Under the pieces are notes generated by a model, which saw only the letters and a list, made by a program, of their open reading frames with translations, searched no databases and was not told the origin of the DNA. From Rubidibacter lacunae KORDI 51-2 (GTDB lineage Bacteria > Cyanobacteriota > Cyanobacteriia > Cyanobacteriales > Rubidibacteraceae), in the NCBI RefSeq assembly GCF_000473895.1, contig NZ_ASSJ01000006.1, forward strand, positions 1 to 64,000: DNA of 64,000 bases, in the 5' to 3' direction. The position numbers were made by a program, and so were the translations under genes. Below are positions 1-64,000 of the stretch, piece after piece. The stretch's first letter is position 1. Every line of letters starts with the position of its first letter.

Positions 1-11
1 TTTGGACATAG

Positions 12-200
12 ATCGCGTATCGATCTCTCAACCTGCAGCGTTGCATGGGCGCGCGCGATTGCCTCTTTTGTTGCCACAATCTGGTCGACTCGCTGTTGCG
101 TGAAGACCACTTGAGTGCGAACGCGATCGAAGCAGAGCGGGAACGGCAGGTGGTGGATTGGTACCACCGTCCAATTTTTTACCCATCCGACCCTGCCTGA
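12..200 (+). other. possible end of a small or truncated ORF
   Basis: An open frame runs from a stop at about position 9 to a TGA at 198-200. It has an in-frame ATG at 45, which would give about 51 residues. The C-terminal half reads like a charged amphipathic helix followed by WYHRPIFYP and looks protein-like. There is no recognisable family or clear ribosome site, and the window edge removes upstream context. It may be a small gene or chance. Confidence 0.2.
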
Positions 201-262
201 CCGAGATAATATCCCGTGACGTCCGATCGCCCAGCTGCTTGCCGAGTGCGAGTGCTCCGGCT

Positions 263-2362
263 TCACGAGTGGGACTCGCCAAAGAGAACCAGCGAACAGG
301 TCAGCTCCTCGAGCAAGCGCGCGGTGACGTCGCTGACGGCCAAACCCCCTGCCGTCCGCCGTCTCAGAGAGCGCAAAATTACCAAGTCGAACGACCGCGC
401 CGCCGCAATGATTGCCTCGGCAATGTTGTCGTGGGCGAGCGTCACGATTTCCGCTGCAACCTGCGGTCCGCCTGCGGCCAACAAGCCTTTGAGATCGCGC
501 TCGAAGCCAGCCATTTGCGCCGGCAGCATGCGTCGATCGGCCACGTGGAGGAAGGTCACTGAGGACTGATGTGTATCGGCAAATAACTGTGCGAACCGCA
601 CTACGAGCCGTGCTTGCACCGTGAAGTTTTTGATCGGTACCAGAATCCGCTGCAGGCGAACTGGCTCGTCTAGCAAGCGCGTAACTGCCACCGGACAATG
701 CGACGCCCAAAACACGTTATCGATCAGATTGCCGAACAACCGCGCCCGCAGCCCGACAGCCGTGTCGCTCCATCCCATTACGACCAAGCTAGCCTGTTGT
801 TCGCGCGCCGCACGGCTGATGCCCTCAGCAATGTCGTCGTCAATACGCAACACCGATGTAACCTCGACTCCGAACTCCTGTCCCAAATCCTCCGCCCTTG
901 CCAAGAGGCGATCGCCGCGGATGAGGGTGTCATTTAACTGCGGTTCGTCCATATGCACGTGGGCTTGCGCGATCGTGAGGGCAACGACCCGCCCGCTTTC
1001 GTGGCGGGCGAGGAGCGATGCCATTTCGATCAAATACCGCTCCGTCAGTGGATTGCTGACCGGGACGACCACGGAGAACGTAGGGGTTGCCAGCTGCTCG
1101 TCGCTGCGATTGAGTTCCCGCTCTACCCGCTCCCACCAGGGGATGGAATCGTCAGTATCAATCTCATCTTCGGGGTCAACTAACGGTAGCTGTCTGGCGA
1201 AACGTTCGGTCAGCAGCGGTCCGACCAGGGACGTGACCAACATCAGTACGAGGATCGCGTTAAACACCTGCGAGTCGATCAATCCTGCCTGCAGTCCTGC
1301 GAGCGCGGCTGCGAGTGTTGCCGCCACCTGAGGGAGCGATAGCGACCACATTGTTAGCGTTTCCACCCAGCTGTAGCGATAGAGCAGCTTCGCGATCGCC
1401 GCTGCCACCAGCTTGGCTCCAAAGACACCGCCAACAATCGCCAGCGTCAGCCAGAGAGCAGAGTCTAGCGTCTCGATAAACACATCGACATCAAGCAACA
1501 AACCCATACCAACGAAAAAGAACGGGATGAATAGCGTACTGCCTACAAACTCGATTTTTTCCTCGACCGGACTGCGATCGACGACGTCATTCACCGCCAA
1601 ACCGGCAAGGAACGCGCCGACGATCTTGTCCACGTCCAGTAACTGCGCGCCGACTGCTGACAGGAATACCGCTAGCAAAACAAACAAAAACTGATTGCCC
1701 TGCTCGTCGCCCGTTCGCCGAAAAAACTCCTTTCCCGCCCAATCGATGCCAAATAGGACGGCAATCACGTAGAGGGCTAGACCGCTTAGCTGACCGCTTA
1801 GGCTCACGGCGGAAAACTCGCCGGCATGAACGGTTACGCAAATCGCCAATACTAGTAATGCGGCGATATCGGTAAAAATGGTTGCTCCGATCGTTACCGT
1901 AATGGCTTCATTCCGCGTGACACCCAAACGCGTGACGATCGGATAAGCCAGTAGCGTGTGGGAAGCTATCAACGAGCCGATGAGCACTGACGCAGTCCAC
2001 CCAAACCCAAAGCCGCGCCCGACGGCAATGCCAACCAACATCGGGACCAAAAATGTGGTCAAGCCGAACCCGAAGGAGCGCCACTTCTTTTTGCGAAACT
2101 CTGATAAGTCGATTTCCAAACCCGCCACGAACATCAGATAGATCTTTCCAATGTCCGATAACAGCGCGATCGTCTCGGCTTGGGGGTCGAGCAGGCGCAA
2201 TCCGCCAGGACCTAAGATGACCCCTGCAACCAATAACCCGACCAACCCCGGAAGGCGCAGGCGCTCGAACAAAGGCGGAATGGTCAAGCTGACCAGCAGC
2301 AGGATCGTGAAGGCAATCAGCGGACTGTCCGGAACGGCACTGAGCAGTCGGTCGAGAGTCAT
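263..2362 (-). CDS. CPA2-family cation:proton antiporter with C-terminal universal-stress domains
   Basis: This 699-residue inner-membrane protein has about 12 hydrophobic segments in residues 1-390, the Na+/H+ exchanger fold of the CPA2 (NapA/Kef/NhaS3) group. The transport-core motif GATIFTDIAAL places T164-D165 where NapA-type antiporters carry the ion-binding acidic residues. Residues about 425-560 and 570-699 resemble two tandem UspA domains, which in this family are cytoplasmic and probably bind nucleotides to control transport. Expected role: exchange of Na+ or K+ for H+ in pH or salt homeostasis. The length is normal for antiporter-plus-Usp fusions. It is divergent from the small secreted-protein gene across about 190 bases. 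The ion specificity cannot be read from sequence. Confidence 0.88.
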   Translation of the reverse strand: MTLDRLLSAVPDSPLIAFTILLLVSLTIPPLFERLRLPGLVGLLVAGVILGPGGLRLLDPQAETIALLSDIGKIYLMFVAGLEIDLSEFRKKKWRSFGFGLTTFLVPMLVGIAVGRGFGFGWTASVLIGSLIASHTLLAYPIVTRLGVTRNEAITVTIGATIFTDIAALLVLAICVTVHAGEFSAVSLSGQLSGLALYVIAVLFGIDWAGKEFFRRTGDEQGNQFLFVLLAVFLSAVGAQLLDVDKIVGAFLAGLAVNDVVDRSPVEEKIEFVGSTLFIPFFFVGMGLLLDVDVFIETLDSALWLTLAIVGGVFGAKLVAAAIAKLLYRYSWVETLTMWSLSLPQVAATLAAALAGLQAGLIDSQVFNAILVLMLVTSLVGPLLTERFARQLPLVDPEDEIDTDDSIPWWERVERELNRSDEQLATPTFSVVVPVSNPLTERYLIEMASLLARHESGRVVALTIAQAHVHMDEPQLNDTLIRGDRLLARAEDLGQEFGVEVTSVLRIDDDIAEGISRAAREQQASLVVMGWSDTAVGLRARLFGNLIDNVFWASHCPVAVTRLLDEPVRLQRILVPIKNFTVQARLVVRFAQLFADTHQSSVTFLHVADRRMLPAQMAGFERDLKGLLAAGGPQVAAEIVTLAHDNIAEAIIAAARSFDLVILRSLRRRTAGGLAVSDVTARLLEELTCSLVLFGESHS

Positions 2363-2555
2363 GGGCGTCCGCGCCAGGTTATGTCTAGGGTCGGCTTCCA
2401 GCGTACAGTAGCAACGACATCCAGTTGTTGTAATTGCCGCGTTCGGAGCGATTGCGGCACAAATTCGCTCCTGGTGATGTCGGAACCTTCAAGGTAGCCA
2501 TACCCTTACACTCATCGCAGACGCGTTACGGTTAAGTCGCGCAACAGTTAAGGTC

Positions 2556-2984
2556 ATGCAGACAAGCAGTCTAATCGGGCTCTTCTTGACGATCGCAGGA
2601 CTGGTGGCGACCTCTGCGTTGGCAGAGGCAAACGCTGTTCCCGACGCGCAGCAAGTCGCTCAGAGCCGCAAGCTTGATAGCAACGCAATTGGCATCCACA
2701 GCATCGAACTCAACCGGGCGAAAAACCTTGCGCGGCAAGCTGCAGAGCGATTCAATGGGGGCTTAAGCAATTACCGCGCCGAACCCGTCATGCACGGCGA
2801 TCCCCTAACAGCGTCCTTCCTTGTCGGCGACGATCGCCAAGCGGTTACCTTTACGTTCCGCGGTTACCGCCCGCGCCAAGACGGGGCAATTAAGTACGTT
2901 TTTGAGAGTGTCGTGCGCGTGGATTTGCCCTCGGGCGAAACGGACATGCTCTACAACGGGCCCATCCGCGACGACGCTTCTTGA
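2556..2984 (+). CDS. small secreted protein of unknown function
   Basis: The 142-residue product begins with a typical signal peptide: a hydrophobic stretch at residues 5-22 ending near ALA-EANA. The mature part is about 115 residues, mixed polar and beta-rich, with no cysteines and no motif I recognise. It is probably exported to the periplasm or thylakoid lumen. It is convergent with thiD, whose stop lies 12 bases away, so the two may share a termination zone. The signal peptide and codon pattern make it likely real. Function unknown. Confidence 0.65.
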   Translation: MQTSSLIGLFLTIAGLVATSALAEANAVPDAQQVAQSRKLDSNAIGIHSIELNRAKNLARQAAERFNGGLSNYRAEPVMHGDPLTASFLVGDDRQAVTFTFRGYRPRQDGAIKYVFESVVRVDLPSGETDMLYNGPIRDDAS

Positions 2985-2996
2985 AACAGCTCTCGC

Positions 2997-3806
2997 TTAC
3001 CCGGCCCCTGCATTTGGCAGTAGCGGAAAGAAATGCCCGACCGGACCGTTACCCCTGCCGATGTCGAGGGCGTGTTTTAGGGCTGTCGTAACATAAGATT
3101 TTGCCGCCCGGACTGCTGTCAGGGGCTCATAACCGCGCGCGAAGTTGGCCGCGATCGCAGCCGACAGCGTACAGCCAGTACCGTGGTTGTTGCGCGTCGG
3201 TACGACTGGAGCTTGCAAGACCTCAAAGCGATCGCCATCGAACCATACGTCGGTGCCCCGGAGCGCGCCAGGCATACCTCCGCCTTTGACCAGCACCGCC
3301 CGCGGACCGAAAGCGTGGATGAGCTTGGCCGCTTGCTGCATGTCACCCAGGGTTTTCAACTCCATACCACACAGCAATTGTGCTTCGTACCGATTGGGCG
3401 TCACCACCGCGGCCAGCGGCACAAGGAGATCGCGCAGACAGGCGATCGCATCATCGGCCAGCAGCTGATGGCCCGCCCGTGAAACCATGACCGGATCGAC
3501 CACCAGCGGTGCGATCGCCCATTGCTCCACCTGGGTAACAACGGTTGCGATGATGTCGCGATTCAGCAACATGCCGGTTTTCGCTGCTTGCACGCCAATA
3601 TCTTCGACAATTGCCACAACCTGCGCTGCTACTGCTGCAGGTGGGAGCGCGTCCACCCGCGTGACGCCCAGAGTATTTTGCGCGGTCGTGCAAGTCAACA
3701 CACTCGTTCCGTGAACGCAGTGGAATGCGAATGTTCGCAGGTCTGCTTGAATGCCCGCACCACCGCCACTGTCGGATCCTGCGATTGTGAGAGCTACTTC
3801 AACCAC
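2997..3806 (-). CDS. thiD: hydroxymethylpyrimidine/phosphomethylpyrimidine kinase ThiD
   Basis: This 269-residue ribokinase-fold enzyme phosphorylates HMP and then HMP-phosphate, giving the pyrimidine diphosphate used in thiamine synthesis. Diagnostic features are the N-terminal TIAGSDSGGGAGIQADL substrate loop, the KTGML segment, VDPVMVS in the middle, and the C-terminal GTGCTLSAAIAA anion-hole motif with its catalytic Cys/Asp region. Its length matches the family. The start is GTG at 3804-3806. It lies 9 bases downstream of ftsZ on the same strand and is probably co-transcribed with it. I see no TPP riboswitch just upstream, which fits internal placement in an operon. Confidence 0.93.
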   Translation of the reverse strand: MVEVALTIAGSDSGGGAGIQADLRTFAFHCVHGTSVLTCTTAQNTLGVTRVDALPPAAVAAQVVAIVEDIGVQAAKTGMLLNRDIIATVVTQVEQWAIAPLVVDPVMVSRAGHQLLADDAIACLRDLLVPLAAVVTPNRYEAQLLCGMELKTLGDMQQAAKLIHAFGPRAVLVKGGGMPGALRGTDVWFDGDRFEVLQAPVVPTRNNHGTGCTLSAAIAANFARGYEPLTAVRAAKSYVTTALKHALDIGRGNGPVGHFFPLLPNAGAG

Positions 3807-3815
3807 TCGTGCTTC

Positions 3816-5102
3816 CTATTGCCGGCCGGGCCGACGCCGGCGCAAGAAATCTGGAATGTCCAATTCCCCTTTTGACGGAGCGTCCCGAACGCTTGGTCTA
3901 GGAGTTGGCGCGGCAGCTGACTGAGACCTTTGCGTTTCGGAGGTTGATCGTGCGGTCTGCCGAGCAGCATCACCGTCTCCTGCAGCACCGGCAAACCCCG
4001 TCGCGATCGCCGTGATCCGAACCTCTCCCTGCAGTTTGTCGTCGAGCACCGCGCCGAAGATGATATTCGCCTCCGGATCGACTGCATCGTAGACAATTTC
4101 TGCCGCCGCATTGACTTCGTGCAAAGTCAAGTCACTGCCGCCTGTGATGTTGAATACAACACCTTGAGCTCCCGAGATCGACGACTCCAGCAAGGGGGAT
4201 GCAATTGCTGCTTGAGCAGCATCCACAGCACGCGACTTCCCGGAACCGATACCGATGCCCATCAACGCCGACCCGGCATCAGCCATTATCGAGCGCACGT
4301 CAGCAAAATCGACATTGATCAAACCCGGAATCGTGATAATGTCAGAAATACCTTGAACGCCCTGACGCAGTACGTCATCTGCCAGTCGGAAAGCCTCCTG
4401 CAACGGAGTGGGCTCCGAGGCTACGACTAACAGCTTGTCGTTCGGGATGGCGATGAGGGTATCGACTCGCGTCTGTAACTCGCGAACGCCGTCTTCAGCT
4501 TGCCGGGCGCGACGCCGGCCCTCGAATGAAAACGGGCGCGTTACCACGCCAACCGTCAGGCAGCCCAATTCTTTGGCAATTTCGGCTACCACGGACGCAC
4601 CGCCCGTACCGGTCCCCCCACCCATTCCTGCTGTAATAAACGCCAAGTCGGTATCCTGGAGGGCTGCTGCAATCTCATCACGCGACTCCTCTGCAGCCTT
4701 GTGGCCGATAGACGGATTGCCACCCGCTCCCAATCCGCGTGTAAGCTTCTGCCCAACCTGCAATCTATTCGTTGCAAGGGTGTTACTCAACGCCTGCGCG
4801 TCGGTATTTATCGTCCAATATTCAATGCCTCCAACTTGACTGGCAACCATGCGGTTGACGGCGTTACATCCCCCGCCCCCGACGCCGATCACCTTGATTC
4901 TAGCCATGTTTCCCGGCACGATCGCGCTGCTCCCATTGCTTCCGTGCAATTGTGTAACCCGGTCCCCGACACTTACAAGTCCACCCATTCCCGAGAATAG
5001 GCTATCCGACTGAGCGTCGAGATCGGAAACCGATTCTGCACTATACCCGATCTGATTCAGGCACGTCTCAATTCGCCCGGATTTGCTGTCATCAGTATTC
5101 AT
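3816..5102 (-). CDS. ftsZ: cell division GTPase FtsZ
   Basis: FtsZ is the tubulin-like GTPase that polymerises into the division ring. The 428-residue protein shows the GTP-binding signature GGGTGTG at residues 161-167, preceded by [17 protein letters not shown] near residue 69. It carries the NTDAQAL segment, the synergy-loop region NVDFADV, and a C-terminal conserved tail ([11 protein letters not shown]) for binding FtsZ partners. The N-terminus is about 66 residues longer than in E. coli, a common cyanobacterial trait. The ATG is followed by thiD after the stop. An IS1 remnant separates it from ftsQ, so ftsZ probably has its own promoter between about 5103 and 5400. No strong Shine-Dalgarno precedes the ATG. 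Confidence 0.97.
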
Positions 5103-5340
5103 GGTTTGAGGAAGGAGTATTTTCTAGGCGGTGCAATATATTCGGAACTCCCCCGAGGAATGGAAACGTCGGAGTCATAACCTAGTACTTGCCGGACCGA
5201 ACCTCGAACCAGTCGAGTCAGAACGTTTGCTATCCCGCTGGGAACGAGCGCAAACAGCACCAAGTTTTCCGACGGGCTAAATGCAGTCAATTCATGATAA
5301 CTGTCAGAACCATAATATGTAATATCGATCTAGATTCCGA

Positions 5341-5346
5341 ATTATA
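5341..5346 (-). promoter_or_regulatory. candidate -10 box for ftsZ
   Basis: On the minus strand these six bases read TATAAT, inside an AT-rich patch about 240 bases upstream of the ftsZ ATG and on the ftsZ side of the IS1 remnant. No good -35 box sits at the standard distance, so this is a weak suggestion. Confidence 0.25.
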
Positions 5347-5401
5347 GCGGCTGAGGAACTGGTTCGGGCACTCAATCATGAGAAGACTGTGGGCAGAACC
5401 C

Positions 5402-6160
5402 AGGCAGTAATGATGAATTTGCTAGGATAGAATTAAAATCATCCTTTCCTCTAAATGCCTCAATGTCCTTCCTGCCAAGCTCAACACACGGTCAAGAATG
5501 GTCGTATTCACACAGGCAAACAACGCTTTCTCTGTAAGCAGTGTGGCTACCAGTTTGTCGAGAACCCAACCCATAAGATCATTGATGCCGATACCCGCGC
5601 ACTCATCGATCGCCTGCTGCTGGAGCGCATTCCCAGAGCTGGAATTGCCCGCGCCGTGCAGGTTTCCGAGCAATGGCTTCAGGATTACGTTAATGTCAAA
5701 GCGGCTCAGACCAAGCACATGGCAGAAGTCCAGCCCAAACAAAAGCGCCCAGAAAAGCCAATGTAATGAACCGCGGTAGTTTGTTGACGGCAAAGGCAAC
5801 AAACCGGCGGGGCTAGCAGTCACTCGATGTCCAAACCCCAGACATCATCGCCGACTACGCCTGTTCGCGAGGTCGCTAGAGCATTGAAGCACTCCTGGAT
5901 TCATTGCCCCCCAGTCTCTCCACAGTGTGCCGACTTATACACCGAGGACTGGGAGGCCGACCGAGGCGTACTGCCCTCGAAATGCCATCGATTGCTACCA
6001 AGCAGAGTGGAAAGAACAGCGACATCGAACGCGACAACTGAACCCTTGCATCAGTCGCTCTCAAGGTTTGTGCGATGGAGTTAAGCCTTTACGACGTGCC
6101 CGTTAAATCACATTCACTTGTTGTGAAATGTCACTCACTGCTGCCACACATCATTACCTT
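5402..6160 (+). mobile_element. decayed IS1-family element, copy 1
   Basis: The element is about 755 bases, the usual IS1 size. It is bounded by a short terminal inverted repeat whose core GTAATGATG occurs at 5407-5415 and, inverted, at 6149-6157. Inside is a plus-strand transposase relic running from the zinc-finger N-terminus to the catalytic C-terminus with several frame breaks. Its left end, including AGGCAGTAATGATG and the AT-rich stretch after it, closely matches that of the second copy near 11.08 kb. It lies between ftsQ and ftsZ, genes that are usually close together. Confidence 0.8.
5455..6084 (+). pseudogene. IS1-family transposase, frameshifted
   Basis: The first 104 codons (5455-5766) are intact. 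They encode the InsA-like zinc ribbon (CPSCQ...CKQCGYQF) and helix-turn-helix (GIARAVQVSEQWLQDYVN). Downstream, pieces in changing frames match the rest of cyanobacterial IS1 transposases: QCNEPR-FVDGKGNKP around 5760-5800 (the DE-x-W-SFV region), PQCADLYTEDWEA and PSKCHR around 5915-5995, SDIERDN then a stop near 6030, and LHQSLSRFVR in another frame to about 6080. The order matches the family and only the reading frames are broken. It is not functional as written. Confidence 0.8.
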
Positions 6161-6284
6161 TTTAGTACCACCTAACCGTGTATCGCGAATACCACCACAA
6201 CAAATGTCCGGATTCTCCCTTCCGGCAGGATATTAAGAATCCTTAAGAAAACCTTGAGATTCAACCGTGTCGAGCCGCAAAGGG

Positions 6285-7136
6285 CTACTCGGTCGCCTCA
6301 GCTGCTGTGGGTTCAAAGGCAATTGCTGGAGTGTCCGGATCGCGCAGGTCGATGTATGAAATTTGGGAGACATCGACGCGCTCGGGCAAATTTCGCAGCC
6401 GGGAGAGGGCAATTAGTTGGGCAGGGAAGCGGCGGCCGTAGGGTCCACAATGAGCGATGCCTAGTTCGGTATGAACGATCAAATTGCTTGGGTCGCGCCA
6501 GTCGATCGAGCGAACGGCAATCGGGGATTCCTGAAGTTGGTGGTATAGCTTTTTCCACTCTTGACGGTAGTGTTCGCCGTAGCCGATCGCGCTCAAGGCC
6601 ATCGCGTCGCGCTCGCGGTCGGGATCGGTATAACTGCTTTGGGGCATCCAAATGCCCGTTGCATCCAGAAATCCCGGAACGGCAGCTGGTGTTTGAGTGG
6701 TATCAGCTTGCTCGGGAGAGACGGGTTGCGTCATGGCAACAGGTGGGCGCTCGCGGACGGTCACGGTCACGCGGGGGGGGAGCAACCGGCGTTCCACTGT
6801 GGCTTCGGCAACGGGAGCGGTGGTGGCGAGAGCCCGCTCGAGATTTTGCGGCTCGACCTGCCACAGCGACTGTTCGGCAGCAGCAGCAAGGCGTTCGCGA
6901 ATGGTATCGGCAGTCAACCTGCGGTTGCCCTCCACGACAACCTCGACCCGGTCGAAGCGCCAGCGCGGGAGCGTTAGCCCCCAGCACAGCCCCCAGACAA
7001 GCCCACAGCCTAGTGCCAATCGCCAAAAATTTTGGAGCACGAGCTGCTGTCGCTGTCGCCGACGCTGCTGCCGGCGATCGCGAACTGCTGGTAAAGAAAC
7101 ATAAACGTTCATAGACCGAGGGGTGCGCGAGTTCAA
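6285..7136 (-). CDS. ftsQ: cell division protein FtsQ (DivIB-like, POTRA domain)
   Basis: FtsQ is a bitopic membrane protein linking early and late divisome components. The 283-residue product has a basic cytoplasmic N-terminus (RDRRQQRRRQRQQ), one membrane segment at about residues 37-57, and a POTRA domain beginning WRFDRVEVVVEGNRRLTADT. The beta-domain ends IDLRDPDTPAIAF, as in cyanobacterial FtsQ. The size is normal. It is transcribed toward the IS1 remnant and ftsZ, so any original ftsQ-ftsZ read-through is now interrupted by about 1.2 kb. It is divergent from the ctp protease gene. Confidence 0.9.
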   Translation of the reverse strand: MNSRTPRSMNVYVSLPAVRDRRQQRRRQRQQLVLQNFWRLALGCGLVWGLCWGLTLPRWRFDRVEVVVEGNRRLTADTIRERLAAAAEQSLWQVEPQNLERALATTAPVAEATVERRLLPPRVTVTVRERPPVAMTQPVSPEQADTTQTPAAVPGFLDATGIWMPQSSYTDPDRERDAMALSAIGYGEHYRQEWKKLYHQLQESPIAVRSIDWRDPSNLIVHTELGIAHCGPYGRRFPAQLIALSRLRNLPERVDVSQISYIDLRDPDTPAIAFEPTAAEATE

Positions 7137-7404
7137 TTTATGTGACCGATCTCACGGTGCGACAGTTGCCGCCAGCGTCAACTAAGCCTAAACAAAACCG
7201 AAGATACAAAAGACGATTGAGAAAAGCAAACTCCAGGTTTTGCTCGAGAACCAGCAGTATTGGCTAGAACCTTCACCGTCGCAAGCGCCTGCGGTGCTTG
7301 CGGACGCGCGATTTCCAGTTTGTCTGTGCTAACGTTGGTGGCATAAACGTTCCGTGCCTGTCGAACGCCTCCCTCAAAACTTTTTTGTTACACTTCCCGA
7401 ACTT

Positions 7405-8688
7405 ATGGTGCTCCCTAAACGCGGATTAGTTCTCGGCGCAACTGCAGCAATGCTGACGACCGTAGCGATCACTGGTGCCGGGTTGCAGCTTTCCCAAAGC
7501 CAAGCCTTCTTTAGCGAAAGTCCTAAAGAATTGGTCGATGAAGTGTGGCAAATTATCAACCGACAGTACCTTGATGCCACCTTTAATCAGGTCGACTGGC
7601 GCGCGGTGCGTAACGAATATTTAGATATGTCTTACGACAGTAAAGAAGATGCCTACGATGCTATCCAAGAAATGCTGGATAAGCTCGAGGATCCTTATAC
7701 GCGTTTTCTTAAGCCCGAGGAATTTGAAACCCTGCAAATTGACACCTCAGGAGAGCTACTAGGAATAGGTATTCAGATTGCTCTTGATGAAGAAACAGGG
7801 GACATCACGGTTGTCGCTCCAATTGAGGATACCCCGGCATTTGAGGCTGGATTGCTGGCTAAAGACACGATCGTGGAGATCGACGGTCAAAGCACTGAAG
7901 GCATGGAAATCAACGATGCTGTCAGCCTGATTCGCGGAAAACCAGGAACATCGGTCGGGATTGTTATCCGCCGTGGCACGCGCGAGCTAGAGTTTGAAAT
8001 CGAGCGCGCCCGCATCGAGATTCACCCCGTCCGCGCCCGGATCGAGCCGACGGAAAGTGGCAACATCGGGTACATTCGCCTGACGCAATTCAGTGCCAAT
8101 GCCGTCGATGAAATGCGCGAGGCGATCCAAGACTTCGAAAAGCAAGATGTTGCGGGTTACGTGCTCGATTTGCGCTCTAACCCCGGTGGCTTGCTCTACT
8201 CCAGCATCGAGATCGCGCGCATGTGGCTTGAAGAGGGCACGATCGTCTCGACGGTCGATCGCCGAGGTGAGGTCGATCGCCAGCGAGCAAATTACCGCTC
8301 GTTAACCGACGCGCCATTGGTCATTCTGATCGATGGCGGCTCGGCCAGTGCCAGCGAGATCCTTTCAGGTGCACTACAGGATAACGATCGCGCTTCGTTG
8401 GTTGGCACTCAAACCTTTGGGAAAGGTCTGGTGCAGTCGGTGCGCAGCCTTGGCGACGGCTCGGGCTTGACCGTAACGATCGCCAAGTACCTCACGCCTT
8501 CCGGTCGCGACATTAACGAAGAGGGCATCGAACCAGATTCGATCGTCGAGCTCGAAGATAGCCAGCGCGAAGCCCTGCAGCAGGACCGCTCGCAAATTGG
8601 TACTCTGAAAGACCCTCAGTTCGTTGAAGCACTGGACATTCTGCTCGAGACCATTGCCAGTGCGGATAGCGCTCCCGGTGATGCGTAA
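7405..8688 (+). CDS. carboxyl-terminal processing protease, S41 family
   Basis: This periplasmic or lumenal serine protease is of the Ctp family, whose members trim C-termini (CtpA matures photosystem II D1). Translation from ATG 7405 gives 427 residues with an N-terminal signal anchor (LVLGATAAMLTTVAITGAG). A GTG at 7354 would add 17 residues that do not look signal-like. A PDZ domain spans about residues 95-185 (GELLGIGIQI...). The Ser/Lys dyad sits in GGSASASEI (Ser) and FGKGLVQ (Lys). Length fits CtpB/CtpC-type paralogues. Which paralogue this is cannot be settled without a tree. It is divergent from ftsQ. Confidence 0.9.
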   Translation: MVLPKRGLVLGATAAMLTTVAITGAGLQLSQSQAFFSESPKELVDEVWQIINRQYLDATFNQVDWRAVRNEYLDMSYDSKEDAYDAIQEMLDKLEDPYTRFLKPEEFETLQIDTSGELLGIGIQIALDEETGDITVVAPIEDTPAFEAGLLAKDTIVEIDGQSTEGMEINDAVSLIRGKPGTSVGIVIRRGTRELEFEIERARIEIHPVRARIEPTESGNIGYIRLTQFSANAVDEMREAIQDFEKQDVAGYVLDLRSNPGGLLYSSIEIARMWLEEGTIVSTVDRRGEVDRQRANYRSLTDAPLVILIDGGSASASEILSGALQDNDRASLVGTQTFGKGLVQSVRSLGDGSGLTVTIAKYLTPSGRDINEEGIEPDSIVELEDSQREALQQDRSQIGTLKDPQFVEALDILLETIASADSAPGDA

Positions 8689-9188
8689 AGCATTGACGCC
8701 GAGGCGATTTCTATGTCTTGCTTTCCGCCGCGCAAATTATTCACATATGACGGGCGATCGCTTCCGGCAAGCTTTAGGGCGGACTCGCGATCGGGTTCGA
8801 TCGTGAGGATCGTGCCTAGTAGGTCGGGTCGAGGAATTAGTGAGGGAGGCCGGATGTCAGGTGTGGTATCAGCCGCCCGAATCGCCGGACGCGAACAAAA
8901 TCGAGCGTTCTTGGTTGTAGTTAATAGTCACTTATGGAAATGCTGGCAGGAGTTTGGGACGTTACGGGAGGCAAAGGATCGCGCTCTTCGCATGCTGTCC
9001 TAGTCTGAGTGGCTGTTGATTTACCCATTCATCGCTTGAAACAGCTTGATGTTGCTGCTTCGCTCGTTGCGGCGATGCGGCACGCCTGCGACAAAATGTC
9101 GGCGCGCCTCAACACTTTACAATGATGACAATTCGCGCGGGTAGAGCGACGATAGGGGCTCAAGCGTGCATCCAGGAGCAACTACATC
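8689..9188. other. 500-base gap without a clear gene
   Basis: Only short frames occur here. One of 96 codons (8713-9003, plus) is arginine/serine-rich with no family signal. A possible -10 box TACAAT at 9118-9123 lies about 65 bases before the next gene, without a convincing -35. I see no RNA gene or strong hairpin. Confidence 0.4.
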
Positions 9189-10142
9189 ATGGTTCAGCGT
9201 CGAATCATCCTCGGCATTGTCGGCGACAGCGCAGCTGGCAAGACCACACTCACCCGCGGGATTGCACAGATTCTTGGTGAAGATCGCGTCACGGTCATTT
9301 GCACGGACGACTACCATCGATACAACCGCAAGCAGCGGGCAGAATTAGGGATCACCGCCCTCGATCCCGGTTGCAACTACCTCGACATCATGCAGCAGCA
9401 CCTGACCCAGTTGCGCACGGGGCAGCCAATTCTCAAGCCGATTTACAACCACAACACCGGGGATTTCGACCCGCCCGAGTACATTAAGCCCTGCCAATTC
9501 GTGATCGTCGAGGGTTTACTCGGTTACTCTACGCGCGGGGCTCGCGATGCTTACGACGTGAAGGTATACCTCGCACCGCCGGAAGAGCTGCGTCGCAAGT
9601 GGAAGATCAAGCGCGACATGCGCAAGCGCGGATACACAGAAGATCAAGTCGTCGCTGCCTTGGATAAGCGCGAGCCCGACTCCGAGCAGTTTATTCGCCC
9701 GCAGCGTCAGTGGGCGGATTTGGTCGTCTCGTTCTATCCACCGCAAGCGCGTTCGGAAGAAACCGGCGGTCACCTGAACGTCCGTTTAGTATTGCGCCCG
9801 ACGATCCAGCACCCCGACCTTGTGAGCCTCTTCGACATCGAGAGCAGCAGCCATGCCGCCCCGGACTCCTCTATGCGACTGGGCTTAGACCGCGACATGG
9901 GCAAGCCTGTGGATGTGTTGGAGATCGACGGCGATGCGACCCGGGAAGAGGTGTTGCGTATGGAGCACACCTTGTGCTCGGAGGTTCCAGATTTAGCTAG
10001 CGTTTGCAGTATCGATAGTAGTGAAGTCGACATCGGGCAAGTGGTCGGGACGACGGGGGAAACCTTGCAAAGCTATCCGCTCGCTCTGACGCAGCTGCTG
10101 ATTACCTACCACATGCTGAAAGCGTCATCGCTTTTTCAGTAG
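9189..10142 (+). CDS. phosphoribulokinase/uridine-kinase-family protein, non-canonical paralogue
   Basis: The 317-residue P-loop kinase carries GIVGDSAAGKTT (residues 9-20), VICTDDYHRYNRKQR, ITALDPGCNYLD and PIYNHNTGDFDPPEYI, all as in phosphoribulokinases, which phosphorylate ribulose-5-phosphate. It differs from the Calvin-cycle enzyme of cyanobacteria: the P-loop cysteine of the redox-regulated pair is alanine (A16), only the second cysteine (C38) remains, and the C-terminal third is dissimilar, with a serine-rich DIESSSHAAPDSS linker. It is therefore probably a second PRK-like kinase, not under thioredoxin control by the known mechanism. The substrate is uncertain. AGGAG lies at a good distance before the ATG. 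The downstream neighbour is an IS1 relic. Confidence 0.8.
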   Translation: MVQRRIILGIVGDSAAGKTTLTRGIAQILGEDRVTVICTDDYHRYNRKQRAELGITALDPGCNYLDIMQQHLTQLRTGQPILKPIYNHNTGDFDPPEYIKPCQFVIVEGLLGYSTRGARDAYDVKVYLAPPEELRRKWKIKRDMRKRGYTEDQVVAALDKREPDSEQFIRPQRQWADLVVSFYPPQARSEETGGHLNVRLVLRPTIQHPDLVSLFDIESSSHAAPDSSMRLGLDRDMGKPVDVLEIDGDATREEVLRMEHTLCSEVPDLASVCSIDSSEVDIGQVVGTTGETLQSYPLALTQLLITYHMLKASSLFQ

Positions 10143-10254
10143 CGCTTGCAGTCACACTCCGATCTCAAACCACCCTTCAAGATGTGCCCCGAAACTACCG
10201 ATCGCCATCGAGTTTGTGGCAGTACACAAAAAAGGTAATGATGCGTCGTGGTGG

Positions 10255-10350
10255 AGGGTACTTCGATGAATTCGCTTAAGAACCGAAGGTCGTTACGGCA
10301 TATGGGCATTTCAGCCGCCGGTACGCCACAATCCGGCAATTTTTCGAGGT
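10255..10350. repeat. ~95-base dispersed repeat, copy A (inside IS1 copy 2)
   Basis: It shares long matching blocks with 12258-12355, including TCGATGAATT, CGCCACAATCC and CGGCAATTTTTCGAGG-like segments, roughly 70% by eye. In one frame both copies read FDEFA/LDEFA followed by RRYATI/RRLYATI and FFEV/LFEV, so the repeat may come from an old coding sequence. Copy A has an in-frame stop. Confidence 0.55.
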
Positions 10351-10359
10351 TCACTGGTA

Positions 10360-11070
10360 ATTGAAATTCCATAACACGCCAATGCGACCGAACAGATACT
10401 TTTGAAAAGCGAAACTTCGCCGCATAAACCGCAAGCTGCTGCGACGCAGGGTACAGTTGAGACGCTCAATGTCGTTGGTCTTGCCTTTCTCCTTGGTGAC
10501 AACCTGGAGGCGTTTTAAATTTAAATGCAGTATGCCCCGATCGGCTTCACAGCCATCGGTGGAGAAGACGGCAACTGTCGATAGACCGGGGTGGATGCGC
10601 TCAGAGGGCTTCAGCACGCTCGCCACCTCGCAAACCCACGCGGGCAGCTAGTAATTTCTCGGGTTTGGACATCAAGCGCCAGCCAGACCCACGACTTGTT
10701 GGCTTTGCGGTCAACAAACGACGACGAATCGTCACATTGCTCTTTCAGAGCCCTTTTGTTTGGACTTGACTCGGGCTGCGCGCTCGGTCAGAGCCGCTTT
10801 AACATCGATCTAATCCTGAGGCCATTGCTCGGTAACCTTCACGGCGTGGGCAATGCCAGGCGTGGAAATTCGCTCCAGTAGCAGGCGATCGACGAGTGAG
10901 CGGGTATCGGCATCAATGATATTGTAAGTTGGGTTCTCGACAACTGGTAGCCACAATGCTCGCAGAGAAAGCGTTGTTTGCCCGAGTGAATACGACCCTT
11001 CTTGACCGTGTTTTGAGCTTGACAGGTAGGATACTAAGGCATGGAGAGAAAGGGATGATTTTCGGGACAC
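10360..11070 (-). pseudogene. IS1-family transposase, fragmentary
   Basis: Read on the minus strand, the fragments follow IS1 transposase order. 11040-10810 holds a damaged zinc ribbon, then NPTYNIIDADTRSLVDRLL and the GIAHAVKVTEQW helix-turn-helix. About 10765-10660 holds QCDDSSSFVDRKANKSWVW and LALDVQTREIT. About 10570-10365 holds STDGCEADRGILHLN, KTNDIERLNCTLRR, RFMRRSFAFQK and a terminal GRIGVLWNF. Frames change several times. The internal QCDDSSSFVD motif shows that the central catalytic region is present but mutated. Not functional as written. Confidence 0.75.
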
Positions 11071-11301
11071 CCTAGCAAATCCATCATTACTGCCTGGTTC
11101 TACCCGTTATCGAAAGCGCAGGTTGCTGAAGATAGGGATAGTGGATAGAACCCCACATAAATGCCGCCAGCACTAAAGCCCTGCTCGGTGAAATGAGCGA
11201 TCGCAGAAAAGACAGAGCCCTATATTTTGGGGCTTGCAATGTTCCCCGCCTATTCAAACCCCGCTATATTGTCCGTTTCATCAGACCTCCCCACTCAGCC
11301 C

Positions 11302-12168
11302 ATGAAACCGAGATTTATCCGGAGAACCATCCTGCCGTTTTGCTTTGCGATCGCCTGGTGCCTTGTTCTGTTTTCCAGCAACTTTGATAGCAAAGGCTCG
11401 ACAGCTCTCTCCATGGCTTATGTCCATGCCGACGATCGCCCCATTGCCACCGCAATCGCCCAGGTCCCCCCGGCGGTCCCCGTCCGCACCGAAACCGTCC
11501 AATATGCCACCGTTAACGGTAAATCAGTTTCTGGCTTCCTTGCCCGTCCTGAAGCGGTTACCGGACCACTGCCTGGGATTATTGCCATCCACGAGTGGTG
11601 GGGGTTGAACGATAACATCCGCGCGATCGCCAGCCGCTTGGCTGGAGAAGGTTACGCCGTGCTGGCGGTGGACCTCTACAACGGCGAGAGCGCCGAGACA
11701 CCAGATGGAGCTCGCGCTCTCAGTAGTAGCGTGCAAGATAACCCAGACTCCGCTCGCGACAACTTGCGGCAGGCTTACGCTTATCTCGAGGGCAGCGGCT
11801 CGCTGACGGTCGGAACGGTCGGTTGGTGTTTCGGCGGCGCTTGGTCCTTACAAACGGCACTTATGTTTCCGGACCGTGTTGATGCAACGGTTATTTATTA
11901 TGGTCGCTTGGTGACCGATGCTGACGCGCTTGTACCGCTGCAGATGCCGATTCTCGGTTTGTTCGGCGAACTCGACCAGGGCATTCCACCCAGCACCGTT
12001 CGCGAATTTGAAGCAGCCTTGCAGGCAGCCGGCAAAGACGCCCAGATCGTCATTTACGAGAATGCCGGTCACGCCTTTGCCAACCCGTCGGGCACGCGCT
12101 ACCAACGCGAGGCTGCTGAAGATGCGTGGGAGCGCACCACGACCTTCTTTGCCGAGCATCTAAAGTAG
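11302..12168 (+). CDS. dienelactone hydrolase family protein, exported
   Basis: This is an alpha/beta hydrolase of the dienelactone hydrolase (DLH) family. From ATG 11302 it has 288 residues with an N-terminal signal or anchor (TILPFCFAIAWCLVLFSS). An upstream in-frame ATG at 11227 would add 25 residues and bury the signal, so I prefer 11302. The nucleophile elbow is GWCFGGAW with the DLH-type catalytic Cys. The catalytic Asp lies near GELDQGIPP and the His in ENAGHAFANPSG. HEWWGLNDNIRAIA is a conserved family segment. The true substrate is unknown; many cyanobacterial homologues are exported esterases. It is flanked by IS relics on both sides. Confidence 0.87.
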   Translation: MKPRFIRRTILPFCFAIAWCLVLFSSNFDSKGSTALSMAYVHADDRPIATAIAQVPPAVPVRTETVQYATVNGKSVSGFLARPEAVTGPLPGIIAIHEWWGLNDNIRAIASRLAGEGYAVLAVDLYNGESAETPDGARALSSSVQDNPDSARDNLRQAYAYLEGSGSLTVGTVGWCFGGAWSLQTALMFPDRVDATVIYYGRLVTDADALVPLQMPILGLFGELDQGIPPSTVREFEAALQAAGKDAQIVIYENAGHAFANPSGTRYQREAAEDAWERTTTFFAEHLK

Positions 12169-12257
12169 ACTCAGCTCGTTCGACCAAGTTCGGTTCCGAT
12201 AACTGCAAGGTTTGCCGCAGGCAAGCGCTTCGCGGTTTCGCTTTGGGCAAACGGATA

Positions 12258-12355
12258 CGGACATCTCGATGAATTTGCCCAAAACCGCAGGTCGCCACTG
12301 CATCAAGGCTATTACAGGCGCCTGTACGCCACAATCCCGCAATTATTCGAGGTGC
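12258..12355. repeat. ~95-base dispersed repeat, copy B
   Basis: This is the partner of 10255-10350. Here the frame is uninterrupted across the repeat and continues as FEVPVPFFVPKPYQGFSEL to about 12438. Copy B therefore probably keeps more of the ancestral sequence. I do not recognise the protein family. Confidence 0.5.
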
Positions 12356-12534
12356 CCGTACCCTTTTTTGTGCCAAAACCGTACCAGGGGTTCAGCGAAC
12401 TGAATGAAGTGCTTGAAACTAGCTCGCCGTTCTCATAGCAAATATGCACAATGCCTACGACAGATAAGGTAAACAATCCCGGGAAGGAAAGGGTCCCGAT
12501 CTGCCATCTGTTGCAGCACCTTCTAGAGTTGGTA

Positions 12535-12600
12535 TCAACAAGCCAAGTCGAGCCTCGCATATTGGAAAATTGGAGCTGAGATTCCCAGTATGCGTTTTGC
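12535..12600. repeat. ~65-base dispersed repeat, copy C1
   Basis: It aligns with 35551-35616. Both begin TCAACAA, share TCGAGCC, CATATTG/TATATTG and GAGCTGAG, and in one frame read VEPRILENWS-stop and IEPRILRKSS-stop. The similarity continues past the stop, so the repeat is DNA-level and not just a protein motif. Confidence 0.45.
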
Positions 12601-12613
12601 CCTACGCTTCCAT

Positions 12614-13516
12614 TCAGACCAGTACCACTTTGGGCGAGACGATCGCGCGATCGCCCGGTATCTGCACGATAGCTACGCCGAGAAACATACCGGACATGTT
12701 GTATACGCGTACGGGTGTTTCCGCTGCAATGTTGGGTGGTGAGATCGCGACCTCTAGGGGTATATGCTGTCCCTGACACCAACGTTTTGACGTTCCCGCG
12801 GGGAAGGTAACGGCCGGTAAGTGCCCGATCGCGGCATCGGGCGCGAGCAGCCCCAGTGTTTGCCGCTCGACCCGCGCGGCCAGCTCATCGAGTGTCAGGC
12901 TATCCTGCAAGCAAAGTCCGCAGCTTTGAGTACGTACCAACTGCGCGAGCGTGCCGCCAATGCCCAAAGCCGCCCCCAGATCGCGCGCGATCGCGCGAAT
13001 GTAAGTGCCCGGTCCGCAGGCAATCTCGAGCTCGAGTTCCGGGAAGTCGCCGGGATGCCATTTAAGCACGTCGATACGGCTGACAACCACCGTCCGGCTC
13101 GGCACGTCTGCCACCTCACCCGCGCGCGCCAGCTCGTAAAGGCGCTTGCCGCCGCACTGGATGGCACTGAACTGTGGGGGCACCTGCTCGATCGCGCCGC
13201 TGAAGCGCTCCAGGAGCGGGAGGACCTGCTGCAAGCTCAATTCCGGTAGGGGTTGCATCGCGAGGACTTCGCCCTCAAGGTCGTCCGTGTTCGTCTGGAT
13301 GCCAAACCTTACGCGCGCGCGGTAAACCTTAGCGTCGGGCAAAAACTGCAGCAGTCGTGTTGCCCGACCCGCTGCGATCGGCAACACGCCCGTTGCCGCT
13401 GGGTCGAGCGTGCCTCCATGCCCGACACGTTTAACCTGCAAAATACGTCGCACTTTCGCCACGCAATCGTGTGAGGTGAGCCCTTCCGGCTTATGCAAAT
13501 TCAAGAAACCCAGCAC
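12614..13516 (-). CDS. truB: tRNA pseudouridine(55) synthase TruB
   Basis: TruB converts U55 in the T-loop of tRNAs to pseudouridine. The 300-residue product opens with GFLNLHKPEGLTSHDCV and shows the catalytic motif GHGGTLDPAATGVLPI, whose Asp is the nucleophile. It also has RARVRFGIQTNTDDLEGE and CGPGTYIRAIARDLG. Length is normal. The C-terminal part resembles a PUA-like extension found in bacterial TruB. It stands alone on the minus strand, downstream of a ribbon-helix-helix gene by about 130 bases, with decayed repeats beyond its 3' end. Confidence 0.95.
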   Translation of the reverse strand: MLGFLNLHKPEGLTSHDCVAKVRRILQVKRVGHGGTLDPAATGVLPIAAGRATRLLQFLPDAKVYRARVRFGIQTNTDDLEGEVLAMQPLPELSLQQVLPLLERFSGAIEQVPPQFSAIQCGGKRLYELARAGEVADVPSRTVVVSRIDVLKWHPGDFPELELEIACGPGTYIRAIARDLGAALGIGGTLAQLVRTQSCGLCLQDSLTLDELAARVERQTLGLLAPDAAIGHLPAVTFPAGTSKRWCQGQHIPLEVAISPPNIAAETPVRVYNMSGMFLGVAIVQIPGDRAIVSPKVVLV

Positions 13517-13646
13517 TTAAAGAAACCCGGCACGCACGCGCCCGATGTCAACAAACACCCACCATCAATAACAAACCTGTCCGTATCCGACAAGCGCTGC
13601 AAGCGTCTAAAGAAGCCACCAGCGATCGAGCTCGAGGGCGGACGAC

Positions 13647-13928
13647 CTATTGTTCCGTATGATGGCTGTGCCCCAGCGAATTTTCTCGGTCGACGGCTCG
13701 ATGGTGTCGATCGCGCTGCATCCGGCATGCTTCTCGTGCCATCGTCTCCAGTGCTGTCAATCGCTGTTCGATACCTGTAAGCCGCTCGTGACACAACGGC
13801 AACCCTAGGTAGGTTTCTAAGGCCGCGATCGCAATATCCGATTTCGATTGCCCGGAAGCGCGCGCGCGCGCGGCAAGTGCTGCTTCGAGTTCGGGTGGAA
13901 TTCGCACGCCGAGAAAGGGATTGGGCAT
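13647..13928 (-). CDS. ribbon-helix-helix DNA-binding protein
   Basis: This small protein of about 93 residues begins at ATG 13928. The open frame extends 11 codons further, but NPFLGVRIPPELEAAL is the natural start of a ribbon-helix-helix domain. The beta strand FLGVRIP is followed by two helices with SGQSKSDIAIAALETYLGL, as in CopG/Arc-type regulators and antitoxins. The C-terminal half (ERLTGIEQRLTALETMAREA) predicts a coiled coil. No toxin gene adjoins it. A palindrome at 14174-14192 upstream is a candidate operator. Function is inferred from the fold only. Confidence 0.65.
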   Translation of the reverse strand: MPNPFLGVRIPPELEAALAARARASGQSKSDIAIAALETYLGLPLCHERLTGIEQRLTALETMAREACRMQRDRHHRAVDRENSLGHSHHTEQ

Positions 13929-14515
13929 ACCGCTGAACGCTGACAGCAGCGCGGCTTCCAAAGATTAGAGTCGATGATATCAGTCACTCACAACTCAAAT
14001 CGAGCTTGTAACGGGAATGACTTGAAACTAAACTATAAAAAAATACTTGCTCGCTTCTGCATTAAAAAACATTACGAACCCGTAGTCGTAGGCGCCATTT
14101 TCTGCATTTGAAGTGCGGTTGCCACCCCCCAAAAAACCGAGGAGGGTGCGGGGATCGCGAGGCAAGAGCGGTATGTTATCATACTGATAACATTTTTACA
14201 ACCATGTGTCTTGGCTGCATGTGGATACGGTTTGCGGCTTTTTTTTGACTGTTTTCGATGCTGGATCGGGGGGTATTGATTGCGATCGCTCTAGTTTTTT
14301 TAGGGGCGTGAGTTCCTCTGGCTGTCTGTTTGTATCGATATGTTGCGAGCGTAGATTTTGCTCGATTGATAGCAAAGAAGCAATTCAATGTAGCGATTAG
14401 AACGGCACTCTAGCCGAAATTGAAAGACCTCTTGAGAAACGACAGATTGCTTGAAACCGATTCGGCTTCAGTCCGACCCAGATTCAGACCGACAGAAGTA
14501 GGAGCAGCGGGAAAC
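13929..14515. other. AT-richer intergenic region before rpaB
   Basis: About 590 bases with fewer HIP1 sites and runs of A and T, unlike the flanks. It contains the perfect palindrome at 14174-14192. It probably carries the divergent promoters of the ribbon-helix-helix gene and rpaB. I see no gene. Confidence 0.45.
14174..14192. promoter_or_regulatory. palindrome TGTTATCA-n3-TGATAACA
   Basis: Perfect 8-base inverted repeats separated by three bases, followed by a short T run. The symmetry and size suit a dimeric repressor operator. A weak AT-only terminator is the alternative. It lies in the divergent region between the ribbon-helix-helix gene and rpaB. Confidence 0.5.
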
Positions 14516-15250
14516 GTGGATATCAAAAAAAAGATCCTCGTGGTGGATGACGAAGTTGCCGTACGCCGCATCCTGAAGACACGCTTGACGATGGTTGGCT
14601 ACGAGGTCGTGACAGCTGCCGATGGCGAGGAAGCCTTGGAGGTGTTTGCTTCCGAGCAGCCGGACTTGATCGTGTTGGATGTCATGATGCCTCGTCGCGA
14701 TGGGTACTTCACTTGTCAAGAGCTGCGGAAGTCTTCGGACGTGCCGATCATCATGCTGACTGCACTCGGTGACGTTGCCGATCGCATCAGCGGATTGCAG
14801 CTTGGGGCAGACGATTATCTCGTCAAGCCTTTTTCCCCCAAAGAACTTGAAGCCCGCATCCGCACGGTGCTGCGGCGATTCAAGCGCGAGGATGTGCCAC
14901 GCGCGGTTCCCACCGGCACGGTCCACGTCGGACGGTTGGTGCTCGATACCAACAAGCGCAGTGCATTGCTCGACGACCAGCCGGTACGCCTTACGGGCCG
15001 CGAGTACAATTTGCTGCGGCTGCTAGTGTCTAATTCCGGGCGATCGCTGTCGCGAGCGGAGATTTTACAGTCCGTCTGGGGCTACGAGCCACGGCGTCAT
15101 AGCGATTTGCGCGTGGTAGACGTTCACGTATCGCGCCTGCGCGGAAAAATTGAAGAAGACCCCAAGCATCCCGAGCTGATCATCACCGATCGCGGCACGG
15201 GTTATTTGTTTCAACGCATTGCATCGGTTCCAGAGCCTGCCCGTGCGTAA
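14516..15250 (+). CDS. rpaB: OmpR-family response regulator RpaB (Ycf27)
   Basis: RpaB is an essential cyanobacterial regulator of high-light and photosynthesis genes. From GTG 14516 it has 244 residues: a receiver domain with acidic pocket D11-D12, phospho-acceptor D55 (LIVLDVMMP) and VKPFSPKELEARIRTVLRR, then a winged-helix DNA-binding domain (LTGREYNLLRLLV...VDVHVSRLRGKIEEDP...GTGYLFQRI). MLTALGDVADRISGLQLGADDY is characteristic of RpaB, not RpaA. A TTG at 14420 would add 32 residues, but GGAG precedes the GTG and orthologues start here. RpaB is normally paired with the kinase Hik33/NblS, which is not in this window. Confidence 0.85.
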   Translation: MDIKKKILVVDDEVAVRRILKTRLTMVGYEVVTAADGEEALEVFASEQPDLIVLDVMMPRRDGYFTCQELRKSSDVPIIMLTALGDVADRISGLQLGADDYLVKPFSPKELEARIRTVLRRFKREDVPRAVPTGTVHVGRLVLDTNKRSALLDDQPVRLTGREYNLLRLLVSNSGRSLSRAEILQSVWGYEPRRHSDLRVVDVHVSRLRGKIEEDPKHPELIITDRGTGYLFQRIASVPEPARA

Positions 15251-15307
15251 AGGTGCAAGCAGCACTTTCAGCCGGCTCCCTAAGCGTCTGTGCTGTCAAC
15301 ACTATCG

Positions 15308-15838
15308 CTAGCGCTCCCGCAGACGCGGCGCGAGTTCGACGAAGTTACAGGGTCGGTGGTTGGAGTCGAGCTGGTCTTTGACGATCTTTTCCCATCCGGT
15401 GCGACAGGCACCCGACGAGCCCGGCAAGCAGAACACGTAGGTGCCGTTGGCAACTCCCGCGATCGCGCGCGATTGTACGGTTGAGGTGCCGATTTCCTGG
15501 AAGGACAACAACCGGAACACTTCCCCGAAGCCCGGAATAGTTTTGTCGAGAAGCGGCGCGATCGCCTCGGGGGTGCAGTCGCGGCCGGTGACGCCCGTGC
15601 CGCCCGCGGTCAGGATGACCTGCACGGTTTCATCGGCGATCCAGGCCGAGACAATGGCACGGATTTGGTAGATGTCGTCAGGGGCGATCGCTTTGGCGCT
15701 CAGATGGTGACCGGCAGCCTGCAGTAACTCTACGAGCAAGCGCCCGGATTTATCGGTAGCGTCCGTGCGCGTGTCCGATACCGTTAACACGGCAATGCGA
15801 ACCGAGACGGGGGATGGTGAAGGCGGGGTTGCGGTCAT
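15308..15838 (-). CDS. MoaB/Mog-like molybdopterin-biosynthesis protein
   Basis: The 176-residue protein of the MoaB/MogA fold acts in molybdopterin adenylylation or binding during molybdenum-cofactor synthesis. The family signature is [19 protein letters not shown], with [20 protein letters not shown] and the [18 protein letters not shown] loop. The start at ATG 15838 gives a normal N-terminus ([15 protein letters not shown]). The open frame upstream to 15976 is low-complexity and overlaps the leuS control region, so I exclude it. It is convergent with rpaB and divergent from leuS. Confidence 0.88.
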
Positions 15839-16053
15839 GTGCTTCGCGATGGGATGCGGTGATTCTCGGGGTGGGTGAGTCTTAGTGCAGTTGCCCTCGA
15901 CGTTGGCACGCGCGCCGCCTTGGGGGTGGCGATTGCGTGCGAGTTGGTGCTCTCGGGCAAGCTGGCAATCGGGCAAGCTGGCAACTGCTTCGGGCAGAAT
16001 GTGAACAATACTAAATGAAGCAGATGACGCGCAGATCGAGAGGAGCAGCCGTG

Positions 16054-18624
16054 GTGGAGTCGCGATACAATCCGGCCGAAATTGAGCCTAAGTGGCAGCA
16101 GGAGTGGGACGCCCGCGGGTTGAACCGTACCAGCGAAGATACCGCCAAGCCCAAGTTCTACGCCCTCTCTATGTTCCCCTACCCGTCTGGGAACTTGCAC
16201 ATGGGTCACGTGCGCGTTTACACGTTCGTCGACGCGATCGCCCGCTCCAAGCGCATGCAAGGCTACCGCGTGCTCAACCCGATGGGCTGGGATGCCTTCG
16301 GTCTGCCGGCTGAAAATGCCGCGATCGCGCGCGGCGTCCACCCGGCTCAGTGGACTTATGCCAACATCGCGCAGATGAAGCAGCAATTGCAGCAGCTCGG
16401 CATCTCCTTCGATTGGGAGCGCGAAGTTGCCACCTGCTCGCCCGAGTACTATCGCTGGACACAGTGGATCTTCCTGCAGTTTTTCCAGGAAGGCTTGGCT
16501 TACCAGAAAGAAGCCGCCGTGAACTGGGACCCGATCGATCGAACCGTCCTCGCCAACGAACAAGTCGATAGCGATGGGCGATCGTGGCGCAGCGGCGCGA
16601 AGGTCGAGCGTAAGAACTTACGACAGTGGTTCCTTAAAATCACCGACTACGCCGACCAACTTCTCGACGACCTGGAGCAGCTCCCCGGCTGGCCCGATCG
16701 CGTCAAGACCATGCAGGCAAACTGGATCGGCCGCTCCATCGGTGCGTACCTGGAGTTTCCGATCGTCGGTCGCGATGACACGATTGGCGTATTCACCACC
16801 CGCCCCGACACGGTCTATGGTGTCAGCTACGTCGTACTCGCCCCGGAACACCCACTGACGCTGCAGGTGACGACGAGCGATCGCCGTGCCGCCGTAGAGG
16901 CATTCATCAAAGAGGTCTCCGAGGAAAGCGAGATCGATCGGATGGCTGAAGATAGACCCAAGCGCGGCATTCCCACCGGCGGCGAAGCCATCAATCCGTT
17001 CACCGGTGAAGCGATTCCGATCTGGATTGCCGACTACGTCCTTTACGAATACGGAACCGGCGCGGTTATGGGCGTTCCCGCCCACGACGAACGCGACTTC
17101 CAGTTCGCGCAGCAGAACGCCTTACCGATTTGTATCGTCGTCGTACCGCCCGACGCCGAAGGTATCCAGCCCCTAGAATTCGCCTACACTGCACCGGGCA
17201 AACTCGTCAACTCCGGGCAGTTCGACGGGTTGCCCACAGCTGAGGCTAAACGCGCGATCGTCGACTACGCTGCGGAAAAGGGCTGCGGGAAAGTGCGCGT
17301 ACAGTATCGCTTGCGGGATTGGTTGATCTCGCGCCAGCGCTACTGGGGCGTTCCGATTCCGGTTATCCACTGCCCGAGCTGCGGGTGCGTCCCCGTCCCT
17401 GAAGCCGACTTACCCGTCACCCTGCCCGAAGACGTGGAATTCAGCGGTCGCGGACCGTCGCCCTTGGTTAAGAATACCGATTGGGTTGATGTACCGTGCC
17501 CGTCCTGCGGGGAACCCGCCCGTCGCGAAACCGACACGATGGACACCTTTTTGGATTCGTCTTGGTACTACCTGCGCTACGTCGACGCCCATAACGACGA
17601 TCGCATCTTCGACCCGGAGAAAATCGACGACTGGATGCCGGTGGATCAATACGTTGGCGGTGTCGAGCATGCAATTTTGCACCTGCTCTACTCGCGTTTC
17701 CTGACGAAGGTGCTGCGCGATCGCGCTCTGTTGAAAGCGGGCGAGCCTTTCCTGCGTTTGCTGACACAGGGCATGGTCCAGGGGTTGACCTATCGCAACC
17801 CGAAAACCAACGAGTACATACCGTCCCCGCGAGTGGACCCCAATGACCCGAAGGACCCGAACACGGGCGAGCCGCTGTCGGTGTTCTACGAGAAGATGTC
17901 CAAGTCGAAGCTTAACGGCGTCGATCCGCTGGCGGTGATCGCGACTCATGGTGCGGATACGGCGCGGCTGTTCGTACTGTTCAAAGCGCCGCCAGAAAAA
18001 GATCTCGAATGGGACGATGCCGACGTTGAAGGGCAACACCGCTTCCTCAATCGCGTCTGGCGCTTGGTGACGGCACATGCTTCCACCGCAGGCAAAGGCG
18101 CCTTCGAACCACCGACCGACAGCCGTCAGCTTGCCAAGCCCGAGAAAGAGTTACGGCGCGCGGTCCATACGGCGATCGCGGCCGTCACGGACGATCTCTC
18201 CGGCGAATATCAGTTCAACACGGCGATTGCGGAGCTGATGAAGCTCTGCAATGCGCTATCCGATGCCGACTGCACCACCTCGCCCGTCTATGCAGAAGGC
18301 ATTGACGTTTTGTTGCGGTTACTCGCCCCCTTTGCGCCCCACGTTGCCGACGAATTGTGGCAACAACTCGGTCGCTCTGGCTCGGTCCACGAACAGTCCT
18401 GGCCGCAACACGACCCCGAAGCACTCGTTGCCGACGAAATCGAAATCGTCATCCAAATCATGGGCAAGAAACGCGGCACGATTTTAGTCCCGGCCAGTGC
18501 GAGCAAGGCCGACATCGAAGCCCGCGCCCTTGCCTGCGATGCTGCTCAACGCTACATCGCAGGCAAGCAGATCCGCAAAACCATCGTCGTCCCCGGCAAA
18601 CTCGTTAACTTCGTTGTAGGCTGA
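16054..18624 (+). CDS. leuS: leucyl-tRNA synthetase
   Basis: LeuRS charges tRNA-Leu. From GTG 16054 it has 856 residues, beginning [14 protein letters not shown] as in other cyanobacterial LeuRS. AGGAG at 16041-16045 is well placed for this start; ATG 16015 would add 13 atypical residues. Class I motifs are [13 protein letters not shown] (HIGH) and [13 protein letters not shown] (KMSKS). The CP1 editing domain is present with TTRPDTVYG and [10 protein letters not shown]. Zinc-knuckle cysteines occur in CPSCGCV and CPSCGEP. The anticodon-binding and C-terminal domains are complete. Confidence 0.97.
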
Positions 18625-18860
18625 GCGGCTCCAACCCCAACTACCATCCGACCCCAACTGCTAGCAGAGCCTGAGGCGTAGATACTGACTGAGGTACGGC
18701 TCAGCTGCCGCTAGGCGATCGCGGCAAGTACTCGGCGATCGCCGTTAAGCCAGACAGTGTTAGCGCTTGCGCGTTGCATAGGGTTGCCCTTCTCCAAGCG
18801 CAAACGTACTATCGTGAACGAGTAAGTGCCTGCGTTGCCCGACGCGATCGCCCGTTCGAA

Positions 18861-19451
18861 ATGTCTGCAACAACTATCAAACTTCTGAAGACACCAACCC
18901 AAGCTGCTTGGGTGGAACAGGCGCTGGCCAACCTCGACACCGTTCTGCTCGACCATTCCCATTGCGAGCGCAAGGCAGCGGGGGTTGCAGTCAATTTGAT
19001 GTTCCGCTACCCGTCCAACGCGCCGCTTGTCCGCCAACTGACGGCGATCGCCCAAGAAGAACTAGCGCACTTCGAGCAAGTCAATCAGTGGTTGGACCGC
19101 CGGGGGATTCCGCTCGCACCCTTGAAAGCTGCACCGTACGGCGCGCGGCTTTCAGGACAAATTCGCCGCCACGAACCCGAGCGCTTGCTGGATTCTCTAC
19201 TCGTCGCAGCGTTGATCGAAGCGCGATCGCACGAACGCCTAGGTTTGCTCGGCGACCATTGCCCCGAACCGGAGCTAGCGGCTTTCTTCCGCAGCTTGCG
19301 TGCCTCTGAAGCTCGTCACTACGGCATTTACTGGTTGCTTGCCGATCGCGAGTGCGATCGCCTGGCCCTGTGGCACCGCCTGGACGAACTGGCTGCAGTT
19401 GAGGCCGACATCCTAGACACGCTGCACCCCGAACCGCGCGTCCACAGTTGA
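18861..19451 (+). CDS. miaE: tRNA-(ms2io6A37) hydroxylase MiaE-type
   Basis: A di-iron, ferritin-like monooxygenase of about 196 residues. MiaE hydroxylates the isopentenyl group of ms2i6A37 in tRNA. Iron-ligand motifs are visible: AQEELAHFEQV, ALIEARSHERL and ASEARHYGIYW, matching the ExxH pairs of MiaE. The ATG at 18861 gives SATTIKLLKTPTQAAWV, the usual N-terminus; the frame extends 29 codons upstream without support. It lies 240 bases after leuS on the same strand, so two tRNA-related genes sit together. Confidence 0.88.
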   Translation: MSATTIKLLKTPTQAAWVEQALANLDTVLLDHSHCERKAAGVAVNLMFRYPSNAPLVRQLTAIAQEELAHFEQVNQWLDRRGIPLAPLKAAPYGARLSGQIRRHEPERLLDSLLVAALIEARSHERLGLLGDHCPEPELAAFFRSLRASEARHYGIYWLLADRECDRLALWHRLDELAAVEADILDTLHPEPRVHS

Positions 19452-19575
19452 TCCGCAGTTTTAGTCCGTAGTTAAAGTGTGTTTGAAATTCGCTTGCAAC
19501 CGGTCGGACCCCGACCGATCCAGGAGCTATTCAGCGATATCGCAAGGCGATCGGTCGCCATCTTGCCTGGCTCGA
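19452..19575. other. short convergent gap between miaE and ispF
   Basis: About 120 bases between convergent genes. I see no strong hairpin or gene. Confidence 0.3.
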
Positions 19576-20064
19576 CTACTCCACAGAAGTAGCAACCAGC
19601 AACACGACGGCGTAGGCGGCAATGCCTTCTTCCAGACCGACGGGACCGAGGCGTTCGTTGGTAGTGGCTTTGATGCTGACGCGATCGGGTCCGATATCGA
19701 GCGCGGCCGCCAGGCGATCGCGCATGGCTTTGAGGTGCGGCTTGAGCTTGGGGCGTTCGGCCACAACAGTGGAATCGAGGTTGCCCACTTGCCAGCCTTG
19801 GGCTCCGACAAGCGTATTGACTTCTTTGAGTAATTCGATGCTGTCGGCTCCGGCCCATTTGGGATCGCTGGGCGGGAAGTAGTGACCGATGTCGCCGAGG
19901 GCGAGGGCACCGAGCATAGCATCCATGATGGCGTGGGTCAGGGAGTCGGCATCGCTGTGACCGAGCAAACCGCGATCGTGCGGAATCTCGACGCCGCCGA
20001 GAACCAAGCGCCGGTCGACTGCGAGGCGGTGGATATCGTAGCCGTTACCGATGCGGACGTTCAT
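19576..20064 (-). CDS. ispF: 2-C-methyl-D-erythritol 2,4-cyclodiphosphate synthase
   Basis: IspF forms the cyclic diphosphate in the MEP isoprenoid pathway, which feeds carotenoid, phytol and quinone synthesis. The 162-residue product has zinc-ligand motif GYDIHRL (Asp8, His10), [18 protein letters not shown] with the third zinc histidine, the hydrophobic-core [12 protein letters not shown] near the end, and normal trimeric-enzyme length. It lies about 97 bases from nadE on the same strand (nadE upstream) and may be read with it. Confidence 0.96.
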
Positions 20065-20160
20065 GGCCGTTGGGGAAAGAGTGCTGCTCTACACGCTAAC
20101 ATCCGCCGCGGCCGGGATTTCGACCCGGCCGCATCGGCTCGGACCAACCGGAGAACGAAC

Positions 20161-21936
20161 TTACGTGCCGATCGCCAGTTCGGTTGGATTGCTCGGATCG
20201 CTCGCGTTACCGATAGCAATGGGCCCGGTCGTCGCGGGTGTGTCGAGTTCCGCGAAGGCTGCTGTCCGGCGACTGGCAATTGGCATCCGCCAGCCCGTCC
20301 CGAAGGCGCGATCGGTCACTTTCAGGCCGGGCGGTGCTTGCCGGCGCTTGAATTCGGAGCGCAAGACCAACTTCACGACTTTGCGCACGACCTCTGGATC
20401 GTAACCGGCCGCAACGATTTGCCCGGCCGATTCGTGCAGGTGAATGAGGCGGTGGAGAATGTCGTCCAACACGTCATATGAAGGCAGCGAATCGGAGTCG
20501 AGCTGACCGGGTCGCAGTTCGGCACTCGGCGGCTTGCGAATGACCTCGGCGGGGATAAGCTCGCGATCGCGATTGAGCCAGCAACAGAGCGCATACACTT
20601 GGGTTTTCGGTAGGTCGGCAATAACCGCCAAACCGCCATTCATGTCGCCGTAGAGGGTGCAGTACCCGACAGCCATTTCCGATTTGTTGCCCGTTGAAAG
20701 CAACAGCCGGTTGAACTTATTCGCGATCGCCATCAGCAGATTGCCGCGAATCCGCGACTGAATGTTCTCTTCCGCAACGCCAAACTCGGTGCCGGCAAAC
20801 AGCGGTTCGAGGACGCGATCGTAGGCGTCCATGGCGTCCGCGATCGGCAGTGTCGTGCAGTCGATGCCCAGATTCGCCACCAGCGCTTGCGCGTCGGCAA
20901 TCGAACCTTCCGAACTATACGGCGAAGGCATCAGGACGCCGAGCACGTTCTCCGGTCCGAGCGCGGCCGTCGCGATCGCCGCTACCAACGACGAGTCGAT
21001 GCCGCCGCTGAGTCCGATTGTGGCTTGGTTAAACCCGCACTTGCGTGCGTAATCTCGCGTCCCCAACACCAATGCTTGCCAGAACTCGGCTTCGCGACAG
21101 TCTGGCAGCGCCGCAACCGTTCCGGGAGTTAAATCGCAGCAGGCGCGGTCGTAATCGACCGTCAACAAATCGGTATCGAACGCCCGCGCGCGGAGGACGG
21201 TCGTGCCCGACCGATCGCAGGCGAAACTCCCGCCGTCGAAGATCAAATCGTCATTACCGCCGACTTGGTTGACGTAAACGATCGGTTGTTGAAACCGACG
21301 CGCGCTGTGGGCGAGCATCGACTCGCGTAACGGTTGCTTGCCGACGCTGTAGGGCGAAGCCGATAGATTCACGACCAGATCGACGCCGAGTTCGCTTAGT
21401 TCGGCGATCGGATTGGTGCGATAGCTGCGCTTGCCCCAGAACTCTTCGTCGTTCCACAAATCCTCGCAAACCGTCACGCCAATCCGGAGCGAGCCGCGAT
21501 CGTCGTCGCTCAGTTCGAAGTAGTTGCTGTGCTGTCCGGCAGCAAAGTAGCGATGTTCGTCGAACACGTCGTACGTCGGTAGCAAGCGTTTGTGAAAGAT
21601 CTGCTGTACGCAACCGTTCCCGAGCAGTGCAATGCTATTGAACAGAGGCTTTTCGCCGGCATTATCCGCCTGGGGATTGGGCGTTGCCGTGCCGACTAAA
21701 ACGGCGAGCGCGGGTGGGAGCGATCGCGCCAGGGTTGCCAGTTGTGCTGCCATCGCCGGTGCGAGCCCCGGATCGAGCAGTAAATCGCGCGGTGGGTAGC
21801 CGCAGAGTGATAGCTCGGGAGTCAGGAGCAAGTTCGCGCCTTCCCGATCGGCCGCTGCGGCGGCAGCTAGAATCCGTTCGCTATTACCTGCAAGGTCGCC
21901 GATAGTCGGGTTCAGTTGCGCGATCGCGATTCTCAT
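20161..21936 (-). CDS. nadE: glutamine-dependent NAD+ synthetase
   Basis: NadE amidates nicotinate adenine dinucleotide to NAD+, using ammonia channelled from glutamine. The 591-residue protein has an N-terminal nitrilase-type glutaminase: catalytic Glu in TPELSLCGYP, Lys in FHKRLLPTYDVFDE, Cys in GVTVCEDLWND. The C-terminal synthetase has the PP-loop GLSGGIDSSLVAAIA and KSEMAVGYCTLYGDMNGG. It is the last step of the pathway whose other genes lie just upstream on the same strand (nadD, pncB), with a Nudix-related regulator between. Confidence 0.97.
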   Translation of the reverse strand: MRIAIAQLNPTIGDLAGNSERILAAAAAADREGANLLLTPELSLCGYPPRDLLLDPGLAPAMAAQLATLARSLPPALAVLVGTATPNPQADNAGEKPLFNSIALLGNGCVQQIFHKRLLPTYDVFDEHRYFAAGQHSNYFELSDDDRGSLRIGVTVCEDLWNDEEFWGKRSYRTNPIAELSELGVDLVVNLSASPYSVGKQPLRESMLAHSARRFQQPIVYVNQVGGNDDLIFDGGSFACDRSGTTVLRARAFDTDLLTVDYDRACCDLTPGTVAALPDCREAEFWQALVLGTRDYARKCGFNQATIGLSGGIDSSLVAAIATAALGPENVLGVLMPSPYSSEGSIADAQALVANLGIDCTTLPIADAMDAYDRVLEPLFAGTEFGVAEENIQSRIRGNLLMAIANKFNRLLLSTGNKSEMAVGYCTLYGDMNGGLAVIADLPKTQVYALCCWLNRDRELIPAEVIRKPPSAELRPGQLDSDSLPSYDVLDDILHRLIHLHESAGQIVAAGYDPEVVRKVVKLVLRSEFKRRQAPPGLKVTDRAFGTGWRMPIASRRTAAFAELDTPATTGPIAIGNASDPSNPTELAIGT

Positions 21937-22086
21937 AAGCCTTGAGTAGGAAGCTGTGAGTGGTTGGATAAGCCGATAGCGAGCATCGAATCGACCCCGA
22001 AAGTGCCGATGTAGGGAAATCGATTGCGTGGAAATTTAGCTGGCGAGAAGCGTTCGATCGGACAAACACGATCGACACAAATTCGT

Positions 22087-22818
22087 TCAAACAAAAACCA
22101 GTGGTTTATTTCTCAGCGGTGCAAATGCTTGCGCATCGAATTGATACAAACTAGCAGGGCGACCGGCACCGCGCGAAACTTTTACCCCCGTATCGCTGAG
22201 GAAACCCAGTTTGAGCAGCCTTGCTCGGAAGTTGGAGTAGTCGGAAAACTGGTCGCCGAGCACGGTGGTATAGAACTGATAGAGTTCGCCGAGTGTAAAA
22301 GTCCGGGGCAGCACCTCAAACGCGATCGGGCTGTATTCAAGCTTGTTGCGCAAGCGGTTGCAGCCGTAGTCGAGGATTTGTTGGTGGTCGAAGGCTAGTT
22401 TGGGCAGGCTGGCGATCGCGTGCCAGGTTGCCGAACTCGTCCCGTTGGCGACCAACTCGGCTGCTTCGTACCGAACGAGGGCAAAGTAGCTGACCGATAA
22501 GTAGCGCACCCCGAATTGCCCCGGTGCCTCGCGCGGGTCGCGGCCGGGGTTGCCGAAGGTGTACAACTGTTCGAGGTAGAGATTGTCGACGCGAATCTGT
22601 GACGCCAGGATGCGTCGAGCAGCAGCTTCGAGGGATTCACCTTGCCGCACCAACGTGCCCGGTAAACTCCACCAATTGGTGTAGGGGTCGTGGGGGCGTC
22701 TGACCAACAGCACCAGCAAGCGGTGCCGTTGCGTATCCACTGAGAAAATAACGTTGTCTACTCCAACCTTAAAGTCGGCAAGTGCGGGGGTCATTGCGGT
22801 CGCGTCGCGTCCTGTCAT
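22087..22818 (-). CDS. NrtR-like transcriptional regulator (degenerate Nudix domain plus winged helix)
   Basis: The protein of about 243 residues has a Nudix fold at residues 10-150 and a C-terminal winged-helix segment (FTLGELYQFYTTVLGDQFSDYSNFRARLL) ending GRPASLYQFD, the NrtR plan. The Nudix box reads GTLVRQGESLEAAARRILASQ, where the REUxEE catalytic core has lost its glutamates (RRILAS), so hydrolase activity is unlikely. NrtR proteins sense ADP-ribose or related NAD metabolites and repress NAD genes. Its ATG overlaps the nadD stop in an ATGA, so the two are translationally coupled. Placement between nadD and nadE strongly supports control of NAD synthesis. Confidence 0.85.
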   Translation of the reverse strand: MTGRDATAMTPALADFKVGVDNVIFSVDTQRHRLLVLLVRRPHDPYTNWWSLPGTLVRQGESLEAAARRILASQIRVDNLYLEQLYTFGNPGRDPREAPGQFGVRYLSVSYFALVRYEAAELVANGTSSATWHAIASLPKLAFDHQQILDYGCNRLRNKLEYSPIAFEVLPRTFTLGELYQFYTTVLGDQFSDYSNFRARLLKLGFLSDTGVKVSRGAGRPASLYQFDAQAFAPLRNKPLVFV

Positions 22819-23399
22819 GCGTATAACTGATAGCGATCGATGTATTTTTGCACCGGCAGCGGGATTGCATCTGCAGCGCGTTGCTCCCGGTAGGCGGTTG
22901 AAGACACAGCCGGCGCGGTGAGATCGGCAATGTCCCAAACCGCTCCGAGTTGGCTCAAACGTTTTAAATCTTCTACTTGTAGGGGATAGCCCGGACGCGG
23001 CACGATCGCCAGCTCGACAGCTTGCAACAAGTCGCGCGCGGCATACCATCGTGGCATCTGCGGCACTAAGTCCGAACCGACAACAAAGGTCAAATGCGCC
23101 CCTGCGCCCCAAATTTTGCGGGCCGCGCATACCGTCACCCAGCTGCGCGAGCTACTCAACTCCTTACACAGCCTCATGTTGGCAGCAGGACAGTTCAAGT
23201 CGGCGATCGTCAGGCGCAGCATTTCCATGCGATGGGCGAGGGCAGTCTGATGCGACTTGAACGGGTTGTCCGATGCCCACACCGCCACGCAGTCAAAGCG
23301 ATCGCTCAGCCACGCCAAGATCGCTTTATGTCCCTCGGTGGGCGGGTCGGCGCTCGTGCCGAACAGGGCTACCCATGTGGTTGGCGCGGCTGCCCGCAC
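22815..23399 (-). CDS. nadD: nicotinate-nucleotide adenylyltransferase
   Basis: NadD adenylylates nicotinate mononucleotide. The catalytic core begins WVALFGTSADPPTEGHKAIL, where TEGH is the (H/T)xGH nucleotidyltransferase motif. VVGSDLVPQMPRWYAA and the C-terminal AVSSTAYREQRAAD (the ISSTxxR motif) complete it. I choose GTG 23399, giving 194 residues, the family size. The frame is open back to ATG 23753, but those 118 residues are low-complexity, Ala/Pro/Arg-rich and unlike NadD. Its stop overlaps the start of the NrtR-like gene. If the long form is real it would be an unusual N-terminal extension. Confidence 0.85.
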   Translation of the reverse strand: MRAAAPTTWVALFGTSADPPTEGHKAILAWLSDRFDCVAVWASDNPFKSHQTALAHRMEMLRLTIADLNCPAANMRLCKELSSSRSWVTVCAARKIWGAGAHLTFVVGSDLVPQMPRWYAARDLLQAVELAIVPRPGYPLQVEDLKRLSQLGAVWDIADLTAPAVSSTAYREQRAADAIPLPVQKYIDRYQLYA

Positions 23400-24040
23400 G
23401 TCCGCGATCGCTGCTGCAAGCGAGCGACCTTCAGCAGCGGCCAGCGCGCGCAGAGCGTCCAGCGTGCGTTCGGCGATCGCCGGGTTGCTTGCATAGCTGC
23501 TGTCCGGACTGCCGACGTCTGCATGGCTGCCGCTCGGGAAGAGCAGCGCCGGGCGCTCGCGATCTGCAGGCGGTGAGGGTGCGGACTCGAACGCCCGCAC
23601 GCGCGGGTTCGGATGCGGTTGTTGTCGCCAACCGCAAGTGCGGACGTAAGCGATCGCGTCACGGACGTCAAGCTCGTGCGGAACGGGATCGCACAGTTCC
23701 GTTGCGCGCACGGATAACCTTCCAGTCTTTTGCTTGGCAAGATGCGGTTTCATGTGCGGGACCTGCCTCTAGCGAAACGATCGCCGACCCGATTGCAAAG
23801 GCGGACTGCCGTTAGAACGTCAGTCCGCCCCGCCATTGCGACTAGATTAAAGGAGAGGGCGCGGGACGTCCATCGGCAACAGGGCGGACTACTGTTTGAT
23901 TGACTTTGCAGGTGACACTGCGCAGACGGTGATGGCGTCACCGCCAATTGTGCCGCCATTTATGAAGTTATTGCTGCAGTTTCTGCTGCCATCTTTGCCT
24001 CACGAACGCAGTGCAGGTAGTCCAAGCCCATACTGCGTTA
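23400..24040. other. 640-base interval between nadD and pncB
   Basis: The part near nadD (23400-23753) is an open extension of the nadD frame. The rest has a perfect hairpin at 23800-23829 and no recognisable gene. The spacing suggests that pncB and nadD-nrtR-nadE may be separate transcripts. Confidence 0.4.
23800..23829 (-). terminator. perfect 9-bp hairpin between pncB and nadD
   Basis: GGCGGACTG at 23800-23808 pairs with CAGTCCGCC at 23821-23829 across a 12-base loop. On the minus strand it is followed only by TTTGC, so it is at best a weak intrinsic terminator for pncB. It could also be a leader structure for nadD. Confidence 0.35.
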
Positions 24041-25426
24041 CTAGAGTCGCGAGGTTGCCGGTTGCGGACCGGCAGCGACCGGACGCGATCGCACCTCGTG
24101 CGTAAGCGCCTCCAGGGCAGTGCTAATCGCCACCGGATATGCTTCCGGAGCATCAAGCTTACGGGCGGATGGCGGCAGGCTCGCGATCCCGGTAACCGAC
24201 CGCGCGCGAATCGCCGCGATCGCCTCCACCGGCTGCAATAACTGGCCCCTACGCATCACCCGCTGCAGTAAGGCGCGTTCTCCCGGTTGTGGCACCTCCT
24301 CCATCAAGGCCAAGCGATCGCCAGTAGCGCGATCGCCTTCGTAATGGCGGAAAATCTGCTTGCGTCCGGGGTAGGTTTCCTTGCGGTTGGAGGTCTTCAT
24401 AGTCGAGATACTGTTAATTTCGACGAGCTTGTATACCCCATCGCAGAGCTGGCCGGTCACCAGACTCGTGCCGACGCCATAGCCATCGATGCACGCCCCT
24501 GCCGCCCGCAAGCGCGCGATTTCGTATTCGTCGATATTGCCGCTCGCAATAACGACTGCCTCAGGCAGGCGCTCGCGGACGGATTGCGACAGCTTGACGA
24601 GATCGCCCGAATCGATGCGCACGCCTGCAACGTGAAGGGTACCCGCGCGCACCCGCGCAGCCAGTCGATCGGCAGCCGCCACGGGATCGTAAGTGTCGAT
24701 TAACAGCGGTGCCGAGGGGAAATAGCGCTGGAAGGCGGCAAAAGCTTCGTCTTCGCTGCCCTGCAACGCCGCGATCGCCATCACTAGCGAGTGCGCCATT
24801 GTCCCGCTCGGCTGCTGCCCGAGTTCTAGCGCTGCTAACACGTTCGATGTGGCGTCAAACCCGGCAATCAATGCCGCACGCGCCGCCCATAGGGCTCCTT
24901 GCGGGCTGCTCGCTCGGCGCGTTCCAAACTCCAGTAAGCGCGTCTTGGAGCCGGCGGCGTCGCGCATCCGCGCCGCCCGGGTGGCAATCCCGGTTTGGTA
25001 GTTCAGCGTATTCAGCAAATAGGTTTCGACCAGTTGTGCCTGCCATAATGGAGCCTCAATGCGCAATAGGGGTTCGTGCGCGAACGCAACCGTTCCTTCT
25101 GGTATCGCCCACACGTCGCCCGTGAATCCACCGGCCTGAAGCAACGACCAGAACTGCGGCGGTGCTCCGGCAAACAACCCCGTCGCCTCTAAAGCCGAGA
25201 CCTGCTCGCCAGTAAATTTCAAATGCTTGAGATAGTCCAGCGCTTGCTCCAAACCGGCGGCGACTAGGTAGCCGCAACTATCGGGCAATTGCCGCAAGAA
25301 CAACTCGAAGCTGGCTGGTGTTTCGGCAATCCCTTCGCCGACGTAGCACGCACTCATCGTTAGTTGATACAGGTCGGTCAGCAGCCCGTAGTCGTCCGTC
25401 TCCAGCGTTAGCGATCGCGTACCCAT
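24041..25426 (-). CDS. pncB: nicotinate phosphoribosyltransferase
   Basis: PncB joins nicotinate to PRPP to make nicotinate mononucleotide, the substrate of NadD. From ATG 25426, preceded by GAGG, it has 461 residues; the open frame upstream to 25561 is unsupported. Features are DYGLLTDLYQLTM at the N-terminus, LLEFGTRRASSPQGAL, the PRPP-binding region RIDSGDLVKLS, and DGYGVGTSLVTG near the phosphate site. With nadD and nadE it forms the Preiss-Handler route on one strand, with the NrtR-like regulator inside the block. Confidence 0.95.
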   Translation of the reverse strand: MGTRSLTLETDDYGLLTDLYQLTMSACYVGEGIAETPASFELFLRQLPDSCGYLVAAGLEQALDYLKHLKFTGEQVSALEATGLFAGAPPQFWSLLQAGGFTGDVWAIPEGTVAFAHEPLLRIEAPLWQAQLVETYLLNTLNYQTGIATRAARMRDAAGSKTRLLEFGTRRASSPQGALWAARAALIAGFDATSNVLAALELGQQPSGTMAHSLVMAIAALQGSEDEAFAAFQRYFPSAPLLIDTYDPVAAADRLAARVRAGTLHVAGVRIDSGDLVKLSQSVRERLPEAVVIASGNIDEYEIARLRAAGACIDGYGVGTSLVTGQLCDGVYKLVEINSISTMKTSNRKETYPGRKQIFRHYEGDRATGDRLALMEEVPQPGERALLQRVMRRGQLLQPVEAIAAIRARSVTGIASLPPSARKLDAPEAYPVAISTALEALTHEVRSRPVAAGPQPATSRL

Positions 25427-26048
25427 CGGTTTCTTACCTCTGCAATGGTTCGGCGGGCTGCCCCAATTATAGTGAGTTTCACCAAAACTGCCAGCGGTCG
25501 GACAAACTCGTCCTTGCCAAATTGTGAAAAGAATATGGGATGCCCCTAGCAAAAGCATCATGGTGAAAGGGAACGATCGGAAAGCACGCCGGCAAGTTGC
25601 TTATTTCGAGTGAATTCTGCAACCAAGTAAGTACCGCGATCGCCTGCCCGGTAATTGCCCATTTTTGGGGCTGCGCGCCCGGGTTATACCAGTTTGAAGT
25701 GACGATAACCCTCCGAACTGAGCGCTCGTGGCGATTCCGAAATTGCCCGCATCAAAATGACCTCAAGCCGATCGCGGCTCTCTCGGTTCGGTTTTTTGTT
25801 AAAGGGTATCTGTATAGAGAAGGTATCTTGATAAAAAGGAGCATTGAGCTATGGACAGCGCCGCGCTTAGGCTTGCTACTGCTGCGTGTCAAGCCCACCT
25901 TTCCATAGCGTCTAAGCTTTACTGCAGTTGCCATAGCAAACAACCATGCAGAACGAGCAGCTTGAAACAATAGGCAGGGCTCAGGGAGCAAGTTGGCATC
26001 CCCAAACACTGGAAAAGTTCAAGTGGCGTGGGCAGAGCAGCAGCTTTT
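25427..26048. other. 620-base gap with no supported gene
   Basis: Upstream region of pncB. Only short frames occur; one of 103 codons at 25597-25908 (plus) has no family signal and is locally AT-rich. GTGAGTTTCAC around 25470-25485 is a small inverted repeat close to the pncB start, a weak candidate for a regulator site. Confidence 0.35.
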
Positions 26049-27452
26049 CTACAACAGACTCTTCGCTTTTAGTTGTAGGTAGCTTTCTACGAGGCGATCG
26101 CTGATGCGGCTGGCTGGCTCATCCAAGATCGAGACTCCTTTTTGACGCAGCGGTGCGAACGCCGTTTGCCGTTGGGCGATAAGGTCGAGGGCAACGGCGC
26201 GCTCGCAGGCAGCCGTAGTATCGAGCGTGGGCTGGGCAGCGATCGCGTCGATTTGCGGGTCGCGCAGGGCAACGCAGAACGGCAGGTAGCGGGGCACCAA
26301 GCACAACATCGCTGTCAGCAACTCAGCCGAAGCAATGCGATCGACAATGTCAGTGAGCAAGACAACGAGGGCACGGCGGTGCTGCTGGGTAACCAAACGC
26401 GAGATCGCGCTGAAATAGTCGGGTTCGTGACGGACTGGCTGGAGAGGTGCGATCTTCTCGATGAGCTGGTTGAGATGCGGCTGACCGCGTTCGGGCGGGA
26501 TCCAGGTAGTAACGTCGCGAGCAAATGCCCCGATGCCAACGCGATCGCCTCGGTGAATTGCCGCCATTGCTAGGGCTAGGGCCGAGTTGACCGCCCAGTC
26601 AAAGCGCTGCAACCCTTCAACGCGCGCGGTCATCAAGCGGCCGCTGTCGATCAACACGATCAGCGTTTGCTCTTTTTCCGGCTCCAGCACGCGGACGATC
26701 GGGCGGCTGCGGCGGGCTGTGGCTTTCCAGTCGATCGCGCGCGTGTCGTCGCCGCGTCGATATTCGCGCAGCTCGGCGAACTCGGTTCCGGTGCCCAACC
26801 GGCGGCGGCGCAGGGTTCCCGTGCTATCTAAGGCGAGGCGAATCGAGAGCGATCGCAGTGCTAGTAAATCGGGATAAACGGAGACAGTTTGCTGGGCGGG
26901 TATGCTCCAGTCGCGCCAGGCCAAGCCCAAGGGTCCGAGCTGGCGCATGCGGATGTCGGTCCAGGTGAATTCGCCGCGACGGTGTGGTTTTACCGAATAG
27001 ACCAGGGTTTGCATCCGGTGTGCCTCGATGCGGAGCTGAAACTCCGGCGTCGAAACGGCAAATTCGTGCGGGTAGCCGTCGCGGATGCGAACGGGCGCGA
27101 AGCGATCGCCGGCTTCTACAGTCAGCTCCACCAAGTTGTCGCGACCGACCGACAGGTGCTCTAATGGCGTGCGAGCAATGCGGACGGCATGGCTCTGGGC
27201 TTGCCACGCGTCCCAATATGCCAAGCCGCAAACGATCGTGTTGAAGACCAGCGTCATGACAATACCGGTTTGCAGCCCGAAGAGAAGTGCCACCAACGGT
27301 CCGATCGCAATCCAGCTTGCAGTGAGAAAGTAGAAGCGCCGTGCCGGAATTGCGACAGGCGGTTTGCGTTTCTCCTTGCGGGCATCGATTGCCGCTTGAA
27401 TTTCGTGAGCTCCAATTTGGTTCATGGCAGTACGGAAGCGATCCAGATCCAA
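26049..27452 (-). CDS. DUF58 domain protein (MoxR-associated, von Willebrand A-like)
   Basis: The 467-residue membrane protein has two hydrophobic segments at about residues 45-85, a beta-rich middle, and the DUF58 signature FAELREYRRGDDTRAIDWKATARRSR near residue 230. A vWA-like fold follows (LIVLIDSGRL...; VVLLTDIVDR). Such proteins accompany MoxR ATPases and are thought to act as metal-binding partners of ATPase-driven maturation. It lies 7 bases after the MoxR gene on the same strand. The biological target of this copy is unknown. Confidence 0.88.
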   Translation of the reverse strand: MDLDRFRTAMNQIGAHEIQAAIDARKEKRKPPVAIPARRFYFLTASWIAIGPLVALLFGLQTGIVMTLVFNTIVCGLAYWDAWQAQSHAVRIARTPLEHLSVGRDNLVELTVEAGDRFAPVRIRDGYPHEFAVSTPEFQLRIEAHRMQTLVYSVKPHRRGEFTWTDIRMRQLGPLGLAWRDWSIPAQQTVSVYPDLLALRSLSIRLALDSTGTLRRRRLGTGTEFAELREYRRGDDTRAIDWKATARRSRPIVRVLEPEKEQTLIVLIDSGRLMTARVEGLQRFDWAVNSALALAMAAIHRGDRVGIGAFARDVTTWIPPERGQPHLNQLIEKIAPLQPVRHEPDYFSAISRLVTQQHRRALVVLLTDIVDRIASAELLTAMLCLVPRYLPFCVALRDPQIDAIAAQPTLDTTAACERAVALDLIAQRQTAFAPLRQKGVSILDEPASRISDRLVESYLQLKAKSLL

Positions 27453-27459
27453 TCGTCAA

Positions 27460-28422
27460 TTACTCTCGCGGGACGGGCACTTGCTTGAGGATGGCCGCGA
27501 TCGCGCCTTCGACGTTTGCGCCGTCGAGTTGGGCATCGGGGCGCAGGATCAGCCGGTGGCGCAAGAGTGGCGGGGCGATCGCCTTGATGTCATCGGGCGT
27601 GACGAACTCGCGTCCGTCCAGCCACGCATGCGCCTTGCTGGCCTGCAACCAGGCAACCGCAGCCCGCGGCGACGCACCCAGCGCTAAATCGGACTGCTGG
27701 CGGGTTTTGCGTACGAGCGCGAGCAAATAATCGAGGATGTTATCGGCAACTAGGACAGCGCTGGCGTGCTGGCGTGCTTCTAGGATGTGCTCGACGGTCG
27801 CTATCGGCTCGATGTTTGCGAGATCCGGGCGCTTGCTGCGAAACCCGGACTGGACGTTTAATAACATCTGCTTTTCGGCATCGAGGTCGGGATAGTCGAC
27901 GCGGAGCTCGAACAAAAAGCGGTCTAGCTGCGCTTCCGGCAGCGGATAGGTGCCTTCAAATTCCAGCGGATTTTGGGTCGCGATCGTCAAAAATAACTCC
28001 GGTAGCGGCAGGGTCTCGCCGTCAAGCGTCACCTGCTGCTCCTCCATCGCTTCCAAAAGCGCCGACTGGGTTTTCGGGGGCGTGCGGTTGATCTCGTCGG
28101 CTAACAGAATCTCAGTAAAGACCGGACCGCGCTTGAGGGTAAAGCTGCGGCTGTTTAAGTCGAACACATTGGTGCCCAGAATATCCGAGGGCAACACGTC
28201 TGGAGTGAGCTGTACCCGCCTGAACTGTGCCCGAACCAAACGCGCGAGCACTTTTACCAGCAGCGTTTTTCCCGTGCCGGGAACGCCTTCGATGATGATA
28301 TGACCGCCGCCGAGCAAGGCGACGAGGAGTTGGCGCACCAGTTTGCTTTGCCCAACGACAACGCAGTTGAGGGCAGCGGCAAGGTCTTGAAATAACGCGT
28401 TGGGAGTCGTGCTAAGAATCAT
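27460..28422 (-). CDS. MoxR-family AAA+ ATPase
   Basis: The 320-residue AAA+ ATPase has Walker A GVPGTGKTLLVKVLARL and Walker B LLADEINRTPPKTQSALLEAMEE, followed by sensor 1 TIATQNPLEFEGTYPLPEAQLDRF, all typical of MoxR. The C-terminal lid contains GASPRAAVAWLQASKAHA. MoxR proteins act as chaperones for assembling or activating protein complexes, together with vWA partners. It is the third gene of a four-gene operon (DUF4129, DUF4350, MoxR, DUF58). Confidence 0.95.
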   Translation of the reverse strand: MILSTTPNALFQDLAAALNCVVVGQSKLVRQLLVALLGGGHIIIEGVPGTGKTLLVKVLARLVRAQFRRVQLTPDVLPSDILGTNVFDLNSRSFTLKRGPVFTEILLADEINRTPPKTQSALLEAMEEQQVTLDGETLPLPELFLTIATQNPLEFEGTYPLPEAQLDRFLFELRVDYPDLDAEKQMLLNVQSGFRSKRPDLANIEPIATVEHILEARQHASAVLVADNILDYLLALVRKTRQQSDLALGASPRAAVAWLQASKAHAWLDGREFVTPDDIKAIAPPLLRHRLILRPDAQLDGANVEGAIAAILKQVPVPRE

Positions 28423-28496
28423 GGGATCGCGAGACAGATTGAAGATCGGGGGAAACCAGCGGCAGACGTGAATTGCAAGTGCAATCGGGTCCGAGT

Positions 28497-29630
28497 TTAC
28501 CGCGAATCTTCAGCTCGGTGGATTGCCTGCCAGTGCTGGAGCCAGTCGAGCAGCTCGGTTTCGCTCGGGCGACGGCGACGCTCGCCTCTGAGCGCGAGCT
28601 TGAGTTCCTCTTCGCTGCCGCCGCACTGCACCCAGGCAGCGCGCAACTCGCGATCGCTGAGAGGAACGGTCCCGAGACCGAGTGCCTGCTGTAACTTCAG
28701 GCGTTCGGCTTTTCCAATAAGATCCGTCGCAAATTCGTAACGCTCGGCCTTGTAGATAGCCCCAGCTAGAGCGCTGATATAGGCCTGGCTGTTGTTCGTT
28801 TCGGGCGGGCGCAGCGCGATCGCGGGTCCGAAACGACGGTTAGCCGCGCTCAGGAAAATAATAAGGACGATAACGATTTGGAGGAAGGCAACGAACAGCG
28901 GCGTGCTGCTCAGATAGTCAAAGACGTTCTCCTGGCGCTCGACGGTAGCGGTGACGGCATCTTTGTAACCGTGGATATATTCGTCAACCCAGATCGGCCG
29001 GCCTGCATCGGCCCCGGCGAGGCGAGCGAGCAGGGCGAAATTGTTGGGGTAATCTTGGTAGGCGTTGGCAGCAAGGTGGGGCGTGATGACACAAATGGCG
29101 CGCCCGTCGCCGAGCGCGCGTTCCCAGACCGTCATGCCGTAGCGATCGCTGACGATTGGCTCGACCTCCGTCCCTTGGGCAGCGGGATCGAGGCGTCGCG
29201 TAGTCTGGATTCTGACTTCACCAACCGGGCTGTCCTGAAGCGTATCGAAGGGGGCAGTCGTCGGTGGTTGTCGCATGCCGAGGACGACCAGGGTGTTGCC
29301 GTCTTCTACCCAGCTCTGGAAAGAGCCCGGACCGCACTCCGATTGCATGTCTGCGGGGACGCGCATGTCTGGGGGAAGTTCTGGGTGCACGCGCACAAAC
29401 GTTGCCGGCGCATTCAGCGCCTCGATATCGTGAGGGGGGCGCTGCCAGCGTTGGATCGGGTAGCCTCGCTCTTGCATGAAGGCATACCAGGCAGCGTAGC
29501 CGTCGGGGTTGCTGTTGTAAGTCGAGCCGCTGTTGGGGCGGCTGGCCGGAGCAAATAAGAGAACCCCCAAGAGCATGGCTCCGAGCAGGATCGCGCCAAT
29601 GGTCCATAGTCGCTGTCGGGATTGGCTCAT
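28497..29630 (-). CDS. DUF4350 domain membrane protein
   Basis: The 377-residue protein has an N-terminal membrane segment (LWTIGAILLGAMLLGVLLFAP), an extracytoplasmic DUF4350-type domain (SGSTYNSNPDGYAAWYAFM...; LVVLGMRQPP; WVDEYIHGY), a second membrane helix at about residues 258-280 and a cytoplasmic tail of about 95 residues. This architecture is usual in MoxR operons. Its start overlaps the upstream DUF4129 stop by four bases (ATGA), indicating translational coupling. Molecular function unknown. Confidence 0.85.
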   Translation of the reverse strand: MSQSRQRLWTIGAILLGAMLLGVLLFAPASRPNSGSTYNSNPDGYAAWYAFMQERGYPIQRWQRPPHDIEALNAPATFVRVHPELPPDMRVPADMQSECGPGSFQSWVEDGNTLVVLGMRQPPTTAPFDTLQDSPVGEVRIQTTRRLDPAAQGTEVEPIVSDRYGMTVWERALGDGRAICVITPHLAANAYQDYPNNFALLARLAGADAGRPIWVDEYIHGYKDAVTATVERQENVFDYLSSTPLFVAFLQIVIVLIIFLSAANRRFGPAIALRPPETNNSQAYISALAGAIYKAERYEFATDLIGKAERLKLQQALGLGTVPLSDRELRAAWVQCGGSEEELKLALRGERRRRPSETELLDWLQHWQAIHRAEDSR

Positions 29631-30223
29631 GACAGCTCCTGGAATGCTTGCAAGCAGCGGTTGTACAGTTCCGAGTCGGCTTCGGCACGACTAAAGCATA
29701 GCTGCTGATGTGCCACGAACAGCGTTCGATAGGCCCGCGCGTGCGGCAAGCCCCGCAAGAGTTGCAGGTACTCGCCGTCGGTGCGGCTGCTCTCTTGGTA
29801 AATGATGCCGTTGCTGTCGAGCTGCTGTAGGGTGGCGCGATACAGACAGAAGATACCTTGTCGGTAATTACCGCGTAGAGCTGCCGACCCCGCACGCTGC
29901 ATCCACAAAGAGGCGGGCAGGTCGACAATGTCGGTCGGGGGGCGATCGCTAACGGACACTCGACCGTGGTCGCGAAGGTATGGGCGCAACAGTTTCCAGA
30001 GCTGCCAGAGTCCCCAGGCAATCAGCGCGACGAACAGGATCCAAAAAATGACGCGGCCCAGGTTGTCGAACCACTCGCTCCCTCTCCATTTGGGAACCGG
30101 GGGTACGGGGATGTCGGTAGACTGAAGCTCCAACCATTCGGAGAGTTTTTGGCTCAGCAGCCGCGCTCGCCAACCAAGTCCGTCTCTGGCAAACTCCTCT
30201 GCTGCCACGTTCCCTGCCCGCAA
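29627..30223 (-). CDS. DUF4129 domain protein
   Basis: A 198-residue protein with one membrane helix (VIFWILFVALIAWGLWQLW) and a C-terminal DUF4129-like helical domain (GNYRQGIFCLYRATLQQLD...; YRTLFVAHQQLCFSRAEAD). DUF4129 is common at the head of MoxR/DUF58 operons and occurs in transglutaminase-linked systems. The start is TTG 30223, with a GTG at 30208 as alternative. First gene of the four-gene operon. Confidence 0.8.
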   Translation of the reverse strand: MRAGNVAAEEFARDGLGWRARLLSQKLSEWLELQSTDIPVPPVPKWRGSEWFDNLGRVIFWILFVALIAWGLWQLWKLLRPYLRDHGRVSVSDRPPTDIVDLPASLWMQRAGSAALRGNYRQGIFCLYRATLQQLDSNGIIYQESSRTDGEYLQLLRGLPHARAYRTLFVAHQQLCFSRAEADSELYNRCLQAFQELS

Positions 30224-30508
30224 AGTGCATTTCTATCCTACGGGCGATCGCTCGCGATCGCATCCAGAAACCAAAAATGGGCTCAGGGCGTCACCGCCGA
30301 GTCCCGCGGCGATTACAAAACGTTGCACGGTGCAAGCGACAGCGAACGGGGCGCTTAACCTGAGAGAGAATGCTGCAAAGAACGTATTGATATCGCGCCA
30401 ATAGACTTGGCGGTAGGTTCTGTTGCGCAAGTTTCCCTTACAGATTTACCGGTAACAGGTCGGTCTGAAGAGCAAACTTTTCTGGAGAGCACACTAAGAG
30501 GACTCATC

Positions 30509-30826
30509 ATGATCGTAGGGAGCATAGCGGCACTGGTTTATGGCGCGCTCGCACTTGCGGGCGGTGTCATGGGCTACAAACAAGCTGGTAGTAAAGCATC
30601 GCTGATCTCCGGCATTATCAGCGGGGCGCTCCTCGTCCTCGGCGGTGTTTTGACATTGCTAGGGCAGGCGTGGGGACTGCTGCTAGCCGCGATCGTTGCA
30701 GGCTTGTTGATCGTCGTTTTCGTCGCGCGCCTCGCGAAAACGCGCAAGCTCATGCCCGCTGCACCGATGATCGTTCTCGGAGCGGTGTCACTTGCCGTCC
30801 TCGTCAATCAGATTTCCAACTCCTAG
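30509..30826 (+). CDS. TMEM14 / UPF0136 family small membrane protein
   Basis: A protein of about 105 residues made almost entirely of four hydrophobic helices with glycine-rich turns (VYGALALAGGVMGYKQAGS; SLISGIISGALLVLGG). This is the TMEM14 (UPF0136) pattern, shared with plastid FAX fatty-acid exporters and mitochondrial TMEM14 proteins. ATG 30509 follows AGAGG. The frame extends upstream to 30407 but lacks the family sequence. Transport of lipids or small molecules is possible by homology only. Confidence 0.8.
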   Translation: MIVGSIAALVYGALALAGGVMGYKQAGSKASLISGIISGALLVLGGVLTLLGQAWGLLLAAIVAGLLIVVFVARLAKTRKLMPAAPMIVLGAVSLAVLVNQISNS

Positions 30827-31113
30827 TGCTGCGGCAACTTGATTGCTGCGTCAACCGAAGACGTCCGGTTTGGCAACTTCGAAAATCATTGCTGGTAGAA
30901 GCTTGCGCGTTTGACTACCTCTATTGCTAAAGCTGACAGAGTAATAGTTTTGGTTTGCCAACTTGCGATTGCTACCGCGCGATCGCCCGCCTCGCGTGAC
31001 TGCTCATCGATTGAGTGACTGCTCATCAAGTGACTGCTTTTCGTGGCCGCGCGAACGCCGCGCACCTGCTAACCCTGAAACCATTACCCCGCCCCCGCTC
31101 GAGATTGCCACCC

Positions 31114-32192
31114 ATGGAGCCGAACCCGAATCCGATTGCCCCAGAGTCCGGCGCACCGCTATCGGAGGACACCGCGCAAGAATTGCTGCAAGCTTTACGA
31201 CACAAGCAAGGCGGCTGGCTCGACTGGGGACGATTGCTCCAGCAATTGCACAAAGGCGGTCGCGCACCCCAAACCATTTTTGAAGAAACTGGCTTCGAAC
31301 CGATCCACCAAAACCAACTGGCTGTTGCCGCCCAAGTCTTCTCCACCCTCGACCCCCTGAGCGACGCCACGCGATCGCGGTTGCTCCGAGACGGGAGCGA
31401 AATTGTCTACGAACTGCGCCAGCTGGATCGCGAACGTCGCGCGGGTGCTGCCGAGGCGATCGTTACCAAGCAGCTCGATATTCTGGGCGCGCGCGAAGTC
31501 GTCAAAGCCGTCAAAGATTTCTCGCGGCGATCGCACCTGCCGACGGGCTTCACCGATACCCCCGGCGATGCGGTGGCCTTCCAGTACTGGCAGTCGGCGC
31601 GCGGCAAAAAAACCTGCAGGACCGATCGCGAGCGATCGCGCGGGGGCTTCAGTTTGCCGAATCCATTGGCGCGCGCGAGCAGATCGAAAAACTTCTCAGC
31701 GACTTCACCGTCGTCCCGAGTCGCCGCGCGCCGATCCTGCCGCTTTACCGCATAGAAAGCGAGGAAGAACTCCCCTGCTTGATGCCGGTGGTGAATCTCG
31801 GTGACGATCCTGCCGGTGTAGAAGCCTGTCCGCGCCTGGAGCCAACCGGACCGTTCGGCATTGCAGCGATCGCGGGCGGTCGGTGGGTAGCGCTACCGGG
31901 GTGGAAATCCCTCCTAAACGCCGTGGCGCCGCTGGCCGTTGCCTGCACCAGCGAGGAGTTACCCGAACCGCCACCGGGTCGGTCCGAACCGGTTCTTGTC
32001 GTCGTCGATCGGGCCGGGACCAACTGGTCGCCGGACGGTTACTTCCTCTGCGAACGCGAGGGGGCTCTGGACCTGCAGTGGTTTGAGGTCGCTCCAGAAA
32101 TCGCACTCCTCGGTCGCGTACTATTCGTGTTGCGTCCGAAGCGCATCATCGACGAGGACGCGATCGCCACTACTTGGGATCTCGACGAGTAG
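31114..32192 (+). pseudogene. raf1: Rubisco accumulation factor 1 (Raf1), interrupted by a -1 frameshift
   Basis: Raf1 is a dimeric chaperone that stabilises folded RbcL and helps form the Rubisco RbcL8 core. The frame from ATG 31114 encodes the helical domain (EDTAQELLQALRHKQGGW..., GDAVAFQYWQSARGKK). Exactly after the A7 run at 31606-31612 the family sequence moves to the -1 frame (RSRAIARGLQFAESIGAREQ, then the beta domain LYRIESEEELPCLMPVVNLG) and runs to the stop at 32192. One extra A would restore a single protein of about 360 residues, the expected length. Possible causes are sequencing error, a true mutation, or slippage on the A-run. Upstream start context is normal. Confidence 0.85.
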
Positions 32193-32221
32193 CGATGGCT
32201 TCCCCGCGCAGGAGGCTGGCC

Positions 32222-32249
32222 GATGTCAGCAAAGCAGATGTCAGCAAAG
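32222..32249. repeat. two 13-base direct repeats
   Basis: GATGTCAGCAAAG occurs at 32222-32234 and 32237-32249, in the short convergent gap between raf1 and tgt. No function is evident. Confidence 0.6.
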
Positions 32250-32301
32250 GTTATTCAGACCCTCGACCGGCACTCTTAAACAACCAACCGAGCCCGGTCG
32301 T

Positions 32302-33426
<1,125 letters not shown>

Positions 33427-33576
33427 CTACCCTGCCAGCTCTACGCATAATGGTAGTGCGCGGTCAAAGCCGACCCTGTGGAAGTATCCAGATTGGAGTG
33501 TCTGCCCGCAGCCGGTAGGGGTCGAAGATCGACCGTGAAAGGCTCCGGCTACATCGATGCCCTAGCGCCCGCCTGA

Positions 33577-34029
33577 CTAAAATGCATAACCGTCTTCGTC
33601 AAGCTGTGCGTCGCGCCGTGCCGACAGGACCTGAGCAACCATGACTTCGATTGCCGCTGTGTCGAGGCTGTGTTCGAGGGCGCGCTCGTGGAGCACGGTC
33701 GATTGAGGCGTCAGGCTCAGCTGCCGGTTATCCTGAACGAGGTCGAAAACGGTAGCGCCGTCCGGCGTCTGGGAGATTTCGAGATAGTCAAAACATTGAA
33801 CGTTGATATAAAGGGCGCGGTTGACAACCAGTGTTGCCTGCAGCGCGTCGGCAAACACTTCAACCACGTAGCCATCACCTTCTTCCTCAAGCGAGCCCTC
33901 GAGCACGTGCCGGTAGTGCACGCGGCCGAGGTCGCCAAGCAGGCGGCGCATATCGTGTTTGTTGACAACCGTCCCCGTTCCAATAATGCAAGGTGCCGGG
34001 AGTGATTCGGGAATCTCGGAGTAAGTCAT
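33577..34029 (-). CDS. conserved hypothetical protein, probably cyanobacterial
   Basis: The 150-residue soluble protein has no signal peptide or membrane helix. ACIIGTGTVVNKHD-like and LGRVHYRHVLEGSLEEEGDGYV segments resemble uncharacterised cyanobacterial proteins I have seen, but I know no function for them. The first 100 residues look like a compact alpha/beta domain; the rest is helical and acidic (DAQLDEDGYAF at the end). It precedes tgt on the same strand by about 150 bases and is divergent from cobS. Confidence 0.6.
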   Translation of the reverse strand: MTYSEIPESLPAPCIIGTGTVVNKHDMRRLLGDLGRVHYRHVLEGSLEEEGDGYVVEVFADALQATLVVNRALYINVQCFDYLEISQTPDGATVFDLVQDNRQLSLTPQSTVLHERALEHSLDTAAIEVMVAQVLSARRDAQLDEDGYAF

Positions 34030-34312
34030 GGGGAGCCAACCCTAGCAGTGGGCAAGTCACAGCAGCATTAGACGCCGACGCTCCGAGTCGCAATCTTTAC
34101 ATGCGATTGCAGGGGGGTCACATGGTGCCGGTACATGCAAGCCGCCGAGAACGAAGTAATCGTCGTCAGACTTATTCAGTAAGTTACGACACAACGTCAA
34201 TGTTAGCCCAAGATATGCACTGCGATTGCAAAAGTCTGCACAAAAGTACGTTGCACATTGATGCGCGTTCTTTCCGCCGACAGACACATCGATCGCAAAG
34301 GGGATCGCGGGA

Positions 34313-35083
34313 ATGAGGTCGATAACCCAATCCGTATTTAGGCGAGCACAATCTATAACTCAGTCCCTCCTGGGCGCCGTTGCATTTTATACGGCGATCC
34401 CGCTACCCGCTTGCTGGGGGCTGGACTTCCAGCGCGTGGCGCGATGGGCGGCGCTCGTGGGGGTCGCGATCGGGGGAATACTCGGAGCAATCGACTTGCT
34501 GTTGGCTTGGAGCGGAATGCCGGCGCTGACCCGCAGTGCACTGGTGGTGGTGCTCTGGGTCTGGATGACCGGCGGACTGCACCTCGACGGCGCGATCGAT
34601 ACGGCGGACGGTCTGGCCGTTCTCGACCCGCAGCGACGCTTGACGGTCATGCGCGATAGCGTCGTTGGGGCGTTTGGCGCGATCGCTGGTGCGGCGATTC
34701 TCGTGCTCAAAACCGCCGCTCTCAGCGAAATTTCCACGTCGCGATGGCTGTGTCTGATGGCTGCGGCCAGCTGGTCCCGTTGGGGTCAAGTGGCGGCGAT
34801 CGCCTTCTATCCCTATCTGCACCGAGAAGGGACCGGCCGCTTCCATAAGGACGGGCTGCAGTTGCCGCAAGATCTGCTTCTCGGTCTGGCAGTCGCCCTG
34901 GCCGTAAGCGGCGCAGCTGGCTGGCTTGGCTTCGCAATTGCCTCGGGTGGCGCGGCGACTGCATTAATCAGCGGCGCATGGCTGTACCGGTGCCTGGGCG
35001 GTCACACGGGCGATACCTATGGTGCCGTTGTGGAGTGGACCGAGGTGATGGTGCTATGTTGGTTGACCTGTTGGTTTGGATGA
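34313..35083 (+). CDS. cobS: adenosylcobinamide-GDP ribazoletransferase (cobalamin synthase)
   Basis: CobS joins adenosylcobinamide-GDP to alpha-ribazole, completing the cobalamin (pseudocobalamin in most cyanobacteria) lower loop. It is a polytopic membrane enzyme. The 256-residue product has hydrophobic helices throughout and the family motifs FYTAIPLP near residue 26, [15 protein letters not shown] (acidic active-site loop) and [17 protein letters not shown] near the C-terminus. I see no cobalamin riboswitch in the 280 bases upstream. A long hairpin follows the gene at 35104-35153. Confidence 0.95.
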
Positions 35084-35103
35084 GTGTCGAACGCAGCTTA
35101 AAG

Positions 35104-35153
35104 CTGCAGGTTTTGCCTCGTCATGCTCCCAACGGCGGTCGAGAAACCTGCAG
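35104..35153 (+). terminator. hairpin downstream of cobS
   Basis: CTGCAGGTTT (35104-35113) pairs perfectly with AAACCTGCAG (35144-35153). Inside, CTCG (35117-35120) pairs with CGAG (35140-35143) after a 3-base bulge. It sits 20 bases after the cobS stop and is followed by TTCTTG. A terminator is likely but lacks a long T tract. Confidence 0.5.
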
Positions 35154-35550
35154 TTCTTGAGGATTGAGCATTGACGCGGTCGGCAATTCCGCTTGCAGGC
35201 TAAATTACCAAAAAGGAGCCAACCTTGTCACCCTGCGGCGAACGCGATGAAGCTGCTTGCGGAAGGTGACAGCAGTATTGCCAATAAGTGTGCCAATACC
35301 CGGGAAATTGGGCACCACCTGAGGCATCTCTTGTCGCCGCTGTTAACGGTAGAATCCCGATCTTTCGCTGCCAAACCAGCCGCGAGCTGGGAACCCAGTG
35401 CTTTCTTCAGCTCGTCTTAGCCATAGCCTGGCAGACGTTTCAGCGTTTGCAGCTCTAAGCGGAGGGCAAACGCACGCTAATCTCGACTTCACGACAGGAT
35501 AGGAGTGTCAGCGAGCTGGCGCGACAGAACTCGGCTTTCCGTTCTCAACA

Positions 35551-35616
35551 AACACGGATCGAGCCGCGTATATTGCGCAAATCGAGCTGAGTTTCCGAGT
35601 ATCTATTGGCTCTGGA
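35551..35616. repeat. ~65-base dispersed repeat, copy C2
   Basis: It matches 12535-12600 at roughly three-quarters of positions by eye, including a shared in-frame stop (PRILRKSS-stop versus PRILENWS-stop). Both copies lie in gene-poor, degraded DNA. Confidence 0.45.
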
Positions 35617-35720
35617 TCGGATCGTTCGTCGATTGAGTACCGCCATTGAGGGAAACTAGGAGCGGGCGACCGGGCGATCGGGCAAGCTCAGATAGAAAGC
35701 ACGCCAAGCGGAGTATCAAC

Positions 35721-36587
35721 ATGACGCGTTCGGCCGGCCGAAAACCCAATCGACAACCGCGGAGTAAGCGGGCGCGCCGCCATCGCTACGGATGGTTCGA
35801 CCTTTTGCCGTGCCTGGAAATTGCAGCACTATGGGCGTGGGGCTCTCTATTTCTCAAGTATTGGCTGAGCGGTCAGTTGCGCTTGCTTATCCATCCGAAT
35901 TACATCTGGCTGGTAGTCCTGACAGGCATTCTGCTGTTACTCGTTGCTTGGCTCAAACTATCGCAGTTCATCGCTCGGAAGTCTCTTGCGCGAGTTGAGA
36001 ACGGCAACAGCGCCGCCGAGATGTCCCCTCTGAGCTCGATCCCGCAGAATTGGAGCGTTGGCATTTTGCTCGTGACAGCGGCACTCGGGTTGGTCCTACC
36101 CCCAACCGTGCTCGCCAGTCGGATGGCGCTGCAGCGGGGAGTCAGTGAATCGCTACCGCTGACGCGAACGCAGCCTCAGTCCTTCCGCGCCAGCATCCAG
36201 CCCGAGGAGCGCTCGCTCGTCGATTGGGTTCGCACGTTCGATGCCTATCCCGAGCCTGATGCCTACCTCGGCCAGCCCGTCCGCATCGAAGGTTTTGTCA
36301 TCCACGTGCCTGAGTTACCAGAGGACTACCTCTTGCTCGCGCGCTTTTTGGTAACCTGCTGCGCCGTGGATGCTTATCCGGTTGCCCTACCCGTGAAGAT
36401 AGACGGATCGCGTCAAGCTTACCCGCCCGACACCTGGCTTGAAGTCATCGGCGAAATGTCCGTGGACACCCTGCCCTCCCTCGCTGTCGGCTCCAGAGCG
36501 CAACGCGATCGCCGTCAAGCGATTGTTGCAGCCCATTCCTTAGAAACCATCCCGACGCCAGACGATCCTTACAACTTCGAGCGTTAA
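35721..36587 (+). CDS. TIGR03943/DUF1980-family membrane protein
   Basis: From ATG 35721, preceded by GGAG, the protein has 288 residues. There are three hydrophobic segments (CLEIAALWAWGSLFLKYWL; IWLVVLTGILLLLVAWL; VGILLVTAALGLVLPPTV), then a soluble domain containing GQPVRIEGFVIHVPEL, ARFLVTCCAVDAYPVALPV and DTWLEVIGEM, as in YcgQ/TIGR03943 proteins. These normally pair with a YcgR/UPF0718 permease in metal-responsive operons. No such permease is in this window, so this copy is an orphan here. Confidence 0.8.
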   Translation: MTRSAGRKPNRQPRSKRARRHRYGWFDLLPCLEIAALWAWGSLFLKYWLSGQLRLLIHPNYIWLVVLTGILLLLVAWLKLSQFIARKSLARVENGNSAAEMSPLSSIPQNWSVGILLVTAALGLVLPPTVLASRMALQRGVSESLPLTRTQPQSFRASIQPEERSLVDWVRTFDAYPEPDAYLGQPVRIEGFVIHVPELPEDYLLLARFLVTCCAVDAYPVALPVKIDGSRQAYPPDTWLEVIGEMSVDTLPSLAVGSRAQRDRRQAIVAAHSLETIPTPDDPYNFER

Positions 36588-36663
36588 TGGTTCCGAACCC
36601 TGACAAGCATATTGCATTCACAAAGCAGCTTCGATTGTAAATTCCGGCTAGCACGGAGGCCGC

Positions 36664-37317
36664 TTATATACAAAAGCAGTTATTACTGCGATAGAAGATC
36701 GAAGTACACCATCGGCGAGTCTCGTTTGGTCCGTGTCCTTCAAAGTCCAGCCTTTTGAAACCATGCTCGAGGAGGTAAGAGTACCCCTCTCGATAACGTT
36801 CGCGATCGCTGTTATCCCAGACAATTGCGCCATCTTCGCGCAACGCTCCGAGTGAATTCTTGGCACAGGCGACACGGTCTCTGCCGTCAATAACCACGAC
36901 ATCGAACTCGCGATGATATTCGAGGATAGCCCGACTGTACTTCCCATCTTCACGCTCGTAATGGCGATAGTCCACGTTTGATGGGACGCGCTCCTTCATC
37001 GAGGTATACCACTTGGCATCGTGCTCGCAGGCAACAACACGAGCGACTCGTTGGCTCCACCAAAACGTTGAGTTGCCACTCCCGTATTCAAATACAGCCA
37101 TATCCCGTTGTATCCTCTTGCTCAAGAAGGCAATTGCCGGATAGGTAAGCCACGGCAAACAATTGCCACAGCGATCGACCGGCATCGCTTCCTCCATACT
37201 CCTGAACCAACCGATCTCCTCTAATGCGGGCTCAAGACTCTTACAAAGAAGCAGCCTTTTACCCTTCTTGCTGCGCGACAAGGCAGTTCTTACGAGCGTT
37301 TCCACGGATTCGTACAT
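36664..37317 (-). CDS. class I methyltransferase-like protein
   Basis: The 217-residue soluble protein has a nucleotide-binding Rossmann start (DMAVFEYGSGNSTFWWSQRV), an acidic segment after the next strand (VVACEHDAKWY), and FDVVVIDGRDRVACAKNSL followed by GAIVWDNSDRERY. This resembles SAM-dependent methyltransferases that act on small molecules or sugars. The substrate is unknown. Base composition is lower in GC than its left neighbours and HIP1 sites are few, so horizontal acquisition is possible. It is isolated, with a large gene-free gap beyond its start. Confidence 0.7.
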   Translation of the reverse strand: MYESVETLVRTALSRSKKGKRLLLCKSLEPALEEIGWFRSMEEAMPVDRCGNCLPWLTYPAIAFLSKRIQRDMAVFEYGSGNSTFWWSQRVARVVACEHDAKWYTSMKERVPSNVDYRHYEREDGKYSRAILEYHREFDVVVIDGRDRVACAKNSLGALREDGAIVWDNSDRERYREGYSYLLEHGFKRLDFEGHGPNETRRWCTSIFYRSNNCFCI

Positions 37318-38258
37318 GGGCTATTTCTACTTTGATATCGGGCGATCGCTATTGAAGAATAGATGACTGAAACAGCTCGTTGGTTGAGGTATAGCCTCGC
37401 TCGGTGAAATAAGGTTCACTAGGAAAAAAATCGAAATTTAAATTTGGGTTGCTTGGCGTGTCCACCACTGATTCGAGCTCCGCTATAATCACATGCAATT
37501 AAGGAGATCTCCGTCCACACGAACGAGCTCTTACCCTTCTGAAAACAGCTTATTTGTTACTCTATCGCGTTCTAGATTGCAAAAATATAGCACTGAATAC
37601 AGGGCACCTCGATAAAATGCGCGATTTTTAGTGCTTTGGCTACTGAAATACCCATGCTGCTGTGCCTACGTTCGGTCTTGAGCGAATTAATCGATGTGCC
37701 CTACAGAATGACTCCAGTTGTTTATCACGAATGTGGAGCCTGAGGTGGGCGATGCAATTTACTGTTACAAAAGCTGGGTCGGAGGTCTTCTGAAGCCGCA
37801 AATTGCATGTCTAGACAGCGGGCGATCGCGTAATTGGACCTCGCAATTGGCTGCGCTCCGAAACCTGCTTGCCAGTATCGACAGTGGTCTGTCCATTGCT
37901 TGTCATCGCCACCAGAACCGGTCCGAGGTATAGCTTGTGCAAGCTCTTACTCGGTTGCTTGGCAGTCAGGGGCTGGTGAGGGCACAACTACGTTCGGCTT
38001 CTGTCGGAGTCGTTGTTATAGGAGTGGTTATCGAGCGAGCGAATCAAATGTTATCAGCATCTGTAGTTCTCGGCCGGCCTCGCGATCTTGGCATCGAGGT
38101 AGGTAGTATATGCTGAGATTGAAATCTGGCATAATCATCTGCACGCCAAAACTACTATTATCTGTACATTACATTGGGCACGAGCAACGTCAAGTAGGGA
38201 TCGAGCAGGGATCGAGTATGGATCGATTAGAGATTAGGAGCTCAGGAGGAGAATCGGG
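37318..38258. other. 940-base gap without a recognised gene
   Basis: Largest non-coding stretch in the window. Only short overlapping frames occur (for example 37718-37933, 37834-38106 and a ~60-codon GTG frame starting about 37937, all plus). None has a family signal. GGATCGAG-like units repeat around 38195-38225. Upstream of the ZIP/cNMP gene lies AGGAGGA at 38244-38250. Confidence 0.4.
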
Positions 38259-40094
38259 ATGTTTGAACCGCTTCTTGTTAAGGCTTTTTTAGCTGGGATA
38301 GTGAGTGCTTGCTCGATGCCTTTGGGTTCTTTGACCGCACTCTACTGGCGTCCGAACAACCAAATCGTTTCCTTTTTGATGGCCTTTGGAGGAGGAGCAT
38401 TGCTGGCGGCGCTGGTGATCGATCTCGTTGGAAGTGCTACGGAGAAGGGACATTTACTAGAGTTGATAGTCGGCGCGATTGCGGGGAGTTTATTGTTTAC
38501 TGCTGCCAATCGAGCGATCAACCATTCTGGAGGCTTCTTACGCAAACCTTCCACAACCCTCGTTCACTTAACTCAGAAGGAGTCGCGTCAATTTGCAGAA
38601 CACCGATCGCGAGTCAAGCGTATCGATCTGTTTCGGGACTTAGAACAGTCCGATCGACAGAAACTCGCACAGTATTTGCTCGTCGACTACCATCCTTTGG
38701 GGACGGTCATTTATCAGCAAGGCGATCCTAGCGAAAGTCTGTACATCATTGAAAAAGGTAGTGTTACCCTGCATGCTCCAGGTTCCAAAGCACAACTGCC
38801 CACTCGTTTGAGTGCGAACGATACCTTCGGTATGATGGCGTTTCTGACGGGTTGCCCTCACCAGACAGTGGCGATCGCGACAACGGCTCTTAAGCTAAAC
38901 ATCCTACCGCGATCGGATTTCGAATCCCTGCTCCAAAGCTCGCCAAGCTTAGTACGAAATACGGCGTCATTTCTACAAAGCGAAGCCGTTGCAGAATATC
39001 TCCAGAAACGTCACGGACTGGGTCTAGCTCGAGTTAGGGAATGGGTCGGATCTAGCGTGCAGAGCTTGGTTCGTGAAAGTGCTATCCCCCCAGCAGTGGA
39101 AGTCACTCACAAACCCGATGAGTTTATTGACATGGCTCACCGAGTGCGCCGGCTGCCGATTTTCAAGCATCTTCCCGCGGAAGACTTACAAAAAATTGCC
39201 GATCGCCTCATCTACTTACAGCGAGATGACGGTCATATTTTCTTCCAGCCCCAAGAGGCATCCGATCGCCTCTACATCATCCATATGGGGGAAGTGGAAA
39301 TTGTCTACCCCACGCACTACCAAAAACCACCCAAGGTCCTAATTGCAGGTGATGTGTTCGGAGAACTGTCCTTTGTTACGAGCGCGACGCATACGGTAAC
39401 GGCGATTGCTAAAACTGATGTCAGCGTTTGGGTGCTGAGAAAACAGTTTTTCGACGAGATACTGCTTCAGTCCCGAATATTGGAAGACAATGTCAGAGAG
39501 TTTTTGGGACAAACAAAGCTTAAGAATTACTTGCAAACCAGACAAAATTTCGAGCCGGCAAAAGCTGGGGAATGGATCCAGAGTGCCATGGCAACCATGA
39601 ATGCCGGTCACCTCATTCCATCGGTAGCCGCAATGACAAATGCTGTTGAGGAACATAAAAATGCCCCCATGGCGATCTGGTTGGGCTTGTTAATCGATGC
39701 TATTCCCGAAGCCCTGACCATTGGCGCGCACCTGGTGACATCTCCGCTGAGTTCATCCCTGCTTGCAGGGTTATTTATTGCCAACTATCCCGAAGCGTTT
39801 TCCAGCTCCCGGGGAATGAGACAGCAGGGATTCTCGCTTTTCCGAATCTTCTTGATGTGGTCGTCAATTATGTTAATAACAGGCATTTTGGCTGCTGTCG
39901 GCGCCGTCGTGTTTACTGACGTTCCAGACGCGCTCGTCTCGCTGTTGGGGTCGATCGCTGCTGGTGCCATGCTGACAGTCATTTCGGAAACAATGTTGCC
40001 AGAGGCTTATGCGATGGGAGGTTCGGTAGTCGGGCTCTCTACAGTGATGGGTTTTTTGATCGTTATCTCGATCGTCCATTTAGCCCCCCACTAA
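38259..40094 (+). CDS. ZIP-like membrane protein interrupted by two cyclic-nucleotide-binding domains
   Basis: The 611-residue protein starts with about three membrane helices (residues 5-85; FGGGALLAALVIDL resembles a ZIP helix). Two cyclic-nucleotide-binding domains follow, at about 120-235 (YQQGDPSESLYIIEKGSV) and 297-415 (FQPQEASDRLYIIHMGEVEIVY, GDVFGELSFV). About five more helices (470-610) follow. The C-terminal half has ZIP-like TM4/TM5 signatures, LLIDAIPEALTIG and FIANYPEAFSSS, but the metal-binding histidines of HNxPEG are missing. It is therefore a ligand-gated relative of ZIP metal transporters, or a sensor. The cNMP domains lack clear evidence for which nucleotide binds. A strong Shine-Dalgarno precedes it. 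Confidence 0.75.
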   Translation: MFEPLLVKAFLAGIVSACSMPLGSLTALYWRPNNQIVSFLMAFGGGALLAALVIDLVGSATEKGHLLELIVGAIAGSLLFTAANRAINHSGGFLRKPSTTLVHLTQKESRQFAEHRSRVKRIDLFRDLEQSDRQKLAQYLLVDYHPLGTVIYQQGDPSESLYIIEKGSVTLHAPGSKAQLPTRLSANDTFGMMAFLTGCPHQTVAIATTALKLNILPRSDFESLLQSSPSLVRNTASFLQSEAVAEYLQKRHGLGLARVREWVGSSVQSLVRESAIPPAVEVTHKPDEFIDMAHRVRRLPIFKHLPAEDLQKIADRLIYLQRDDGHIFFQPQEASDRLYIIHMGEVEIVYPTHYQKPPKVLIAGDVFGELSFVTSATHTVTAIAKTDVSVWVLRKQFFDEILLQSRILEDNVREFLGQTKLKNYLQTRQNFEPAKAGEWIQSAMATMNAGHLIPSVAAMTNAVEEHKNAPMAIWLGLLIDAIPEALTIGAHLVTSPLSSSLLAGLFIANYPEAFSSSRGMRQQGFSLFRIFLMWSSIMLITGILAAVGAVVFTDVPDALVSLLGSIAAGAMLTVISETMLPEAYAMGGSVVGLSTVMGFLIVISIVHLAPH

Positions 40095-40100
40095 ATCGCC

Positions 40101-40118
40101 GCCAGCCCAAACGCTGGC
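40101..40118 (+). terminator. short hairpin after the ZIP/cNMP gene
   Basis: GCCAGC (40101-40106) and GCTGGC (40113-40118) form a six-pair stem with a six-base loop just after the stop at 40094. No T run follows, so termination is uncertain. Confidence 0.3.
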
Positions 40119-40193
40119 AGCAGTGCGATCGCGGCTCCGAAACAAGCGGTGTAGGCTGAGAGAGCAGGTCTCGCTCGCGTCCGGACTGCCCGC

Positions 40194-41831
40194 ATGATGT
40201 CTTCTCCTCGCGCGATCGCCTTCATCGTCGGTCTTTGCTTTGTGCTCGGGCTGGCAATTTGGCTGATCGGCGCTATTTACCAGCTTTACGTCGAGGTATC
40301 GTTCAGCTCCCTACTGCTGGCAAATCTGCTGCTGTTAGTGGTGCTGGTCTTGCTGGGGCTGCTCGTCGCGGCATTCGTTTACTACTTCAATCAAATTTTT
40401 AAGCCTTCGCAGCGATCGCGCCGGCCTGTAGTACGCGCGCCGGAGAAGAAAGCCGAAGCAGCGGGGGTCACGTTGAAAGCAGTACGGCAACAGGTCGGGC
40501 AAATCCAGGACGAAGTGGCGCGTCAGGCTTTGTGGGAGCGATCGCGCGCGATCGAAGCCAACCTGCAGCGGCAGGATCTGCACGTGGTGGTGTTCGGAAC
40601 GGGTTCGGCTGGCAAAACCTCGCTGATCAATGCCTTGATCGGGCGCGTCGTCGGGACGGTCGGCGCTCCGATGGGGACGACCCAAGCGGGGGCGACCTAT
40701 GCTTTACCATTACCTCGCCTCCGTCGCCAGATCTTCATCACCGACACGCCGGGTATCCTGGAAGCCGGTGTCGCCGGTACCGAGCGCGAACGTTTGGCCA
40801 AGCAACTTGCGACCGAAGCCGATTTACTCGTGTTCGTCGTCGATAACGACCTGCGCCAGTCAGAATTCGAGCCGCTCCAGGTGCTGGCTGCAATCGGCAA
40901 GCGCTCGCTGTTGGTCCTCAATAAAACGGATCTGTACGCCCAGCCAGACCGAGAAGCCGTGTTGGCAAGTTTGCGCGCGCGCGTCCGCGGGTTTATCGCC
41001 CCGCAAGACGTGGTGGATGCCGCAGCCGCGCCGCAACCGATGCAGTTAGCCAACGGTCAGTTCGTGCAGCCGGATGCCGATATTGAGGCAACGATCCGCC
41101 GCCTCGCCGAGGTGTTGCGATCGGAAGGAGAAGAACTGGTTGCCGATAATATTCTGTTGCAGGCACAGCGACTCGGGCAAGACGTGCGCGAGTCGCTCGA
41201 TCGTCAGCGCCGCCAGCAGGCCGAACAAATCGTCGAACGCTATCAATGGATTAGCGCCGGGGTCCTTGCCGTAACGCCTCTGCCGGTGGCAGATATGTTG
41301 GGAGCAGCTGCGGTGAATGCTCAGATGGTGGTCGAACTCGGACGCATTTATGGATGCGAACTCAATCTCGATCGCGGGCGCGAACTGGCGCTGTCTTTGG
41401 GCAAAATGCTGGTCAGCTTGGGCGTGGTTAAAGGTGCGCTGCAATTGCTTGCAACGGCACTGCAATTGTCTGTTGCCGGCTATCTTGTAGGCAAAGCAAT
41501 TCAAGGCGTTACGGTAGCCTATCTGACGCGCATTGCCGGGAAGAGCTTCATCGAGTACTTCCGTCAAAACCAAGACTGGGGCGATGGTGGGATGGGCGAA
41601 GTCGTACAGCGTCAGTTTCGCTTGGAGCGGCGCGACGAGTTTGTCAAAGCCTTCGTGAGCGAGGCGATCGATCGCGTTGTCAAACCTCTGACCGTTGCAA
41701 AGCGATCGCCTGAGGACGCTGAGGAACTAATGTCGCCGGCCGAAAATGACGCGCCTAGTCCCGAACTGATTAGTGAGCTTCTAGTCCATGATGACTGGGA
41801 GCGATCGCCGCAGTCCGACCGCGACTGGTAA
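40194..41831 (+). CDS. membrane-associated GTPase with DUF697 domain
   Basis: The 545-residue protein has two N-terminal membrane helices (IAFIVGLCFVLGLAIWLIG; LLLANLLLLVVLVLLGLL), an Era/Obg-like G domain, and a C-terminal DUF697 domain with hydrophobic segments. G motifs are GTGSAGKTSLINALIG (G1), DTPGILEAG (G3) and LNKTDLY (G4). DUF697 begins near ISAGVLAVTPLPVADMLGAAAVNAQM. Such YcjF/slr-type GTPases are widespread in cyanobacteria; their role at the membrane is undefined. It lies 100 bases after the ZIP/cNMP gene on the same strand, but GC and HIP1 use differ. Confidence 0.88.
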   Translation: MMSSPRAIAFIVGLCFVLGLAIWLIGAIYQLYVEVSFSSLLLANLLLLVVLVLLGLLVAAFVYYFNQIFKPSQRSRRPVVRAPEKKAEAAGVTLKAVRQQVGQIQDEVARQALWERSRAIEANLQRQDLHVVVFGTGSAGKTSLINALIGRVVGTVGAPMGTTQAGATYALPLPRLRRQIFITDTPGILEAGVAGTERERLAKQLATEADLLVFVVDNDLRQSEFEPLQVLAAIGKRSLLVLNKTDLYAQPDREAVLASLRARVRGFIAPQDVVDAAAAPQPMQLANGQFVQPDADIEATIRRLAEVLRSEGEELVADNILLQAQRLGQDVRESLDRQRRQQAEQIVERYQWISAGVLAVTPLPVADMLGAAAVNAQMVVELGRIYGCELNLDRGRELALSLGKMLVSLGVVKGALQLLATALQLSVAGYLVGKAIQGVTVAYLTRIAGKSFIEYFRQNQDWGDGGMGEVVQRQFRLERRDEFVKAFVSEAIDRVVKPLTVAKRSPEDAEELMSPAENDAPSPELISELLVHDDWERSPQSDRDW

Positions 41832-42351
41832 GTAAATCGATCTCCCCCGGTTCGAACTCTTAATAACTTTCCAGGGCACCCAAACAGGCCAGGACATCGA
41901 CGCCGCGTGCGGTCTTAACCGTTCGCGATCGCTTCGAAGCCGGGACTATTGCCAGCGCGCTGCAGATTGGAAGCGGAATTATGGCGAGTCGGCCCGTTGC
42001 GCCACGCAACCGCAAACTCGTGCCAGCCGTTCATCGATAAGATTCCCTTTTCCAACCTATTACAAACGATCGTGGAGACCGGCCGACGGGCTAGGCAAAT
42101 CTGTGATTAGATATTTACCAATGGACATCAGCCCTTGTATAACCTTAAGTCAATGAACCGGATTTGTTGGCTCTGGAACGCGATCTGGACAGTCGCGCAA
42201 ATCGAGCGCATGTTACCAGCAAGATCGCTAGGGTTCTCAGGCGATGGGGTCGCAGAGGTGCCGGATACCGGAGGTATTGATGTCCCAGTTCGTGTCATCA
42301 ACGCACCAGTAGATAACTTTTGGCTCTTAATTTTGATGAGGTAGTTCGAGC
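41832..42351. other. 520-base region upstream of bicA
   Basis: No gene supported. A 13-base match to the dispersed repeat C2 (GCGCAAATCGAGC) occurs near 42190, which may be chance. It presumably contains the bicA promoter; no clear motif was identified. Confidence 0.35.
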
Positions 42352-44040
42352 GTGAGGCTTACAAACAATATCCACTTTCGCAACCTGCGCGGCGATCTCT
42401 TTGGCGGAGCAACCGCCGCGATCGTCGCCCTGCCGATGGCACTTGCCTTCGGTGTTGCTTCCGGAGCCGGGGCCGCTGCCGGCTTATGGGGAGCGGTTCT
42501 TGTTGGGTTTTTTGCTGCCCTGTTTGGCGGTACACCCACGTTGATCTCGGAACCGACCGGTCCGATGACGGTGGTGATGACCGCTGTCATCGCGAATCTG
42601 ACTGCTGCCAACCCCGAAAATGGCTTGGCAATGGCTTTCACCGTCGTCATGATGGCCGGAGTTTTCCAGATGATCTTCGGTGCACTGCGGTTGGGCAAGT
42701 ACGTCACGATGATGCCCTACACGGTAATATCGGGCTTCATGTCCGGCATCGGCGTAATCTTAATCGTTCTACAAATTGCACCCTTTCTCGGACAGGCCAA
42801 CCCTCCTGGAGGAGTCATTGGCACCGTGCGAGCAATTCCAGAGTTACTTTCAAACGTTCAACCTGCAGAAACCGTGCTGGCAGCTTTAGCTATTGCCATC
42901 ATTTGGTTCATGCCCTCGAAACTCAAGCGGATTGTGCCCCCTCAATTAGTCGCGCTTGTCGTCGGCACTGCGCTTTCACTGGTACTGTTCCAGGGTGCTG
43001 AGATCCGGCGAATTGGTGAAATTGCGGCTGGCTTCCCCGCTATTCAGATGCCCACTTTCACCTTCGACCAGCTGCAGCTCATGTTTGTCGATGCGGCTGT
43101 CTTGGGCATGCTGGGCTGCATTGATGCACTGCTGACGTCAGTGATTGCCGATAGTTTGACCCGCACGGAGCACGACTCCAATAAAGAGTTGATCGGACAA
43201 GGGCTTGGTAACCTCATCTCTGGTTTATTCGGCGGTATTGCCGGCGCTGGGGCCACGATGGGCACGGTTGTCAACATCCAGTCTGGAGGACGCACTGCTT
43301 TATCGGGATTGACTCGAGCTGGGATCTTGCTAGTTGTTATTTTGGGGGCGGCAAACTTGGCAGCAATGATTCCTCTAGCCGTTCTGGCTGGAATTGCACT
43401 CAAGGTTGGAATCGACATCATTGACTGGGGCTTCCTGAAGCGAGCACATCATATCTCGTTTAAAGGAGCTGCAATCATGTACGGGGTGATTCTCTTGACA
43501 GTTTTCGTAGACCTGATTGCTGCGGTTGGCGTCGGTGTCTTCGTTGCGAACATCCTCACGATCGACCGGATGAGCGCGCTCCAATCCGAGTCCGTCAAGG
43601 CAATCACCGACTCTGACGACGCGATCCTGCTCGATACCGAAGAAAAGAAATGGCTCGAGCGAGCTAACGGACGGATCTTGCTGTTTCAGTTGAGCGGTCC
43701 GATGATTTTCGGAGTGGCTAAGGCAATCTCTCGCGAACACAATGCTCTTGCCGGTTGCGATGCGATCGTTTTTGACCTCAGCGACGTTCCTCATCTAGGT
43801 GTAACAGCATCTTTAGCCCTGGAGAATGCAATTAAAGAAGCTGTCGAGAAGGATCGCCAAGTCTTCATCACCGTAACCTCAGGGCAAACTAAGCGCCGTC
43901 TTGAGAAACTCGATGTCTTCAACTCAGTGCCTTTGGATCGAGTTTTCGATAACCGCGCAGAAGCGCTTGAGACTGCATTTCAAATACTCTTGCCGTCAAT
44001 GCAAGAGCAACTTCATTCTTCAACGCTGGCAACGAGTTAA
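42352..44040 (+). CDS. bicA: SulP-family Na+-dependent bicarbonate transporter BicA
   Basis: BicA imports bicarbonate with Na+ across the plasma membrane for the carbon-concentrating mechanism. The 562-residue protein opens with NIHFRNLRGDLFGG and keeps the BicA core PTLISEPTGPMTVVMTAVIAN, YVTMMPYTVISGFMSGIG and TRTEHDSNKELIGQGLGNL. A cytoplasmic STAS domain at about 440-545 (LFQLSGPMIFGVAKAI; VFDLSDVPHLGVTASLALE) completes it. The start is GTG 42352. Long identity by memory to characterised BicA makes the name secure. The Na+ gradient it needs would be supplied by the antiporter cluster just downstream. Confidence 0.95.
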   Translation: MRLTNNIHFRNLRGDLFGGATAAIVALPMALAFGVASGAGAAAGLWGAVLVGFFAALFGGTPTLISEPTGPMTVVMTAVIANLTAANPENGLAMAFTVVMMAGVFQMIFGALRLGKYVTMMPYTVISGFMSGIGVILIVLQIAPFLGQANPPGGVIGTVRAIPELLSNVQPAETVLAALAIAIIWFMPSKLKRIVPPQLVALVVGTALSLVLFQGAEIRRIGEIAAGFPAIQMPTFTFDQLQLMFVDAAVLGMLGCIDALLTSVIADSLTRTEHDSNKELIGQGLGNLISGLFGGIAGAGATMGTVVNIQSGGRTALSGLTRAGILLVVILGAANLAAMIPLAVLAGIALKVGIDIIDWGFLKRAHHISFKGAAIMYGVILLTVFVDLIAAVGVGVFVANILTIDRMSALQSESVKAITDSDDAILLDTEEKKWLERANGRILLFQLSGPMIFGVAKAISREHNALAGCDAIVFDLSDVPHLGVTASLALENAIKEAVEKDRQVFITVTSGQTKRRLEKLDVFNSVPLDRVFDNRAEALETAFQILLPSMQEQLHSSTLATS

Positions 44041-44362
44041 CCCAAAGTGAGAGCAGACATGTTTCGGCGAACTGTCTCGGTATTGCTTTGCTACTGGTAA
44101 GTCTGGAAATGGATTTGAAGTTGACGGATAGTGTTTATGCTATGGCGAGATACTGATGTGGAAGCTTGAGTGCGCTCTGGGGATTTATCGCTGCCTCTAT
44201 CTCCCGCCAACTCTCTATGGAAGCAATCGCTCTGTTCGTCAGATGCACTCTGTTGTCCGCTCGTGTCTGCGATAGATTCGCCTAACCTCATTTATCCTGG
44301 ATTGATGAGCGAGGAAACCTTTCGATAATTGTGCAGCAACACCTGAAAAGGAGGAGTACACA
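44041..44362. other. 322-base region between bicA and the antiporter cluster
   Basis: No gene or strong hairpin seen. AAAGGAGGAG lies just before the next ATG, marking the start of the antiporter cluster. Confidence 0.35.
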
Positions 44363-44623
44363 ATGTTAATACTCGATTACTTCGATCTTTCCTTTTCAGA
44401 GATCGATCCGACTTGGGTTGCAGCAAACTGGCTTCTTGCTCGAACCCCATACATGCATCAGAACTTAACTGTTCTCGCTGAAATCTTCTTCGTTGTGAAT
44501 ACAGTCTTACTTGCCATCAAGCTAAAAAGAGGGGTTGCAGTACTTGATGTGCTGACAGCTTTGCAGGGTAGTGAGGTGGAAACAGTCTCTAAGCCGGAAG
44601 AAGACGCTTTTGCTCGGTTCTAG
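44363..44623 (+). CDS. small single-helix membrane protein heading the Mnh/Mrp cluster
   Basis: The 86-residue product has a strong AAGGAGGAG ribosome site. One clear membrane helix (LTVLAEIFFVVNTVLLAIKL) is followed by a short charged tail. I do not recognise a family; it is not one of the standard MnhA-G subunits. Its position, 137 bases before the mnhC-like gene and on the same strand, suggests an accessory or regulatory subunit of the antiporter. It could also be an unrelated small protein. Confidence 0.6.
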   Translation: MLILDYFDLSFSEIDPTWVAANWLLARTPYMHQNLTVLAEIFFVVNTVLLAIKLKRGVAVLDVLTALQGSEVETVSKPEEDAFARF

Positions 44624-44759
44624 AACGGTTCTGGCAAAGCTTTCGAGCAGAATGAGCCGCGGCAGCCAACCTCAAATCCCCTCCCCGAGAAATCACATGG
44701 GTCTTTGGCTTTCACAACCCCGAGCTGGCAAAGACCTGAATTAGTTTCGAGTTACGCAA

Positions 44760-45098
44760 ATGCACGTTCTACAAGCCTGTGTCCTAGCAACGGTATTCTG
44801 TGGTTTCCTCGGCATTATCTTCAAGGAAAACCTCCTGATGAAGATCGTCTCGATGGATGTCATGAGCACTGGCGCGATCGCGTTTTACGTTCTCGTTGCA
44901 GCACGCAATGGAGTCTTCGCACCGATTGCTTCAGACTCGGTCCGAGGGGCTTACGCCGACCCAGTTCCCCAAGCCGTGATTTTGACTGCAATTGTCATTG
45001 GCTTGTCAGTTCAGGCACTTATGCTAGTTGGTGCAATGAAGCTGGCACGAGATACTCCCTCCTTGGAGATTAACGAAATCGAGAAAGACGACGCATAA
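44760..45098 (+). CDS. mnhC: Na+/H+ antiporter subunit C (MnhC/MrpC, NuoK-like)
   Basis: A 112-residue three-helix NuoK-type subunit: helices at about 4-22, 30-48 (VMSTGAIAFYVLVAARNG) and 70-94 (PQAVILTAIVIGLSVQALMLVGAMKL). PQAVILTAIVIGLS is the conserved MnhC/NuoK motif. Length is typical. The stop TAA overlaps the next ATG by one base (TAATG), so it is coupled to the mnhD-like gene. Part of the multisubunit Na+/H+ antiporter of the plasma membrane. Confidence 0.85.
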   Translation: MHVLQACVLATVFCGFLGIIFKENLLMKIVSMDVMSTGAIAFYVLVAARNGVFAPIASDSVRGAYADPVPQAVILTAIVIGLSVQALMLVGAMKLARDTPSLEINEIEKDDA

Positions 45099-46567
45099 TG
45101 AACGAAACTGCTCTTCTCAACACCACAACAAGCGTAATTCTTTGGATTGCATTTCCCTTTATCGCGGGTTTCGGCAGCTTTCTGCTGCCCAAATCGGATC
45201 GGCTTTTAGCCTTTGGAGTTTGCTCGACTTCATTAGTCTACAGTTTCCTGCAAATATTTAGACCGACCTCATTAACTCTAAAGTTGATGGATAGTTTTGG
45301 GGTTACGTTGATTCTTGACTCCCAAAGTGGCTTCTTGGTTTTAACCAACGCGATCGTAACTGCTGCGGTCATTCTTTACTGCCAAGACCGAGGCAAAGAT
45401 GCCTTCTTTTATGCATCGATAATCTTCTTACACGGCAGCATCAACGCCGTTCTGATTAGCGCGGACTTCATTAGTTCTTACGTAGCCCTTGAAGCAGTTA
45501 GTATTGCGGCATTCTTGCTGATCGCACATTCCCGAGCTAAACGCGCGATTTGGATTGGCTTGCGCTATCTTTTTGTTAGCAACACAGCCATGCTTGTCTA
45601 TCTGCTAGGTGCCGTTCTGGTTTATCAAACTCATCATTCCTTTGCTTATGAAGGTTTGAAGGGAGCACCACAAGCAGCAACTGTTTGTATTATTCTCGGA
45701 CTTTTGACTAAGGGGGGTGTCTTTGTTTCGGGGCTGTGGTTACCCTTGACCCATTCCGAATCGGAAACGCCGGTCTCGGCGCTACTTTCTGGAATAGTGG
45801 TTAAGACAGGTGTATTTCCACTCGTGCGCTGCTCGCTCTTGGTAGATGATATTCAGTTAATACTTGGCGTCTTCAGCATTGCAACTGCTTTACTGGGCGT
45901 GTACTACGCGATCCTCGAGCAGGACTCCAAACGGTTATTAGCCTCAAGCACGATCTCCCAGATGGGCTTTGTATTGGCTGCGCCCAGCGCTGCTGGGTAT
46001 TATGCCTTAACTCACGGCTTGGCAAAATCTTCTCTGTTTCTAACAGCTGGAAACCTTCCCAGTCGTAACTTTAAAGAGCTTCGCCAGACACCGATTCACG
46101 TGTCGTTTTGGGTTGTTTTAGTCATTGCAAGCCTTTCAATTTCTGGGTTTCCGTTGTTGGCAGGTTTCGCATCTAAGACGCAGTCTCTCAGTTTGCTGTA
46201 CCCCTGGCAGAAAATAGCGATGAATGTGGCTGCTGTCGGCACTGCGATCGCGTTCTCGAAGCTGATTTTTCTGCCCGTTACGGTAGATCCTAGTGCGTCA
46301 AAAGAACCCATCACCAAACCCAGTTTTTGGGCGAGCATTGGTTTGCTGCTGGCAAGCCTGTTGATGGCGAATTTATTTTATCTCGGAGCGTACACGCCAT
46401 CAAATGTATTGAAATCGCTCGCGATCGTTGCTATAGGCTGGTTGGCACACTGGGTTTATTTTCGTAAACTTGTTTTCTGCATGTTCGGACCATTCGAGCG
46501 GCTCGACCATTTGATCGGGATCGTGAGTGTGATGATGCTTCTATTATTTGGGATGGTGACGGTATGA
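45098..46567 (+). CDS. mnhD: Na+/H+ antiporter subunit D (MnhD/NuoM-N-like)
   Basis: This 489-residue polytopic subunit of the NuoL/M/N family has about 14 hydrophobic segments. The proton-channel segment ILGLLTKGGVFVSGLWLPLTHSESETPVSALLSG is characteristic, with the lysine of TKGG and the PVSALLSG motif. It would carry ion translocation in the antiporter. It is the only large NuoM-like subunit in this cluster. Overlaps with both neighbours (TAATG before, ATGA after) indicate tight coupling. Confidence 0.9.
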   Translation: MNETALLNTTTSVILWIAFPFIAGFGSFLLPKSDRLLAFGVCSTSLVYSFLQIFRPTSLTLKLMDSFGVTLILDSQSGFLVLTNAIVTAAVILYCQDRGKDAFFYASIIFLHGSINAVLISADFISSYVALEAVSIAAFLLIAHSRAKRAIWIGLRYLFVSNTAMLVYLLGAVLVYQTHHSFAYEGLKGAPQAATVCIILGLLTKGGVFVSGLWLPLTHSESETPVSALLSGIVVKTGVFPLVRCSLLVDDIQLILGVFSIATALLGVYYAILEQDSKRLLASSTISQMGFVLAAPSAAGYYALTHGLAKSSLFLTAGNLPSRNFKELRQTPIHVSFWVVLVIASLSISGFPLLAGFASKTQSLSLLYPWQKIAMNVAAVGTAIAFSKLIFLPVTVDPSASKEPITKPSFWASIGLLLASLLMANLFYLGAYTPSNVLKSLAIVAIGWLAHWVYFRKLVFCMFGPFERLDHLIGIVSVMMLLLFGMVTV

Positions 46568-46953
46568 TTGCCTATCTAAGCCTTCTCTTACGACTCGCAA
46601 TTTGGTTTCTGCTTACAGCTGACTTCAGTCTTGCCAATATTACTATTGGATTTTGCGTCGCCCTGCTTCTCCCTCCGAGGTTTGCACCGCCACCCGTCTT
46701 GAAAGAGTGGCTGCGAACGCTGTGGGAAATCATTGTGGCTATCCCTATTGCTTACTGGGAGGCCTTGGAAATGATTTTTCGCCCGCACACACGGGAAGAG
46801 ATTGCCTTAGAACAAGTTAAACCAAATCGGACGCCAGGATTGATTTTTTTGGATATATTCTCAATCACGTTCACACCCAAAACTATTGTTTTGAAGTACC
46901 ACCAAGACGGTTGGTATGAGGTTCATCGCGTACGGAGGACTAAGAGACGTTGA
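46564..46953 (+). CDS. mnhE: Na+/H+ antiporter subunit E (MnhE)
   Basis: The 129-residue protein has an N-terminal hydrophobic region (LAIWFLLTADFSLANITIGFCVALLLPPR), the conserved MnhE stretch SITFTPKTIVLKYHQDGWYEVHRV near the C-terminus, and a basic tail. Start ATG 46564 overlaps the mnhD stop. This subunit is needed for stability of Mrp complexes in other bacteria. Confidence 0.85.
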   Translation: MIAYLSLLLRLAIWFLLTADFSLANITIGFCVALLLPPRFAPPPVLKEWLRTLWEIIVAIPIAYWEALEMIFRPHTREEIALEQVKPNRTPGLIFLDIFSITFTPKTIVLKYHQDGWYEVHRVRRTKRR

Positions 46954-47201
46954 ACTGGCTGATGACGGTAATGATGTTGGCTCTATCCATTCCGATTCTC
47001 AAGGCCGGTCAATCTAGCGACATTTGGGAGAAAACGATCGCTTTTGCCAGCATTGCGACTAAAACCTCGGTCGTAATATTGGTTTTCTCTGTCGTACGAG
47101 ATGATTGGACGATTGGGTTGGTTGGAGTCTTGATTCTCAGCGTAGGCAATGCTGCCCTAATGCTGTTAGCTCATGTTATTCGGAGACTCGATGAACTATG
47201 A
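46950..47201 (+). CDS. mnhF: Na+/H+ antiporter subunit F-like (MnhF)
   Basis: About 83 residues with three hydrophobic stretches and the MnhF-like DIWEKTIAFASIATKTSVVIL. TTG 46950 overlaps the mnhE TGA; ATG 46962 is an alternative. Three-helix plan and position (after E, before G) identify it; sequence alone is weakly diagnostic. Confidence 0.75.
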   Translation: MNWLMTVMMLALSIPILKAGQSSDIWEKTIAFASIATKTSVVILVFSVVRDDWTIGLVGVLILSVGNAALMLLAHVIRRLDEL

Positions 47202-47476
47202 TCGATATTGTTAGCTACTGTCTGCTTGGAATTGGAGCCGTGTTTTGGATCTGGGGAACTCTTCCTCTGGTGGGAAACCGTTCCATCTTATTCAAGCTCC
47301 ACAGCCTCTCGGTTTCGGACACCTTGGGTTCCATGAGCATTATTGTCGGGTTGCTTTTGAAAATTCCCCGCGAGTGGCCTTTACTGTTGCTGGCCCTCAT
47401 CTCGCTAGCAATTTGGAATACGGTTCTTGGCTACGTCCTTGCGTATTGTTCGAGTAGCGAGAAAGGCAATGCTTGA
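47198..47476 (+). CDS. mnhG: Na+/H+ antiporter subunit G (MnhG)
   Basis: The 92-residue three-helix protein has IGAVFWIWGTLPLVGNRSILFKLHSLSVSDTLGSMSIIVG. The segment L-h-x-x-SVSDTLG is typical of MnhG. It overlaps the F subunit by four bases and the next gene by eight, so the set is one operon. Confidence 0.85.
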   Translation: MIDIVSYCLLGIGAVFWIWGTLPLVGNRSILFKLHSLSVSDTLGSMSIIVGLLLKIPREWPLLLLALISLAIWNTVLGYVLAYCSSSEKGNA

Positions 47477-48074
47477 AGACAACTTCGTTATCGCGATCGC
47501 CTTGTTCTTGCCCTTGACAGCATGCATGCTGCTCTCGCAGAAAAACCCTTATCATGCCCTCGTTATTCGCGGTATTCTGGGAGCTATTGCCGCACTGTTC
47601 TACGCCCTTTTAGGGGCAGCAGATGTTGCTTTAACGGAAGCGCTTGTCGGTACGATGCTATCGATTACCCTGTACGCGATCGCCGTACGGTCGTCTTTAT
47701 GCATGCGCTTGGGCGTGCTGGAAACTGACGAACTCGGCCTTTCTACCCATCACTCTCCAACTTCCGTAACTGAGACTGCGATCGAATCTGTTGGTTCGTT
47801 TGACGAGTTGCTCGGGATCCTGCGTAAAGCGCTGAGCCGCCACCACATGCGCGTCGAATTAGTTCCCTACCCAACAGCTCGTGCTCTGGAATCTGCTCTC
47901 CTCTCAAAAGAGATTCATTCGACCTGTATGTCGAACTTGGCAACTGCCCTTCCGGCACCTGCTAAATCCGAAGCGTGCCAACCGCAATACCATGTGAAAA
48001 CCCGAGTGCCACGACTCTACAACTTGATTCAGCCTGAAGTCCCGCAACACTTGGCTAGTCTCAGTTGTATCTGA
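47469..48074 (+). CDS. DUF4040/MbhD-like antiporter subunit (MnhA C-terminal-like) with long tail
   Basis: From ATG 47469, about 201 residues. The first 85 form three helices matching the MbhD/DUF4040 domain that in other Mrp systems lies at the MnhA C-terminus: NPYHALVIRGILGAIAALFYALLGAADVALTEALVGTM. The remaining 115 residues are soluble and not part of that domain (GSFDELLGILRKALSRHHMRVELVPYPTARALESALLSKE). They may be a cytoplasmic extension with its own function. It overlaps mnhG by 8 bases. Confidence 0.75.
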   Translation: MLEDNFVIAIALFLPLTACMLLSQKNPYHALVIRGILGAIAALFYALLGAADVALTEALVGTMLSITLYAIAVRSSLCMRLGVLETDELGLSTHHSPTSVTETAIESVGSFDELLGILRKALSRHHMRVELVPYPTARALESALLSKEIHSTCMSNLATALPAPAKSEACQPQYHVKTRVPRLYNLIQPEVPQHLASLSCI

Positions 48075-48156
48075 GGTGTACCCGTTTCCCTTTCTTCCGC
48101 TAGCTCGATATTGGCCTGTCGAATTATACGCATCTGCTTCCGAGGAGAAACCACTT

Positions 48157-48819
48157 GTGAAATGGATTTACGTTGTAGCCGGAGCTGCACTGTACCTTAA
48201 AATGCTTTTTTCCCCTGGGATGGCAGCTGAAACTGCCGATCTCGCAGTTGTTCAGATCGTGGTGGAAGAGAGTGGCGTTCCCAATGCTGTTTCGGGGATT
48301 ATTTTCCGCAACCGACTCTACGACACGATTTTTGAGGTCGTTGTCTTTACCCTTGCTGTCTTAGGAGCTAAGTTCCTGCTCGTTGACGAGCAGCCGCACG
48401 CCACAGTTCGCCAATTTGACGATCCACCGTCAGTAGTCCTGGCTCGTTTGGGAGCGACGATCGCTGCCCTCATCAGCATCGAGTTGGCAATTCGCGGTCA
48501 TCTGAGCCCCGGTGGAGGATTTGCCGCGGGTGTTGCTGGGGGAACGGCAATCGGCCTGATTGCGATCACCTCATCGCCGGTTTGGATGGAGTCAATATAC
48601 CAGCGCTGGCGAGCGGCAACTTTAGAGAAAGCAGCAGTCTTGGTCTTTGTGCTAATCTCGGTATTTTCTTTGGTTGGGTACACCCTACCTCATGGGGAAC
48701 TGGGGGCACTCATCGGCGGCGGGTGGATTCCCGTGCTCAATATTCTGGTGGCTATCAAGGTGGCGTTGGGCTCGTGGGCAATCATCTCGATCTTCATTCG
48801 TTACCGAGGGTTGCTTTAA
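48157..48819 (+). CDS. mnhB: Na+/H+ antiporter subunit B (MnhB)
   Basis: GTG 48157, preceded by GAGGAG at 48142-48147, gives 220 residues. GTG 48076 would add 27 and leaves only a 1-base gap after the previous gene. DUF4040-like N-terminal helices are followed by the MnhB core LAIRGHLSPGGGFAAGVAGGTAIGLIAIT and LIGGGWIPVLNILVAIKVALGSW. It is the last gene of the cluster, followed by a hairpin at 48830-48847. Confidence 0.85.
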   Translation: MKWIYVVAGAALYLKMLFSPGMAAETADLAVVQIVVEESGVPNAVSGIIFRNRLYDTIFEVVVFTLAVLGAKFLLVDEQPHATVRQFDDPPSVVLARLGATIAALISIELAIRGHLSPGGGFAAGVAGGTAIGLIAITSSPVWMESIYQRWRAATLEKAAVLVFVLISVFSLVGYTLPHGELGALIGGGWIPVLNILVAIKVALGSWAIISIFIRYRGLL

Positions 48820-48829
48820 ACGCCGTCTT

Positions 48830-48847
48830 CCGGTTGTTATCAACCGG
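48830..48847 (+). terminator. hairpin after the antiporter cluster
   Basis: CCGGTTG (48830-48836) and CAACCGG (48841-48847) with loop TTAT form a perfect stem in the convergent gap between the antiporter cluster and the Omp85-type gene. No T run, but its position suits a bidirectional terminator. Confidence 0.5.
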
Positions 48848-48880
48848 TATCGCGGGCGGTTCGCAAGCTCCTGAAGCTAC

Positions 48881-50263
48881 TCAGAAGCGATCGCCGAATG
48901 CAAAGTGCACGGTCGAGCCGCCGTCGCCATTAAAGCCGAACTCGATCCGCACGCGCCCGAATCCAAAGCGAGCAAACACCCCAATTCCATATCCAAACCC
49001 GCTACCTTCTTTCTCACGTGCTGCTGCTGGATTACCAAGTACCTTGTTGTCAGTGCCGAGGTCGCTTCCATAGTCAAAAAAGAGCGTTCCTCCGAGGTTG
49101 GTGTCTCTCGAGAATAGCTTCAGATTTGCAATAGGAAAGCGGTACTCAATGGTTGCTTGAATAAAGCTCGAACCGGTTCCCAGTTCGCCGATCTCGTAAC
49201 CACGCACGGTTCTGGTACCCCCTAGCGTAAACGCATTGTAAGGTGCGACATCACCGAAGATCGTGCCTGCTTGTAAATTTGCCACTAGTACGCGCGGGCC
49301 CTGAGAAAACCCAAACAATTTCAGCGGGACAAACTGAGTGACGCTGCCGCTGATTCGAGTCGATTCAACAGCACTATCGCCGACTGGAATGGACTGTTCG
49401 AGACCTGCCCGGATTGCCGTCCCCCGTGTGGGAAAGCTCGAGTCATCAACGCTGTCGAAGAACATTGCTGCTTTCAGCGCGAGTAGCTGGTCGAGTCCGT
49501 CGTCGCTAAACGCTAGCGGATTGCCCAACTCGTCCTCGGTGGCAATATCACTGGTAAAGAGATCGGGCCGCGTTGACACCACTTCATAGAGGGCACCCAC
49601 CGCCACGCCCAGTTTCGGGGAGAACGCGTGGAAATACTCGACGCCGCCACCTAATCGATGGACAAACGGGGTATCGCTACCTGCCAAGTCCACATCCCGA
49701 TCGCCTGCCTGAAACGCCGGAATCTGCGAACGTTGGTTGAATAGGTTGATAGCTATTTCGCCAGAGCTGCTCCCGAGTTCGTTGACATAGCTTAAGTCGA
49801 GGCCGACGAGGGCTGGGTCGCCACGCCCTTCTAGAAGTAAGTAGTCATTGCTGGAGAGCTGCTGGCTCAAATGCCCGGTTATAGAGGCAATCGACACGCG
49901 TACTGAAGCAGCATCAACCACCTCTATCCGCGACGGACCGTTGAGTACGGTCGGCTCCCGCAAGCGCGACCCCAATCCCAGCGTAAAGCCCCCACGCTGG
50001 ATCCCCAGACTGAGACGATCGCGGCCCGGTTCGCCGGCTGCATCTGTTTCCGAATGGGCGGCTGATGAATCGGCGGTTTCCGAGTCGTCAGGGGTTACTT
50101 CGGGCTCTGCGTCGGTCTGAGCCAGCAGGTCGCTGGCGCGTTGACTACTCCTAACAATTGGCACGTCTCTAGCCGTCACTACTTCCGCACGTGCGGTTTC
50201 GGCGGGAGCGATCGCCGCGGGCACCAACAAGCACGTCGAGAGACATACAAGATGAAATCGCAT
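48881..50263 (-). CDS. Omp85/BamA-type outer-membrane barrel without POTRA domains
   Basis: From ATG 50263 (GAGGTG upstream) the protein has 460 residues with a signal peptide (LVCLSTCLLVPAAIAPAETARA) and an acidic linker rich in Asp/Ser/Glu. A C-terminal 16-stranded-type barrel shows the Omp85 motifs FTLGGTRTVRGYEIGELG and FFDYGSDLG, ending in Phe. POTRA repeats, standard in BamA and TamA, are not visible; only about 120 residues separate the signal peptide from the barrel. It may be a short surface-antigen (D15-like) protein whose substrate is unknown. ATG 50377 would mask the signal peptide and is unlikely. Confidence 0.8.
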   Translation of the reverse strand: MRFHLVCLSTCLLVPAAIAPAETARAEVVTARDVPIVRSSQRASDLLAQTDAEPEVTPDDSETADSSAAHSETDAAGEPGRDRLSLGIQRGGFTLGLGSRLREPTVLNGPSRIEVVDAASVRVSIASITGHLSQQLSSNDYLLLEGRGDPALVGLDLSYVNELGSSSGEIAINLFNQRSQIPAFQAGDRDVDLAGSDTPFVHRLGGGVEYFHAFSPKLGVAVGALYEVVSTRPDLFTSDIATEDELGNPLAFSDDGLDQLLALKAAMFFDSVDDSSFPTRGTAIRAGLEQSIPVGDSAVESTRISGSVTQFVPLKLFGFSQGPRVLVANLQAGTIFGDVAPYNAFTLGGTRTVRGYEIGELGTGSSFIQATIEYRFPIANLKLFSRDTNLGGTLFFDYGSDLGTDNKVLGNPAAAREKEGSGFGYGIGVFARFGFGRVRIEFGFNGDGGSTVHFAFGDRF

Positions 50264-50583
50264 TACAGCACCTCGAGGGACTGACAGCACTGACTCTGAA
50301 ATCAAGATTGCGCGAAAATCAAGATCGCTTACACGGACGATTCTTTTAAGCAGACTCACACTCTTTATCGCCCACAAATCTTATGGCCCACAACTGCGAT
50401 CGCGCCTGCAGGTCGAGAATGGCAGCCCTATTTTGCGTGCTTAACCGGCCGGCCCGTAGCGCACGTTGCAGCTCCGCGAAGCAAGAGCCCTCCCTGGAGA
50501 GAAGTTAACGCGATCGCGCAGTTTCGCAGTTTAAGATTTGAGCAACACCCCGCTCCCCCGAGCCGCATGACTACTCATTACGC
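50264..50583. other. 320-base divergent region
   Basis: Lies between the Omp85-type gene (minus) and the CPBP gene (plus); probably carries both promoters. No gene or clear motif. Confidence 0.3.
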
Positions 50584-52107
50584 ATGACCTACAAACGCCT
50601 GATCCTGAGTTTACTCACTGCTTTTGCGGTCCTCAGAGTCTTTCTTTCCTTAGGCAGCAGCCTCGGTCAACCTCAGATTCAATCGCGCTTGGAACTGTAC
50701 CAAGTCGACCTAGCCTTGCACGTTGCAGCTCTCCGCGCCGACGACGGTAGCGATACGGCCGATCTCGTTACCCTACGGGAGTCGCTCGTCGGAGACGCAC
50801 CCTACGTAACCGCGCTGGAGAAGTATCAATCCGCGCGTGCGGTTACCGTCAAAACCCTTGACAGCAAGCGATCGCGCCGGCAGGAGCTGATCGAATTGGG
50901 CGTGGAATCTGAGGCACTTGCCCCGCTCGATCTGGCGATCGCCGACCTTCAGCGCTTCATCGCCAGCATCGACCTCAACCTCGGGTTGATCCGAGCACAG
51001 CAAGGCAAAACTGACGATGCCCTCCTTGCCTGGGCGGCGATCGGCAGCAGCAATGGGAGCAGCGAAGCACAAGCTTTTGCTGGTGCGACCCTCACCCAAC
51101 TTTGGCAGGAACCACCGCACGTTGAGATTGCAGCCGAAACGGCCCTGACTGACGTTTTGGACGGCTGGTTTCGCTACCGGGCCCTGCAGCGGCTGTATCT
51201 GATCCAGGAGCGCGTCGATGACGTTAAAACCCTGCAAGCCCGCGAACGCGCGCTTGCGCGCGCTGCTGCCGCGAGACTTGTTGCCATTAGCGCCCTGCCC
51301 GGACTCGGCGGCTTGCTCGGGCTTGGCTTGCTGCTCTTCGTGCTGGGACAGCGCCTGGTTCGCGGCAGAGAGTCGCTTTTGGCAACCAAAGGCGATGTTG
51401 TCTGGAAGACGCCTTGGGATTGGGAAATCACCTGGCAGGTCCTCGTCGGCGGGTTCTTCACGTTCGGGTTGCTCGTGCTGCCGCTGGCGATTCAGTTGCT
51501 CGGCATCAATATTGTTGGCTGGAGCGCGCGCGCTACCGCTCTGTTCTCGTTCGGAACCTATGCAGTTCTAGCCGCAGGCGGTTTAGGCATCCTTTGGGTA
51601 TCGATACGGGCATATCTACCGCTGCCAGAAGAGTGGTTTGTCTGGCGCGGCGGCAACTGGTTGGCATGGGGCATCGGCGGCTATTTGGTCGCTATCCCGC
51701 TCGTGACGTTCGTGTCGCTGATCAACCAGCAGATCTGGCAAGGGCAGGGGGGCAGCAATCCACTGTTGTTCGCGATCGTCGAAACGCAGGATCGACTGGC
51801 ACTCGCAATTTACCTACTGACGGCTTCCGCGGCCGCGCCGCTGTTCGAAGAACTGATCTTCCGGGGCTTCCTGCTCCCCTCGCTCACGCGCTACATGTCC
51901 GTCTGGTCGGCGATCGCGCTCAGCGCCGCGATCTTCTCGATCGCCCATCTCAGCTTGGCGGAGATGCTGCCGCTGGCTACACTCGGCCTCGTACTGGGAG
52001 TGGTCTACACGCGATCGCGCAACCTACTCGCACCGATGGTGCTGCACGGTCTGTGGAACGGCGGCACGCTGCTCGGTCTCTACTTGCTGGGCAGCGGCAT
52101 TGACTAA
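50584..52107 (+). CDS. CPBP (Abi) family intramembrane protease with soluble N-domain
   Basis: The 507-residue protein has an N-terminal signal/anchor (residues 6-25), a soluble helical domain of about 200 residues (GLIRAQQGKTDDALLAWAAIG resembles a TPR-like helix), then about eight membrane segments. The CPBP motifs are EELIFRGFLLPSL (EExxxR), IAHLSLAE and LVLHGLWNGGTLLGLYL-type HxxxN. CPBP enzymes are Rce1-like proteases; many in bacteria have unknown substrates. The large N-domain is typical of cyanobacterial members. Confidence 0.87.
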   Translation: MTYKRLILSLLTAFAVLRVFLSLGSSLGQPQIQSRLELYQVDLALHVAALRADDGSDTADLVTLRESLVGDAPYVTALEKYQSARAVTVKTLDSKRSRRQELIELGVESEALAPLDLAIADLQRFIASIDLNLGLIRAQQGKTDDALLAWAAIGSSNGSSEAQAFAGATLTQLWQEPPHVEIAAETALTDVLDGWFRYRALQRLYLIQERVDDVKTLQARERALARAAAARLVAISALPGLGGLLGLGLLLFVLGQRLVRGRESLLATKGDVVWKTPWDWEITWQVLVGGFFTFGLLVLPLAIQLLGINIVGWSARATALFSFGTYAVLAAGGLGILWVSIRAYLPLPEEWFVWRGGNWLAWGIGGYLVAIPLVTFVSLINQQIWQGQGGSNPLLFAIVETQDRLALAIYLLTASAAAPLFEELIFRGFLLPSLTRYMSVWSAIALSAAIFSIAHLSLAEMLPLATLGLVLGVVYTRSRNLLAPMVLHGLWNGGTLLGLYLLGSGID

Positions 52108-52195
52108 TCGGATGCGATCGCGCATGGGAAATCTGTAGGGACCGACACCGAACCTTTGATTACCCGAGAAATTGGAGTAACCTAGAAGCGCTTAA

Positions 52196-53497
<1,302 letters not shown>

Positions 53498-53582
53498 GGA
53501 AAACGATTGCCAACCATCAGTTAGTTGTAGCGAGCGAGCGGTAACGAACGGCTAGCTAGGGTTGGTGACCGAAACAATTACC

Positions 53583-53620
53583 ATTCGAATCCCGAGGCAC
53601 AGTAGCTTCGGGATTCGAAT
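53583..53620 (+). terminator. 13-bp perfect hairpin after ahcY
   Basis: ATTCGAATCCCGA (53583-53595) pairs perfectly with TCGGGATTCGAAT (53608-53620). A G-U and two further pairs would shorten the loop to 6 bases. TCTTGTATT follows. It is probably the ahcY terminator. Resemblance to a tRNA T-arm is superficial. Confidence 0.65.
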
Positions 53621-53669
53621 TCTTGTATTCGTGGCGCGATCGCGGACACGATCTCTGGGAAGGAGAACG

Positions 53670-54290
53670 ATGATGGCTCGATTGTCTGTAGAGTTAGAGC
53701 GCTTTTTATTTGAGGAGCCGCGTCAGTCGCGGGTGACCTTTGCCGAGTTGCTAGAGCTGGCGCAAGAGCGAGCGTTTGGCGTTTTGTTTGCATTAATTTC
53801 CTTGCCGTCGGCACTCCCGGTGCCAGCACCAGGCTATTCAGTTCCATTTGGCATCGCGCTGTTGCTGTTGGCAATGCAGCTGGCGATCGGGCGGGAGAAG
53901 CCGTGGCTGCCGCCGCGGCTCGCCAAGGGCGCGATCGCGCTCGAAACTGCCCGCAAGTTCGCTAAAAGCGGGACGCCCTGGCTGAAGCGCTTTGAAGCGA
54001 TCGCGCGACCGCGTCTGACATTTCTTTGTACGAACCGAGCCGGTCAAGCATTGATGGGATGCGCGATCGCGTTGATGTCGGTCTCGATGATGATTCCGGT
54101 GCCGCTGACGAATACGGTTCCGGCAATGGGTATTTTTATCACGGGCGTCGGTTTGGTCGAAGACGACGGAGCGATCGCGCTGGGGGGTCTGATTATCTGC
54201 GCGCTGGGGGCGATGCTGACGACGGCAGTTCTGCTGTTCGGGGCGGAAGCGGTGCGTCAGGGCATCAAGCTACTGCTTGGTGCAGGCTAG
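53670..54290 (+). CDS. exopolysaccharide synthesis ExoD family protein
   Basis: The protein of 206 residues starts at ATG 53670 with AAGGAG nearby. Features are the ExoD-like ARLSVELERFLFEEPRQ and helix-rich N-terminal segment (VTFAELLELAQERAFGVLFALISLPSALPVPAPGY), the hydrophobic IPVPLTNTVPAMGIFITGVGLVEDDG, and a C-terminal membrane helix. ExoD proteins are linked to polysaccharide production and alkali tolerance in rhizobia, but the mechanism is unknown. The frame upstream of 53670 overlaps the terminator hairpin. Confidence 0.85.
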   Translation: MMARLSVELERFLFEEPRQSRVTFAELLELAQERAFGVLFALISLPSALPVPAPGYSVPFGIALLLLAMQLAIGREKPWLPPRLAKGAIALETARKFAKSGTPWLKRFEAIARPRLTFLCTNRAGQALMGCAIALMSVSMMIPVPLTNTVPAMGIFITGVGLVEDDGAIALGGLIICALGAMLTTAVLLFGAEAVRQGIKLLLGAG

Positions 54291-54634
54291 GCTATCGAGT
54301 CATTCCCGAACCGAGAGCTTGTTTGTGGCAATTAAATTGGGTTCGCATCGATCCACTGAGTAGACCTCTTGAATAATCACTCTTGAGAAGGCTTGAGAAG
54401 TCATCGAAACCTCCTTTATGAGGTTTTTTGAATTTCTTTGTGTCGCGACAAATAAGGCTTTCAAGTTTTTTCCAGGGGTATAGCTTCGTCATGTCCGAAC
54501 TAAGAGGTTATTTGAAAAGTAGAGTTTCGCGAGAATAGGCACATGCCTCACGACGAGGGAACAGAACTTTCAAGTCCTTTCTACGGGTAGCTCAAGGTAG
54601 TCTGATACTCAGCTGGACCCTTTTCAAACAGCCT
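54291..54634. other. 344-base gap with terminator and MITE-like element
   Basis: Contains the intrinsic terminator at 54407-54429 and the inverted-repeat-bounded element at 54500-54637. No gene. Confidence 0.55.
54407..54429 (+). terminator. intrinsic terminator of exoD-like gene
   Basis: AAACCTC (54407-54413) and GAGGTTT (54420-54426) with loop CTTTAT, leading into a T run (54424-54429). A classical Rho-independent terminator for the plus strand. Confidence 0.75.
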
Positions 54635-54637
54635 CTA
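54500..54637. mobile_element. MITE-like element with ~18-base terminal inverted repeats
   Basis: AGAGGTTATTTGAAAAG (54503-54519) is the inverse of CTTTTCAAACAGCCTCT (54620-54636) with two mismatches. The roughly 140-base interior codes for nothing. Ends of the type GAGGCTGTTTGAAAAG occur in IS elements of cyanobacteria, so this may be a miniature derivative. The right end reaches the TMEM175-like stop codon. Confidence 0.5.
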
Positions 54638-55270
54638 AGACTTGCGCACGTTATTCAAACCTTTTTCAACGAGACGAATCACCTCATCTTCAAACATTAA
54701 CAGCAAAGGGATCAGCACCAACATTCGCCGATCTGGTCCTGGAACAAGGACCACGACGACCATTACCGAAGCAGTAATGACGGTTGCAATCCGACGAGAT
54801 CGCTTCAATTTCCGGAGACCCCATCGATCCTTTGGCAAAACAATCTGGTGCTCTCTATATGCTATTAAAGTGAGATGAAGTAGTAGATCGGTTAACAAAC
54901 AAACGACAATAAAGATGATATCGATGCCGGTACTGTAATTCAGAGACAGTAGAGAGGTCTCCTGATAGCCGCTTTTGAAGAGCAAACGGGCTGAAAACGG
55001 GAGCAAGCATACAACCATTAACGCCAAACCATTGAGCCAAAGTGTTAGTCGGCTGTGGACCTCGACCAGAGCACTGATACGACGTTGGTTATACCAGAAA
55101 CCGAACAATACAAGAAACGTCAGTCCATAGTCAATAATAGTTGCAACGATCTGTTTGGCGTCCTGGTAAATCTGCTTTTCCGTGTCGGGCAAAGGCAATT
55201 CCAAAACCAAAATAGTCATGGCAATTGCGTAAACAGCATCGATTAGGGCACCCAGTCGCTCTCGGTTCAT
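54635..55270 (-). CDS. TMEM175/DUF1211-family potassium channel-like protein
   Basis: The 211-residue protein has five or six hydrophobic helices. The N-terminal segment ERLGALIDAVYAIAMTILVLELPLP corresponds to the TMEM175 helix 1, where the canonical RxxxFSD is here RLGALID. LFGFWYNQRRISALVEVH matches the helix-2/3 loop. Bacterial TMEM175 proteins are K+-permeable channels. The conserved layered hydrophobic gate cannot be assessed in detail. It is the only gene in the interval and may be joined in transcription with nothing else. Confidence 0.8.
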   Translation of the reverse strand: MNRERLGALIDAVYAIAMTILVLELPLPDTEKQIYQDAKQIVATIIDYGLTFLVLFGFWYNQRRISALVEVHSRLTLWLNGLALMVVCLLPFSARLLFKSGYQETSLLSLNYSTGIDIIFIVVCLLTDLLLHLTLIAYREHQIVLPKDRWGLRKLKRSRRIATVITASVMVVVVLVPGPDRRMLVLIPLLLMFEDEVIRLVEKGLNNVRKS

Positions 55271-55456
55271 GGTTTTTCTAGACGATCGATTCTTTCTGAA
55301 AAGGACGCCAATATCAGCAACTCCAAATGTCAGTGCTTTTATAGGACTTCCTTAAGAACTCTAATATGAATGCTTGCTAGCAGGTTTTACTCGAGTTTTC
55401 TGGTGAACATGCTAACCCAGTCTCCTGGAATTAGTACTACATCAATGTTGTTGCAA

Positions 55457-55491
55457 CCAAGACCCTCTTACTGCTTGGCAGAGAGCCTTGG
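55457..55491 (-). terminator. hairpin downstream of the six-gene operon
   Basis: CCAAGACCCTCT (55457-55468) and AGAGAGCCTTGG (55480-55491) pair at 10 of 12 positions. It lies about 40 bases past the stop of the epimerase/STAS gene on the minus strand. No long T tract, but placement suits termination. Confidence 0.45.
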
Positions 55492-55498
55492 TTAATAA

Positions 55499-55522
55499 GT
55501 TATTCGCAACGTTATTCGCAAC
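55499..55522. repeat. tandem 12-base duplication
   Basis: GTTATTCGCAAC occurs twice in succession (55499-55510, 55511-55522), just after the six-gene operon. Confidence 0.6.
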
Positions 55523-55532
55523 TAGTCATGAA

Positions 55533-57683
55533 TTAGGCAAGGGTAAATTCCTCGGCCAGACCGCTATTGGTAACAGCATCTAACACGGCGGGCTGGAGAT
55601 TAGTTAGGGTAATGGCAAAGTCCGAACCGTAGCGCTGTTTGGTTACAGTTAGATAGGTCAAGCCCACTACGGCGATCGCCTGTAAATTGCTTAAATCGAG
55701 CACGAGTCCCTTAACGCCGTGGAGTTTTTCGATCTGCTCGCGGAGGGACTGTAAGCCGGGTTTGTCCAAATTGCCCGCTAAGGCGAGGGTCGCGATGCCG
55801 TCCTCGAAGGCCAACACATCGGCATCAAAATCGCTGCCGGCAGGGGTAATACGACAGCGGACCTCACGCATTTCCCGGTCGATAGGCAGGGTAACAGTCA
55901 GCCCGTCGCGATCGAAATTGTCGTAAAGTTGCCCGTCGATCCAGACTTCTGTCAGCTGGACGCTGCCTGCTGGAAGGATATCCGGAGCCACGCGCAACAG
56001 GTTGTCCTCAAACGCTCCGGGTTGGGGACTGAAATACAGATCTAGGGGCTCCTGGTTGTTGAGCAGATTGGTGTAGGTTGCTGCTAGGAAACAAAGCTCG
56101 AAGGAGTGGTAACCAGCCATGGAGTGACTCCCCTTGTCACGCTCCGTACCTAGGGCGTAGGGTTGACCGTTGGCGAGGACGTTGAAGTAAATGCCCCCCT
56201 CTTCATAGTCCAGAAACCAGGCGTTGTAGAAGGCTGCTCCCTCCCGGGCATAGCGCAAATATTCGGGTTTGTCACCGTAGACCCCAGCCAGGATGTAGTA
56301 AGCCAGAATCCCTTGCTCCTGCTGCCACCAGGCTTTGCGATCGTGCCAGACCAGTCGGTAGAACTCTTCGCCGTTCTTGAGGGTCCGCTCCATCATGTCG
56401 TACCAACCGCCCCTCAGGCGATCGCAACCGACACCGGGGATGATGTCGGCGATTTTATGGGCGAAGTCTCGGTAGGAGTCTTTTGCCTTGAGACTTTGCA
56501 TCCGGGTCAGATTCCAGGCGACTTTGAGGTTGTGACCGACGACGCAGCGGGCCTTGTGGATGCCCCAGTTCAGGTCGTGGCTCCAGTCCCCATGGAATTT
56601 TTCGTTCATGAAGGGGCTGTAGTCGTAGTCGGGGAAGTACTGACAGATCAGATCGAAGCAGTATTCTAAAAAGTCGGCATATTCCGGTTTGCCCGTAGCG
56701 AGCCAGAGGTTAATCAAGTAAGCCGGGGCGTGGTCGCCGATGGAATTCCAGTTTTTGCGCTCCTTGTTGATGCCCAGGGACTCGGCGTGGGGCGAGAGGG
56801 TCACCGGATCGATGTGCGAATAGTACCCGCCCTGGGGACCGCGATCCTTAAAGTAGCGGTGCAAAAACGCGATCGTTGCTTCAATGTCCCGTAGAATATC
56901 GCGATCGCCAGTGAGACGGTAGGTTTGGGTCAGACCCGCTAGGGCGTAGATTTGCTCGTAACAGGGGATGGCGTTGCCGCCTTCATTGCCCCCGGCAGTG
57001 GAAGCCAGATACTTGCGCACGGAGCCATCGGGTTGGAGGGCAATTTCGCTATACCAGAAACAGGTTCTCTCGCTGGTGTTGCGAAAACTAAAGTGCTCCT
57101 GCATATAATGACAGCCCTTGACGGCGGCTTCCAAGCCCCGCTCGTCCCCGGTCATCATGTAAGCGGTAGCGAATCCGTAGATCAGCCGGGAGATAGTATC
57201 CAAGTTTTGGAGATTGTCTAACTTGGTGCCCTCGGCGCTGAGATCGGTGCGAAAGTTGCGAAAATCGATGGCGTTGCCTTTGCTCAGACCGAATTGACTC
57301 TCTAAATAAAAGTTCAAGAGTTGCTGAATTTGCCGGACCCACCAGTTTTGGCTCTCAAAGCGCAGAGTGGTTGCATCCCGTCCGAACAGGACTAGATGTT
57401 TAGCCTCAAACTTGACGCCACTCGCCTCAGGGTAAAAAATACCGTAGGCATGGATAAAGCGACCTTCAACTAAAATATCTTGCATGCTGGGTGCCATCAA
57501 AAACGGCTCCCCCAGGTTACGCACCATTTCGGCGTAGCAGGCTTCGGTAACCTTGACCTCGTATTTGCGCTCATCGGAGGTCTGCAGCGTCATCATCCCT
57601 TGGCAGTCAAACTCCTCGGGGAAATCGACTTTGGTGATGTAACCGGCAATGAGATCGGAAAAGGTGAAGTTAAGGGGGTTCAT
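55533..57683 (-). CDS. N-acylglucosamine 2-epimerase-family protein fused to a STAS domain
   Basis: From ATG 57683 the protein has 716 residues. An N-terminal domain (about 1-115) precedes an (alpha/alpha)6 barrel at about 120-560 of the AGE/glucan-epimerase type (GGNEGGNAIPCYEQIYALAG; NSIGDHAPAYLINLWLATG; WWQQEQGILAYYIL). A C-terminal STAS-like domain at about 620-716 (GVKGLVLDLSNLQAIAVVGLTYL; TLTNLQPAVLDAVTNSGLAEEF) follows. In phosphorylatable STAS proteins the motif is DSSGL; here it is AVVGL, so the serine is lost. It is last of a six-gene operon, 43 bases after glgX. Substrate unknown; a sugar or glycogen-linked task is inferred. Confidence 0.82.
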   Translation of the reverse strand: MNPLNFTFSDLIAGYITKVDFPEEFDCQGMMTLQTSDERKYEVKVTEACYAEMVRNLGEPFLMAPSMQDILVEGRFIHAYGIFYPEASGVKFEAKHLVLFGRDATTLRFESQNWWVRQIQQLLNFYLESQFGLSKGNAIDFRNFRTDLSAEGTKLDNLQNLDTISRLIYGFATAYMMTGDERGLEAAVKGCHYMQEHFSFRNTSERTCFWYSEIALQPDGSVRKYLASTAGGNEGGNAIPCYEQIYALAGLTQTYRLTGDRDILRDIEATIAFLHRYFKDRGPQGGYYSHIDPVTLSPHAESLGINKERKNWNSIGDHAPAYLINLWLATGKPEYADFLEYCFDLICQYFPDYDYSPFMNEKFHGDWSHDLNWGIHKARCVVGHNLKVAWNLTRMQSLKAKDSYRDFAHKIADIIPGVGCDRLRGGWYDMMERTLKNGEEFYRLVWHDRKAWWQQEQGILAYYILAGVYGDKPEYLRYAREGAAFYNAWFLDYEEGGIYFNVLANGQPYALGTERDKGSHSMAGYHSFELCFLAATYTNLLNNQEPLDLYFSPQPGAFEDNLLRVAPDILPAGSVQLTEVWIDGQLYDNFDRDGLTVTLPIDREMREVRCRITPAGSDFDADVLAFEDGIATLALAGNLDKPGLQSLREQIEKLHGVKGLVLDLSNLQAIAVVGLTYLTVTKQRYGSDFAITLTNLQPAVLDAVTNSGLAEEFTLA

Positions 57684-57725
57684 TGTGAATCTAACTCCTA
57701 TAAATAGCAATTCAAGCGGACGGAT

Positions 57726-59822
57726 TTACACCGGTTTTGCATCGAGGATGACTACGCTCCGGGCAGTCAATAAGTAGCGACTGTCTGTGATGGGTATTTC
57801 TTTGCCGAGGGGGGTGATGTCCTGAGGAGACGGCAGGGCCGTATCCACGGAGCGGTGCCATTGGCGACCGGGAATAGAGGGCAGAGCAAAGCTCAAGCTA
57901 TCCCAATACATATTCAGCATCACGTGCACGTCGGGATCGTCACCAAAGCCCCCCAGAGTAAAGGCCAGTGACCGAGACTGAGGGTCGTCCCAGCCTGGCT
58001 GGCCGAGCTCTGTACCGTGCCAGGTGATGTCGGCTACGCCCCGGTTGTTGACGGCACCGGTGAAATAGCGCGATCGCACCAGCTCTTTAAAATGCCGGCG
58101 GCGACCCATAGCGATTTGCCAAAACCTCAACAGGTCTTGATTTTCCTCGACTTGTTTCCAGTCAAACCAGCTCAACTCGTTATCTTGGCAGTAAGCGTTA
58201 TTGTTGCCATTTTGGGTTCGCCCCACCTCATCACCCATCACCAACATGGGAGTGCCTTGAGAAACCAAGAGAATGGTGGCAAAGTTTTTAAGCTGGCGCC
58301 GACGCAGATCCTCAATCCACCGATCGTCTGTGGGGCCCTCAGCACCACAGTTCCAGCTTAGGTTTTCGTTGATACCATCATTGTTGCCTTCGCCGTTGGC
58401 TTCGTTGTGCTTGTTGTTGTAGGCAACCAAGTCGTAGAGGGTAAAGCCGTCGTGGGCCACGATGAAGTTGACGCTGTTGACAGGGCTATGACCCCGCCAT
58501 TGATACAAGTCGGCACTCCCTGCCAGTCGGCTGGCTACTTCCCCCACTAGACCTGGATCGCCTTTCACGAAGCGGCGGATAGCATCGCGATATTTGCCAT
58601 TCCACTCCGCCCACCGGTAACCGGGAAAGTAGCCGATTTGGTACAAACCTGCCGCATCCCAAGCTTCAGCGATCACCTTGGTGTGGGCGAGATCCTCATC
58701 CAACTCGATCGCCCAGATCGCCGGAGGATGTTCTAGAGGCGTGCCATCCTCGCCCCGGGAGAGAACCGAGCCCTCGTCAAAGCGGAAGCCATCCACGTGC
58801 ATTTCCTTGACCCAGTAGCGCAGGCAGTCAAGTATCAGCTTTTCCCCAATGGGATGATTGCAGTTAAACGTATTTCCGCAGCCGGTGTAATCGTAATAGT
58901 ATTGGCGATTGCCGGGAACGAGGTAATAATAGGTGCGGTTGTCGATGCCGCGGAAAGAAAAAGTCGGACCTTGATGATTGCCCTCGTCGGTGTGATTAAA
59001 AACTACATCAAGAATGACTTCAATTCCCGCTCGGTGGAGGGCTTTGACAAGATCCCGAAACTCCCGCACGTGGTCCCCCGTTTCTGGGTTGACACAGTAA
59101 GTGGGGTGGGGAGCAAAGTAGCTCATGGTGCTGTAACCCCAGTAATTGTGGAGTTCCTGACCGTTGACCGTGCGGAGGACATCGGTGCTGTCAAACTCAA
59201 AGATCGGTAACAGTTCGACGGCAGTGATTCCCAATGCTTGGAGATAGGGGATTTTTTCGCGCAGTCCCGCAAAGGTGCCGGGATGTTTGACACCAGAACT
59301 GGGAGACCGGGTAAATCCGCCCACGTGTAGCTCGTAGATAATCGACTCGTTAATGGGACGACCCAAAGGCCGGTCCCCTTCCCAGTCGTAGTTGTCGGTA
59401 TCGATCGCCACGCATCGCATGGAGGCGGCCATGTTATCGCCGGGAACACAAGCTTTACCGCGATTCCAGAGAGTCTTGTTGTTTCCTTTGGCGTAGGGGT
59501 CGAGCAAGACTTTCTCCGAGTCGAAGCGATCGCCTTGGCTCGCGTCCGTCGGTCCATTCACGCGATAGGCATAGTGGGTACCGGCTGGCAGTCCTTCGAC
59601 AAAGACATGCCAAAAGTGAAACGTCCGGTGGGCGTTCGGATCGAAGGAGACGATTTGAAAGGGCTCGACCGCATCGTGGTGTTCGAAGAGGAGCAATTCA
59701 ACTTGGGTCGCCCGCTCGGAAAACAGTGAAAAGTTGATGCCGTCAGGTTTGACTGTTGCCCCTAACGGGTAGGAACTACCGCCTGAGATAGTGTATTTGG
59801 GCTTAGCTGTGGTTGAATTCAT
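57726..59822 (-). CDS. glgX: glycogen debranching enzyme, GlgX/isoamylase family
   Basis: The 698-residue GH13 enzyme cleaves alpha-1,6 branches of glycogen or limit dextrin. N-terminal CBM48 region GSSYPLGATVKPDGINFSLF. Catalytic regions: DVVFNHTDEGN (region I), GFRFDEGSVL (nucleophile Asp in region II), VIAEAWDA (acid Glu), and VNFIVAHDGFTLYDLV (region IV). Size is normal. It lies 24 bases after the DJ-1 gene. Glycogen breakdown in the dark supplies carbon and energy in cyanobacteria. Confidence 0.93.
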   Translation of the reverse strand: MNSTTAKPKYTISGGSSYPLGATVKPDGINFSLFSERATQVELLLFEHHDAVEPFQIVSFDPNAHRTFHFWHVFVEGLPAGTHYAYRVNGPTDASQGDRFDSEKVLLDPYAKGNNKTLWNRGKACVPGDNMAASMRCVAIDTDNYDWEGDRPLGRPINESIIYELHVGGFTRSPSSGVKHPGTFAGLREKIPYLQALGITAVELLPIFEFDSTDVLRTVNGQELHNYWGYSTMSYFAPHPTYCVNPETGDHVREFRDLVKALHRAGIEVILDVVFNHTDEGNHQGPTFSFRGIDNRTYYYLVPGNRQYYYDYTGCGNTFNCNHPIGEKLILDCLRYWVKEMHVDGFRFDEGSVLSRGEDGTPLEHPPAIWAIELDEDLAHTKVIAEAWDAAGLYQIGYFPGYRWAEWNGKYRDAIRRFVKGDPGLVGEVASRLAGSADLYQWRGHSPVNSVNFIVAHDGFTLYDLVAYNNKHNEANGEGNNDGINENLSWNCGAEGPTDDRWIEDLRRRQLKNFATILLVSQGTPMLVMGDEVGRTQNGNNNAYCQDNELSWFDWKQVEENQDLLRFWQIAMGRRRHFKELVRSRYFTGAVNNRGVADITWHGTELGQPGWDDPQSRSLAFTLGGFGDDPDVHVMLNMYWDSLSFALPSIPGRQWHRSVDTALPSPQDITPLGKEIPITDSRYLLTARSVVILDAKPV

Positions 59823-59846
59823 AGGAAATACTTGGTGAGGATTGAC

Positions 59847-60416
59847 TTACTCTTGGGCAAGCAGCTCGATGATTTTGTGGGCGAACAAACCGGCTTGGGC
59901 ACCGGTTCGCCCCGTCACTAGATCGCCATCAACAACTATGTCCTGGTCCTGGTATAAGGCACCGTAAGCCAAAGCGTCACCGTGAAGATTATTATGACAA
60001 GTCAAAGGGCGTCCACGAATCAGTTCTGGTGCCGGTGCTGTCAACCACAGTGCATGACAGATCAAACCTTTGAGGATTTTTTTGTTTGTAAAAGCTCGCT
60101 GGAGAAATTCGGTGGCAGGGGGAAGTTTAGTGACATCCGCTGTATAGCGGAGGCGGTCGGATACAAACGCAGAAGGGACAATAATCGCAGCAAAACTAGC
60201 TAGTTCCTTATCGCTCATGTCCTCAAAGGATTCATGACATTCAAAGGGAGCTTGAAATTCATGGCCTTTGAAGGTGATTGATGACTGCCCCCACAGTCTA
60301 GTGAGAAAATGTAGGTCTGCGCCTTCCTCAGGAAATCGATAACTGTAGTACCAAATTTCGCGCTCGTAGAAATCACTTTCGAGCAGAATACCGATTTTCT
60401 TGCCATTAAGTTTCAT
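59847..60416 (-). CDS. DJ-1/PfpI superfamily protein
   Basis: The 189-residue protein of the class I glutamine-amidotransferase-like fold has the nucleophile elbow KGLICHALWLTAPAPELI with a reactive Cys (PfpI-type CxH), an early acidic residue in GILLESDFYERE and a C-terminal TGRTGAQAGLFAHKIIEL. Members act as glyoxalases, deglycases, proteases or chaperones. Its place between ankyrin and glgX genes suggests control of carbohydrate damage or signalling, but this is inference. Confidence 0.82.
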   Translation of the reverse strand: MKLNGKKIGILLESDFYEREIWYYSYRFPEEGADLHFLTRLWGQSSITFKGHEFQAPFECHESFEDMSDKELASFAAIIVPSAFVSDRLRYTADVTKLPPATEFLQRAFTNKKILKGLICHALWLTAPAPELIRGRPLTCHNNLHGDALAYGALYQDQDIVVDGDLVTGRTGAQAGLFAHKIIELLAQE

Positions 60417-60464
60417 GATTGGGACTCGATATTAATTAAGTTTCTCGAATGGGATCGAGGGGGG

Positions 60465-61526
60465 CTAAGCATCAATTGCTGAACGCAACAAATCCGCTAT
60501 TTCGAGATAGCCGTATTCGATAGCTAGATCGAGGGGCGTCTTGCCGTTGTGGGCAACTAGATTGGGACGTGCCCCGGCCGCCAACAAACTCTTAACCGTG
60601 GCAGTATGTCCGTGCCAGACTGCATCATGAAGGGCGCTATAGCCGTTGTAAGGACCTTGGGCATCGAGTTCCAGACCGGCAGAGATTAATCTCTCTAATA
60701 CTGCGCTGTGGCCCCGATAAGCGGCTTTGTGCCCCGGCGTTGCTTTCATGATGCGATCGACAAGGTGGGGATCTGCCCCTGCGGCGAGTAATGCCTCGAC
60801 AAGTTGAGTTTCCCCTGCAAGACTGGCTGCGAGCAATGGGGTCGTTCCGTCGTCAGGGGTTCCGGTCGACGGTAGGCGTTGATTAACGTCATCGCCTTCT
60901 GCTAGTGCTTCGTGCAACGTCGTGAGATCCCGGGCCTGCACCGCAGCCATGAGACGGTTTCCCGCTATCCGTTGGCGATCGCGAGCTTCCCGGTCCTCAA
61001 CCAGTGCCCGCATTCGGGCGATCACCTGTTCTTGAGCCGGAGAGTCCGAGGACGCGGGAGCCCCAGAGCTCGTCCCGATAAAGTCCGCAAGACTGCCTCC
61101 GTAACTGGTGGTTAGAGCGGTATTGGCACCGCGATCGAGGAGCAATGCCACCATGGCCGGTTGCTTATTCCAAGCTGCATCCATCAAAGGCGTATGCCCC
61201 AGAACTGCCGAGCGCAGATCGATAAAAGCCCCGGCTTCAAGTAGAAGGCGCGCCCCATCAGGAATGCCCCGTTGGGCTGCTTTGTGGAGGGCCGAAGCCC
61301 CCATGCGACTGTCTAGAACGTGAACGTCGGCACCAGCCGTTAGCAATATCTCCAGCAGTTGTAGATATCCGCGTCCGGCAGCGACCATTAAAGGTGTTAA
61401 TCCCAAAGGATTTTTCTGGTTTACGGCTACCCCACCCTGGAGGAACTCACTAACAGCTGCCAAATCATTGGCAACAATGGCTTGTTCAAAGGCGGTTGTC
61501 ACAGGTATTGAATCGGTAATTGCCAT
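60465..61526 (-). CDS. ankyrin-repeat protein
   Basis: A 353-residue protein with about seven ankyrin repeats in two groups (GLTPLMVAAGRGYLQLLEILLTAGADV... and TPLLAASLAGETQLVEALLAAGAD...), split by a linker at about 150-210 rich in Ser and Ala followed by a charged stretch (ARMRALVEDREARDRQR). No signal peptide. Ankyrin domains bind proteins, so it probably bridges or regulates other products of the operon. Stop-to-start gaps of 48 and 21 bases on either side keep it within the operon. Confidence 0.85.
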   Translation of the reverse strand: MAITDSIPVTTAFEQAIVANDLAAVSEFLQGGVAVNQKNPLGLTPLMVAAGRGYLQLLEILLTAGADVHVLDSRMGASALHKAAQRGIPDGARLLLEAGAFIDLRSAVLGHTPLMDAAWNKQPAMVALLLDRGANTALTTSYGGSLADFIGTSSGAPASSDSPAQEQVIARMRALVEDREARDRQRIAGNRLMAAVQARDLTTLHEALAEGDDVNQRLPSTGTPDDGTTPLLAASLAGETQLVEALLAAGADPHLVDRIMKATPGHKAAYRGHSAVLERLISAGLELDAQGPYNGYSALHDAVWHGHTATVKSLLAAGARPNLVAHNGKTPLDLAIEYGYLEIADLLRSAIDA

Positions 61527-61547
61527 TATTTTTACCTGCCTTCTTCA

Positions 61548-62018
61548 CTAAGTGTTCGCACCGCTAATTCCAGCAGACCCTTCCATGGGAGTGATGAGAT
61601 GGACAATGTGACTCTCAATGGCAGGCTTGAAGGTCTGAGGCGATCGCTTCACGACCCACAGATGAGTCGAATAGTATCCAAGCCAGGTGCTGAATGCGGC
61701 GGGCGACTCCCAGGTTTTAGCTTCCCAATGGACCACCAGTTGGAGATCCGCTTGGCTCCCGTCAGGTGATAGTTTGATTTCAATGGCTTGAACCTCATGG
61801 GTCTGGTCGAAGTAGCAGGCTAAAACCGTGTTGCGATACCAATCAGCAAAAGCATCATGACCGCGGAGTTCTGCCTCGGGATACTTAACCAATGAATTAG
61901 GCAATAGTCGTGAAAGAACGGTTTCGAGGGGTTGATGGTCATTGAGTCCTCGGAACCACTCTGTTACAAATGTCCGGACCTCGGTTTGGGTTAACGGAGC
62001 CAACTCAGTCATCACCAT
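61548..62018 (-). CDS. NTF2/SnoaL-like protein
   Basis: A 156-residue protein of the cone-shaped NTF2/SnoaL fold: VRTFVTEWFRGLNDHQPLETVLSRLLP at the start, GHDAFADWYRNTVLACYFDQTHEVQAIEIKL in the middle, and strand LQLVVHWEAKTW. Such proteins are small enzymes or ligand carriers with variable chemistry. The start at ATG 62018 lies 34 bases after the decarboxylase stop. Function here unknown. Confidence 0.72.
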   Translation of the reverse strand: MVMTELAPLTQTEVRTFVTEWFRGLNDHQPLETVLSRLLPNSLVKYPEAELRGHDAFADWYRNTVLACYFDQTHEVQAIEIKLSPDGSQADLQLVVHWEAKTWESPAAFSTWLGYYSTHLWVVKRSPQTFKPAIESHIVHLITPMEGSAGISGANT

Positions 62019-62052
62019 GAATCTATCCTTTTGTGCAAAACCACTTGAGAAA

Positions 62053-63759
62053 CTATTGACCGCAGCGCACGCCTACCAATTCCGGATGAACGTCGCCTTC
62101 TAGAACCAAATCAATAAGGAAGGGCCCCGGATGCGCCACGGCTTTTGCGATCGCCGGGGCGATATCTTTCGGCACTTCAACTCGACAGGCTTCCACCCCC
62201 AGAGATCGAGCAAGTTGAGCAAAATTGATAGTCGGTTTGGAGAGATCGAAACTTAACGGAAAGTCGTGTCGAGGAATATCTCGCTCTTGCCAATAGGCAC
62301 TGACGTTTAGCTGCAGTAGTCGATAAGAACTGTTGTTGCAGATGACAAACTTTGCATCCACATTGTGGCGAGCGGCGCTCCAGAGGGCTTGGATGGTGTA
62401 CATAGCTCCGCCGTCGCCTGTAAATCCCCAGACTGGGCGATTGGGATTAGCCAGTTTGACGCCGATCGCGCCGGGAATGCCAACGCCCAGAGAACCGCCA
62501 CGAGTTAAGAAATAAGAGCCTGGTTCGGTAAAGCTGAGATAACGGCTGATGGGCGGAGAATTGGTTAGGGCTTCATCAAAAACGATAGTCTCGGGCAGTA
62601 GCTGCGTTGCCAGTTCTTCCATGAAGGAGGAAAAATGTAATGGGACTTTCCCTTTCAACGCTCGATCCTGCTCCAATTGCGCTTGTTTTTTCTCCTGCTT
62701 TGCTTTACCGATTTGTGCGAGACGTTGCGCCGCTTGCTGGCGTTGCTCTGGAGTCATTCTCTGGCCGAGCAAGTCGGCAAGTTTAGCGAGTGTTAATTTT
62801 GGATCGCTAACCAAACCCAGATCGACGGGGTGATTCTTGGCGATTTCATAGGCATTCAGATCGATATGAACTGTCTTGGCTCCCGGAGCAAAAATATCTC
62901 CTAGTTCCGGAAATACCTCTGGCAATATATAGGTGCCGCAAACAAGGTTGACATCGCCTTTGCTAGCGATCGGTTTGCTGTGGTAGCCGAACATATGACC
63001 GGTCGAGCCCTGGTAGAGAGGATGCTCTAATGAAATATTGACCTCTCCGGCATCCGCACTCCAAACCTCAGCGCCCAGAAGTTCCGCTACTGCTGTCAAC
63101 TCTGCTTGGGCACCGGAGTAGGCAATGCCATCTCCGATGTAGACCATAGGCTTGTTGCCGTTGAGAAGCAGTTCTGCGGCTTTTTCCAGTAGTCCCTCAT
63201 CCGGAATTGTGCGCGTAGACGGCAAGCTGGTCGGCCGGACTGTTTCTACTGATGGCGCGTCGGTAATATCTTCCGGAAGGCAAACGTACACCGGTCCCAT
63301 AGGTGGCGTAGCTGCAATTTTGATAGCTTGACGCAACACCCTAAGCAGCGATCGCGGGTCCTTCACCATTGCCGCCCACTTTGTCACGGGTTTGGCAAAC
63401 GCCACTAGATCTCCCGCCATTTGAGCGTCTAAGCCTTGAAAACGAAGTCCGGCATCGCCCCCAATTACCACCAACGGTGAATGACCTCGCATTGCCTGGT
63501 AAAGCGCGCCAATCGTGTTACCTAGTCCCGGCGTACTGTGAATTTGTACGAGAGTTGGCCTCTGGGTTGCTCTGGCGTAGCCGTCTGCTGTCATCAGAGC
63601 AATAGTTTCCTGAAGTGTGAGGATATATTTGAGGTTTGGATAACTGCCAAGTGCATCCAGAAATCCTTGCTCGACGGTGCCGGGATTGCCAAACATGTAG
63701 TGCATGCCATCGGCAAGAAATTGCTCGAGAATCGCAAAGCGACCGGTTTTCTGAGACAT
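62053..63759 (-). CDS. ThDP-dependent enzyme, benzoylformate decarboxylase/acetolactate synthase-like
   Basis: The 568-residue protein has three thiamine-diphosphate domains. N-terminal PYR domain: MFGNPGTVEQGFLDALGSY with ThDP-activating Glu in YILTLQETIALMTADGYAR. Central domain about 190-330. C-terminal PP domain: GDGGAMYTIQALWSAARHNVDAKFVICNNSSY (GDG...NN motif). It resembles benzoylformate decarboxylase, with Thr where BFDC has catalytic Ser in NPGS, so the substrate may differ. It is first of the six-gene operon; all five following genes are on the same strand with gaps under 50 bases. Its upstream 240 bases (63760-64000) lack a recognised gene. Confidence 0.85.
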   Translation of the reverse strand: MSQKTGRFAILEQFLADGMHYMFGNPGTVEQGFLDALGSYPNLKYILTLQETIALMTADGYARATQRPTLVQIHSTPGLGNTIGALYQAMRGHSPLVVIGGDAGLRFQGLDAQMAGDLVAFAKPVTKWAAMVKDPRSLLRVLRQAIKIAATPPMGPVYVCLPEDITDAPSVETVRPTSLPSTRTIPDEGLLEKAAELLLNGNKPMVYIGDGIAYSGAQAELTAVAELLGAEVWSADAGEVNISLEHPLYQGSTGHMFGYHSKPIASKGDVNLVCGTYILPEVFPELGDIFAPGAKTVHIDLNAYEIAKNHPVDLGLVSDPKLTLAKLADLLGQRMTPEQRQQAAQRLAQIGKAKQEKKQAQLEQDRALKGKVPLHFSSFMEELATQLLPETIVFDEALTNSPPISRYLSFTEPGSYFLTRGGSLGVGIPGAIGVKLANPNRPVWGFTGDGGAMYTIQALWSAARHNVDAKFVICNNSSYRLLQLNVSAYWQERDIPRHDFPLSFDLSKPTINFAQLARSLGVEACRVEVPKDIAPAIAKAVAHPGPFLIDLVLEGDVHPELVGVRCGQ

Positions 63760-64000
63760 AGTTTTCGAGGAAAACTCCGATAACAGTTGGTGTAAGCAAA
63801 AGCGAAAATTCTAGAAAGTGAGCGTTCTAGGATCCGACCCGTCAAACAAGCCTGAAGGAACTGGGTTTCGTGCAAGCTCGAGTCTTAAAGTTTGTACCCT
63901 AAGCAATGCGGAAATCGAAATCTCTCATATTGTTTAGTTTCCAGCCAAACTCACAAATCAGTTCTTCCGTAGAGTCTTTTGGGCGAACTGGTAGTTAGCA
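63760..64000. other. upstream region of the six-gene operon, to the window edge
   Basis: No gene seen; presumably contains the operon promoter. No motif identified. Confidence 0.3.

Follow-up and report, generated by a model that had tools for sequence, protein, structure and literature searches.

A predicted ZIP-fold membrane protein of Rubidibacter lacunae with two cyclic nucleotide-binding domains between TM3 and TM4

Results

The gene and its surroundings

The window analysed, the first 64,000 nucleotides of contig NZ_ASSJ01000006.1 of Rubidibacter lacunae KORDI 51-2 (GCF_000473895.1), carries on its plus strand, at positions 38259–40094, an open reading frame that begins with ATG, has no internal stop and encodes a protein of 611 amino acids. 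A ribosome-binding site, AGGAGG, lies 9 bases 5' of the ATG (38244–38249, plus strand). As judged from the reading frame, Pfam, an AlphaFold2 model and structure comparison, the protein consists of helices TM1–TM3, two cyclic nucleotide-binding domains (CNBD1 and CNBD2) and helices TM4–TM8, in that order. A match in a Geitlerinema MAG has 69% identity to it, and a chance reading frame or assembly artefact is ruled out, since full-length homologues number 20, the site residues are invariant and dN/dS is low.

The neighbours of the gene are a minus-strand methyltransferase-like gene, a DUF697 GTPase and a SulP permease. The DUF697/MMR_HSR1 GTPase (window 40194–41831) starts 99 bases past the stop codon, and the two genes might be co-transcribed in this genome. 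The GTPase is not a conserved neighbour at homologous loci, and an operon partner was rejected, as flanks of mostly 6 kb held no neighbour family that recurred among divergent homologues. No RNA families were found in the 64,000-nt window, and the yield of a promoter and terminator scan was no higher than expected by chance. The G+C content is about 50% in the stretch holding the gene, compared with 55–60% in the adjoining stretches, and the two-CNBD gene is missing from most sampled genomes of the host's own family; this patchy distribution and the contrast in G+C perhaps reflect horizontal transfer. A phage origin was discarded, there being no relative among viral contigs, and so was a plasmid origin, since the plasmid matches listed span only the C-terminal half of the ZIP part or only a CNBD stretch.

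Fold of the membrane part

In the AlphaFold2 model, TM1–TM3 (residues 2–89; 38262–38525, plus strand) have the helix limits 2–29, 34–62 and 66–89, and are followed by two CNBD units at residues of about 117–292 and 293–465 and by TM4–TM8 (residues 469–608; 39663–40082, plus strand). Two models were made, with mean pLDDT of 75.4 (18 sequences) and 83.0 (25 sequences), the helix limits being those of the latter. For both of them eight entries of BbZIP, the GufA-type ZIP of Bordetella bronchiseptica (PDB 7z6n, 8ght, 5tsa), headed the list in VIA-align, with Z of 23.5–25.9 and spanning model residues 1 to 610; the best superpositions (Z 25.0–25.9) aligned 232 residues at 2.2–2.4 Å, and CNBD structures, with Z of about 15–18 for both domains, stood well below the BbZIP rows. 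Foldseek alone placed CNBD structures first because they dominate the 611-residue query, an ambiguity that VIA-align resolved.

Profile comparisons pointed the same way, since hhalign of the excised membrane core against seven canonical cyanobacterial ZIPs gave a probability of 97 and an E-value of 6.8e-11. The Pfam Zip profile (PF02535) matched the 611-aa protein itself weakly (E 0.13, 11.9 bits, below the gathering cut-off of 35.1); a two-CNBD homologue reached 39.4 bits once its two matches were joined, and 18/18 members of the wider family matched with E-values no higher than 1, the lowest being 1.7e-11. By modelled fold and by profile, the membrane part is thus a ZIP fold. Between TM3 and TM4 Pfam located two PF00027 stretches (E 8e-33), which also adopt the CNBD fold in the model. 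The initial annotation had proposed precisely this, a ZIP-like fold with two CNBDs inserted between membrane helices 3 and 4, and its reservation that the flanking helices might not be ZIP is answered by the structure comparison and the profile match.

The predicted transport site

The binuclear metal centre of BbZIP is described by eight residues (PMC9873690). In the alignment M99 corresponds to L48, H177 to D480, N178 to A481 and E181 to E484, and further Q207 to A508, D208 to N509, E211 to E512 and E240 to A545, so that six of the eight are changed, four of these to non-chelating residues. Residues D480 and E484 of TM4 and N509 and E512 of TM5, placed by model, BbZIP mapping and homologues, are invariant in all 20 two-CNBD homologues. 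BbZIP S106, a proposed metal chelator on the extracellular side (PMC9873690), is replaced in the TM1–TM3 part by D55, as placed by the model and the BbZIP alignment, and Asp is found there in 19/20 homologues.

The initial annotation had read the two metal-site motifs as IDAIPEA and IANYPEA, with loss of the His ligands at both. The motifs are as quoted (residues 479–485 and 507–513) and neither holds His. In the nearest canonical ZIPs (BbZIP/GufA type), however, His is present only at the TM4 site (HNxPEG), and the TM5 site reads Q(N/D)xPEG with a single exception among those compared, so that just one His that would be expected has been exchanged, for Asp480. Instead of the HNxPEG in TM4 and the M2 Glu in TM6 of a canonical zinc-type ZIP, the protein has D480-A481 and A545, and it is therefore classed with an Asp-type ZIP-like branch and not as a zinc ZIP.

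Nor is the missing TM4 His special to this protein. Asp in place of His177 marks a branch with members in cyanobacteria, Deinococcus, Haladaptatus and Rhizobium, with and without CNBDs, and the proteins of the latter three genera carry the motif DGIPE, the bacterial ones being annotated as 'ZIP family zinc transporter'. Like the 611-aa protein, the CNBD-less members have DxIPE in TM4 and a motif of NxPE/NxPQ type in TM5; those mapped from other cyanobacteria share Asp177, Glu181, Asn208 and Glu211, are without Glu240, and differ in having no CNBD. Since the His-less site is common to CNBD-less relatives, it is by itself no evidence for a sensor role. The CNBD-less branch is widespread (L013, L014, L016, L018–L020, L112–L114), with DGIPE in TM4 and, in the mapped members, no TM6 Glu240, and part of it bears the zinc transporter annotation despite the missing canonical zinc site. 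One such CNBD-less gene (L017, G099:C1:6658240-6658662) is broken by a TAA stop.

Work on BbZIP regards M1 as the main site and M2 as dispensable (PMC10256678), so by analogy the 611-aa protein may be a transporter with one site made of harder ligands. The retained acidic residues Asp480, Glu484 and Glu512 leave room for a cation site.

The inserted domains

Loop L(3,4) comprises residues 90–468 and contains both CNBDs, and the segment after TM3 holds seven K/R against two D/E, which fits a cytosolic location. According to Pfam, the model and the homologues, CNBD1 with its helical linker (residues 117–292; 38607–39134, plus strand) has the cassette FGMMAFLTGCPHQT (190–203), in which there is no Glu and Arg is replaced by His201, and CNBD2 with its linker (residues 293–465; 39135–39653, plus strand) has the cassette FGELSFVTSATHTVT (367–381), in which Glu369 is kept and Arg is replaced by His378. 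The motif Tyr-Leu-x(13)-Trp is invariant in the linker after CNBD1, and its Tyr and Trp recur after CNBD2. The two units can be aligned over 171 residues free of gaps at 31% identity, and in a CNBD tree copies A and B are sister groups (support 100/98), from which a tandem duplication appears most likely. The same tree gave no tie between the joined copies and the one-CNBD domain (long branches).

Canonical CNBDs hold the ribose by the cassette Glu. The cyclic phosphate is held by the cassette Arg (PMC10959531). Among the 20 two-CNBD homologues this Arg is His in both domains (40/40 domains; H201 and H378 invariant), and the Glu is present in 0/20 of CNBD1 and 18/20 of CNBD2, where the cassette Gly is kept in 20/20; the pair of Arg and Glu that anchors cNMP in PF00027 is therefore incomplete. 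The comparison of ligand-binding residues suggested by the initial annotation thus had a divided outcome, for the one-CNBD relatives keep both Glu and Arg (19/19), whereas the two-CNBD form has His for Arg and, in CNBD1, no Glu. Ordinary binding of cAMP or cGMP by the two-CNBD form is accordingly predicted to be unlikely, and as both domains are without the Arg, they may bind nothing at all. The genome encodes a class III cyclase, so the cell may contain a cyclic nucleotide. As a control, the other CNBDs of this genome include a CRP-like protein with canonical Glu and Arg. Another CNBD, in a 762-aa open frame (L127, G000:C1:113863-114108, minus strand), apparently has His at the place of the cassette Arg (AQSHSTDAV), so this replacement is not unique to the two-CNBD family.

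Distribution and selection

The same domain order, for which a homologue search had been proposed, is recurrent. Genome sampling for the CNBD-bearing forms covered cyanobacteria, and the 20 full-length two-CNBD proteins came from nine cyanobacterial families; in the host's order the gene was present in 17/389 sampled genomes, in 3 of the 17 only as pieces on draft contigs. Alongside stands a one-CNBD version (n=19, about 425 aa) with the domain at the identical place, so that cyanobacterial forms with zero, one or two CNBDs share a single insertion site, which is that of the zinc-sensing loop of BbZIP. In a tree of the ZIP core the two-CNBD rows lay at the base without resolved placement. One- and two-CNBD genes co-occur in some genomes (for example G614, G625, G637 and G831), which suggests that they probably serve different functions. 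In G831 a 136-aa frame with only the C-terminal half of ZIP (L116, G831:C22:331440-331808, minus strand; profile 487–609) lies directly downstream of the full two-CNBD gene, as a partial duplicate or remnant.

Values of dN/dS were 0.04–0.19 throughout the protein, whose four parts were compared separately (for pairs with estimable dS, several of them with dS near saturation), the TM parts being the most conserved and the CNBDs more variable. Such low values indicate, at the level of sequence, that the CNBDs are under maintenance and not decaying. With 20 copies in nine families and low dN/dS in each domain, a chance fusion of ZIP and CNBDs is ruled out.

Discussion

Taken together, the sequences and models favour, with a probability of just under one half, an Asp-type elevator transporter of ZIP fold, probably for a divalent metal, that would be regulated from the cytoplasm by its tandem CNBD module. 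In BbZIP, helices 2, 3, 7 and 8 form the scaffold of the elevator and helices 1, 4, 5 and 6 its moving domain (PMC9873690), and L(3,4), on the cytoplasmic side, carries two His that bind a third metal, at the egress site, and thereby down-regulate uptake (PMC10256678). In the 611-aa protein, by sequence and model, the CNBD pair fills this loop, which runs from TM3 of the scaffold to TM4 of the transport domain, and sensing domains anchored to both halves of an elevator seem suitably positioned to arrest or release it. The pair might bind a small molecule of the cytosol, perhaps a nucleoside or other purine compound and probably not cAMP or cGMP in the ordinary phosphate-anchored pose, with CNBD2 as the likelier site; the ligand would reshape the pair and could so lock or release TM4 together with the transport domain. 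Asp480, Glu484, Asn509 and Glu512 would make up one cation site of hard ligands that takes the place of the zinc site. A bolder proposal, offered tentatively, is that the invariant His pair retools the CNBDs for a signal other than a cyclic nucleotide (a nucleoside, another metabolite, pH or the metal itself), which would gate a ZIP-type ion transporter from the place of a BbZIP-type zinc-sensing loop.

Conceivably cAMP or cGMP is still a ligand of the pair, bound by CNBD2 or with His taking the part of Arg, and the protein is a transporter gated by cyclic nucleotides, as predicted for the one-CNBD relatives with their complete set of Glu and Arg. The near-constant Glu and constant Gly of the CNBD2 cassette and the class III cyclase agree with this, but the Arg is missing from every one of the domains and the Glu from every CNBD1, and in the PKA of trypanosomatids loss of the Arg accompanies a lost response to cAMP (PMC10959531), which makes such gating unlikely. 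No likelier is a pair of CNBDs free of any ligand, serving as a structural or dimerisation module or with the pocket filled by a part of the protein itself, in a transporter that is constitutive or regulated by protein contacts. Loss of both anchors in CNBD1, the Tyr and Trp residues conserved in the linkers and the greater variation of the CNBDs relative to the TM parts would suit this, although the choice of the same residue, His, in place of Arg in all 40 domains points to a kept role of the pocket, and the Glu retained in most CNBD2 also speaks against it. That transport has been lost altogether, with the ZIP fold acting as input or anchor of a membrane sensor, is quite improbable, because the changes in the metal centre, where M99, N178, Q207 and E240 are lost, are set against four invariant site residues, the same site in CNBD-less relatives for which a sensor role has no obvious basis, the strongest conservation in the TM parts, and the lack of an output domain or conserved partner gene. 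The initial alternative between transport of something else and a sensor controlled by cNMP is thereby narrowed: control by cNMP is doubtful with the anchors lost, and the acidic residues of a cation site remain.

Compared with BbZIP, a regulated transporter of the kind favoured here would share the eight-helix fold, both PE motifs and a cytoplasmic regulatory loop between TM3 and TM4, and differ by the replacement of H177 by D480, the loss of M99, Q207 and E240, and the exchange of the His-bearing zinc-sensor loop for two CNBDs. The one-CNBD cyanobacterial proteins share the ZIP core and the insertion site after GGFLRKP, and are set apart by their single, canonical CNBD. Synechocystis slr0593, as far as its annotation indicates, may be a member of this one-CNBD family. 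It is listed as a 'cAMP binding membrane protein', with its transcript down by log2 1.3 at both 3 h and 12 h of iron deprivation (PMC3516471). A co-regulated antisense RNA and repression early in iron deprivation are reported for the gene in the same study (PMC3516471).

The regulatory subunit of trypanosomatid PKA resembles the inserted pair in having tandem CNBDs with the cassette Arg replaced, and cAMP is not its ligand; the loss of the Arg goes with a changed ligand, and purine nucleosides trigger the response (PMC10959531). There, however, a new Glu at the position of Ala202 holds the ribose, whereas the 611-aa protein has Ala/Ser at this position and His for Arg, and the PKA regulatory subunit is a soluble kinase subunit and not a transporter. 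Transport proteins carrying a CNBD are known as the fusions NTT-HEAT-cNBD (PMC5381601) and MFS-CNBD (PMC10710835), and SLC9C1 also combines the two; in these the CNBD is appended to folds other than ZIP (C-terminally in NTT-HEAT-cNBD) and not set into a ZIP loop.

In a full-text literature search, with subscription papers mostly outside it, no paper was found that pairs a cyclic nucleotide-binding domain with a ZIP or Irt-like transporter, and on such a link or on slr0593 it returned only the iron-deprivation study (PMC3516471) and background on transporter fusions. Within that scope the earlier statement that no characterised protein has this architecture still stands. The architecture is real, conserved and apparently undescribed, and it varies the ZIP fold and CNBD-linked transport without constituting a new class.

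The protein offers a natural case of a predicted elevator-type metal transporter whose regulatory loop is a modular sensor, and living relatives with no sensor domain, one canonical domain or two altered domains are available for comparison. It highlights, too, a His-less ZIP branch that is widespread and goes under the name 'zinc transporter' although its site does not match the zinc site. If the proposed gating is true, it would connect ion uptake in cyanobacteria with nucleotide-type signalling and would show how CNBDs act when fixed between the scaffold and the moving half of an elevator.
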